From contig JAGRPN010000312.1 of the NCBI GenBank assembly GCA_019449555.1, positions 1-34,327 on the forward strand: a stretch of 34,327 bases of DNA. Direction: 5' to 3'. Below the pieces are notes generated by a model that worked only from the letters and a program-made list of their open reading frames with translations, had not been told where the DNA came from and made no database searches. Positions 1 through 34,327 of the stretch are shown here, one piece after another. The translations under genes were made by a program, and so were the position numbers. The first letter of the stretch is position 1, and each line of letters begins with the position of its first letter. This DNA is from Ramlibacter sp. Lineage in GTDB: Bacteria; Pseudomonadota; Gammaproteobacteria; Burkholderiales; Burkholderiaceae_C.

Positions 1-363
1 CACCGCGGCCTGCAGCCAGCCGTTGCGCTTGAAATTGACGAAGTGCACCGCATCCGACGTTTCGATCACGTCCGCCGTGTAGATCTTGCTGCCGTACTCC
101 TGGTTGATGCGCTGGAAGATGCGTTCGGCGCCGGAGCGCTCGACCTGCACCTTGATGCCGGGGTACCTGGCCTCGAACGCCTTGGCGAGGCCTTCGGCCA
201 CCTTCACGTCCGTCGCCGAATACCAGACCACCTTGCCTTCCTTCGTGGCGGCCGCCACCAGCTGCGGCGTTGCCTCGTACGGCGCCGGTGCCTGCGCGGC
301 GGCGGGCCCGGATGCCAGTGCGCCGGCAGCGCACAAGGTCGCGGCAATTGATTTCCTGAACAT
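1..363 (-). CDS. ABC transporter substrate-binding protein (5' part only)
   Basis: The gene reads leftwards from an ATG at 363 and runs off the window after 121 codons. The first ~24 residues form a Sec signal peptide: basic MFRKS, a hydrophobic Ala/Leu core, then an AAAQA-type cleavage site. The mature N-terminus contains GKVVWYSATD, AEGLAKAFEARYPGI and VQVERSG. This matches family 1 extracellular solute-binding proteins of the AfuA/Fe3+-type group (COG1840), which bind iron, phosphonates, polyamines or organic acids in the periplasm. The substrate cannot be read from this fragment. A divergent GntR/FCD regulator lies 130 bp away, and FCD regulators usually sense organic acids, so a carboxylate or related catabolic substrate is plausible. 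Permease and ATPase genes would lie beyond the left edge. The family call is secure; the substrate is unknown. Confidence 0.85.
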   Translation of the reverse strand, partial: MFRKSIAATLCAAGALASGPAAAQAPAPYEATPQLVAAATKEGKVVWYSATDVKVAEGLAKAFEARYPGIKVQVERSGAERIFQRINQEYGSKIYTADVIETSDAVHFVNFKRNGWLQAAV

Positions 364-411
364 GGCTGTGTCTCCTTCTATTGGGATGGCCTAGAGATCG
401 GGGATTCGCCG

Positions 412-486
412 TTATTAGTCATGACCTTCACGCAAGTGTCAACAATTTTTTGTGGAATGCCTACAATAGTTTCACGATCGTTGACA
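412..486. promoter_or_regulatory. Divergent promoter/operator region between solute-binding gene and gntR
   Basis: For gntR, TCAACA (439-444) and TACAAT (462-467) are separated by 17 bp and lie 26 bp upstream of the ATG. For the leftward gene, TTGACA on the minus strand (442-437) faces TAATAA (417-412) with 19 bp between them. A 17-bp imperfect palindrome, TTGTGG-N5-CTACAA (450-466), overlaps the gntR -10 box. A wider perfect 7-bp inverted repeat, TGTCAAC (437-443) and GTTGACA (480-486), brackets it. TTGT...ACAA half-sites are typical of FCD-type GntR operators, so autoregulation and control of the divergent gene are inferred. Confidence 0.45.
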
Positions 487-493
487 TACCCAC

Positions 494-1165
494 ATGACGC
501 CGCCTACCCATTCGAACGCCGACCAGAGCTTGCCGGGCACCATCGCCGAGCAGATCAAGCAATTGATTTACGCCGGTGAATTCCGGGCGGGGGATCGGCT
601 CAACGAAGCGGCGCTCGCCCTGCGTATGGGCACCAGCCGTGGCCCCATCCGCGAGGCCATCCGCATCCTGGCGGGCACCGGGCTGGTGGTCGCGGTGGTG
701 AACCGCGGCGTGTTCGTGCGCCAGGTCTCGATTCCCGAAATGCTGGAGATCTACGACCTGCGCGCGCTGGTGTTCGGCTTCGCTGCGGAACGCGCAGCGG
801 ACCACGTCACCGACGCCGATCGCCGCAAGTTCGAGGCGCTGCTCGATGGCATGGACCGCGCCTGCCAGGCCGGCGACCACGGCCTGTACTACGAGCTCAA
901 CCTCCAGTTCCACGCGCTGGTGCTGGCGTTGGCGCACAGCCGGCGCGCGCAGCGGCAGTACGACGATTACGTCAAGGAACTGCATCTGTTCCGGCGGCAG
1001 AACTTCAGCAAGCCGGGCAATATGCGCACCTCGAACCTCGAGCACCGCCGGATTTACGAGGCGATCTCCAAGGGCACGAAGGCCAAGGCCAAGGCGCAGG
1101 CCGAAAGCCATATCCAGGCCGGCCGCCAGCGCCTGCTGGCCATGCTCGGCGACGCGACGTCCTAG
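494..1165 (+). CDS. GntR family transcriptional regulator, FCD (FadR-like) subfamily
   Basis: This is a 223-aa one-component repressor or activator. Residues ~14-78 form the winged helix-turn-helix, with LIYAGEFRAGDRLNEAALA, MGTSRGPIREAIRILAGTGL and a VVNRGVFV wing. Residues ~84-215 form the all-helical FCD effector domain. Metal- or effector-binding candidates are His140 in LNLQFHALV, His184 in NLEHRRIY and His206 in AESHIQAG, at the spacing usual for FCD proteins. Length is normal for the subfamily. The ATG at 494 is preceded by a plausible promoter and a palindromic operator. It probably controls the divergent ABC transporter, and the ligand is likely an organic acid. It is transcribed towards gshB, but the 60-bp gap and unrelated function suggest separate roles. 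Confidence 0.93.
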   Translation: MTPPTHSNADQSLPGTIAEQIKQLIYAGEFRAGDRLNEAALALRMGTSRGPIREAIRILAGTGLVVAVVNRGVFVRQVSIPEMLEIYDLRALVFGFAAERAADHVTDADRRKFEALLDGMDRACQAGDHGLYYELNLQFHALVLALAHSRRAQRQYDDYVKELHLFRRQNFSKPGNMRTSNLEHRRIYEAISKGTKAKAKAQAESHIQAGRQRLLAMLGDATS

Positions 1166-1225
1166 CGGGCAACGGGGCCGCGCCTTTTGTGCAACAGTAC
1201 AGGCGCACATTTCCGCTTCCCACCG

Positions 1226-2173
1226 ATGAACATCCTTTTTGTCGCCGACGCCCTCGAACTGTTCCAGACCTACAAGGACACGACGTTTTCGATGATGCGC
1301 GAGGCCCAGCGCCGCGGCCATCGCATCGTCGCCTGCGAGCCGCGCCACCTGACCTGGCGCTCGGGCGACGTGGTCAGGGCGCACGTGCGCGAGATCACGC
1401 TGACGGGCACGCTGAACGACTGGTTCCAGGTGAACCAGGCGGGCTTGCGCGCCCTCACGGAATTCGACGCGGTGCTCATGCGCAAGGACCCGCCGTTCGA
1501 CAGCGAGTACTTCTATGCGACGCACCTGCTCGAGCAGGCGCAGCGGGAGGGCGCGCGCGTGTTCAACCGGCCCGCATCGCTGCGCGACCACCCCGAGAAG
1601 CTGGCGATCATGGAGTTCCCGCAGTTCGTCAGCCCGACACTGGTCACGCGCGATGCGGAGGACGTGAAGCGTTTCCATGCGGAGCACGAGGAGATCATCC
1701 TCAAGCCGCTGGACGGCATGGGCGGGATGGGCATCTTCCGCGTCGGCGCGGACGGGCTGAATCTGGGCTCGATCATCGAGACGCTCAACCACCACGGCAC
1801 CACCACGATCATGGTGCAGCGGTTCGTGCCCGAGATCGCGCAGGGCGACAAGCGCGTGCTCGTGATCGGCGGCGAGCCGGTGCCCTACAGCCTGGCGCGC
1901 ATTCCCCAGGGCAGCGAAATCCGGGGCAACCTGGCGGCGGGCGGCAAGGGGGTCGCGCAGCCGCTCTCCGCGCGCGACCTGGAGATCGCGCGGGCGATCG
2001 GCCCGGTGCTCGCGCAGCGTGGCCTGCTACTGGTCGGACTGGACGTGATCGGCGATTACCTCACCGAGATCAACGTGACGAGCCCGACCTGTTTCCAGGA
2101 AATCACCGAGCAGATGGGTTTCGATGTGCCCGCGATGTTCATCGATGCCGTCGAGGCGGCAACGGCGTCCTGA
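1226..2173 (+). CDS. gshB: Glutathione synthetase
   Basis: This ATP-grasp ligase joins gamma-glutamylcysteine and glycine to make glutathione in the cytoplasm. The 315-aa product has the family's usual length. The N-terminal substrate domain contains MREAQRRGH and MRKDPPFDSEY. The ATP-grasp core has PLDGMGGMGIFRV (glycine-rich loop), VQRFVPEIAQGDKRV, a GNLAAGGKG segment and the metal/substrate motif NVTSPTCFQEI near the C-terminus. I chose the ATG at 1226 (MNILFVAD) because GshB proteins begin with this beta-strand; an in-frame upstream ATG at 1187 would add 13 residues with no counterpart. gshA is not adjacent, although the two are often neighbours in Burkholderiales. A YbdK-type glutamate-cysteine ligase-like gene occurs 24 kb away in this window. 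Confidence 0.96.
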   Translation: MNILFVADALELFQTYKDTTFSMMREAQRRGHRIVACEPRHLTWRSGDVVRAHVREITLTGTLNDWFQVNQAGLRALTEFDAVLMRKDPPFDSEYFYATHLLEQAQREGARVFNRPASLRDHPEKLAIMEFPQFVSPTLVTRDAEDVKRFHAEHEEIILKPLDGMGGMGIFRVGADGLNLGSIIETLNHHGTTTIMVQRFVPEIAQGDKRVLVIGGEPVPYSLARIPQGSEIRGNLAAGGKGVAQPLSARDLEIARAIGPVLAQRGLLLVGLDVIGDYLTEINVTSPTCFQEITEQMGFDVPAMFIDAVEAATAS

Positions 2174-2410
2174 GGATTTGGGTTGCGGAGTTGCAGCAGG
2201 GGAGTTTGTTTTCGCAGCAGACACCCCCTGCGTTGGCTCGCGGCGGGCACCGCCTGCCGCGACGCGGGACCTGTGCTGCCTGCGGAAGTGACTCGCGTGC
2301 TCCAACTTGCGGCCAATCAGGCCAACCAGACCCGCCACGAGCTTCAGCGTCAGCGCCTCCTGCGCCTTCCTGCCACGGGCTCCGGCAGGAACGCGCCTAC
2401 CGCATTGCGG
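2174..2410. other. Convergent intergenic region with two inverted repeats
   Basis: This 237-bp gap lies between the convergent gshB and amidotransferase genes. It holds GCAGGGG (2196-2202) paired with CCCCTGC (2225-2231), and TTCCTGCC (2367-2374) paired with GGCAGGAA (2384-2391), a perfect 8-bp stem with a 9-nt loop. Neither is followed by a clear T-run. The hairpins may end transcription from both sides or be part of a dispersed element. The minus strand stays open across the gap but has no convincing start or family match. Confidence 0.4.
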
Positions 2411-3175
2411 TCAAGCGGCGGTCTGGCCGTCCACGAACACCCGCAGCTCGCCGGATTCGAAGGCGGTCCAGTTCTCGTTGGTCGTCAGCGGCGCGGTCAC
2501 GACAACCGCCACCCGGTCGTGCGGCGTCGTGTTGCGGGCGAAGTCGATGCTCAGGTCCTCGTCCGCCAGATGCGCGTGCGCGAACGGGTGCTTGCGCTCG
2601 ACGAAAAACAGGTTGGTGGAGCAATGGGCCCACAGCGCGTGGCCGTTGGACAGCATGAAGTTGAAGGGGCCGTGCCGCGCGATGCGCGGCGTCAGTTCCC
2701 GCAAGGTCAACGTCAGCTCGTGCACGCTCGGCACCCCCGCATGCGATTTCGCGAGCTCCTGCATCAGCCAGCAGAAAGCGCGCTCGCTGTCCGTCGCGCC
2801 GACCGGGCGGAAGCTCGCATGGATGCGCGGGTGGAAATTCTCCAGGTTGCCGTTGTGCGCGAACACCCAGTAGCGGCCCCACAGCTCGCGCACGAACGGA
2901 TGGCAGTTCTCGAGCGCGACCGCGCCCTGCGTCGCCTTGCGGATGTGCGCGATCACGTTGCGGCTCTTGATCGGGTATCGCCGGATCAGCTCGGCCACGG
3001 GCGATTCGCTCGCCGGCTGGTGATCCACGAAATGCCGCAGGCCGACGCCCTCGAAAAAGGCGATGCCCCAGCCGTCCACATGCTGATCGGTGCGCCCGCC
3101 ACGCTGGGCAAAGCCGGTGAAACTGAACGTCACGTCGGTGGGCGTATTGCAATTCATGCCGAGCAGCTGACACAT
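2411..3175 (-). CDS. Class II glutamine amidotransferase (YafJ-like)
   Basis: This 254-aa protein starts MCQLLGMNC, placing the N-terminal nucleophile at Cys2 after Met removal, as in all Ntn-type class II amidotransferases. Other family signatures are HVDGWGIAFF, the HIRKAT segment, CHPFVRELWG and FAHNGNL. It fits the stand-alone YafJ/DUG3-like family, which releases ammonia from glutamine or hydrolyses gamma-glutamyl compounds; the true substrate is unresolved. No synthase domain is attached. The start lies only 4 bp after the stop of the upstream MFS gene, so the two are almost certainly one transcript. Proximity to gshB raises a gamma-glutamyl or glutathione-related role, but this is inference. 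Confidence 0.9.
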   Translation of the reverse strand: MCQLLGMNCNTPTDVTFSFTGFAQRGGRTDQHVDGWGIAFFEGVGLRHFVDHQPASESPVAELIRRYPIKSRNVIAHIRKATQGAVALENCHPFVRELWGRYWVFAHNGNLENFHPRIHASFRPVGATDSERAFCWLMQELAKSHAGVPSVHELTLTLRELTPRIARHGPFNFMLSNGHALWAHCSTNLFFVERKHPFAHAHLADEDLSIDFARNTTPHDRVAVVVTAPLTTNENWTAFESGELRVFVDGQTAA

Positions 3176-3179
3176 GGAG

Positions 3180-4643
3180 TTATTCTGACTGCTGGCGCTT
3201 GCCGGCGGGGCGCGGCTCGCGCAATTGGGACGCGGCGGCCATTGCCAGCGCGCACAGCGCCGCCAGCATCCAGAACACCTCGTTGAAAGCGGCCAGACGC
3301 GCGACGCTGGTCACCGGGTTGGCCAGCGAGTCGCCATGCGCGGCAACCCGCCACTCCAGGACGATCCCGCACAAGCTCACTCCCGTCGCGCCGCCGAGCA
3401 TCCGTACGAAATTGATCGCGCTCGAGCCCTGCGGAATGAGGCTGCGGTCGAGCGAACGCATCGAGCCGAGATTGAGCGACGGCAGGATGAAGCCGAGCCC
3501 GATGCGCCCGAGGATCGCCCACGCGACCAGCAGCCAGATCGCGCTTTGCAGGTGGATGCTCGTCATCAGGGCGAACGAGCCCGCCAGCAGTGCGAGCCCG
3601 ACGCTCACCAACAGACCCGTCGGCTTGCGGTCGGCGAGCCGGCCCACCAAGGCGATCGTCACCGCCAGCACGAGCCCAGCGGGCAGCAGGATGGTGCCCA
3701 CATACGAGGGCGACAGGCCCAATGCCACTTGCATGTAGACCGGCAACAGGTAGGTGGACCCGAACAGGGCGGTACCGTAGATGAACGCGACGACGCTGCC
3801 CATCGCGAAACTGCGGCTGCCGAACAGCGCCAGGTCCATCAGCGGTTCGCCGCCACCGGCCTTGACGCGGCGCTGCCAGGCGAGGAAGGCAACCAGGGCC
3901 GCCGCGGCAGCCACGAGCAAAACGATGCTGGAAGGGCCGCCGCCGTGCAGCTCGACCAGTCCGTTGAGCAGGCACAGCGTGCCCGCCACGCCGAGCAGGA
4001 GGCCGCGCCAGTCGAGCCGGTTGCCGCGTTGCGCCATGACACCGCCCGGAGCAGTCATGGGGACGAACTTCCAGGCGAGCCAGAACGAAGCGAGGCAGAA
4101 CGGCACGACCATGAAGAAGATCGAACGCCACCCGAACAGGTCCACCAGCACCCCGCCGATGCTCGGCCCGAGCGCGGGCGCCAACACGACGCCCATGCCG
4201 AAAATGCCGCTCGCGCGTCCCTGCTCGTTGGATTCGAACGCCCGCAGGATGATGATGGCGGGGATCGGCTGGACCACGCCTGCGGCCAGCCCTTCGGCGA
4301 CGCGTGCGGCCAGCACGACAGCGAACCGATTCGCCAGCCCGCCGGCGATGCCGCCTGCCATCAACAGCGCCATCGTGCCGAAGTAGGTCCGGCGGTAGCC
4401 GTAGCGCGCCAGCAGCCACGGGGTAGTGAGCATCGACGCGGTCATCGACACCATAAAGCCGGAGCTGACCCACTGCGCACGCTCCTGGCCCACCGCGAAA
4501 TACCGGCTCATGTCCGGGATCGCCACGTTCACGATGGTGGACGACATGATCGAAGCCATGGTGCCGACCATGACGGACAACAGCAGCAGCCACCGGTAGC
4601 GCGGATGCGACCGGTCCGGCGGCCGGCTAAGGCTTGCCGTCAA
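3180..4643 (-). CDS. MFS transporter, DHA2 (EmrB/QacA-type) drug:H+ antiporter
   Basis: This is a polytopic inner-membrane exporter of 487 aa with a pattern consistent with about 14 membrane segments. The first is RYRWLLLLSVMVGTMASIM, and DHA2 features follow: SSTIVNVAIPDM in loop 1, WVSSGFMVS in helix 2, GYRRTYFG, and the antiporter motif C region GVVLAPALGPSIGGVL. DHA2 members export amphipathic toxic compounds using the proton gradient; the substrate here is unknown. I placed the start at TTG 4643-4641 because AGGGA stands 7 nt before it and the product then begins just ahead of helix 1. The open frame continues upstream to 4997 but only as a shadow of the divergent CoA-transferase. It is followed after 4 bp by the amidotransferase gene. 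Confidence 0.88.
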   Translation of the reverse strand: MTASLSRPPDRSHPRYRWLLLLSVMVGTMASIMSSTIVNVAIPDMSRYFAVGQERAQWVSSGFMVSMTASMLTTPWLLARYGYRRTYFGTMALLMAGGIAGGLANRFAVVLAARVAEGLAAGVVQPIPAIIILRAFESNEQGRASGIFGMGVVLAPALGPSIGGVLVDLFGWRSIFFMVVPFCLASFWLAWKFVPMTAPGGVMAQRGNRLDWRGLLLGVAGTLCLLNGLVELHGGGPSSIVLLVAAAAALVAFLAWQRRVKAGGGEPLMDLALFGSRSFAMGSVVAFIYGTALFGSTYLLPVYMQVALGLSPSYVGTILLPAGLVLAVTIALVGRLADRKPTGLLVSVGLALLAGSFALMTSIHLQSAIWLLVAWAILGRIGLGFILPSLNLGSMRSLDRSLIPQGSSAINFVRMLGGATGVSLCGIVLEWRVAAHGDSLANPVTSVARLAAFNEVFWMLAALCALAMAAASQLREPRPAGKRQQSE

Positions 4644-4734
4644 GGCGCTGTCCCTGCGATTCTTCCCATGGTTTTCCTGAAGGCGGCGGCATCGGTTCCT
4701 GCGATGATAGAAGCAGTTCACGTGAGGAGAAGCC

Positions 4735-6678
4735 TTGCACACGCACCTGGACGAGCATGTTCCGCTGGGCCGGCGGCGCAACAAGGTGGTCAGCGCGGCC
4801 GAAGCGGTGCGGCTGATCCATGACGGCGACACGGTCGCGACCGGCGGCTTCGTCGGCATCGGTTTCGCCGAGGAAATCGCGGTGACGCTGGAAGCGCGCT
4901 TCCTTGCGACCCAGGCGGAGACCGGCAACGGCTCGCCACGCGGGCTCACCCTCGTGTATGCAGCGGGACAGGGCGACGGCAAGGAGCGCGGCCTCAATCA
5001 TTTCGGCCATGCCGGGCTCGTGCGGCGCGTGGTGGGCGGCCATTGGGGGCTGGTGCCGGCGCTGCAAAAGCTAGCGGTCGCCAACGCGATCGAGGCCTAT
5101 AACCTGCCGCAGGGGGTGCTCACGCACCTGTACCGGGACATCGCCGCCGGCAAGCCGGGCACGTTGACGCAGGTCGGACTGGACACTTTCGTCGATCCGC
5201 GCCACGGCGGCGGCCGCGTCAACGCGTGCACGACCGAGGAGCTGGTCCGCTTGATGGAGATCGATGGGCAGGAGTACCTGTTCTACAAGGCGTTCCCGAT
5301 CTCGGTCGGGATCATCCGCGCCACCACGGCCGATCCCGACGGCAACCTGACCATGGAACGCGAAGCCTTGACGCTCGAAGCGCTGGCGATCGCGATGGCC
5401 GCGCGCAATTCAGGTGGCATCGTCATCGCACAGGTCGAGCGCATCGCCGACCGCGGCACGCTGCATCCGCGCCAGGTGAAGGTGCCCGGGGTGCTGGTGG
5501 ATGCGGTGGTGGTCGCGAGCGATCCGGCCTATCACATGCAGACGTTCGTGGAGCAGTACAACCCGGCGTATTCGGGCGAGATCCGGTTGCCGATGGACCA
5601 GCTCGTGCCCATGCCGTTGAACGAACGCAAGGTCATCGCGCGGCGCGCGGCGCTGGAGCTGAAGACGAACAGCGTCGTGAACCTGGGCATCGGCATGCCC
5701 GAAGGCGTGGCCGCGGTCGCGGCCGAGGAGCGCGTGATCGACCTCGTCACGCTCACCGCCGAAGCCGGCGTGATCGGCGGCATTCCCGCCAGCGGCCTGA
5801 GCTTCGGCGCCGCCGTGAACCCGCAGGCGGTGATCGACCAGCCGAGCCAGTTCGATTTCTACGACGGCGGCGGGCTCGATCTCGCGGTGCTGGGGCTGGC
5901 GCAGGCCGACGCGCAGGGCAACCTCAACGTGAGCCGGTTCGGTCCGCGGCTGGCCGGCGCGGGCGGCTTCATCAACATCAGCCAGAACGCCAAGACGGTG
6001 GTGTTCGTGGGCACGTTCACCGCGGGCGATCTCGCGGTCGAGGTGAAGAACGGCAAGGTCCGCATCGCGAGCGAAGGCACGATGCGCAAGTTCGTGCGCG
6101 AGGTGGAGCAGCGCACGTTCAGCGGCCGCGAGGCCAGGCGGCGCGGCCAGCGGGTCCTGTACGTCACCGAGCGCTGCGTGCTGCGGCTGGCTCAGGAGGG
6201 CGGGATGGAGCTGATCGAGATCGCGCCCGGCATCGATCTGGAGCGCGACGTGCTGGGCCAGATGGATTTCATGCCGGCCATCGCGCCCGAACTCGCGCTG
6301 ATGGACAGCCGCCTGTTCACCGCGGCGCCGCTGGAATTGCGCGACCGCCTGCTGGCCAAGCCGCTGTCGGAGCGCCTGGAACTCGACCTGCAGCACCGGC
6401 TGCTGTTCATCGACTTCCATGGCCTGGATATCGCGAGCAAGGGGGCGATCGCGGAGGTCGAGCACCGGGTGACGCAATTGCTCGCGCCGGTGGTGACGCG
6501 TCCCGAGGAGCGTATCGCGGTCGTGGTGAACTACGACAACTTCACCATCCCGCCCGCGCTGGTGGACGAGTATTCGGCGATGGTCACGCGCCTGTCGGAG
6601 CGCTTCTACACGCGCGTCACGCGCTACGGCGCTGTCGGGTTCCTGAAGGCGAAACTCGAAGGGCGCAGTCCCGCCTAG
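4735..6678 (+). CDS. Fused family I acyl-CoA:acetate/3-ketoacid CoA-transferase with extra C-terminal region
   Basis: This 647-aa enzyme moves CoA between acyl groups through a glutamyl-CoA intermediate. Alpha and beta halves are fused, as in E. coli YdiF. The alpha half has [13 protein letters not shown] near residue 38 and [16 protein letters not shown]. The beta half has [12 protein letters not shown] and [14 protein letters not shown], whose Glu343 is the expected catalytic residue. YdiF-type enzymes end near residue 530; here about 125 further residues (from ~523) follow, including [13 protein letters not shown] and [14 protein letters not shown], with a beta-alpha character that recalls STAS-like domains. 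Translation starts at TTG 4735, with AGGAG 5 nt upstream. The gene is divergent from the MFS exporter, 91 bp away. Its TAG overlaps the stop of the convergent small gene. The family is certain; the acyl substrate is unknown. Confidence 0.93.
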
Positions 6679-6887
6679 CGCGCCGCGCCGGCGCAAGCCG
6701 GGCAGATGCAGACCTTGCGGCGCAGCGCTTCAGGGACGCGCTGCAGCAGTTCCTGGCTGAACTCACGCTGCGTGCACCAGCAAGGGGGCTGCTGCACGCC
6801 GGTCGCGCGCTCCACTTGCCCGGCGCACTGGTTCGGCTGCCCGCACAACGGGCAACGGGTCGTGTCCAGGGAATCTTCGGTGGGCAT
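6675..6887 (-). CDS. Cysteine-rich CWC family small protein
   Basis: This 70-aa cytoplasmic protein has eight cysteines: [10 protein letters not shown] (12, 15, 21), PCWC (36, 38) and CICPAC (60, 62, 65). The central PCWC gives the family its name (Cys-rich CWC), and the paired CxxC motifs suggest a structural zinc or other metal site. Function is unknown. The ATG at 6887 is chosen because the conserved N-terminus begins there; the frame stays open upstream only as a shadow of DUF1631. The gene lies 50 bp downstream of DUF1631 on the same strand and may be co-transcribed. Its TAG (6677-6675) and the TAG of the convergent CoA-transferase (6676-6678) share a CTAG palindrome. Confidence 0.85.
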
Positions 6888-6937
6888 GGCGTGCGGGGGA
6901 AACGCCGTCAAGTCTAAGCCGGTTCGCTCGCGCGCTC

Positions 6938-9322
6938 TCAGGCGGCAGGTTCCTGCTTCAGCCGGTCGAGCGCATGCGACACGACGCCGTGCATGCGCAC
7001 CGGCCGCAGGTAACGGTCGCGGATCAGGCGCTCGCACACCCGCTTGGTCATCGAATGGGGGCGTCCACCCTGGCTCACGAACATGAACAGCGTCGCATTG
7101 CTGCTCGCCCAGATCAGCTGGGCGCGCCGCCAGCGCCGCTTCGAGTACAGGTCGAACCAATCGCCTTCGCGCAGTGTGGCCACGCCCATCGCGCCATTCG
7201 GCGCCGGCTCCGCGGCGCGCGACGCTTGGGCGGCCGCGCCCGACGGTGCGCGGGGATGCGACTCCAGCGGCGCCGGCGCGGAAACCGCCGGCTCGCCAGT
7301 CAGCTCGCCCATGTCGGTCGGCAGCGTTTCCTCGAACCCGGCGACGTCGAGCTCTTGCGGGCTCATCCACGGGTGCACGCTGACCGGGTCGGCAGCCGCG
7401 CCTGCCACTGGAGCCGGGGGCGCAGGCGCCTGATCGACCGCCGCCAGCGGCGCCATGCCCGATGCGCGCGCGTCGTGCCGCGACTTCGCGCGGCGCAGCT
7501 TGAGCACCGGATGGTGCAGCTTCATGAGCGCGTGGAAAAACGCCTCGTTTTCTTCCGCGCCCTGCCCGATCGAGGCCAGTCCTGCGCGCAGGGTGGCGAC
7601 GAGATGCGGGACGCGCTCGAACAGCTGGGCGGGTTGCTTGAGGGTGACTTCGCGCTTGACGCTCCACAGCAGATCGGGGATCACCGACAGGTAACCGCAG
7701 GGATCGATCTGCTTGGCTTTGTCCGTCAGGCGCGCGTGCGCCAACACCAGCGCCCAACGGCCGAACAGGAAATCCTGGACCACCGCGGGCACGTTCTCCA
7801 GGTCCGGCCGCGAACTCAATTCCCACGCGATGTGGCTCGCTTCGGCCTGGCGCCGCTCGGCGAAGCGCATCGCACTGACCGCATCGCTTCGCTGCTGTTC
7901 CTCCGCGCGATCCACTTCGTCCCAGGCCGTCTGCAACCGCAGCAGCGCCTGCTCGAACGGCACCGAGCCGCGGATCGGCACGCGGTTCAAGCCGTTGAAC
8001 TCGCGGCTGACGTCCGCGAAGAAGGCCGAGAAATCTTCGGCGAATTCGTCGTTGTAGCGGAAGCTGCGCTGCGCGACCCGCTCCATCAGGAGCCGGCCCG
8101 GGTGCTGCTCGTCGGTAAAGAAGCGCGGGTCGACCATCGCCAGCCGCAGCAGCGAAGGCTCGAGCGCCACGATCGCCTCGCGCACCGGCGCCAGCAATCT
8201 TCCATCCTGGGCGATACCGTTGACGACCTTGCGCACCAGCTCCAGGCCCAGCACCTGAGCGACCCGCGTGGCATCCCTGCGCAACTTTGTGCGCACGAGC
8301 GAACGCTCATGCGATTTCGCGAGATCTCCCCAAAGGCTCGTGCTGAGCGTGCTTTGCACGTCCACCGGCAACGGCGGGCGCTCCACCACGGGCAATTCGC
8401 GGTAACCGGACGGCAATGCGCGCCGCGCGACGGCCGGGGCGGCCGCCTTGGCCGCACTGCGCAGGGTGGCCAACTCGCGTTCCACTTCCGCGTAATAGGA
8501 AGAGGGTAAAGGCTGGGACGCTTCGGCGCCGCCGCCGCGGACGAGAAAGTCTCGCATCAGTGCGGGGCTGATCTCGTGGCCGGACAGACGCGGGGAGGGC
8601 GCCGCCGCGGTGCGACCGGCGCCGGCTGCGTGCCCGTCGGCGCTCGACCCCGGCGAGCGCGCTGCCGACTGCGTCCCAGTGAAGCGATAGTCGGCCGGCT
8701 GCACATTGGCATTCTTCAGCTGCGTGACCAGCCGCCCATACAGGTTCTGCAGTTCCTCGCTCAGGGGCTCGGCCAGGTATTTCAACCACAGCGAGCCGGT
8801 GGACGCGTTCACCTGGCTGCGGCCGATCAGCGCCCGCAGGCTTTGTGCGAAGACCTCGGGGCGAACCGGATTCAACTCGGGCCGCACGCTGGTCAGGCCC
8901 ATGGCAGAACTCATGAGCGCATCGAGTTCGGACACGGGCCGCTCCACCAGCGGCCGCACGTGCCGCACCAGCCGCGAGGATTCGATCTCTTCGAGGATCT
9001 CGGCGTCGTCGACGAGCGTCAACTCCTGGGGCCGGGAGCGGCCGCTGCCGCCGCGCTGCTCGGGCGAGTCGGCGTCCGAAGCGACTGGCGTGTGGAATGC
9101 CCGACGCAACTCGTCCCCGTAGTGCTTGCACCACGCATCCTGATGGGCCAGCAATTCACGCCAGGCTTTTCCCAGCTCGATGCGTTCGGCAGATCGCTGG
9201 CTCGTGCTTTCGGCCTCCTGGAGCACGCTGACCACATGGTTGAGGCAACGCTCCAGGGCCATCGGCGCCGAGTCGGCGACCTCGTTGAAGCATTCTTCGA
9301 GTGCGGAGGATTGCGGGGCCAT
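6938..9322 (-). CDS. DUF1631 family protein
   Basis: This large 794-aa protein is soluble and mostly helical, with no signal peptide or membrane segment. It matches the DUF1631 family of beta- and gammaproteobacteria, whose molecular role is not established. The N-terminal part (LEECFNEVADSAPMALERCLNHVV) is followed by long helical stretches. Low-complexity Ala/Pro linkers occur around residues 215-240 and 635-710. A conserved C-terminal module begins at LREGDWFDLYSKRRWRRAQL and includes LFMFVSQGGRPHSMTKR; this short beta-rich segment resembles PilZ-type barrels, although I see no clear c-di-GMP-binding RxxxR plus D/NxSxxG pair. The start is the ATG at 9322. A candidate promoter lies ~85 bp upstream and the CWC gene lies downstream. 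Confidence 0.85.
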   Translation of the reverse strand: MAPQSSALEECFNEVADSAPMALERCLNHVVSVLQEAESTSQRSAERIELGKAWRELLAHQDAWCKHYGDELRRAFHTPVASDADSPEQRGGSGRSRPQELTLVDDAEILEEIESSRLVRHVRPLVERPVSELDALMSSAMGLTSVRPELNPVRPEVFAQSLRALIGRSQVNASTGSLWLKYLAEPLSEELQNLYGRLVTQLKNANVQPADYRFTGTQSAARSPGSSADGHAAGAGRTAAAPSPRLSGHEISPALMRDFLVRGGGAEASQPLPSSYYAEVERELATLRSAAKAAAPAVARRALPSGYRELPVVERPPLPVDVQSTLSTSLWGDLAKSHERSLVRTKLRRDATRVAQVLGLELVRKVVNGIAQDGRLLAPVREAIVALEPSLLRLAMVDPRFFTDEQHPGRLLMERVAQRSFRYNDEFAEDFSAFFADVSREFNGLNRVPIRGSVPFEQALLRLQTAWDEVDRAEEQQRSDAVSAMRFAERRQAEASHIAWELSSRPDLENVPAVVQDFLFGRWALVLAHARLTDKAKQIDPCGYLSVIPDLLWSVKREVTLKQPAQLFERVPHLVATLRAGLASIGQGAEENEAFFHALMKLHHPVLKLRRAKSRHDARASGMAPLAAVDQAPAPPAPVAGAAADPVSVHPWMSPQELDVAGFEETLPTDMGELTGEPAVSAPAPLESHPRAPSGAAAQASRAAEPAPNGAMGVATLREGDWFDLYSKRRWRRAQLIWASSNATLFMFVSQGGRPHSMTKRVCERLIRDRYLRPVRMHGVVSHALDRLKQEPAA

Positions 9323-9405
9323 CGGTGGCTAAACCTGCCAGGGAAACGGGAAAACGGCCGCATCGGCTCAGGCGAGAAACATTACTGCTGAGCCGCTGTA
9401 GCCCG

Positions 9406-9433
9406 TTTGTAGCAGGCTTGGCACGCCACGCAA
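9406..9433 (-). promoter_or_regulatory. Candidate sigma-70 promoter for DUF1631 gene
   Basis: On the minus strand TTGCGT (9433-9428) and TACAAA (9411-9406) are separated by 16 bp, placing transcription start near 9400 and giving a leader of roughly 75 nt before the ATG at 9322. The 195-bp gap also holds a perfect 12-bp palindrome, CGGCAGCTGCCG (9486-9497), just downstream of glcB; it may be part of a glcB terminator, but it lacks a T-run. Confidence 0.35.
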
Positions 9434-9518
9434 CGGTTCGCAATATTCGGTTACCACTTTCGGCGGGCGGGCGCCGCTCGTCGCCCGGCAGCTGCCGTTC
9501 GGCGCTGCGAGGCGGACA

Positions 9519-11735
9519 CTAACGCTGCCGCGCTTTGACCTTTTGCCGCCACGCGTGCAGCAGCGGCTCGGTGTAGCCGCTCGGTTGCTCGAGTCCCTTG
9601 AACACGAGGTCGCAGGCGGCCTGGAATGCCTCCGATTGCTCGAAGTTGCCGGCCATCGGCCGGTAGGCGGGATCGCCGGCGTTCTGGCCGTCCACCACGG
9701 CCGCCATGCGGCGAAACGTGTCCCTGACCTGCTGCTGCGTGACGACGCCGTGCAACAGCCAGTTGGCGACATGCTGGCTGCTGATGCGCAGCGTGGCGCG
9801 GTCTTCCATCAATGCCACGTTGTGGATGTCGGGCACCTTCGAGCAGCCCACGCCCTGGTCGATCCAGCGCACCACGTAGCCCAGGATGCCCTGGATGTTG
9901 TTTTCGATTTCCTGCTGGCGCTCGGCGGCCGTCCACTCGGCCTGCGCCACCACGGGGATCTGCAGCAGTCCGGCAAGCAGGCGGTCATGTTCGCCGTCGG
10001 CATCGATCTTTTCCATTTCCTTTTGCACCGCGGCCACGTCGACCGCGTGGTAGTGCAGCGCGTGCAGCGTGGCGGCCGTCGGGCTGGGCACCCACGCCGT
10101 GTTGGCGCCGGCGCGCGGATGCGCGATCTTCTGCTCCACCATCGCGGCCATCAGGTCCGGCATCGCCCACATGCCCTTGCCGATCTGCGCGCGCCCGCGC
10201 AGCCCGCAGCCCAGCCCGACCACCACGTTGTTCTGTTCGTACGCCTGGATCCAGGCGCTGCCCTTCATGTCGCCCTTGCGGAACATCGGCCCCGCATGCA
10301 TCGCGGTGTGCATCTCGTCGCCGGTGCGGTCCAGGAAGCCGGTGTTGATGAACGCGGTGCGAGCCGCCGCTTCGGCGATGCAGGCCTTCAGGTTGACGCT
10401 GGTGCGGCGCTCCTCGTCCATGATGCCGAGCTTCACGGTGTTGGCCGGCAGACCGAGCAGCGCTTCGACCCGCGCGAACAGTTCGCACGAGAACGCCACT
10501 TCCTGCGGCCCGTGCAACTTGGGCTTGACGATATACACCGATCCGGTACGCGAATTGCGGATGCCGTTCGCGCCGTGGCCCTTCAGGTCATGGATCGCGA
10601 TCGCGGTCGTGACCACCGCGTCCAGGATGCCTTCCGGGATTTCCTTGCCCCCGCCGTACAGGACGGCGGGATTGGTCATGAGGTGCCCGACGTTGCGCAC
10701 GAACAGGAGCGAGCGCCCGTGCAGCGTGACATCGCCGCCGGCCGCCTGCGCGCCCGCACCGAAGCCCGCCTTGTATTTGCGGTCCGGGTTCAGGCCGCGC
10801 GTGAAAGTCCGCTCACCTTTGGTGACCTGCTCGGTGAGCGTGCCCCGCATGATGCCCAGCCAGTTGCTGTAGGCCAGCACCTTGTCCTGCGCATCGACGC
10901 AGGCGACCGAGTCCTCCAGGTCCAGGATGGTGGACAGCGCCGCTTCGATGATCAGATCGCTCACTCCGGCGGCATCGGACTGGCCGATCGGCGTGTTCCG
11001 GTCGATCTGGATGTCCACGTGGATTCCGTGGTTGCGCAGCAGCACCGACGACGGCGCAGCGGCATCCCCTTGGTAGCCGATGAACTGGGCGGCATTCTTC
11101 AGGCCCGTGGACGACCCGTTCTTGAACGTGACCGCCAGTTTCCCGTCCACGACGCGGTAGCTCGCGGCCTCCTGGTGCGAACCTTGCGCCAGCGGCGCGG
11201 AGCGGTCCAGGAACTCGCGCGCGAACGCGATCACCTTCGCGCCGCGTACCGGGTTGTAACTCTTGCCCTTGTGGGCGCCCTCGCTTTCGGGGATGACGTC
11301 GGTGCCGTACAGCGCGTCATACAGCGAACCCCAGCGCGCGTTCGCCGCATTGAGCGAATAGCGCGCGTTCAGGATCGGCACCACCAGTTGCGGGCCGGCC
11401 TGCAGCGCCAGTTCCGCATCGACATCGGCCGTGGTGGCTTTCGCGCCCGCCGGCGGCGGCACCAGGTAGCCGATCTTCTCGAGGAAGCCGCGATAGGCGG
11501 GCAGGTCGGTGATGGGCCCGCGATGCGCCTTGTGCCAGCGATCCAGTTCGAGCTGGAGGCGGTCGCGCTCGGCCAGCAGCGCGTGGTTGCGTGGCGCGAA
11601 GTCGGAGACGATCGCATCGAAGCCCTTCCAGAACGCGGCGCTGTCGACGCCGGTGCCCGGAAGCGCCTCGTCTTCGATGAAGCGGTGCAACTCATTGGCC
11701 ACCTCCAGGCCGTGGATGCGGGTGCGCTCGGTCAT
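9519..11735 (-). CDS. glcB: Malate synthase G
   Basis: This cytoplasmic, monomeric Mg-dependent enzyme condenses glyoxylate with acetyl-CoA to malate in glycolate and glyoxylate metabolism. The 738-aa product has the length of isoform G, far longer than isoform A (about 530 aa). Diagnostic segments include [14 protein letters not shown], the N-terminal insertion typical of isoform [56 protein letters not shown] and the C-terminal [20 protein letters not shown], which carries the catalytic-base region. No expected motif is missing. It is the second gene of an operon behind a haloacid dehalogenase, with a 22-bp gap. The ATG at 11735 is preceded by a GGAGAAA ribosome-binding site on the minus strand. 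Confidence 0.97.
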
Positions 11736-11757
11736 GTGTTTCTCCTAGGCGGGGATT

Positions 11758-12435
11758 TCAGAAAAAGGCAAGGACGTCGCGCAGGCTGCTGCCGGTGCGC
11801 GTGGGCTGCGTGCCGAGTTCCTCGAACGGCAGCTGATAGCGGTTCACCCAGAGCGTGCGATACCCGTACCAGGTCGCGGCCAGCGCGTCCCAGCTGTTGC
11901 AGCTCACGAAGGCGATCTGGCGGGCGTCCAGGCCGGTTGCCTGGGTGCCCAGTGCATACACGTCGGGGTGCGTCTTGTACTTGCGCACCGCGTCCACGCT
12001 CAGGACGTGATCGAGCAGTCCCTCCAGGCCGGCGCTGCGCACGGCGACGGCCAGCATCTCCGGGTCGCCATTGCTCAGGATGCCGGTCGTCACCCGCTTC
12101 GCCTTGAGCGCCGCCAGCACTTCCTTGTTTTCGGGGAACGCCGACAGATGGTTGTACTGGTTCATCAGCCGTTCTTCGTGCCCGGGCGTGAGGTCCAGTG
12201 CCAGTCGTTTGCAGGCGTAGCGCAGCGCGGCGCGGGTCAGTTCCCAGAAGGGCTGGTAGTGCGCGCCGTCGTTGCTCGCGGTGACCAGGTGCGTGTACTC
12301 GATCTGCTTGTCGCGCCAGAGCACGCCCAGGGCGTCGCCGTGGCCGGGAAAGAGCTGCTCGGCCAGCAGCCCGACGCTGTAGACGTCGAACAGGGTGCCG
12401 TAAGCATCGAACAGGACAGCCTTGGGTTTTTCCAT
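11758..12435 (-). CDS. Haloacid dehalogenase, type II (L-2-haloacid dehalogenase family)
   Basis: This 225-aa HAD hydrolase has the type II haloacid dehalogenase motif set. The nucleophile Asp10 lies in VLFDAYGTLFDVYS. Motif II is GILSNGDPEML, the motif III lysine is in VRKYKTHPDVYALG, and the SxNxWD segment is SCNSWDALAATWYG. Members replace halogen with hydroxyl on short 2-haloacids with inversion; chloroacetate would give glycolate. The 22-bp link to malate synthase G, which consumes glyoxylate made from glycolate, fits such a route, but the natural substrate may be a non-halogenated phosphoester. The start ATG at 12435 sits at the end of a 155-bp divergent regulatory region. The family is near certain and the substrate inferred. 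Confidence 0.92.
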   Translation of the reverse strand: MEKPKAVLFDAYGTLFDVYSVGLLAEQLFPGHGDALGVLWRDKQIEYTHLVTASNDGAHYQPFWELTRAALRYACKRLALDLTPGHEERLMNQYNHLSAFPENKEVLAALKAKRVTTGILSNGDPEMLAVAVRSAGLEGLLDHVLSVDAVRKYKTHPDVYALGTQATGLDARQIAFVSCNSWDALAATWYGYRTLWVNRYQLPFEELGTQPTRTGSSLRDVLAFF

Positions 12436-12480
12436 GATTTGACTTTATTCGATACTTTGCACGGCATTAATCAAGTTGAA

Positions 12481-12513
12481 TGCGTGTAATCCGTGCATGA
12501 AATGCATGTAATC
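12481..12513. promoter_or_regulatory. Direct repeats in the divergent HAD-glcB / CoA-transferase control region
   Basis: TGCGTGTAATC (12481-12491) and TGCATGTAATC (12503-12513) match at 10 of 11 positions. Their starts are 22 bp apart, about two helical turns, as expected for a regulator binding the same face of DNA. A further inverted repeat, GCATT...AATGC, precedes them. The region is AT-rich compared with its surroundings and separates two divergent transcription units, so shared control is plausible. No known consensus is recognised. Confidence 0.4.
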
Positions 12514-12590
12514 AATGTGAAATCCGCTGAACAGCGGCCGAATCGGGGCGGTCGGCGAAAATAGGGCTGTTACCTGAACGGAAGGGCAAG

Positions 12591-13829
12591 ATGACCCCAA
12601 GCGACCCGCTGAAAAGTACCGGGCGACCGCCTTCGGCTGAGCCGCGATTGGCCTATGAGGGCGTGCGGGTGGTCGAGTTCACGCACATGGTGATGGGACC
12701 GACCTGCGGAATGGTGCTGGCCGATCTGGGCGCCGAAGTGATCAAGGTCGAGCCGCTCGCGGGCGACAACACGCGCCGGCTCCTGGGTTCGGGTGCGGGC
12801 TTTTTCCCGCTCTTCAACCGCAACAAGAAGAGCATCGCGCTCGATCTGCAGGCACCGCAAGGCAGGCAGGCCGCGCTCAGGCTGATCGCCACCGCCGACA
12901 TCGTGAGCGAGAACTTCAAGCCGGGCACGATGCAGAAATTGGGCCTGGATTACGCGACCTTGTCGCGGCTGGACGAGCGGCTGATCTATGTGAGCCACAA
13001 GGGGTTCCTGCCCGGCCCCTACGAACACCGCACCGCGCTCGACGAAGTGGTGCAGATGATGGGAGGCCTCGCCTACATGACCGGGCGCCCCGGCGATCCG
13101 CTGCGCGCGGGCACCAGCGTCAACGACATCATGGGCGGCATGTTCGGCGCGATCGGTGCGATGGCGGCGCTGGCCGCGCGCGCGAAGACCGGCAAGGGCC
13201 AGGAAGTGCAGAGCGCGCTGTTCGAGAACAACGTGCTGCTGGTGGCGCAGCACATGATGCAGTACGCCGTCACCGGCCAACCCGCCGCGCCCATGCCCGG
13301 CCGCATCTCGGCCTGGGCAGTCTACGACGTGTTCACTGTGAAGGACGGCCAGCAGATCTTCCTGGCCGCGGTCAGCGACACCCAGTGGGCGATCTTCTGC
13401 GACGCGTTCGGCTTCGACGACCTGCGCTCCGATGCGCGCCTGAAGACCAACAACGACCGCGTGAATGCGCGCGAATGGATGATCCCGATGCTGCGCGAGC
13501 GGCTGGCCGGCTTCACCGCCGCGCAGCTCACCGCCACGTTCGAAGCGCGCGGACTGCCGTTCGCGCCGATCACCCGGCCCGAAGAACTGTTCGACGATCC
13601 CCATCTGAACGCGACCGGTGCCCTGGCGCCGCTCACGCTGCCGGACGGGCGCGAAACGCGGGTTCCGTTGCTGCCGCTGACGATCGGCGGCAGCCGGCCC
13701 GGGGTGCGGCTGCAGCCGCCGCGCCTCGGTGAGCACACGGTCGAACTGCTGAGCGAGCTGGGCTACAGCCCCGGCGAGATCGCGGCGCTGCAAGCGATGA
13801 ACGTGATCCGCCGCGACGACTTGGCATAA
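12591..13829 (+). CDS. Family III CoA-transferase (CaiB/BaiF)
   Basis: This 412-aa enzyme transfers CoA between carboxylic acids through an aspartyl-CoA thioester, with no free CoA released. Motifs include VVEFTHMVMGPTCGMVLADLGAEVIKVEP (positions ~26-54, seen as several conserved blocks), DIVSENFKPGTMQKLGLDY, and Asp151 in TALDEVVQMMGG as the catalytic residue expected for formyl-CoA transferase relatives. GRPGDPLRAG, GMFGAIGAMAAL and GKGQEVQSALFEN complete the family pattern. The C-terminus includes FAPITRPEELFDDPHL. The ATG at 12591 follows GGAAGGGCAAG. The substrate is not predictable. The gene stands alone, divergent from the dehalogenase-glcB operon and 128 bp before a LysR gene, suggesting possible control by that regulator. 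Confidence 0.93.
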   Translation: MTPSDPLKSTGRPPSAEPRLAYEGVRVVEFTHMVMGPTCGMVLADLGAEVIKVEPLAGDNTRRLLGSGAGFFPLFNRNKKSIALDLQAPQGRQAALRLIATADIVSENFKPGTMQKLGLDYATLSRLDERLIYVSHKGFLPGPYEHRTALDEVVQMMGGLAYMTGRPGDPLRAGTSVNDIMGGMFGAIGAMAALAARAKTGKGQEVQSALFENNVLLVAQHMMQYAVTGQPAAPMPGRISAWAVYDVFTVKDGQQIFLAAVSDTQWAIFCDAFGFDDLRSDARLKTNNDRVNAREWMIPMLRERLAGFTAAQLTATFEARGLPFAPITRPEELFDDPHLNATGALAPLTLPDGRETRVPLLPLTIGGSRPGVRLQPPRLGEHTVELLSELGYSPGEIAALQAMNVIRRDDLA

Positions 13830-13957
13830 GGTCGGCGTGCCTTGCCCGCGGGCTGGCATAAGGACCCAGCATCGAAGCGCAGAATTTTGGCCTGCGCAGC
13901 GCAATAGAGCTGAATTGCTGCGTGATTCCTGACTTGCGTGCGCATAATCTGCGCTGG

Positions 13958-14878
13958 ATGGACAAACTCAAGCAGCTCGAGTCGTTTACCTCGGTGGCAA
14001 CGCGGGGCAGCCTGACCGCCGCCGCCAAAGCCGAAGGGGTCGCGCCCGCGATCATGGGACGGCGGCTCGACGCGCTGGAAGAGCGCCTGGGCGTCAAGCT
14101 GCTGGTTCGCACCACGCGGCGCATCTCCCTGACGCACGAAGGCAGCGCCTTCCTGGAAGACTGCCAGCGCCTGCTGGCCGACATCGCAAACGCGGAAGCG
14201 AGCGTCAGTGCCGGCGGCGTCAAGGCCAGCGGGCACCTGCGCATCACGGCTCCGGCGGGCTTCGGGCGCCGCCACGTCGCGCCGCTGGTGCCGCGGTTTC
14301 GCGAGCTGCACTGCGAGGTCACGATCTCGCTGAACCTGAGCGACCGCGTGGTGGACCTGGCCGGCGAAGGCTACGATTGCGCGGTGCGCGTCGGCGACCT
14401 GCCCGATTCCTCGCTGGTCAGTGTGCGGCTGGCCGACAACCGCCGCCTGTGCGTCGCGACGCCCGAATACCTGAAGCGCAACGGCACCCCGCAGCATCCC
14501 AGCGAACTGATGAAATTCGACTGCCTGACGTTGTCCAGCGATGCTTCGCAGACCCGGGGCTGGGCGTTTCGCGTGCCGAAGGCGGAAGGCGAGGAGGTCG
14601 TTTACCTGCGCCCGGGCGGGCCGCTCGATTGCTCGGACGGCCAGGTGCTGCACGACTGGTGCCTGGCCGGCTACGGCATCGCCTGGCGCAGCACCTGGGA
14701 GGTGGAGCGCGAGGTGGCGGCCGGGCAGCTGGCGGAAGTGCTGGGCGAGTTCGCGGCGCCGCCCAACGGCATCTACGCGGTCTTTCCGCAGCGCAAGCAC
14801 CTGCCGCTGCGGGTGCGGTTGTGGATAGACTTCCTCAAGCACAACTACAACCAACCCGATTTCTGGAAGGCATCATGA
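13958..14878 (+). CDS. LysR family transcriptional regulator
   Basis: This 306-aa DNA-binding regulator has an N-terminal winged HTH (residues ~1-60: LKQLESFTSVATRGSLTAAA, ALEERLGVKLLVRTTRRISLT) and a periplasmic-binding-like effector domain (~85-295). The effector domain opens with SGHLRITAPAGFGRRHVAPLVPRF, typical of the DsdC/CrgA-like group that usually regulates redox or aromatic metabolism genes. I prefer the ATG at 13958 (MDKLKQLESF), the standard family start. An in-frame GTG at 13922 would add 12 residues of no evident function. CATAAT at 13943-13948 looks like a -10 box only 9 bp upstream, so the transcript may have a very short leader. The stop overlaps the next start (ATGA), coupling it to DUF2214. 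Confidence 0.93.
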   Translation: MDKLKQLESFTSVATRGSLTAAAKAEGVAPAIMGRRLDALEERLGVKLLVRTTRRISLTHEGSAFLEDCQRLLADIANAEASVSAGGVKASGHLRITAPAGFGRRHVAPLVPRFRELHCEVTISLNLSDRVVDLAGEGYDCAVRVGDLPDSSLVSVRLADNRRLCVATPEYLKRNGTPQHPSELMKFDCLTLSSDASQTRGWAFRVPKAEGEEVVYLRPGGPLDCSDGQVLHDWCLAGYGIAWRSTWEVEREVAAGQLAEVLGEFAAPPNGIYAVFPQRKHLPLRVRLWIDFLKHNYNQPDFWKAS

Positions 14879-15327
14879 CGCTGGAAGCCCTGCTCGCCTA
14901 CGCGCACATCCTGGCCATCCTCACCGCCGTCGTGTTCGTCACGAGCGAAACCGCCATCTGCCGCACCGACTGGTTGAATCCAAAGGTGGTGCAGCGGCTG
15001 GTCGCGGTGGATCGCATCTATCTGATCGGCTTGGCCGCGGTGCTGATCACCGGACTGGCGCGCCTGTACTTCGGCATCAAGGGCAGCGCCTGGTACTGGA
15101 GCAACTGGTTGTTGCACCTGAAGATCGGGCTGTTCATCGTGGTCGTCCTGCTGGCGATCCGGCCGGCACGCAATTACCGGCGCTGGCTGCGCGAACTGAA
15201 CACGACCGGGGCCCTGCCCGATGCGGCGCAAATCAACGCCACCCGCCGGCTGGCGTTCACCGCGGCTCACATCATCGCGCTGATCCCGCTCGCCGCGACG
15301 TTCCTCGCGCGCGGCTTCGGGGCCTAG
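14875..15327 (+). CDS. DUF2214 family membrane protein
   Basis: This 150-aa inner-membrane protein has four predicted helices: LLAYAHILAILTAVVFVTSE, IYLIGLAAVLITGLARLYF, LLHLKIGLFIVVVLLAI and the C-terminal AAHIIALIPLAATFLAR. The His in the first helix (AYAHI), the HLKIG segment and the FTAAHI segment recur in DUF2214 and related four-helix membrane families and could ligate heme or metal, but function is unknown. Start ATG 14875 overlaps the LysR stop by 4 bases, so translation is coupled. It is either the regulator's partner or a target in the same transcript. Confidence 0.88.
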   Translation: MTLEALLAYAHILAILTAVVFVTSETAICRTDWLNPKVVQRLVAVDRIYLIGLAAVLITGLARLYFGIKGSAWYWSNWLLHLKIGLFIVVVLLAIRPARNYRRWLRELNTTGALPDAAQINATRRLAFTAAHIIALIPLAATFLARGFGA

Positions 15328-15328
15328 T

Positions 15329-15351
15329 GGCCACAAGCTCGGCCACAAGCT
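15329..15351 (+). repeat. 12-bp tandem duplication
   Basis: GGCCACAAGCT occurs at 15329-15339 and again at 15341-15351, a head-to-tail duplication with a 12-bp period immediately after the DUF2214 stop. It probably arose by slippage, and I see no function. Confidence 0.6.
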
Positions 15352-15357
15352 GAAAAC

Positions 15358-15379
15358 AAGCCTCGCGCCCGCGGGGCTT
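15358..15379. terminator. Hairpin between DUF2214 and argS
   Basis: AAGCCTCGCG pairs with CGCGGGGCTT with one T-G wobble and a tight loop. On the plus strand no T-run follows. On the minus strand the stem is followed by GTTTTC. The hairpin may end transcription of the LysR-DUF2214 unit weakly, or act on antisense transcripts. Confidence 0.45.
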
Positions 15380-15427
15380 GTCCCTGCAGCCCGAGGGCGG
15401 CGCGTAGCGGCCCCGTAAAATCGCGCG

Positions 15428-17101
15428 ATGCTCCTGGTCAAACAACAATTGCTCGGCAGCCTGGCCGCCGGGCTGGAACGGCTCGCACCCGGCGCGGGAG
15501 CCAAGGCGGCCTTCGAATCGCCCAAGGTCGCGGCGCACGGCGACCTCGCCTGCACGGCGGCCATGCAGCTCGCCAAGCCGCTGAAGCAGAGCCCACGGCA
15601 GGTCGCTGAAAAATTGCGCGCGGCCTTATTGGAGACGCAGCCGTTCCAGCAATGGGTCGAGGCGATCGACATCGCCGGCCCCGGCTTCCTGAACATCAAG
15701 CTCAAGCCCGAAGCCAAGCAGCAGATCGTCGCCGAGATCCTGGCCGCCGGGCCGTCGTTCGGTGTGCAGCCGGCCAACGGGCAGCACATGATGGTGGAAT
15801 TCGTTTCCGCCAATCCGACCGGGCCGCTGCACGTCGGCCATGGGCGGCAAGCGGCGCTAGGCGACGCGATCTGCAACCTGTATGCGACACAAGGCTGGGA
15901 CGTTACCCGCGAGTTCTATTACAACGACGCGGGTGTGCAGATCGCCACGCTCGCCACGAGTGTTCAACTGCGCGCCAAGGGCTTCAGGCCGGGCGACCCG
16001 CAGTGGCCGGAAGCGGCCTACAACGGCGACTACATCGCCGAGATCGCGGCTGATTTCCTGGCCGGCAAGACCGTGCGTTCGGACGACCGGGAATTCACCG
16101 CGACCGGCGACGCGGACGACCTGGACGGCATCCGGCTGTTCGCCGTCGCCTGGCTGCGCCACGAGCAGGACCTGGACCTGAAGGCGTTCGACATCCGCTT
16201 CGACAACTACTATCTCGAGTCGAGCCTCTACACCAGCGGCAAGGTGGATGCCGTGGTGCAAAAACTGCGCGACGCGGGCAAGACCTACGAGCACGAGGGG
16301 GCCCTGTGGCTGAAGTCCACGGAGTACGGCGACGACAAGGACCGCGTCATGCGCAAGGGCGACGGCAGCTACACGTATTTCGTGCCGGACGTGGCCTACC
16401 ACATCACCAAATGGGAGCGCGGCTTCACGAAGGTCGTCAACATCCAGGGCACCGACCATCACGGCACGATCGCGCGGGTGCGCGCCGGCTTGCAGGCGGC
16501 CGGCGTCGGAATCCCGGCCGGCTACCCCGATTACGTGCTGCACACCATGGTGCGCGTCATGCGCGGCGGCGAGGAGGTGAAGATCTCCAAGCGCGCGGGC
16601 AGCTACGTCACGCTGCGTGACCTGATCGAGTGGACCAGCAAGGACGCGGTGCGCTTTTTCCTGCTCTCGCGCAAGCCCGACACCGAGTACGTGTTCGACG
16701 TCGACCTGGCGCTGGCGCAGAACAACGACAACCCGGTCTACTACGTGCAGTACGCCCATGCGCGCATCTGCTCGGTGCTGGCGATGTGGGGCGGCGAGCC
16801 GGCATCGCTCACGGGGGCCGACCTGTCCGTGCTGCAAAGCGCGCCGGCGCAGGCCCTGATGCTGGAATTGGCCAAGTACCCCGACATGCTGCGCGAGGCG
16901 GCGGCCGATTTCGCGCCGCACGACGTCACTTTTTACCTGCGCGAGCTAGCCGCCACCTACCATACTTACTATGATGCCGAGCGCATCCTGGTGGACGACC
17001 AACGCCTGCGCCACGCGCGGCTGGCGCTGGTCGCAGCCACCGCCCAGGTATTGCACAATGGATTGGCGGTGCTGGGCGTTGGCGCCCCCCGGAAGATGTA
17101 G
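15428..17101 (+). CDS. argS: Arginyl-tRNA synthetase
   Basis: This class I aminoacyl-tRNA synthetase charges tRNA-Arg with arginine. The 557-aa product has the ArgS N-terminal tRNA D-loop recognition domain (~1-100). The HIGH-type motif is HVGHGR starting at residue 135, after [10 protein letters not shown]. The KMSKS-equivalent loop is KISKRAG at 385-391, following a GEEVK segment. The C-terminal DALR anticodon-binding helices include [13 protein letters not shown] and [14 protein letters not shown] 15428 is chosen because ArgS proteins start just before LLVKQQL. TAAAAT at 15416-15421 stands only 6 bp before the ATG, suggesting a leaderless or near-leaderless transcript, and there is no clear SD. 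A SPOR-domain gene follows after 27 bp and is probably co-transcribed. Confidence 0.97.
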
Positions 17102-17128
17102 CCGCATTGCGGCAGGAAAATCAAAGCA

Positions 17129-17755
17129 GTGAAAAACAGTCAGCGCGGTTCCGTCTTCGTCGGCATCATCATCGGCGTGGTGCTGGGCCTCGCCGCGGCC
17201 CTGGCCGTGGCCGTGTACGTCACCAAGGTACCGGTGCCGTTCCTGAACCGCGGCCAGAGCCGCACGGCGGAACAGGACGCGGCCGAGATCCGCAAGAACC
17301 GCGACTGGGACCCCAATGCGCCGCTGTACGGCAAGAACCCTGCCAAGCCGCTGCCGCCGGCGCCCTCGGTGATCGCCCCGGCGCCTCCGGTCGCAACCAT
17401 TCCCGCGCCCGCCACGGCGCCGGCTCAACCGGCCGCGCCCGCGGTCAGAGGCAAGAGCGCCGACCCGCTCGGCGAGCTGGCCGCGGCGCGCACCGCGTCG
17501 CCCTCGGCGCTGTCCGATCCCTTCTTCTATTTCGTGCAGGCGGGCGCATTCCGCACCCCCGAGGATGCCGAAGCGCAGCGCGCCAAGCTGTCGCTGATGG
17601 GCATCGAGGCCAAGGTGACCGAGCGCGAGCAGTCGGGCCGCCAGGTGTTCCGGGTGCGCGTGGGCCCGTTCGACAAGAAGGAAGACGCGGACCGGCAAAA
17701 GGAAAAGCTCGAAGCCGGCGGCGTGGAAACCGCGCTGGTGCGGGTCCAGCGTTGA
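17129..17755 (+). CDS. SPOR domain-containing membrane protein (FtsN-like)
   Basis: This 208-aa protein is anchored by one N-terminal membrane helix (FVGIIIGVVLGLAAALAVAVYV, ~10-31) with a short cytoplasmic tail. A Pro/Ala-rich periplasmic linker follows (~65-125). A C-terminal SPOR domain (~130-206) contains FYFVQAGAFRTPEDAEAQRAKL, VTEREQSGRQVFRVRVGPF and a closing ALVRVQR strand. SPOR domains bind denuded glycan at the division septum, so a cell-division or cell-wall role is expected. The start is GTG 17129, with AGGAAAA upstream. It follows argS closely. A strong stem-loop follows the stop. Confidence 0.92.
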   Translation: MKNSQRGSVFVGIIIGVVLGLAAALAVAVYVTKVPVPFLNRGQSRTAEQDAAEIRKNRDWDPNAPLYGKNPAKPLPPAPSVIAPAPPVATIPAPATAPAQPAAPAVRGKSADPLGELAAARTASPSALSDPFFYFVQAGAFRTPEDAEAQRAKLSLMGIEAKVTEREQSGRQVFRVRVGPFDKKEDADRQKEKLEAGGVETALVRVQR

Positions 17756-17758
17756 GCC

Positions 17759-17783
17759 GCCCGCCGGAACCTTCCGGCCGGGC
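17759..17783 (+). terminator. Stem-loop after SPOR gene
   Basis: GCCCGCCGGAA (17759-17769) pairs with TTCCGGCCGGGC (17772-17783) with one bulged base, giving an 11-bp stem just after the SPOR stop. There is no continuous T-run, so termination would be partial; it may also stabilise the argS-SPOR message. Confidence 0.4.
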
Positions 17784-17818
17784 TTGCCTCTGACCTCTTC
17801 ACAAGGAGTGGAATCGAC

Positions 17819-18472
17819 ATGAATCGACGCGAGTTTTCCGTGGGCGCGGCCTGCGTGGTGGGCATCGCCGCCCTGGGGTTGCCCGCCGGTGTCTTTGCGC
17901 AGGCCAGGAAGCCCGAGAACGGGACCGACTACCTCGCGCTGGACAAGCGCGTGAACACGGATGCCCCGGCCGGTAAAGTCGAGGTGATCGAGTTCTTCTG
18001 GTACAGCTGCCCGCACTGCAATGCCTTCGAGCCGAAGCTGGAGGCCTGGAGCAGGAAGTTGCCGCCCGACGTCGTGCTCAAACGCGTCCCGGTCGCGTTC
18101 CGCGACGATTTCGTGCCGCAGCAGCGCCTGTTCTACACGCTGGAGGCGCTGGGCAAAGTGGATGAGCTGCATGCCAAGGTGTTCCAGGCGATCCATGTCG
18201 ACCACAAGCCGACCAACAAGGAGGACGCGATCCTCGACTGGGCCGGGCAGAATGGGCTGGACAAGGCCAGGTTCAAGGAGCTGTACAACTCCTTCTCGGT
18301 TTCCAGCAAGGCCCGTCGCGCCAGCCAGTTGCAGGACGCGTTCAAGGTGCAGGGCGTGCCGGCGCTCGGCATCGCGGGGCGTTATTACACGGACGGCACG
18401 ATGGCCGGCACGCTGGACCGCGCCTTGCAAGTCACCGACTACCTGATCGCCGAAGCGCGCAAGGCGCGCTGA
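17819..18472 (+). CDS. dsbA: Thiol:disulfide interchange protein DsbA/DsbL
   Basis: This 217-aa periplasmic oxidoreductase introduces disulfides into exported proteins and is normally reoxidised by DsbB. A signal sequence with a twin-Arg-like start (MNRREFSVGAACVVG...) ends near AQA. The active site is CPHC at 64-67 in EFFWYSCPHCNAF. A cis-proline loop appears as VQGVPALGI near residue 180, and a helical insert separates them. ATG 17819 is preceded by AAGGAG. A perfect rho-independent terminator lies 37 bp after the stop. Conserved neighbours argS and SPOR precede it, as in many Comamonadaceae. The RR is not followed by the full Tat consensus, so Sec export is as likely. Confidence 0.95.
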   Translation: MNRREFSVGAACVVGIAALGLPAGVFAQARKPENGTDYLALDKRVNTDAPAGKVEVIEFFWYSCPHCNAFEPKLEAWSRKLPPDVVLKRVPVAFRDDFVPQQRLFYTLEALGKVDELHAKVFQAIHVDHKPTNKEDAILDWAGQNGLDKARFKELYNSFSVSSKARRASQLQDAFKVQGVPALGIAGRYYTDGTMAGTLDRALQVTDYLIAEARKAR

Positions 18473-18509
18473 CGCGAAGCGCACGCCGCCCGGCGAGCAG
18501 TTCGTTCGG

Positions 18510-18534
18510 AAAAAGCCCGCTTGGCGGGCTTTTT
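18510..18534 (+). terminator. Rho-independent terminator after dsbA
   Basis: AAAAAGCCCGC (18510-18520) and GCGGGCTTTTT (18524-18534) form a perfect 11-bp stem with a 3-nt loop that ends in five T. The A-run on the left makes it potentially bidirectional. It separates the argS-SPOR-dsbA group from lptA. A TACAAT box (18550-18555) shortly downstream could be the -10 of the lptA promoter, without a good -35. Confidence 0.9.
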
Positions 18535-18635
18535 GCTGGCTGCTCTGGCTACAATGCGCAGCAAGATTCATGCCTTTAGCTGCCGCCGGCCGGTCCGCCG
18601 GGCATTGCCGGCCTGGAGCGAAACGCCATTTCCCT

Positions 18636-19256
18636 ATGAAACAAGCTCGCACTGCCGTGTTCCTGTCGTTTGCGCTGGCCATCGCGGCGGGACCGGCCCT
18701 GGCCGAGAAAGCGGACAAGGGCAAGCCGATGAACGTGGAGGCCGACGCACTGCGCTACGACGACCTCAAGCAGGCCAGCGTGTTCACGGGGCGCGTAGTG
18801 ATCACCAAAGGCACGATCGTGATCCGGGGCGCACGGGTCGATGTGCGGCAGGACCCGGAAGGCTACCAGTACGGCGTGGTCACGGCCGAGCCCGGCAAGC
18901 TCGCCTTCTATCGCCAGAAACGCGAAGGCGTGGATGAGTTCATCGAGGGCGAAGGCGAGACCATCGAGTACGACGGCAAGGCCGATCGCGTGAAGTTCAT
19001 CAAGCAGGCCGAACTGCGCCGGTTGCGCGGGGGCACCGTCAGCGACGAGATGGTCGGCAGCCTCATAACCTACGACAACAGCAACGACGTGTTCACGGTC
19101 GATGGCGGCCCGGCCAGCCCGGCGGCTGGCGGCCGGATCCGGGCCGTGCTGTCGCCGCGCGCGGGGGCTTCAGCGCCGGCGAGCGCCGCCAGCCAGCCGG
19201 CCCAGCCGGGCGTGCGGCTGCGGCCGAGCACCACGCTGGAGGGAGCCAGGAAGTGA
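18636..19256 (+). CDS. lptA: LPS transport periplasmic protein LptA
   Basis: This 206-aa periplasmic bridge protein carries lipopolysaccharide from LptC to LptD. A signal peptide ([23 protein letters not shown]) is followed by the OstA beta-jellyroll (~26-165): [52 protein letters not shown] and [17 protein letters not shown] low-complexity Ala/Pro/Ser tail follows. ATG 18636 is chosen because the signal peptide begins there; the frame is open upstream to 18570. The stop overlaps the lptB start (GTGA). LptC and KdsC, which usually lie immediately upstream, are absent here; a terminator and dsbA occupy that place. Confidence 0.95.
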
Positions 19257-20041
19257 TCGAGGTATCCCCCGTCCGGCGCGCCGCGGCGCCGCCGGCCGGC
19301 CAGAGCCGACTGCAGGCGCGCCATTTGCAGAAGTCCTACGGCAGCCGCAAGGTCGTCAAGGACGTTTCGCTCGACGTGGCGAAGGGCGAGGTCGTGGGCC
19401 TGCTCGGACCCAACGGCGCCGGCAAGACAACGTCGTTCTACATGATCGTGGGCCTGGTGCGCGCGGATGCCGGCGAGATTTCGATCGACGACAAGTCCGT
19501 CGAGCACATGCCCATTCATCGGCGCTCGCGCCTGGGGCTGTCGTACCTGCCCCAGGAACCGTCGATCTTCCGCAAGCTCAACGTCGAGGAGAACGTGCGC
19601 GCGGTGCTCGAATTGCAGCGCGATGGGAACGGGCATCCGCTGGCCCGACCCGAGATCGAAAAGCGTTTGTCCGCGCTGCTGCAGGACCTGCGGGTGGATC
19701 ACCTGCGCGATTCGCCGGCCCTCGCGCTATCGGGCGGCGAGCGGCGGCGCGTGGAGATCGCGCGCGCCCTGGCGACCCAGCCGCGCTTCATCCTGCTGGA
19801 CGAGCCGTTCGCCGGCATCGACCCGATCGCGGTGATCGAGATCCAGCGGATCATCGGCTTCCTGAAGTCGCGCGGGATCGGCGTGCTGATCACCGACCAC
19901 AACGTGCGCGAGACGCTGGGCATCTGCGATCACGCCTACATCATCAGCGACGGCAACGTGCTGGCCCAGGGCACGCCGTCGGAGATCGTGAACAACGCCG
20001 ACGTTCGCCGCGTGTACCTCGGCGAGCATTTCCGCATGTAA
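19253..20041 (+). CDS. lptB: LPS export ABC transporter ATP-binding protein LptB
   Basis: This 262-aa cytoplasmic ATPase of the LptB2FG complex powers LPS extraction from the inner membrane. ABC motifs: Walker A GPNGAGKT from residue 52, Q-loop at [10 protein letters not shown], signature [15 protein letters not shown], Walker [13 protein letters not shown], and switch His in [10 protein letters not shown]. The N-terminus carries about 18 extra residues ([13 protein letters not shown]) before the conserved [11 protein letters not shown]. Start GTG 19253 overlaps the lptA stop by 4 bp. The 3' end is followed by a palindromic intergenic repeat and then rpoN. Confidence 0.97.
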
Positions 20042-20049
20042 TGGATATG

Positions 20050-20096
20050 GCCCCCACGCTTGGCACTGCGTGCGCTGCGCTGCCCTCCGAGGGGGC
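20050..20096. repeat. Palindromic intergenic repeat (Comamonadaceae type)
   Basis: GCCCCC (20050-20055) pairs with GGGGGC (20091-20096) and encloses CCCTC-C-GAGGG (20083-20093) and alternating TGCG/CGCT steps. From memory, near-identical CCCCCACGCT...CCGAGGGGGC elements are scattered between genes in Comamonadaceae genomes. Copy number cannot be tested from one window. Confidence 0.55.
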
Positions 20097-20097
20097 G

Positions 20098-20138
20098 CAC
20101 CTGTCGAGGGGCGGCCCGTCGACAGGTGGCCGTTTTTT
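20098..20138 (+). terminator. Hairpin with T-run between lptB and rpoN
   Basis: CACCTGTCGA (20098-20107) and TCGACAGGTG (20119-20128) form a perfect 10-bp stem with an 11-nt loop, followed by GCCG and six T (20133-20138). The element ends 3 bp before the rpoN ATG, so it could either stop lptAB transcripts or regulate rpoN expression. Confidence 0.6.
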
Positions 20139-20141
20139 CCG

Positions 20142-21701
20142 ATGAAGCAGGGCCTGTCGCTACGCGTCTCGCAGCATCTCGCGCTGACGCCGCAGCTGCA
20201 GCAGTCGATCCGGCTGCTGCAGCTTTCCACGCTGGAGCTGTCGCAGGAGGTCGAGCAGATGCTCGACGACAACCCCTTCCTGGAGCTGAGCCTGGACGAG
20301 CCGCCGCGCGAAGAGTTCGGCCTGGCGCAGGCGGACGCGCCGGTGCCGGAAGACGACCGCGAAACGGAGCTCGCCGACTTCAGGCCGCCGCTGCCGGACG
20401 AAACACGCGCCGCGCCCGCGGAGCCGGAGCCGGCCGCCGGGCCCGAGTCCGAGCCGCCGAACTGGGAAGGCGACGGCAGCACCGAAGTCATCCCCGACGA
20501 CGGCGAGTGGGGCGGCGATGCGCCGCCGCGCCGCAACAACCTCGCCGGCGACGAAGAAACCGATGCGACCGAGCTGGCGCGCGGCCACGAGTCGCTCCAG
20601 GCGCATCTGCACCGGCAGGCACTCACGCTGCGCCTGTCGGAGGAAGACCGCTGCGCGCTGCGCTTCCTGATCGAGTCGCTCAACGATGACGGCTACCTGG
20701 ACGAATCGCTCGAGTCGCTCGCCGCCGGCCTGTCGCCGCATGACCTGGAGCAGCAGGAGGAACTGGTGCACCGGTTCACCATGGCGCTGGGCCTGTTGCA
20801 CAACCTGGAGCCGGTCGGCGTCGGCGCGCGTTCGCTCGCGGAATGCCTGTCGTTGCAGCTCAAGGCGATGCAGGCCGCTCCCGACGCGCCGGCGGCCTGC
20901 GCAACGGCGCTGCGCATCTGCGCGCAGCCGATGGAACTGCTGGCCAGGCGCGACGTGAAGCGCCTCGTGCAGCTGTGCGGCGACAGCGACCCACAGGTGC
21001 GCGCCGCCATCGGGCTGATCACCCGGCTCGAACCCAAGCCCGGCCGCCGCTTCGTCGATGTCGAGCGCAACATCGTGATCCCCGACGTGCTGGTCACCCG
21101 CGCCGGCCGGGGCGCCCAAGCGCGCTTTCGGGTGCAGCTCAATGCGGACGTGATGCCGCGGCTGCGCGTGCACGACGTCTATGCCGGCGCGCTGAAAGCG
21201 CACAAGGGCGAAGGCCACCAGGCGCTGCAGCAGCGGCTGCAGGAGGCGCGCTGGTTCATCAAGAACATCCAGCAGCGCTTCGATACGATCCTGCGGGTCT
21301 CCAACGCGATCGTCGAGCGGCAGAAGAATTTCTTCGTGCACGGCGAGCTCGCGATGCGCCCGCTGGTGCTGCGCGAGATCGCCGACGAGCTCGGCCTGCA
21401 CGAGTCCACCATCAGCCGGGTGACCACGGCAAAATACATGTCCACGCCCTTCGGCACGTTCGAGCTGAAGTATTTCTTCGGCTCGGCCCTGGGCACCGAA
21501 ACCGGCGGCAACGCGTCGAGCACGGCGGTGCGCGCCCTGATCAAGCAGTTCGTGGCAAGCGAGAACCTGAAGAAGCCCCTGTCGGACAGCCAGATTTCCG
21601 ACATGCTCAAGGAGCAGGGCATCGAATGCGCGCGCCGCACGGTGGCCAAGTACCGCGAGGCGCTGCGCATCGCCCCGGCCAATCTGAGAAAGGCGCTGTA
21701 G
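20142..21701 (+). CDS. rpoN: RNA polymerase sigma-54 factor
   Basis: Sigma-54 directs RNA polymerase to -24/-12 promoters and needs AAA+ activators. The 519-aa protein has all regions. Region I is Gln-rich and activator-responsive (SLRVSQHLALTPQLQQSIRLLQLSTLEL). An acidic region II of variable length (~50-130) is rich in Glu/Asp/Pro. The core-binding domain follows, then the HTH (LREIADELGLHESTISRVTTAKYM). The RpoN box ARRTVAKYRE is at 497-506. Start ATG 20142 is chosen because MKQGLSLR is the family N-terminus; an upstream in-frame start at 20070 would extend through the palindromic repeat. hpf, which commonly follows rpoN, is missing; an RNA methyltransferase follows after 25 bp. Confidence 0.97.
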   Translation: MKQGLSLRVSQHLALTPQLQQSIRLLQLSTLELSQEVEQMLDDNPFLELSLDEPPREEFGLAQADAPVPEDDRETELADFRPPLPDETRAAPAEPEPAAGPESEPPNWEGDGSTEVIPDDGEWGGDAPPRRNNLAGDEETDATELARGHESLQAHLHRQALTLRLSEEDRCALRFLIESLNDDGYLDESLESLAAGLSPHDLEQQEELVHRFTMALGLLHNLEPVGVGARSLAECLSLQLKAMQAAPDAPAACATALRICAQPMELLARRDVKRLVQLCGDSDPQVRAAIGLITRLEPKPGRRFVDVERNIVIPDVLVTRAGRGAQARFRVQLNADVMPRLRVHDVYAGALKAHKGEGHQALQQRLQEARWFIKNIQQRFDTILRVSNAIVERQKNFFVHGELAMRPLVLREIADELGLHESTISRVTTAKYMSTPFGTFELKYFFGSALGTETGGNASSTAVRALIKQFVASENLKKPLSDSQISDMLKEQGIECARRTVAKYREALRIAPANLRKAL

Positions 21702-21726
21702 GCGCCCCCGTTTTCGAAGCAGCCCG

Positions 21727-22962
21727 GTGAACCAGCTCCAACTCTTCCTGCCTTGCGCCGCCGGCGTCGAGGGTTTCCTCGCCGACGAAGTGCACCGGCT
21801 CACCGGGCTGGCCGGCGATGACCTGTTGACCGGCCGCGGCGGTGTGGCGTTGCGCGCATCGTGGCGCGACGCGATGCTGCTGAACCTGAACAGCCGGCTG
21901 GCGCAGCGGGTGCTGGTGCAACTGTCGCACGTGCCCTGCCGCAACGAGCAGGACCTGTACGAGGCCGCGAGTGCGGTCGCGTGGGAGATCTGGTTCACCC
22001 CGCGCGAGCGCTTCAAGGTCGAGGTCACGGCGCAGCACAGTCCGCTCAAGAGCCTGAATTTCGCCGGGCTGAAGATCAAGGACGCAGTGGCGGACCGGTT
22101 TCGCCACAGGGCGGGCGTGCGGCCCGACGTCGACACGCAGTCGCCCGACGTCCGCGTCTATGCGCACCTGACGAGCGACAGCGCCACGCTCTATATCGAC
22201 ACGTCGGGCGAGCCGCTGTTCAAGCGCGGCTGGCGCGAGGACAAGGGCGAGGCGCCGCTGAAGGAGACGCTGGCCGCGGCCATGATCGCCGCGAGCGGCT
22301 GGGACGCCACGCTGCCCTTGTACGACCCTTGCTGCGGCAGCGGCACGATCGCGATCGAGGCGGCCCAGGTCGCGTGCCGGATCGCGCCGGGGCTGTTGCG
22401 CCGCTTCGGCTTCGAGAAGCTGCTGCCTTACGAGGTGCATGTGTGGCAGCCGCTGTGGGAAGAGGCGAAGGCGCGCCAGCGGCCGCCCAGCGCCCCGGTG
22501 TTCGGCAGCGACGTGGCGTTCCGGATGGTCGATTTCGCGGTGCGCAACGCCGGCCGCGCCGGTGTGGCCGATGCCGTGCAGTTCCGCGGCGGCGACGCGC
22601 TGCAGCGCATGCCGCCCACCGCCGAGCCGGGCGTGATGCTGGTGAACCCGCCGTACGGCGAGCGCATCGAAACGGCGGGTGTCGCGGGGCGCACGCAGCG
22701 TGGCCGCGAGCGGGCGCAGGGCGACGAGGGCGGCGATTTCTTCAACCAGCTCGCCTCGCACTGGAAGAAGAACTATCCCGGCTGGACGGCCTGGGTGCTG
22801 ACGCCCGACCTGAAATTGCCTTCGCGCATGCGGCTGAAGGAGTCCCGGCGCGTTCCGATGTGGAACGGCCCGATCGAGTGCCGGCTGTTCCGCTTCGACA
22901 TGGTGCGGGGCTCCGCCCGCAAGCCGGAAGCGGGTCCGGCGGACGGCGACAGGGAGTCGTGA
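21727..22962 (+). CDS. THUMP-domain class I SAM-dependent RNA methyltransferase (RlmL/YcbY N-terminal type)
   Basis: This 411-aa protein belongs to the COG0116 family, whose best-known member makes m2G2445 in 23S rRNA. Domains: an N-terminal ferredoxin-like part, a THUMP domain (~50-155, ending in LYIDTSGEPLFKRGWR), then the Rossmann methyltransferase. Motif I is DPCCGSGT from Asp200, and the catalytic motif IV is NPPYGER from Asn307. It is the short single-methyltransferase form, without the RlmK half fused in enterobacteria. The ~20-residue tail rich in Gly, Pro and charged residues is probably disordered. Translation begins at GTG 21727. The following PIN gene starts 1 nt after the stop, so translation is likely coupled. 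Confidence 0.92.
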   Translation: MNQLQLFLPCAAGVEGFLADEVHRLTGLAGDDLLTGRGGVALRASWRDAMLLNLNSRLAQRVLVQLSHVPCRNEQDLYEAASAVAWEIWFTPRERFKVEVTAQHSPLKSLNFAGLKIKDAVADRFRHRAGVRPDVDTQSPDVRVYAHLTSDSATLYIDTSGEPLFKRGWREDKGEAPLKETLAAAMIAASGWDATLPLYDPCCGSGTIAIEAAQVACRIAPGLLRRFGFEKLLPYEVHVWQPLWEEAKARQRPPSAPVFGSDVAFRMVDFAVRNAGRAGVADAVQFRGGDALQRMPPTAEPGVMLVNPPYGERIETAGVAGRTQRGRERAQGDEGGDFFNQLASHWKKNYPGWTAWVLTPDLKLPSRMRLKESRRVPMWNGPIECRLFRFDMVRGSARKPEAGPADGDRES

Positions 22963-22963
22963 G

Positions 22964-23410
22964 ATGACGGCGCCCGTGTTGCTGGTGGTGGACACCAACG
23001 TGGTCCTGGACCTGTTCGTGTTTCGCGATCCGCGCACCGAACCGCTCGCCGCCGCCCTGGCGCGCGGCCATCTCGAGTGGCTCGCGACGGCCGCGATGCG
23101 CGAGGAGCTGGTGCGGGTGCTGGCTTACGCGCACATCGCGGCGCGGCTGGCCGCCAACGGGATCGAGCCGTCGGATGTGCTGGAATATTTCGACGCCCGC
23201 ACGCGCATGGTGGCCCCGCCGCCCAAAGCGATGGTCACCTGCACGGATGCCGACGACCAGAAATTCGTCGATCTCGCGGTCACGCACAAGTGCCTGTTAC
23301 TGAGCAAGGACGCGGCCGTGCTGGCGCTGCGCAGGCGCCTCATCCCGTTCGAAGTCGGCGTCTTCGCCGCACTACCCCCGGCCTCTTCCTACAGCCTCAT
23401 CCGTTCCTGA
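22964..23410 (+). CDS. PIN-domain protein, putative toxin-type ribonuclease
   Basis: This 148-aa PIN domain matches the 'putative toxin-antitoxin system toxin component, PIN family' group. Acidic metal-binding candidates are all present: Asp10 (VVDTNVVLD), Glu48 (MREELVRVL), Asp98 (TDADDQKFVDLA) with Asp103, and Asp116 (LLLSKD). The nuclease site therefore looks intact, and the expected activity is Mg-dependent RNA cleavage. No antitoxin-like gene (AbrB, Phd or RHH) lies on either side. The gene is instead coupled to an rRNA methyltransferase one nucleotide upstream, which suggests an RNA-processing or housekeeping role rather than a classical toxin. Convergent pncC ends 89 bp away. Confidence 0.87.
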   Translation: MTAPVLLVVDTNVVLDLFVFRDPRTEPLAAALARGHLEWLATAAMREELVRVLAYAHIAARLAANGIEPSDVLEYFDARTRMVAPPPKAMVTCTDADDQKFVDLAVTHKCLLLSKDAAVLALRRRLIPFEVGVFAALPPASSYSLIRS

Positions 23411-23499
23411 ATCGCGACACTGGACTGCTCGCGTTCCCTCATTCCCGAAGGAGCATGTCGCTGTACACCGCTTTCGAGAACTGCTGGCTTGGGTGCGAG

Positions 23500-23976
23500 C
23501 TAGGGCGCGCCGCCCAGCCGGTGCACGAGGCCGGCCAGCGCATGCTGCACCGTCGCTGCGCGCACCGCGGCACGGTCGCCGCCGAAGCGCCGCAGCTCGG
23601 TCGTGACCACGCCATCGACGGCGAAGCCGAACCAGACGGTGCCCACCGGCTTCCCGGCGCTGCCGCCGGTCGGCCCCGCGATGCCCGTCACCGAAACGCC
23701 GACCTGCGCCCGCGATCGCCGCACCGCGCCGGCTGCCATGGCGCGGGCCACCGGTTCGCTCACTGCGCCGTGGACCTTGATCTGCGCCGCATCGACCCCG
23801 AGCAGTTCGACCTTGGCCTGGTCGGAGTAAGTGACGAAGCCGCGCTCGAACCAGTTGCTGGAACCCGAGAGGTCGGTGCATGCGGCGGCAATCAGGCCGC
23901 CGGTGCAGCTCTCGGCGGTCACCAGCATCCAGCCCTTGTCCTGGAGCAATTTCGCCAGCTGCTGCGCGGGGCTCAC
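23500..23976 (-). CDS. pncC: Nicotinamide-nucleotide amidase (CinA C-terminal family)
   Basis: This 158-aa stand-alone CinA-C domain deamidates NMN to nicotinate mononucleotide, recycling NAD breakdown products. Motifs: MLVTAESCTGGLIAAACTDLSGSS, the FVTYSDQAK segment, HGAVSEPVARAMAAG and SVTGIAGPTGGSAGKPVGTVWF. The start GTG (23976-23974) overlaps the pgpA stop as GTGA, giving translational coupling. The upstream open frame is a pgpA shadow. The thiL-pgpA-pncC order is common in betaproteobacteria. A strong SD-like GAAGGAGC next to an ATG at 23455 on the other strand lies beyond its 3' end. Confidence 0.94.
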   Translation of the reverse strand: MSPAQQLAKLLQDKGWMLVTAESCTGGLIAAACTDLSGSSNWFERGFVTYSDQAKVELLGVDAAQIKVHGAVSEPVARAMAAGAVRRSRAQVGVSVTGIAGPTGGSAGKPVGTVWFGFAVDGVVTTELRRFGGDRAAVRAATVQHALAGLVHRLGGAP

Positions 23977-24503
23977 CAGAACCTCCAGGCCGCGATCACC
24001 AGCAGAGTGCAGAACGCGGCGACCAGGTCGTCCAGCAGGATCCCGAAGCCGCCGCGCCAGCCGAAGCCGTGAAACAGGTCGTCGGCCCACGCGACCGGCC
24101 CGGGCTTGACGGCGTCGAACACGCGAAACAGCACGAACGCCCAGAACTGGCCCCAGAAGCCCGCCGGCATCACGAGCCACAGCACGAGCCAGAAGGCGAT
24201 CACTTCGTCCCACACGATGCTGCCCGGGTCGAGCACGCGCATGTGGCTCGCCGTGACCGTGCAGGCCCACCAGCCGATCACGAAACCGGCGGCGACGACC
24301 AATCCGATCGCGCCGGCACCCAGCCAGTGCTGCAACACCAGATAAGCCGCCCAGGCCCACAAGGTGCCCGCCGTGCCCGGGGCGACCGGCGACAGGCCGG
24401 AGCCGAACCCGAGCGCGATCGCATGCGCCGGATGGGCCAGCATGAAGCCCAGGCCGGGCCGCAGCACCGGCGGGCGCACGGGCGGATTGAGCGGGGCTGC
24501 CAT
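23973..24503 (-). CDS. pgpA: Phosphatidylglycerophosphatase A
   Basis: This 176-aa integral inner-membrane enzyme dephosphorylates phosphatidylglycerophosphate to phosphatidylglycerol. Family segments: HPAHAIALGFGSGLSPVAPGT, hydrophobic helices (LVVAAGFVIGWWACTV, VIAFWLVLWLVMPAG), the active-site-like DPGSIVWDEVIAFW, and FRVFDAVKPGPV followed by GGFGILLDDLVAA. Start ATG 24503 (MAAPLNPP) is preferred over the GTG/ATG options upstream because homologs start close to the conserved HPAH segment. The 3' end overlaps pncC. A nuclease gene separates it from thiL. Confidence 0.94.
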   Translation of the reverse strand: MAAPLNPPVRPPVLRPGLGFMLAHPAHAIALGFGSGLSPVAPGTAGTLWAWAAYLVLQHWLGAGAIGLVVAAGFVIGWWACTVTASHMRVLDPGSIVWDEVIAFWLVLWLVMPAGFWGQFWAFVLFRVFDAVKPGPVAWADDLFHGFGWRGGFGILLDDLVAAFCTLLVIAAWRFW

Positions 24504-24557
24504 GCGGCAATGGTAACCACGCAATGGCCTGCCGCGCCCCACGGCATCAGCGGGCCG

Positions 24558-25046
24558 TCACCTGCAGCTGCCGTGGCTCTTCCTGAACTGGCGCGGCTCG
24601 ATCGCGCGGGCCTCGGACCACAGGCCGAGCCGCGCGTCCCGGGCGCGCGCCTGCTGCTCCTCGTAGGGGCCGCCGCGCCCGCGAAACCGATACGACCAGG
24701 CGTAGCCGCGCTCCACCATCCACGCGCCCACGTCCTGGCCATCGATGCTGACGCGCGCGAGCGTGCGCTGATAGGTATCGCGCGCGCGGGTGCGCACCGC
24801 GACCGGCCGGCGCAACACGAGCGCCGCCAGCGCGTCCCGGGAAAGCCGGCCGGACGCCTGGCAGATCTCGGGTGCGTCGATGCCTTGCAGCCGCAGCTCG
24901 ATCGGCGCGCCGCCCGACGCGGGGCGCACCCACAACGAGTCGCCGTCCGTCACGTGGGTCACCGTGCCCTGAAAGCCCCGGGCCTGGGCGCATGCGGCGA
25001 AAACCAGGAGCACGCCCGCGGCGACCAGGCGATGGTGAACGCTCAT
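24558..25046 (-). CDS. Secreted staphylococcal-nuclease-like thermonuclease
   Basis: This 162-aa SNase-fold (OB-fold) nuclease has a signal peptide (MSVHHRLVAAGVLLVFAACAQA), so it acts in the periplasm or outside; a Cys at the signal end (FAAC) could alternatively make it a lipoprotein. Catalytic residues expected from S. aureus nuclease are visible: VTDGDSLWV (metal Asp), ELRLQGIDAPE (Arg, Asp, Glu) and DTYQRTLARV (second Arg), then MVERGYAWSY. It should cleave DNA and RNA with calcium. ATG 25046 is preferred; an in-frame GTG directly precedes it. It sits between thiL and pgpA, which are usually adjacent. Confidence 0.9.
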   Translation of the reverse strand: MSVHHRLVAAGVLLVFAACAQARGFQGTVTHVTDGDSLWVRPASGGAPIELRLQGIDAPEICQASGRLSRDALAALVLRRPVAVRTRARDTYQRTLARVSIDGQDVGAWMVERGYAWSYRFRGRGGPYEEQQARARDARLGLWSEARAIEPRQFRKSHGSCR

Positions 25047-25121
25047 CACCTCACAACGCCCGAGGCGACAACGCGCCGACAGCCCCAGCCCCGGCCGGGC
25101 GATTTCCGTTGTGCGCGCAGC

Positions 25122-26075
25122 TCAGGCGAAATGATCGAAGGACCGGTAGGGCCGCTCGATCGGCTGGCCGTTGCCGTCCAGCAGGCGCAGCCCCGCTTGC
25201 GCCTCGATCTGCCCGATGCGCGTGACGGCCGTGCCCGCCGCCCGCGCCGCCGCCTGCACGGCTTCACGTTGGAAAAGCGGCGCCGTGAACGCCAGCTCGT
25301 AGTCGTCGCCGCCGGACAGCACGTAGTCCAGTTGCCGCTCCTCGTCGAGCGCGCCGGGCACTGCCATCAAGCCGGCGGCCAGCGCAGTCTCGACGCGCGC
25401 GCCCACCTTCGACTGGCGAAGCACATGGCCCAGATCGCCCACCAGCCCATCACTGATGTCGATCGCCGCAGTGGCGACGCCCCGCAGCGCGAGGCCCAGT
25501 GCCACCCGCGGCGTGGGCTGCTCCAGCCTGGCCCGCGCCGTTTCGAGCAGCTCGAACGGCAACGACGCGCTGCCGCGGAGCACGTCGAGCGCGAGCCGCG
25601 CGTCGCCGAGCGTGCCGCTCACGTAGAGGTCGTCGCCGGCGCGTGCCCCGGACCGCAGCAGCATGCCGCCCGCGGGGACCTCGCCGAACGCCGTGATGCA
25701 GATGTTCAGCGGCCCGCGCGTCGTGTCGCCGCCCACCAGTTCGCATCCATGCGCGTCGGCCAGCGCCAGCAGGCCGCGCGAGAACGGCTCCAGCCAGGCT
25801 GCGTCGGCCTGCGGCAGCGCCAGGGCCAGCGTGAACGCCAGCGGCTTCGCGCCGCAGGCTGCCAGGTCGCTCAAGTTCACGGCGAGCGCCTTGTGCCCCA
25901 GCTTGAACGGATCGACGTCGGGGAGGAAATGACGGCCTTCCACCAGCATGTCGGAAGTGACGGCCAGTTGCATGCCCGGCGCGAGCGCCAGCAAGGCGCA
26001 GTCGTCGCCGACGCCGACCACATTGCGGGTGACCGGGCGTTTGAAGTAGCGGTCGATGAGGTCGAATTCACCCAT
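25122..26075 (-). CDS. thiL: Thiamine-monophosphate kinase
   Basis: This 317-aa ATP-dependent kinase makes thiamine diphosphate from thiamine monophosphate, the last step of cofactor synthesis. It begins MGEFDLIDRYF, the canonical ThiL start. The Mg/ATP segments are VVGVGDDCALL and VTSDMLVEGRHF. NLSDLAACGAKP, ELVGGDTTRGPLNI, IDISDGLVGDLGHVL and LSGGDDYELAFTAP complete the PurM-like fold. Nothing is missing. On the minus strand CACAAT lies 12 bp before the ATG, a possible -10. ybdK ends 28 bp upstream, so read-through from the antiporter-ybdK pair is also likely. Confidence 0.96.
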   Translation of the reverse strand: MGEFDLIDRYFKRPVTRNVVGVGDDCALLALAPGMQLAVTSDMLVEGRHFLPDVDPFKLGHKALAVNLSDLAACGAKPLAFTLALALPQADAAWLEPFSRGLLALADAHGCELVGGDTTRGPLNICITAFGEVPAGGMLLRSGARAGDDLYVSGTLGDARLALDVLRGSASLPFELLETARARLEQPTPRVALGLALRGVATAAIDISDGLVGDLGHVLRQSKVGARVETALAAGLMAVPGALDEERQLDYVLSGGDDYELAFTAPLFQREAVQAAARAAGTAVTRIGQIEAQAGLRLLDGNGQPIERPYRSFDHFA

Positions 26076-26103
26076 GGCGAGCCATTGTGCCGCCCCGGAG
26101 CGC

Positions 26104-27270
26104 TCAGTGGCCGCCCCGGAACCGCAGCGCGCCCTGCCGCACCACCTCGGCCAGCAGCCGCTCGCGCGTCTGCTTGTCGCGCAGCCAGCGCGCGTCGTTG
26201 GTACCGAGCTCGGCGTCCTCGGCCAGCAGCTGCATGCCGTGGCTGGCGCCGACGCGGCGCGAATGGTCGCCGATCTGGCGCAGGGTCTGGATGATGTGAT
26301 CGCGCAGCGGCATGTGCTGGCCGGTGGGCGGATCGACGTACACCGCCTCCAGGCCGAAGCGGCAGGCCTGGAAACGGTTGTACGTGTAGACCATGTAATC
26401 GTCTTCCTGCGGCATGAACGGCTGCTCGTGCAGGAACCAGGAGGCCAGCGACTGCACGAATCCGGCCAGTGCGGCGGCGCGCTCGACGGTGAGCGGCGTG
26501 TCGAACACGCGGATTTCGATCGTGCCGTATTCGGGCTTCGGCCGGATGTCCCAGTAGAAGTCCTTCATGCTCTTGACGACGCCGGTGCGCGTGGTCTTGG
26601 CGAAGAACTTGCCGAACTCGTCCCAGCTCAGCGTGAAGGGGGCGCGGCCCGACATCGGGAAGGCGAACACCGAGTTGAGCCGCGCGGAGTCGAACTGCGT
26701 GTCCTGACCCTGCACGTACGGCGACGAGGCCGACAGCGCGATGAAGTGCGGGATGTAGCGCGACATGCGGTGCAGCATCAACAAGGCGCTGTCCGCGTCG
26801 GGGCAGCCCACGTGCACGTGCTGGCCGAAGATGGTGAACTGCTTGGACAGGTAGCCGTACAGCTCGGACAACTCGCGAAAGCGCGGCTTGTCGTAGATGC
26901 GTCGCTCGTGCCACTGCTGGAACGGGTGGGTGCCGCCGCCGACCAGCGCGATGTTGAGCTTGTCGGCGCATTTCACCAGCGCGTCGCGGATCTCCGACAG
27001 CTCGGACACGACCTGCGCCGGCGACTCGCACACGCCGGTGGAGATCTCGATCATGCTGGAGGTCATCTCCGGCACCACCGAACCCGGCAGCGTATAGCGC
27101 GCCATCAGCCGCAGCATTTCGTCGGAGTAGGGCGCGAGGTCGTAGTCGTGCGTGTTGACCAGTTGCAGCTCCAGCTCGACGCCCAGCGTCAGCGGCGCGG
27201 AATGCTGGAAGGGCTCCAGGCTCGGGGCCGGCGTGGCCGGTGGGGCCGTGGGTGCGACGCGCTTATCCAC
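26104..27270 (-). CDS. ybdK: YbdK-type carboxylate-amine ligase (glutamate-cysteine ligase 2 family)
   Basis: This 388-aa GCS2-family ATP-dependent ligase has weak gamma-glutamylcysteine synthetase activity in E. coli; the natural role is unclear. Motifs: [47 protein letters not shown], and the [14 protein letters not shown] block with acidic metal ligands, then [14 protein letters not shown] and [15 protein letters not shown]. Start GTG 27270 lies inside the end of the antiporter gene (8-bp overlap), with GGGGAA upstream, so translation is coupled. With gshB in the same window and no gshA, it might supply gamma-glutamylcysteine or make a related gamma-glutamyl amide; this is inference. Confidence 0.92.
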
Positions 27271-28525
27271 GCAATTCCCCGGCCTGGCTGATGGCAGCGC
27301 GTTCCGGCGGGAAGGCCCGGGAGCTTTCGCGCGCCCGGTAGATGGCGAACGTGGCGATGATGGCGCCGACGACTTCCATCAGCAGGATCGCCGGCAGGGC
27401 GATGCTGGCGATGCGCGGGCCCAGCGTGAGCGACGAGGCGACGAACTGCTGCACCAATAACAGCGCCACCGAGGACATCGGCGACATCGCGCAGCCGGTC
27501 CAGAACGCCTGGCGCCAGTTCGTGCCGCTGCCCCAGTTGCCGGCGCCGACGCCGAGGACCTTGGCCGCGGCCCGCGCCAGCACCAGCGCGGCCACCAGTC
27601 CGGCGACCGCCGGATTCCAGTCCGCCTTGGCCGCCACCACCGACACCAGCACGAACATCAGCATGATCAGGAGCGACGCCGCCGTGCCCAATTGCCGTGT
27701 CCAGGCCCACGGGCGCGGATTGAGCTGCTTGAGCAGGATGCCGCCGAGCAGCGCCGCCAATGGCGCGGAGCCGCCGAAATGCGAGGCCAGCGCCGCCGCC
27801 GCGGCGATCAGCGCGATCAGCAGGATCGACGTGTTCTCGCTGGTGGGGCTCATCACCCGCAGCGCCATCCGCAACGCCAGCGCCAGCAGGCCGGCCATCA
27901 CGAACGACACGCCCAGCACCACGGCCACCGGATAAAGCGTTTCAGCCACGGTCGTCGCCTCGGCCCGATGCATCACGCCGGTGCGGGCGCTCACCAGCGT
28001 CAGCGCGTACAAGGTGCCGAGCGTGGACAGCACCATGGCGCGCTCGGTGACCGGCCCGGAGGCCTGCGTGTCCATGACCACCCGGCTGAGCACCGCGGGC
28101 GAGGACACCATCGCGATCAGCGCCACCGCTTCGGCCACGCTCGACCGCACGCCGAGGTAGCGCAGCGTGTAAAAGACAAACACGGCGGCGAGCACGGATT
28201 CGAGCACGCTTTGCAGCAGCACCATCGGGTTGTGCCTGAACCAGCGCAGCGGAATGCGCCCGCCGGCCTCGAACAGCACCACCGACACGCCCAGTTCCAG
28301 CAGGAACAGCGCGATGCCCTGCAACGGCCACGCCGCGCCCGAAAAGCCGGCCAGACCGGCGATGGCTCCGGTCAACGAGTAGCCGACGACCTTGGGCAGC
28401 CCGGTGTGCCGCTGCAGGAGATGGCCGGCCGCGGCGGCCACCGCCAGCAGGATCGACCATTGAACGGTAGGCAGGCCGGCCGAGGGCCTGAGCCAGTCAG
28501 CCCAGATGGCCATGAATTCATTCAT
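27263..28525 (-). CDS. CPA2-type cation:proton antiporter (KefB-like membrane domain)
   Basis: This 420-aa inner-membrane antiporter exchanges Na+ or K+ for H+. It has about 12-13 hydrophobic segments. Family features are [38 protein letters not shown], the core [15 protein letters not shown], and [21 protein letters not shown]. In CPA2 the ion-binding region usually carries an Asp; [10 protein letters not shown] has Ser-Ser-Pro in the helix-5 position, so ion specificity is uncertain. No RCK/TrkA-N domain is attached, unlike KefB/KefC. ATG 28525 ([11 protein letters not shown]) is chosen with GGGGGAAA upstream. It overlaps ybdK by 8 bp. Confidence 0.88.
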
Positions 28526-28604
28526 GTGCGTTTCCCCCGGCGCGCACTGCACCCCCGTGGGCCGCCGAAAAGCTGTAGGACTGCGCGCTCACGGCGGGCG
28601 GCGC

Positions 28605-28985
28605 TCAATGCAGCACGCGGCTGGAGCCGTCGTCGAGCACGAACGCGGGAATCTCCACCTCGAAGCGTTCGCCGTCCTCCGCCACGCAGAAGTAACTGCC
28701 TTGCATGGTGCCGCTCGCGGTGCGCAGGCGGCAGCCGCTGGTGTACTGGAACGCTTCGCCGGGCTTGAGCAGCGGCTGCTGTCCGACCACGCCCAAACCC
28801 TTCACTTCCTCGGTCTGGCCCACCGCGTTGGCAATGATCCAGTGGCGCGAAATCAGTTGCGCCGGCACGTCGCCGGTGTTCGTGATCGTGACGGTGTAAG
28901 CGAAGCTGTAGAGATTCTGGCCGGGTGCGGACTGATCCGGCAGGTATTGGGGATCGACTTCGACCCGGAAGCTGTACTTGGCCAT
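28605..28985 (-). CDS. apaG: ApaG (CorD-like) protein
   Basis: This 126-aa immunoglobulin-like beta-sandwich protein matches ApaG along its full usual length: [75 protein letters not shown] and EIPAFVLDD. Its biochemical role is not settled; in enterobacteria the gene lies with apaH and ksgA, not seen here. ATG 28985 is the only sensible start. It is divergent from rpe with a 44-bp gap that must hold both promoters. TACGAT on the minus strand, 8 bp before the ATG, may be a -10 for a near-leaderless message. Confidence 0.95.
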
Positions 28986-29029
28986 GGGCTCATCGTAACC
29001 TTCCCCCGGCGATTTGCGAGAATCCAGGG

Positions 29030-29713
29030 ATGAGCACCATCCATCGCATCGCTCCGTCCATTCTGTCGGCCGACTTCGCCCGCCTCGGCGAAGAAGTGCG
29101 CTCAGTCATCGCCGGCGGGGCCGACTGGATCCACTTCGACGTGATGGACAACCACTACGTGCCGAACCTCACGTTCGGGCCGATGATCTGCTCGGCCTTG
29201 AAACCGTACGCCGTGACCGCCGACGGCCGGCCGGTTCCGGTGGACGTGCACCTCATGGTCCAGCCGGTGGACGCGCTGGCACAGGCTTTCGCCCAAGCGG
29301 GGGCCGACTGCATCAGCTTCCACCCGGACGCCTCATCGCATGTGCACCGCAGCGTGCAGGCGATCAAGGCGGCCGGCTGCAAGGCCGGGCTGGTGTTCAA
29401 TCCGGCGGCGCCGCTGGACGTGCTCGACTGGATGATCGAGGAGATCGATCTCATCTGCATCATGAGCGTCAATCCCGGCTTCGGCGGCCAGAGCTTCATC
29501 GAGTCGGCTTTGCGCAAGATCGAGCTGGCCCGCCAGCGCATCGACGCATGCGGCAAGGACATCCGGCTCGAGGTCGACGGCGGCATCAAGGTGGACAACA
29601 TCGCCCGGGCGGCGGTCGCCGGCGCCGACACGTTCGTCGCAGGCAGCGCGATCTTCGGCCAGCCCGACTACCGGCGCGTGATCGACGCGATGCGCGCGGC
29701 GCTCAAGGGCTGA
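29030..29713 (+). CDS. rpe: Ribulose-phosphate 3-epimerase
   Basis: This 227-aa TIM-barrel metalloenzyme interconverts ribulose-5-phosphate and xylulose-5-phosphate in the pentose phosphate or Calvin pathway. All key segments are present: [16 protein letters not shown] (Ser, catalytic Asp), [17 protein letters not shown] (metal His/Asp), [43 protein letters not shown] with the second catalytic Asp, and the phosphate loop VAGSAIFG. Start ATG 29030 has AGGG overlapping it; GAGAAT just upstream may be a -10. Its last 11 bp overlap the convergent small gene. Phosphoglycolate phosphatase, frequently downstream in Burkholderiales, is not here. Confidence 0.96.
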
Positions 29714-30008
29714 ATTTCTTCACCGGGTCGGGCGGTTCCTCGCGCAGCTTCTCGTAGGTCTCGTGGAGCACCGGCCCCTTGTCGGTGTCCACCACGCCGC
29801 GCTCGATGTCCTCGCGCCCCAGCTGGGCCGTGCGCTGCGCGGAAGGTTCACTGCTGGCCTGGCTGTCGGCCGATTCGTCGCGCTCGTGCGGCGCGCGCAG
29901 CGAGCGCTCCTGCTTGTCGCCCTGGACCGGGACCGTGTTGCCCTGGCGCGAAGGCCCTTTGTCCTTGGCCGGGGCCTGGCGGCGCCGGCTGGGAATTCGG
30001 TTGTGCAT
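29703..30008 (-). CDS. Conserved small hydrophilic protein, probably disordered
   Basis: This 101-aa protein has very few hydrophobic residues and abundant Arg, Lys, Glu, Asp, Ser, Gln and Pro: [18 protein letters not shown] near the start, then [36 protein letters not shown], and a C-terminus [13 protein letters not shown] recall similar small proteins in Burkholderiales annotated only as hypothetical. Start ATG 30008 is strongly supported by GGAGGA 7 nt upstream. Codon usage fits the genome. It overlaps rpe's 3' end by 11 bp. Such composition and its place beside catalase-like and KGG genes suggest a stress-related or hydrophilin-like role, but no function can be assigned. Confidence 0.75.
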
Positions 30009-30070
30009 GGCGGTGTCCTCCAAACGCAAACGGTTGCAATCAATGGTGCGGTCGCGGCGCATTCCCAGCA

Positions 30071-30143
30071 GTAGGACGCACCGCGTCGCGCTTGTAGGAG
30101 AACGCCTTCGACGCGCGGCCGCGCCGAGTCGGCGCCGTCCTAC
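30071..30143. repeat. REP/BIME-like palindromic element with GTAGGA heads
   Basis: GTAGGACG (30071-30078) is the exact inverse of CGTCCTAC (30136-30143). A second GTAGGA begins at 30094, and a 12-bp palindrome GCGCGGCCGCGC lies at 30113-30124. Paired GTAGGA-type heads facing inwards around GC-rich stems resemble REP/BIME elements of Gammaproteobacteria. It fills the middle of the 250-bp divergent gap (30009-30258), in which I see no other gene. Confidence 0.5.
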
Positions 30144-30258
30144 CTGCAAAGACTGCCTGCGCCGACAAACGCCCCCGCTGCCCAACTACGAACAGTTGCG
30201 CATGAGCTTTCGTATGCTGGAGGCGGTTGGATGCAAGCCTGACGGCAAGGGAGATGCC

Positions 30259-30378
30259 ATGGAGTTGCTCGCCGGAATACCGGATTGGTTGGTCTGGTGC
30301 GCCGCCGGCGCCGCGGGCTTCATCGCCCTGGCCGCACTGGCGAGCATGCTCGATGCCGCGCTCGAGCTGGCGAGCTGA
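30259..30378 (+). CDS. 39-aa putative membrane miniprotein
   Basis: ATG 30259 opens a 39-codon frame, MELLAGIPDWLVWCAAGAAG..., ending ALELAS. AGGGAG lies 5 nt upstream, a good ribosome-binding site. One hydrophobic span (~10-32: WLVWCAAGAAGFIALAALA) fits a single membrane helix with short charged ends. A hairpin terminator follows 25 bp after the stop, which supports a real short transcript. I recognise no family. It is too short for codon statistics to be conclusive, so chance cannot be excluded. The frame is open upstream, but only this start has an SD. Confidence 0.5.
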   Translation: MELLAGIPDWLVWCAAGAAGFIALAALASMLDAALELAS

Positions 30379-30402
30379 AGCCCCCGTTTTCCATCCGCCG
30401 CT

Positions 30403-30424
30403 GCGCCCGTGCCGGGCGCGTTTT
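30403..30424 (+). terminator. Hairpin terminator before the catalase-like gene
   Basis: GCGCCCG (30403-30409), loop TGC and CGGGCGC (30413-30419) form a perfect 7-bp GC stem, followed by G and four T. It separates the 39-aa frame from the catalase-like gene, whose own promoter must lie in the remaining ~37 bp or further upstream. Confidence 0.65.
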
Positions 30425-30461
30425 CGTTGCTTGAACAAGAAAAGCGCCATCGGAGTATCGA

Positions 30462-32615
30462 ATGCCACAGTCCAAGCAGGATGCGCAGCGCAAGTCAAAG
30501 GCCGGCGAGGGCGCGGCCAAGCAAAAGCAGCTGGAGGCGTTCAGCCAGGGACCCGAAAACCTCCTCACCACCAACCAGGGCGTGGTGATCCCGGACAACC
30601 ACAATTCGCTGAAGGCCGGCGTGCGCGGCCCGTCGTTGCTGGAAGACTTCATCCTGCGCGAGAAGATTGCGCATTTCGATCGCGAACGCATCCCCGAGCG
30701 CGTCGTCTATGCGCGCGGTGCGGCAGCGCACGGCTATTTCGAGCTGGCGCGGTCCCTGGTCGAGTACACCAGCGCCGATTTCCTGCAGGAGGCCGGCACC
30801 CGCACGCCCGTGTTCGTCCGATTCTCGGCTGCGTGCGGCTCGCGCGGATCGGCCGATACGGTGCGCGACCAGCGCGGGTTCGCGGTGAAGTTCTATACGC
30901 GCGAGGGCAACTACGACCTCGTGGGCGGGAACATGCCGGTGTCCTTCGTGCAGGACGCGATGAAGTATCCCGACCTGGTGCACGCGATGAAGCCGGAGCC
31001 GCATCACGACATGCCGCAGGCGGCGACGGCGCACGACAGCTTCTGGGATTTCGTCTCGCTCGCGCCGGAGACGACCCACATGCTGATGTGGCTGATGTCC
31101 GACCGCGCGCTGCCGCGCAGCTACCGGATGATGGAGGGCTTCGGCGTGCACACGTTTCGCCTGGTCAATGCGAAGGGCGTGCCGCACTTCGTCAAATTCC
31201 TCTGGAAACCCCGATTGGGCAAGCACGCGTTGCTGTGGGACGAGGCGCAGAAGATCGCCGGCAAGGACCCGGACTTCCACCGGCGCGACCTCTGGGAGGC
31301 GATCGCCCAAGGCAATTTCCCGGAGTGGGAACTCGGGCTGCAGCTGATCGAGCAGAGCAAGGCCGACACGCTCGGCTTCGACCTGCTGGACCCGACCAAA
31401 TTGATTCCGGAAGAGATCGTTCCGGTGCTCACCGTGGGCAAGCTGGTGCTCAATCGCAACCCCGACAATTTTTTCGCCGAGACCGAGCAGGTCGCGTTCC
31501 ACCCGGGCCATGTGGTCCCCGGCATCGACTTCAGCAACGATCCGTTGTTGCAGGGGCGGCTGTTCTCGTACACCGACACGCAGATGGCGCGCCTGGGCGG
31601 GCCGAACCTGCACGAGCTGCCGATCAACCGCGGCTTGTGCCCGGTCCACAATTTCCAGCGCGACGGCCAGCACCGCATGCTGGTGAACAAGGGACAGGTG
31701 GCGTACGAACCGAACTCGCTGACTAGCGGCGCGGAATTCCGCGTCGATGGCGGCCGGCAGGGTTTCCAGAGCTACCCGGATGCGCTGGAGCCGCCCAAGA
31801 CGCGGCGCCGCAGCCCGAGCTTCGACGATCACTTCAGCCAGGCCGCGCTGTTCTGGAACAGCCAGAGCCCGGTGGAACGGGACCACATCATTGCCGCCTT
31901 CCAGTTCGAACTTTGCAAGGTGGAAACGCCGGCGGTGCGGCAGCGCGTCGTGGACAACCTCGCGCACGTGGACGCGAAGCTGGCCCGCAAAGTGGCGGAG
32001 CCGCTCGGGATCGCCGTTCCCGATCCGAAGGCCGCGGCCGGACGGGCGGGCTTTCGTGACGTGCGCGCCAAGCTGCCGATCGAAGCGTCGGCCGCCCTCA
32101 GCATGGAAGGCAATGGCGGTAGTATCGCCACCCGCAAGGTCGCCGTGCTGGTGGCCGGCGGTGTGGAGCTGGGCGCGTTGCGCGTGATCCAGCAGGCGCT
32201 GCAGGACGCCGGTGCCAGCTGCCGCATCGTCGCGGCCCATCTGGGCTTCGTCGCGACCTCCTCGGGCCAGCAGCTGGCCGTGGATCACACTTTCGCCACG
32301 ATGCCGTCGGTGATGTTCGACGCCGTGCTGGTCCCCGGCGGGGCGGCGAGCGCCGAGGCGCTGGCGCGCGATGGCGACGCGGTGCATTTCGCGCTGGAGG
32401 CGTACAAGCATTGCAAACCGCTGTGCGTCATCGGCGAGGGCCTGCAGTTGCTTGGTACGCTGGGCATCAAGCTCGGGGAGACGGCCGGCGTGCCGGGCGT
32501 GCTGGTCGGAAAGAACGATCCGCCGGCGCGCGCGCAACTGGCGCAGGACTTCATCGCCGCCATCGCGCGGCATCGCCACTGGGCCCGGCCGAACCTCGAG
32601 GGCATCCCGGCCTGA
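30462..32615 (+). CDS. Large-subunit catalase-family heme protein with altered distal pocket (KatE/HPII-like)
   Basis: The 717-aa protein has the clade 2 catalase layout: a catalase barrel and helical region (~30-500), linker, and C-terminal DJ-1/PfpI-like domain (~575-717; VAVLVAGGVELGALRV, AVLVPGG, CVIGEG, without a nucleophile Cys). The proximal heme ligand is kept: Arg366 and Tyr370 in LLQGRLFSYTDTQ. Arg80, Ser122 and channel Asp136 also match HPII. However, the catalytic distal His (HPII His128, RIVHARG) is Tyr83 here (RVVYARG), and the distal Asn (HPII Asn201 in VGNNTP) is Gly156 (VGGNMP). HPII Val169 and Phe206 correspond to Ala124 and Ser161. The spacing Tyr83-Tyr370 equals His128-Tyr415 exactly, so the alignment is not in doubt. 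Heme binding is likely; normal catalase activity is unlikely. SD GGAG precedes ATG 30462. Confidence 0.93.
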   Translation: MPQSKQDAQRKSKAGEGAAKQKQLEAFSQGPENLLTTNQGVVIPDNHNSLKAGVRGPSLLEDFILREKIAHFDRERIPERVVYARGAAAHGYFELARSLVEYTSADFLQEAGTRTPVFVRFSAACGSRGSADTVRDQRGFAVKFYTREGNYDLVGGNMPVSFVQDAMKYPDLVHAMKPEPHHDMPQAATAHDSFWDFVSLAPETTHMLMWLMSDRALPRSYRMMEGFGVHTFRLVNAKGVPHFVKFLWKPRLGKHALLWDEAQKIAGKDPDFHRRDLWEAIAQGNFPEWELGLQLIEQSKADTLGFDLLDPTKLIPEEIVPVLTVGKLVLNRNPDNFFAETEQVAFHPGHVVPGIDFSNDPLLQGRLFSYTDTQMARLGGPNLHELPINRGLCPVHNFQRDGQHRMLVNKGQVAYEPNSLTSGAEFRVDGGRQGFQSYPDALEPPKTRRRSPSFDDHFSQAALFWNSQSPVERDHIIAAFQFELCKVETPAVRQRVVDNLAHVDAKLARKVAEPLGIAVPDPKAAAGRAGFRDVRAKLPIEASAALSMEGNGGSIATRKVAVLVAGGVELGALRVIQQALQDAGASCRIVAAHLGFVATSSGQQLAVDHTFATMPSVMFDAVLVPGGAASAEALARDGDAVHFALEAYKHCKPLCVIGEGLQLLGTLGIKLGETAGVPGVLVGKNDPPARAQLAQDFIAAIARHRHWARPNLEGIPA

Positions 32616-32759
32616 GAGCCGGGCTGAACCTGCAGCCCGACAGCAGGCCCTTCCTACGGCCGGTTGACTCGCACGCTTACTCCGGCGCCCGCTAGCGAGT
32701 CCCCAAATACGCCGGGTAGCCGGCACGGTGCTGGCTGCGATTCATTGCAGGAGATCACG

Positions 32760-33167
32760 ATGGCATCGAATAACCAGGGGAACGCGGGCGGCGGCACCAA
32801 GGCCGGCGGCACGTCCAACCGCGGCTTCGCCTCCATGGACCCGGAGCGCCAGCGCGAAATCGCCCGGGAAGGCGGCAAGGCGGCCCACCAAAAGGGCACG
32901 GCCCACGAGTTCACGTCCGAGGAAGCTCGCCAGGCCGGCAGCAAGGGAGGCCAGGCCGCTCACGAAAAAGGCACGGCCCACGAATTCGATTCGGACGAAG
33001 CGCGTGAAGCAGGCCGCAAGGGCGGCCAGGCCAGCCACGAAAAGGGAACGGCCCACGAGTTCGACTCCGAGGAGGCGCGCGAGGCCGGCCGCAAGGGCGG
33101 GCAGGCCAGTCACGGCGCCGGCAATCAGGGCACCGGGCATCAGGGCGGATCGAGCGCCAAACGCTAA
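32760..33167 (+). CDS. KGG-repeat general stress protein
   Basis: This 135-aa highly hydrophilic protein contains tandem KGG motifs (GsiB/YciG-like stress_induced KGG family). After a Gly/Asn-rich head and the typical opening FASMDPERQREIAREGGKAAH, a 25-residue unit repeats: GGKAAHQKGTAHEF..., GGQAAHEKGTAHEF..., GGQASHEKGTAHEF..., ending with a partial GGQASH. Relatives are induced by RpoS-type or general stress and are hydrophilin-like. ATG 32760 is chosen with AGGAG upstream; the frame is open to 32664 but without a ribosome-binding site. An inverted repeat ACTCGC/GCGAGT (32667-32672, 32695-32700) lies in the leader. A terminator follows the gene. Confidence 0.93.
   Translation: MASNNQGNAGGGTKAGGTSNRGFASMDPERQREIAREGGKAAHQKGTAHEFTSEEARQAGSKGGQAAHEKGTAHEFDSDEAREAGRKGGQASHEKGTAHEFDSEEAREAGRKGGQASHGAGNQGTGHQGGSSAKR
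32871..33115 (+). repeat. 75-bp in-frame tandem repeat inside the KGG gene
   Basis: Units begin at 32871, 32946 and 33021, with a partial fourth at 33096, each exactly 75 bp and encoding 25 residues. Units 2 and 3 are most alike at both DNA and protein levels, which suggests recent duplication or gene conversion. Confidence 0.9.
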
Positions 33168-33184
33168 ATCAGGGCTGGCGGCAT

Positions 33185-33214
33185 GGGGGGCGCGCCGTGC
33201 GGCCCCTTTTTTTT
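33185..33214 (+). terminator. Rho-independent terminator after the KGG gene
   Basis: A G-run (33185-33190) followed by CGCGCCGTGCGGCCCC (33191-33206) forms GGGGCGC...GCGGCCCC with a one-base bulge, followed by eight T (33207-33214). It lies 18 bp after the KGG stop and immediately before the next gene. Confidence 0.85.
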
Positions 33215-33241
33215 CCCGGTTCGCGCAAAATGGCGGGTTGC

Positions 33242-33967
33242 ATGCCGCCTGACCATCGCACCACCCAGAACCATCTGCTCGCCGCGTTTCCGACCGCGGA
33301 ATACGAACGCCTCGCGGCCGATCTCGAACTGGTCGCGATGCCGCTCGGCCAGGTGCTATGCGAATCCGGGGGGCAATTGCGGCATATCTATTTCCCCACC
33401 ACGGCGATCATTTCCCTGCTCTACGTCCTGGAAGACGGCGCATCCGCGGAAATCGCCGTGGTTGGCAACGAGGGACTCCTGGGCATCTCGCTGTTCATGG
33501 GCGGGGAAACCACGCCCAGCCGCGCCGTCGTTCGCAGCGCGGGCCATGGTTACCGGCTAAAGGCCGAACTGCTGCAGCGGGAATTCAGCCGCGCCGGCCC
33601 GGTGCTGCGATTGCTGCTGCGTTACACCCAGGCGCTCATCACGCAAATGACGCAGACAGCGGTGTGCAACCGGCACCATTCGGTCGAACAGCAGTTGTGC
33701 CGCGCGCTGCTGCTCAGCCTGGATCGGCTCTCCTGCAATTCGCTCACGATGACCCAGGAACTGATCGCCAACATGCTGGGCGTGCGCCGCGAGGGCGTGA
33801 CGGAGGCGGCCGGTAACCTGCAACGCGCGGGCCTGATCCGCTACAGCCGCGGGCACATCGACGTGCTGGACCGGCCCGGGCTCGAAAAAGCCGTCTGCGA
33901 GTGCTACCGCGTGGTGAAGGTGGAGTTCGACCGGCTGTTGTCGGACATTCCGCGCGAATTGCCATAG
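33242..33967 (+). CDS. Crp/Fnr family transcriptional regulator
   Basis: This ~241-aa regulator has an N-terminal cyclic-nucleotide-binding-like beta-roll (~15-115: LVAMPLGQVLCESGGQLRHIYFPTTAI, EIAVVGNEGLLGISLFMGG), a dimer helix and a C-terminal winged HTH (~165-225: LTMTQELIANMLGVRREGVTEAAGNLQRAGLIRY). The cNMP phosphate-binding Arg/Ser pattern of Crp is not obvious, and the Fnr N-terminal Cys cluster is absent, so the signal is unknown; three Cys occur in the linker region. Start is either ATG 33242 (MPPDHRTTQNH, preferred from family resemblance) or ATG 33230. CAAAAT overlaps the upstream ATG and may be a -10 for a leaderless message. A PAS sensor gene follows. Confidence 0.9.
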   Translation: MPPDHRTTQNHLLAAFPTAEYERLAADLELVAMPLGQVLCESGGQLRHIYFPTTAIISLLYVLEDGASAEIAVVGNEGLLGISLFMGGETTPSRAVVRSAGHGYRLKAELLQREFSRAGPVLRLLLRYTQALITQMTQTAVCNRHHSVEQQLCRALLLSLDRLSCNSLTMTQELIANMLGVRREGVTEAAGNLQRAGLIRYSRGHIDVLDRPGLEKAVCECYRVVKVEFDRLLSDIPRELP

Positions 33968-33990
33968 CGCCGGCAGCCGCCCCCCGCTAT

Positions 33991-34057
33991 GTTGGCTGCC
34001 GCACAGACGGGAGCCGGCCAACTCCCTACTGTGTGGGGTAGCAGCAGCAATTCCCAC
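33991..34057. promoter_or_regulatory. Dyad-rich leader upstream of the PAS gene
   Basis: The 172-bp gap holds an interrupted dyad GTTGGCT (33991-33997) with AGCCGGCCAAC (34012-34022), then GTGGG (34033-34037) with CCCAC (34053-34057). They may be a terminator for the regulator gene, operators, or leader structure. No T-run or recognised Crp/Fnr half-site pair is seen. Confidence 0.3.
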
Positions 34058-34139
34058 TATCTGCAGGCCGAGCGCTTCACGCCGGCCCGGGTGCTTCGCA
34101 CCAGCGACGCGTATTTTCAACTCTTCACGGAAACCAGCC

Positions 34140-34327
34140 ATGTCACCCATCGATCGAGGCGCGGCCGAAGACTATGCGGCGCGCGCGGACGCCGCCGCGG
34201 AGGCATTGCGCCGCGTTTCCCTGTTGAAGGCGGGCGCGCTGCAGAACGCGATCCTGACCAGCGCGAATTTCTCGATCATCGCGACCGACGAGAAAGGCAT
34301 CATCCAGCTGTTCAACGTCGGCGCCGA
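34140..34327 (+). CDS. PAS-domain signalling protein (5' part only)
   Basis: ATG 34140 opens a frame that runs off the right edge after 62 complete codons. It begins MSPIDRGAAEDYAARADAAA with a helical, charged lead-in, then ALQNAILTSANFSIIATDEKGIIQLFNVGA, the start of a PAS fold as found in sensor histidine kinases, diguanylate cyclases and chemoreceptors. The output domain lies outside the window. It follows a Crp/Fnr regulator on the same strand, so a sensory partnership is possible. Confidence 0.75.
   Translation, partial: MSPIDRGAAEDYAARADAAAEALRRVSLLKAGALQNAILTSANFSIIATDEKGIIQLFNVGA

Follow-up and report, generated by a model that had tools for sequence, protein, structure and literature searches.

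In heme catalases the distal His is regarded as indispensable, and we know of no described natural counterpart of a catalase that lacks it. In the window analyzed here, a stretch of 34,327 nucleotides from Ramlibacter sp., the gene katE2 encodes a long catalase with Tyr in the place of this His and Gly in the place of the distal Asn, which raises the question of what such a protein may do and how its relatives are built. A survey of the open-access literature by titles and abstract openings, with most subscription journals outside its scope, returned no natural catalase without the distal His. The analysis described below suggests that KatE2 may be a heme-type protein that has repeatedly been freed from catalase duty, in most cases with an intact KatE still present, a reading to which we would assign about an even chance.

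The Window Protein and Its Active Site

The katE2 gene (30462..32615, forward strand) was recognized from its open reading frame, phmmer and Pfam as a long-clade (HPII-type) catalase-fold gene without the distal acid-base pair. The frame encodes 717 aa with no inner stop, and its product matches PF00199 (residues 36-420), PF06628 (451-513) and PF18011 (556-709); the catalase core, the Catalase-rel domain and the long-catalase C-terminal domain of clade 2 large-subunit catalases are all present. Residues 20-717 correspond to residues 64-753 of E. coli HPII (phmmer) with ~53% identity and no gap between the two active-site landmarks. The HPII reference was the katE product of E. coli MG1655, and residues were mapped by MAFFT alignment. 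In a tree that contained long catalases and no short-chain ones, the protein groups with bacterial KatE, and the solved structures that match it best by sequence are HPII and other KatE. Its score against the NCBIfam HPII equivalog NF008422 is 1042.4 bits, below the cut-off of 1102, and is given here for the window protein alone, not as a separator of altered and intact proteins. Foldseek matched the window model to HPII chains with a TM score of ~0.75 but an rmsd of ~14, the model being of moderate confidence. The mean pLDDT of this AlphaFold model is 73, and confidence is poor around the pocket (residues 75-84, 125-129, 162-171 and 173-188), so the pocket geometry was not taken from it.

The initial annotation of this locus had aligned His128, Asn201, Phe206 and Val169 of HPII without a gap with Tyr83, Gly156, Ser161 and Ala124, and both phmmer and MAFFT gave the same correspondence. 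Its list of four distal changes was correct but short, for it had missed T168->A123 and F214->Y169. The complete set in the MAFFT alignment is therefore H128->Y83, T168->A123, V169->A124, N201->G156, F206->S161 and F214->Y169. The codons, all on the forward strand, are TAT for Tyr83 (30708..30710), GCG for Ala124 (30831..30833), GGG for Gly156 (30927..30929), TCC for Ser161 (30942..30944) and TAT for Tyr169 (30966..30968); the TAT at 30708 and the GGG at 30927 had already been read correctly. The residues kept in the window protein are R125=R80, R165=R120, S167=S122, H392=H347, R411=R366 and Y415=Y370, and the alignment thus agrees with the earlier statement that Tyr370/Arg366, Arg80 and Ser122 are retained. 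Arg366 is encoded by CGG (31557..31559, forward strand) and Tyr370, the heme iron ligand, by TAC (31569..31571, forward strand).

Measured against a working heme catalase, the window protein has the proximal Tyr with its Arg (Tyr370/Arg366), has Tyr83 instead of the distal His and Gly156 instead of the distal Asn. Judged from its sequence, KatE2 of the window is a clade 2 catalase by descent and, by its active site, no working one. The acid-base pair is gone and the heme ligand side is kept, and the earlier suggestion that the heme serves another use is plausible on these grounds.

KatE2, a Second KatE Paralog in Which Distal Residues Are Often Lost

The window gene belongs to KatE2, a second KatE paralog of Ramlibacter and other Comamonadaceae. 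Relatives were collected by a scan of genome contigs, in which 80 of 172 relatives were kept, and then by searching the proteins of 200 and 399 genomes of the family, both samples of a larger number, and of 60 genomes of the genus. The nearest named loci are from Ramlibacter and Caenimonas, which would place the window in the Ramlibacter group. Two long catalases occur in this group: canonical KatE, with ~54-59% identity to the query, and KatE2, with ~58-85%.

A row was called altered when it had lost the residue at HPII site 128 or 201. Among 85 non-identical KatE2 rows, 46 have both His and Asn and 39 are altered; His is lost in 34 of the 39, and in the other 5 His is kept and Asn is lost. 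Seven of the 46 'intact' rows (L033-L037, L039 and L098) carry other pocket changes. Left out of these counts were the fragments L160, L164, L175 and L180 and the short catalases L176-L179, while L121 and L146 were omitted from both the counts and the tree. In L098 (genome G016) the distal His and Asn201 remain, but the proximal Tyr415 is replaced by Ser (RLFLST), a loss of the opposite kind; L121 (G241), with His and Asn intact, has an in-frame TAG after ~390 codons, which is either real or an assembly error.

Outside KatE2, 67 other long catalases were compared, comprising the group's canonical KatE and KatE from other phyla, and every one carries His, Asn, Val169, Phe206, Arg411 and Tyr415; a further 20/20 canonical KatE of the genus are intact, and 4/4 short-chain catalases are unaltered at His128/Asn201. 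Ordinary variation among catalases was rejected as an explanation, since 0/67 other long catalases and 0/20 further KatE are altered. When 24 more loci were sampled later, a single new altered locus turned up, L203, with Asn, which lies outside the genus; L186, L187 and L198 of that sample duplicate known loci (L198 repeats L030).

Altered KatE2 proteins are present in named cultured strains, with Tyr at site 128 in R. alkalitolerans, R. pallidus and Xylophilus ampelinus and with Phe in R. albus, R. aurantiacus and R. rhizophilus, as well as in the single-contig genomes G252 and G255. The locus L120, 84% identical to the window KatE2, has Phe/Ala/Ala at 128/169/201, whereas L114, L115, L116 and L117 (83-85% identity) keep both His and Asn. 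Sequencing error is very unlikely, because L120 is altered too and His is lost in named cultured strains. The initial annotation had proposed that His restored in close relatives would speak against a subfamily and for an error or a strain mutation. His is indeed kept in L114-L117, which refutes the single subfamily, although neither a sequencing error nor a strain mutation accounts for the pattern.

Repeated Loss of the Distal His Under Purifying Selection

The losses were followed on a quick maximum-likelihood tree built from 101 rows after 12 trait columns had been masked. Parsimony requires a minimum of 13 changes at His128; counted as losses without regain there are 17, or 16 if poorly supported branches are collapsed and lineages without His that meet at a single fork are taken as one. 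Asn201 was lost 5 times and Val169 9-10 times. A tree constrained to unite the 28 His-lost rows of the genus is worse by 789 log units and is rejected (p-AU 5.8e-7). The expectation that homologs with Tyr at the His position would form one clade thus failed, and a single described subfamily was rejected with it (at least 13 His changes and the AU test). In L135 and L137 (both Tyr) and in L132 (Asn), His is the sole change among sites 128, 169, 201, 202, 206 and 214, and these rows suggest that loss of His often precedes the other pocket changes.

Hand-picked pairs were used for dN/dS: 12 altered, 14 labelled intact (of which the pair of the window protein with L114 is mixed) and 8 canonical. 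The 12 altered KatE2 pairs gave 0.06-0.23 (catalase core 0.04-0.22), compared with 0.04-0.22 for 13 intact KatE2 pairs and 0.08-0.26 for the 8 canonical pairs. Arg125, Arg165, Arg411 and Tyr415 are unchanged in 39/39 altered rows, and Ser167 in 38/39. A decaying gene or an assembly artefact is scarcely credible on this evidence. It could draw on the several nearest relatives that retain His/Asn and on L121, a homolog with His/Asn that carries an in-frame TAG, but the frame of katE2 is open, dN/dS is low in the altered pairs, and like losses occur in cultured strains and in the single-contig genomes. Decay of katE2 was accordingly rejected on the dN/dS of 0.06-0.23, and the earlier statement that the gene is not decaying holds, by its open frame as well as by these values.

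Conservation was counted against the 67 other long catalases because the 'strict intact' rows had also been chosen on eight pocket sites; the result with those rows agrees with that from the 67 alone. Among 172 sites conserved in at least 98% of the 67, 97 are invariant over all altered rows and 133 over all intact KatE2. The sites most often changed, as a percentage of altered rows (intact KatE2 in brackets), are Val169 92 (15), His128 87 (0), Thr418 82 (15) and Phe529 74 (2), followed by Asn201 72 (0), Thr168 72 (0), Phe351 59 (15), Ser414 51 (2) and Phe428 51 (9), and then by Lys96 51 (14), Ile208 49 (28), Asn83 49 (16), Asn202 49 (2) and Asp118 49 (2); the high figures for His128 and Asn201 arise partly by construction because both sites define the altered group, which is not so for the other sites. 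Several of these most-changed sites presumably line the heme.

These data bear on a non-enzymatic alternative, which we regard as the main rival, though less likely than not. According to it, the fold and the heme of altered KatE2 would be kept for stability, the job would lie in the Hsp31-like C-terminal chaperone domain, in mixed tetramers with the intact KatE or in heme storage, and the loss of His/Asn would be drift once another enzyme covers the catalase work. Chaperone activity of the C-terminus has been reported for large catalases (PMC9137513), and the altered rows evolve somewhat faster: the distance to the outgroups is 0.346 vs 0.286 in intact rows, and the KatE2/KatE1 distance ratio within the same genomes is 1.43 vs 1.20, both uncorrected for kinship. 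Partial relaxation would also give such faster rows. Against this alternative, the dN/dS of the catalase core is below that of the C-terminal domain in 8/12 altered pairs and about equal or slightly higher in the other 4.

Restricted Substitutions and Pocket Volume

The substitutions themselves are restricted. Site 128 in the 39 altered rows holds Tyr (12), Asn (11), Phe (7), His (5), Gly (3) and Trp (1). Seven residues lie one step from a His codon, and five of them, Arg, Gln, Asp, Leu and Pro, are absent from this site. Site 201 holds Ala (16), Asn (11), Ser (10), Gly (1) and Cys (1). Phe214 is retained in 26/39 rows; a small residue at 169 accompanies Tyr214 in 5/6 and a large one accompanies Leu214 in 7/7. 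Residue volumes at 169 and 214 are negatively related (rho -0.43, uncorrected for kinship). The summed volume of five pocket residues is less variable than in shuffled columns, with 0.7% of shuffles as low, and the sum for 169, 206 and 214 alone is not clearly so (7.8% as low), both uncorrected for kinship. From these sequence-derived volumes the pocket changes look partly compensatory in size. Summed over the five pocket sites, the side chains of the window protein are ~160 cubic angstrom smaller than those of HPII, the greatest loss of the 39.

The five avoided one-step products at 128 and the partial size compensation both argue against the non-enzymatic account. On the other side, the diverse end states (Y, N, F, G, W) fit one new active site poorly, which argues against a new chemistry.

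Canonical KatE, KatG and Catalase Phenotypes

The genome of the window (458 contigs, given as 96% complete) has a second, canonical KatE (L001, at G000:C358) that keeps His128, Asn201, Val169, Phe206, Arg411 and Tyr415; a search of this genome for KatG gave no match. In 43 genomes of the genus that are at least 90% complete, those that have lost His comprise 25 that possess canonical KatE and 1 that lacks it, against 10 and 7 among those that have kept His (Fisher p 0.0037). This association is in line with the non-enzymatic account, in which another enzyme covers the catalase work, but it loses significance once relatedness is taken into account (8 independent pairs, of which ~2 agree and 0 disagree, too few).

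That altered KatE2 is still a slow working catalase, with Tyr83 or a water replacing the distal His, is quite improbable. Such activity would suit G205, where a Tyr/Leu/Ser KatE2 stands with no match to another heme catalase or KatG, and the four genomes without another KatE (G245, G247, G249 and G250), whose KatE2 keeps His and lacks Asn; mutation of the Asn is said to alter the rate and leave the chemistry unchanged. The H128N variant of HPII, however, is reported to be inactive (PMC9687031, PMC10836395). The catalase-negative report for R. albus GTP1 (PMC9731981), which has a Phe/Leu/Ser KatE2 (L144) and no match to KatG, also speaks against it, but weakly, as an intact canonical KatE (L219) is present there. 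R. aurantiacus AW1 and R. pallidus HM2 are reported to be catalase-positive (PMC9731981) and have altered KatE2, yet they have intact KatE too (L169, L211 and L219 across the three strains). The phenotypes are weak evidence, because all three strains hold an intact KatE and AW1 has KatG in addition. The genome G205 itself is given as 100% complete, and its KatE2 (L155) is the sole heme-catalase match, with none to KatG.

Gene Neighborhood

To the left of katE2 lies rpe, encoding ribulose-phosphate 3-epimerase (29030..29713, forward strand; PF00834), which is found at 52/85 KatE2 loci. It is followed by a gene for a 101-aa hydrophilic protein divergent from katE2 (29703..30008, reverse strand) and, directly upstream of katE2, by one for a 39-aa hydrophobic peptide (30259..30378, forward strand); both products are conserved and have no Pfam match. 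The peptide, by eye, is likely one membrane helix, and the 101-aa protein holds a conserved stretch of 14 residues. Directly downstream are a KGG-repeat stress-induced protein (32760..33167, forward strand; PF10685, four repeats) and a Crp-type regulator (33197-33967, forward strand; PF13545 and PF00027), which in the window take the place of gph.

Neighbor counts depend on flank length, and flanks are short at many KatE2 loci. With flanks of differing length, rpe is on the left in 31/39 altered and 21/46 intact loci, gph on the right in 22/39 and 9/46, and trpE farther on in 17/39 and 3/46. The 39-aa peptide (tblastn) is near 31/39 altered and 18/46 intact katE2, the 101-aa protein near 31/39 and 16/46, and a KGG-type protein near 14/39 and 6/46. 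We tentatively read these as genus markers because intact Ramlibacter loci carry them too. The promoter scan found 0, and terminators numbered 2 vs 2.4 in shuffles.

A heme-based sensor or ligand binder (for peroxide, NO or heme) that is no enzyme would agree with a retained heme ligand set, a lost catalytic pair and the Crp-type regulator gene at 33197. Nevertheless it is improbable, as Pfam gave no fused signalling domain, the neighbors are rpe, gph, trpE and small proteins, and the cluster of the regulator (cluster 14) occurs at 9 KatE2 loci only, the flanks being short in many.

A Possible Route Out of Catalase Chemistry

Taken as an exit from catalase duty, the evolution of KatE2 may be read as follows. 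Loss of His128, with Tyr, Asn, Phe, Gly or Trp in its place, has arisen separately in many lineages of katE2, frequently along with loss of Val169 and Asn201/Asn202, while the conserved sites of the fold, the propionate arginines, the proximal Arg and the Tyr ligand are retained and the gene evolves under purifying selection. Heme would still be bound through Tyr370/Arg366, and with no acid-base pair left to split H2O2, fast catalase turnover would be impossible. The intact KatE present in most such genomes would handle the removal of H2O2. More speculatively, the remodelled pocket might admit a bulkier partner, and the proximal Tyr-Arg pair might then drive peroxidatic, oxidase or organic-hydroperoxide chemistry at the heme.

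New chemistry of this kind (organic peroxide, peroxidatic or oxidase) is unproven and may be called the leading reading of KatE2, with the structural or chaperone rival close behind. In its specific form we advance it tentatively, as a minority possibility: a catalase gene would have been converted many times independently, through restricted distal substitutions, to a heme enzyme that has a Tyr ligand and an activity other than that of a catalase, and the window member, whose pocket is the most open among the 39, would act on organic peroxides or other bulky substrates. The idea of a new function in the initial annotation is strengthened, short of demonstration.

The loss of distal residues in KatE2 is notable through its recurrence. 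KatE2 orthologs show many stages, namely intact, His lost, His and Val changed, and His and Asn lost, and some of these stages are 84-85% identical to each other and occur in culturable soil bacteria. Such close natural pairs make the exit of the catalase fold from catalase chemistry, and its later function, directly testable. Furthermore, the label 'catalase HPII' is no sure guide to activity for many members of one genus.

Comparison With Known Systems

The closest known system is E. coli HPII (KatE), with which the window protein shares the domain order, the Tyr415/Arg411 ligand side, the propionate arginines and the C-terminal DJ-1/PfpI-like domain. It differs from HPII in lacking the distal His128, Asn201, Val169, Phe206 and Phe214 and in falling below the NF008422 cut-off.

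Another system is the coral allene oxide synthase and hydroperoxide lyase, which have a catalase-like fold, a Tyr heme ligand and no catalase activity (PMC5617202). The parallel drawn in the initial annotation stands for the fold and the Tyr ligand and not for the distal side: the catalase-related allene oxide synthase is reported to keep His67, Thr66 and Asn137 (PMC5617202), which makes it no more than a loose analogue. The coral enzymes retain the distal Thr-His and Asn and are fused to a lipoxygenase, whereas the window protein has Val82-Tyr83 and Gly156; the distal Thr-His pair and the Asn that mark membership in this group are absent from the window KatE2. Lipoxygenase was matched in 0/60 genomes of the genus, and the control genomes gave no match either.

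The large-subunit catalase CATPO of Scytalidium thermophilum resembles KatE2 in size class and is described as having an O2-dependent phenol oxidase side activity, which is higher in some heme-b variants (PMC10836395). It differs in being an active catalase, and the available part of that source makes no mention of a natural loss of distal residues (PMC10836395). In the catalase SCC-A, the V111A change gave a wider channel and more peroxidatic activity, and a change of the gate Phe to Val left 10% of catalase activity, abolished peroxidase activity and impaired heme binding (PMC9687031). V111 probably corresponds to HPII Val169, and the gate Phe is taken to be HPII Phe206, where the window protein has Ser. 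By this analogy V111A would point toward, and the gate change away from, a peroxidase role of the window protein.

Finally, crystal structures of engineered HPII exist for H128N, H128A, N201A, N201H and V169C, according to PDB titles (1gg9, 1ggh, 1ggj and 1ggk for the variants at 128 and 201), and the natural KatE2 rows with N128 (11/39) and A201 (16/39) resemble H128N and N201A. Because a structure of H128N exists and this variant is inactive in the reports cited above, the natural KatE2 rows with Asn at 128 are most probably folded and catalase-dead. The engineered variants are single laboratory changes, whereas the changes of KatE2 are naturally fixed, combined and repeated.

Follow-up and report, generated by a model that had tools for sequence, protein, structure and literature searches.

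Compound I formation in heme catalases is promoted by a distal His and a distal Asn. The distal His has been termed essential in the available part of PMC9687031, and the H128N variant of E. coli HPII (KatE) is reported to be inactive in the accessible excerpts of PMC9687031 and PMC10836395. According to PMC9687031, catalase activity is itself required for heme d formation and for the crosslink of the proximal Tyr. Large-subunit catalases also hold a C-terminal domain, for which a chaperone activity, absent from the forms that lack the domain, is described in the available text of PMC9687031 and PMC10135305. Among the titles and abstract beginnings of the open-licence literature, no described group of catalases without the distal His was found, and the main text of the genome paper of Ramlibacter tataouinensis (PMC3164672) does not mention catalase, peroxidase or katE.

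The window protein and its distal pocket

The window is a stretch of 34,327 nucleotides from a Ramlibacter sp. genome of 5.1 Mb (458 contigs, 96 percent complete), and it encodes the catalase paralog whose features are collected in Table 1. KatE1 (canonical, L001-type) and KatE2 (window-type) are labels coined in this analysis. The one other PF00199 match in the source genome is a KatE1 (L001, on G000:C358) with an intact distal pocket.

Residues 20-717 of the protein align with E. coli HPII (813 bits). The alignment is ungapped across the active site and, because the only gap before it lies near query residue 35, the HPII number equals the query number plus 45 throughout the pocket. An earlier note on this DNA had paired His128, Asn201, Phe206 and Val169 of HPII with Tyr83, Gly156, Ser161 and Ala124 without any gap, which both the alignment and the codons bear out; in addition, Tyr169 replaces Phe214, and four pocket positions carry smaller residues. 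The same note had listed Tyr370/Arg366, Arg80, Ser122 (S167), Asp136 (D181) and the C-terminal domain as kept, as is indeed found in the HPII alignment and in Pfam, and Arg120 (R165) and His347 (H392) are likewise unchanged.

The Pfam domains recognised (PF00199 with 579 bits, PF06628, PF18011 and PF01965) comprise the catalase core, the Catalase-rel domain and the C-terminal flavodoxin/DJ-1-like domain of large-subunit (clade 2) catalases. The proximal Tyr370 and Arg366 and the propionate Arg80 and Arg120 are in place, the equivalents in HPII being Arg125 and Arg165 on the propionates and Arg411 on the proximal side. The gate loop (residues 185-191, PQAATAH) fits the rule P-Q-A/G-Q/A-S/T-A-H given for large-subunit catalases in the available part of PMC9687031. 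Judged from its sequence, the window protein descends from the large-subunit (clade 2) heme catalases and is one of them, and it lacks the residues of a functional heme catalase, with Tyr83 and Gly156 at the positions of the distal His and Asn. Against the NCBIfam model of the catalase HPII equivalog (NF008422) it scores 1042 bits and a further protein that has lost distal residues (L126) scores 907, both below the cut-off of 1102 bits, which is not diagnostic of the loss, as it is also missed by L004 (1096), which keeps His and Asn, and by the partly translated KatE1 L001 (1005).

Structure prediction (42 rows) gave a mean pLDDT of 71, with values below 50 at residues 1-20, 23-85 (including Tyr83), 126-132, 182-190, 344-346 and 386-449. 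The 50 Foldseek matches listed for this model are KatE/HPII chains, superposed at an rmsd of ~14 A over the chain; given this rmsd and the stretches of low pLDDT, the model is informative on the fold alone and not on pocket geometry.

Regarding the surroundings of the gene, the KGG-repeat gene adjoins katE2 in some relatives, His-keeping and His-lost alike, and in the window, as in some relatives, a gene for a Crp-like regulator is found close to katE2. A seemingly conserved antisense ORF (30320-30691, minus strand), which overlaps the start of katE2, was dismissed as an artefact. A plasmid-borne origin was also rejected: of 72,556 plasmid records, 537 match, identity being less than 60 percent in 532 of these and 60-80 percent in the other five, and the best among the 30 matches listed reaches 60.2 percent, so that katE2 has no close plasmid relative.

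Table 1. Features of the katE2 locus (positions in the window)
Feature	Position	Strand	Basis
katE2, large-subunit catalase paralog with distal catalytic residues replaced	30462..32615	+	717 aa; HPII alignment, Pfam
Catalase core domain PF00199, residues 36-420	30567..31721	+	Pfam
Arg80 (HPII Arg125), unchanged in 40/40 loss rows	30699..30701	+	codon, alignment
TAT codon, Tyr83 replacing the distal His (HPII His128)	30708..30710	+	codon read, HPII alignment
GCT GCG codons, Ala123-Ala124 replacing HPII Thr168-Val169 (GCG at 30831, Ala124)	30828..30833	+	codons read, alignment
GGG codon, Gly156 replacing the distal Asn (HPII Asn201)	30927..30929	+	codon read, HPII alignment
TCC codon, Ser161 replacing HPII Phe206	30942..30944	+	codon read, alignment
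Proximal Arg366 to Tyr370 (HPII Arg411, Tyr415), heme ligand side, unchanged	31557..31571	+	alignment
Catalase-rel domain PF06628, residues 451-513	31812..32000	+	Pfam
C-terminal Catalase_C / DJ-1-PfpI domain, residues 556-709	32127..32588	+	Pfam
KGG-repeat stress protein gene, directly downstream of katE2	32664..33167	+	context only
rpe, upstream syntenic anchor within the genus	28925..29713	+	context only

Recurrent loss of the distal residues in a second KatE

Sixty genomes of the genus were searched, together with 399 sampled genomes of the family and named contigs, which yielded 220 loci with 193 different translations; exclusion of six partial rows (L136-L140, L216) left 187 tree rows. 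The KatE2 clade, which includes the window gene, holds 104 of these with local supports of 99 and 100 in two trees (the first count was 105, from which L210, a row with both His and Asn, was removed as lying outside the clade). KatE2 is present in 55 of the 60 genus genomes, the other five giving no match. KatE2 is a second KatE of the Ramlibacter/Caenimonas group and its kin; it is with these two genera that named relatives group the source genome.

The distal His128 is lost in 35 KatE2 rows (35 of the 103 with a residue there), Asn201 in 28, both in 23, and either of them in 40 of the 104 (hereafter, loss rows), five of which keep His128 and have lost Asn201 alone. By comparison, His128 and Asn201 are present in all 82 other HPII-type rows, and in L210 as the 83rd. 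Position 128 is occupied in loss rows by Asn (12), Tyr (12), Phe (7), Gly (3) or Trp (1), and position 201 by Ala (16), Ser (10), Cys (1) or Gly (1). Of the seven amino acids that a single codon step from His can give, five (Asp, Leu, Pro, Gln and Arg) are absent at 128, indicating that this position is not simply free. The replacements vary by lineage, so that no common new catalytic residue emerges; T168N, present in 16 of the 40 loss rows and in both loss clades A and B, may be a hint of a common pocket function. Arg125, Arg165, Phe391, Leu407, Arg411 and Tyr415 are unchanged in every loss row, and none of the 40 carries an in-frame stop. The sole row among the 104 with Ser at Tyr415 is L208, which keeps His and Asn.

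On a tree from which the pocket columns were left out, parsimony requires at least 13 changes between kept and lost states for His128 and five for Asn201, or 18 and five losses, respectively, when regain is disallowed, all of these being the numbers of one best tree because 27 of the 107 inner branches are weakly supported. L010, sister to the window gene, carries Phe at 128 and Ala at 201, and the next relatives (L004, L012) retain His and Asn, the closest relatives besides L010 being 84-85% identical. Some losses, including that of the window gene, are thus young, and others are older, among them one of Asn201 at the base of an 18-row clade. By this topology, the rows that lost His or Asn do not make up one subfamily. 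The idea, raised in the earlier note, that Tyr-bearing homologs form a clade does not hold, since the losses are scattered over the tree and the closest relatives besides L010 keep both residues. The note had also tied such scattering, with His in close relatives, to a sequencing error or strain mutation; the scattering and the His-bearing relatives are there, and the suggested cause is wrong, given the 13-18 recurrences of the loss within a single ortholog group. A sequencing or assembly error was rejected on the coinciding pocket changes, the Phe/Ala pair of the sister and the losses in many genomes. One of these genomes consists of a single contig (L117, G040), and the window residues themselves come from one assembly.

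One degenerate motif, which admitted Tyr or Phe only, was searched in 399 genomes of the order, a sample with one genome of the genus. It gave 25 matches, of which two fall in catalases, namely the KatE2 of G079 and that of the window; most of the 25 are due to chance, because the reversed pattern gives 15.

Within the genus, 50 of 53 rows have rpe directly upstream of katE2, among them the window and both keepers and losers, and the stretches of the remaining three (L010, L116, L132) stop short of it. The next gene after rpe is apaG wherever the stretch extends far enough, and further on come gshA and a Na/H antiporter gene in 14 genus rows with longer stretches, as well as in L206 and L208, two keepers from the family; that the 14 are all loss rows is due to the short flanks taken for most keepers. 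In L117 the antiporter gene is further away, and L129 and L133-L135 have neither gene. Outside the genus, rpe is found beside katE2 in just 7 of 51 rows, so conservation of the locus does not extend beyond the genus and a few kin. From its neighbourhood, katE2 is one gene in one place throughout the genus, and beyond it orthology rests on the tree. A mis-paired paralog was ruled out by the tree and, within the genus, by synteny.

Selection on KatE2

With omega estimated as one ratio per set, without confidence intervals, whole-gene values were 0.079 for 19 genus keepers, 0.107 for 44 family keepers and 0.075 for 33 KatE1 rows, compared to 0.143 for loss clade A (18 rows) and 0.077 for loss clade B (7 rows). 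The family keepers narrow the gap to clade A. Around the window gene, omega was 0.070 for eight rows and 0.063 for the six keepers among its kin, and pairwise dN/dS between the window gene and six relatives ranged from 0.107 to 0.166. In the same 13 genomes, KatE2 gave 0.154 and KatE1 0.082. The claim of the earlier note that the gene is not decaying therefore stands, as the frame is intact and constrained, with no stops in 40 loss rows and low omega; a pseudogene was ruled out on the same grounds of open frames and omega.

The distal pocket (34 positions) gave an omega of 0.022 in both keepers and KatE1, against 0.143 in clade A and 0.077 in clade B, a contrast that is partly built in because the positions were picked after the losses had been seen and include the loss sites. 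The core minus the pocket gave 0.058 in keepers, 0.123 in clade A and 0.062 in clade B, and the C-terminal domain 0.101 in keepers, 0.132 in KatE1, 0.156 in clade A and 0.085 in clade B. By these ratios, the release of constraint is concentrated in the distal pocket, and the C-terminal domain remains constrained.

At least one of the 40 loss rows deviates at 75 of the 184 sites that are conserved at >=97 percent in keepers and in the other HPII rows, with the strongest release at His128, Phe529, Thr168, Asn201, Ser414, Asn202, Asp118, Trp304, Asp417 and Phe214 (L208 was excluded from the keepers here and in the random draws). Leaving His128 and Asn201 aside, five positions that line the channel or cavity according to the residue list in the available part of PMC10836395 deviate in a mean of 34 percent of loss rows, where the baseline over all 378 sites conserved at >=88 percent in keepers is 9 percent; the mean was matched or exceeded in 46 of 20,000 random draws, and it is driven by Val169 (0.93), with Asp181 barely deviating (0.03). 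Six positions chosen from the HPII structure as lying on the heme side show zero deviation, with 183 of 20,000 random draws as low.

KatE1 as a possible backup

KatE2 state was scored in 54 of the 55 genus genomes that have the gene (G001 was omitted), and KatE1 is present in 26 of 28 His-lost but only in 14 of 26 His-keeping ones (Fisher p 0.0015), an association that is weakened because the genomes are related. Restricting the comparison to genomes at least 90 percent complete leaves 25 of 26 versus 10 of 18, and adding the family genomes, with two candidates scored per genome, gives 30 of 32 versus 33 of 55. Independent pairs number seven on starred branches and nine on all branches, and the sign test on them was not significant (mean 1.9 for and 0.3 against, median p 0.5). 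In G018, listed as 100% complete, a KatE2 that has lost both His and Asn is the sole PF00199 match, with no match for KatG or Mn-catalase, and G038 (80% complete) shows the same pattern; both genomes count against a simple backup story. Four of the five KatE2 that lost Asn201 alone are likewise found in genomes (81-93% complete) without another PF00199 or KatG match.

Proposed function and alternatives

Taken together, these data suggest that katE2 now does something other than H2O2 breakdown, and the view of the earlier note that normal catalase chemistry is unlikely for this protein is supported. It is proposed, with a probability of about one half, that KatE2 has become a pseudo-catalase, kept for its role as a heme-bearing scaffold or chaperone under stress and in many cases backed up by KatE1. 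The canonical KatE1, usually in the same genome, could carry the catalatic load, and in many lineages KatE2 has dropped the distal acid-base pair, with changes in the distal pocket and the main channel. The large-subunit architecture, including the Hsp31/DJ-1-like C-terminal domain, is retained, and so presumably is heme binding, given the intact Tyr/Arg anchors; selection would now most likely act on a catalase-independent scaffold function under stress, foremost a C-terminal chaperone activity. His-lost KatE2 would accordingly be a tetramer that binds heme without catalatic turnover, and a chaperone or scaffold role is hypothesized for it. This role is considered the best reading because constraint persists without catalysis and the replacements are lineage-specific. 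Somewhat more tentatively, heme-bound pseudo-catalases may constitute a natural, recurrently evolved group, in which a single bacterial genus and some of its kin removed catalase chemistry from one KatE paralog at least 12 times and a heme-anchored Hsp31-domain scaffold was selected.

Since heme d and the crosslink need activity, according to the part of PMC9687031 cited above, heme b and no crosslink are predicted for His-lost KatE2. In line with this prediction, the position of HPII His392 holds Asn in 13 of 40 loss rows versus 6 of 64 others (the six forming one clade). Regarding the chaperone reading, three observations stand against it: the chaperone work, as seen in the available text, concerns the fungal CAT-1/CAT-3; the C-terminal domain is no better conserved in loss rows than in keepers; and the core without the pocket is still constrained (0.062-0.123), above the seeming need of a pure chaperone.

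The main rival, which we consider unlikely, is a neofunctionalised heme enzyme whose opened distal pocket would serve a peroxidase activity or the transformation of organic or lipid hydroperoxides without the distal His. The heme anchors intact in 40 of 40 loss rows, the catalase core still under constraint, the smaller side chains that the window protein has at four positions in its pocket and the T168N shared by both loss clades would all fit such an enzyme, as would the channel-widening V111A substitution that raises the peroxidatic activity of yeast catalase A (available part of PMC9687031). Sister lineages differ, however, at 128 (Tyr, Phe, Asn, Gly or Trp) and share no catalytic residue, and this diversity argues against one new distal-side chemistry; coral cAOS and cHPL retain the catalase distal residues in the accessible text of PMC5617202, and no lipoxygenase-type domain was found among the neighbouring window genes scanned. 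The peroxidase, allene oxide synthase-like and sensor functions put forward in the earlier note have gained no positive support, and the second of them was rejected, given that the lipoxygenase fusion and the distal His/Thr/Asn are absent. It is improbable that KatE2 is still a catalase, either slow or with the acid-base work done by other residues. Ser167 and Asp181 are unchanged in the window protein, and the five rows that lost Asn201 alone retain His128, four of them in the genomes noted above without another PF00199 or KatG match; nevertheless, none of the 82 rows counted outside the clade is without His, and 12 natural KatE2 rows are in exactly the H128N state reported as inactive for HPII in the excerpts cited at the outset.

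A heme-based sensor or ligand-binding stress protein (for NO, CO, H2S or peroxide) coupled to a partner protein appears quite improbable. Intact anchors with distal chemistry lost would suit it, as would the Crp-like regulator gene near katE2 in the window and some relatives, and the reported ability of HPII to bind Hfq, with HPII activity unaffected (available part of PMC3819363); yet Pfam finds no signalling domain in the window protein, only a minority of rows, most of which keep His, have the Crp gene close to katE2, and the distal residues expected to tune ligand binding vary. Relaxed selection en route to gene loss, with no remaining function, is very improbable. The roughly twofold omega of clade A relative to genus keepers, the higher value of KatE2 than of KatE1 in the same 13 genomes and the lack of a KatE2 match in 5 of 60 genus genomes are what such a process would leave, but clade B stands at keeper level, no loss row carries a stop, the gene is present in 55 of 60 genomes, the six heme anchors are invariant in loss rows, and Asp, Leu, Pro, Gln and Arg never occur at 128.

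The recurrent loss of His with the anchors untouched amounts to a natural experiment on the other roles of large-subunit catalases, in which it can be tested whether the proposed chaperone or scaffold role is selectable without catalase activity. It is also a warning that genes annotated as catalases may be without catalase activity. If the pseudo-catalase reading is true, large-subunit catalases would be a source of non-enzymatic stress chaperones or of proteins dependent on heme state.

Comparison with described catalases

One of the closest described relatives of the window protein is E. coli HPII, with which it shares homology over the full length, the same domain order, the proximal Tyr/Arg, the propionate arginines, the gate loop and the gate Glu, and from which it differs by the replacement of His128, Asn201, Thr168, Val169, Phe206 and Phe214. 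The KatE1 of the same genome, which is HPII-type and ~57 percent identical to the window protein, holds His, Ser, Thr, Val, Asn, Asn and Phe in its distal pocket and Cys at HPII 392, and it belongs to a different locus and a different clade. The HPII variants H128A, H128N, N201A and N201H (PDB 1ggh, 1gg9, 1ggj, 1ggk) share with natural KatE2 the Asn at 128 (12 rows) and the Ala at 201 (16 rows); unlike these variants, most natural rows add further pocket changes, and the window protein combines Tyr with Gly.

Coral allene oxide synthase and hydroperoxide lyase are likewise heme proteins with a catalase fold that do not scavenge H2O2, as described in the accessible portion of PMC5617202; in contrast to the window protein, coral cAOS, in that same text, keeps the distal His67, Thr66 and Asn137 and is fused to a lipoxygenase. 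CAT-1 and CAT-3 from Neurospora carry the same kind of Hsp31/DJ-1-derived C-terminal domain (available parts of PMC9687031 and PMC10135305). In KatE2 this domain is still under purifying selection, and its chaperone activity there is putative. Unlike what the residues of the window protein indicate, CAT-1 and CAT-3 are active catalases, according to the same partial sources.

Distal-residue loss and the catalase complement

In the genome that hosts L126 (G018:C137), whose completeness is listed as 100 percent, the KatE2 copy that has lost both the distal His and the distal Asn is the only match to PF00199, the catalase core domain, and a search of the same genome returned no match for KatG or Mn-catalase. 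Five further KatE2 loci (L124, L128, and L133-L135) retain His128 and carry Ala in place of Asn201, and KatE1, the canonical paralog, is absent from four of the five genomes encoding them. These proteins are possibly low-activity intermediates.

Other changes in copies that keep the distal pair

One KatE2 protein, L208 (G075:C69), conserves the distal His/Asn but holds a Ser at the proximal heme-ligand Tyr, being the only one of the 104 KatE2 rows in which this Tyr is missing; its Asn202 is also replaced by Ser. In a single clade (L063-L067 and L069), the distal pair is intact, yet V169A is accompanied by the replacement of His392 by Asn, and by F206Y in five of the six rows. This pocket change differs in kind from the loss of the distal His/Asn.

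Two copies are interrupted, and both encode the distal pair: L138 (G049, a single-contig genome, 63 percent complete) is spread over two frames, while L011 (G041) contains one in-frame TAG.

Genes around katE2

Features surrounding katE2 in the window
Feature	Coordinates	Strand	Remark
ORF, 160 aa	29703-30185	-	between rpe and katE2; no Pfam match in domain scan of window genes
Open frame, 743 aa	30495-32726	-	antisense, mirrors katE2
KGG-repeat stress protein gene	32664-33167	+	directly downstream of katE2
Crp-like regulator gene	33197-33967	+	follows the KGG-repeat gene

Locus comparison across the genus revealed that the KGG-repeat gene adjoins katE2 in about one third of the rows, in keepers and losers of the distal residues alike; the Crp-like gene lies near katE2 in fewer rows, mostly keepers. 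The antisense frame is not counted as a gene and is attributed to the high GC content of the coding sequence. Counterparts of the 160-aa ORF (41-69% identity) occupy the same position in many genus loci, and this ORF may represent a small conserved gene of the katE2 locus.
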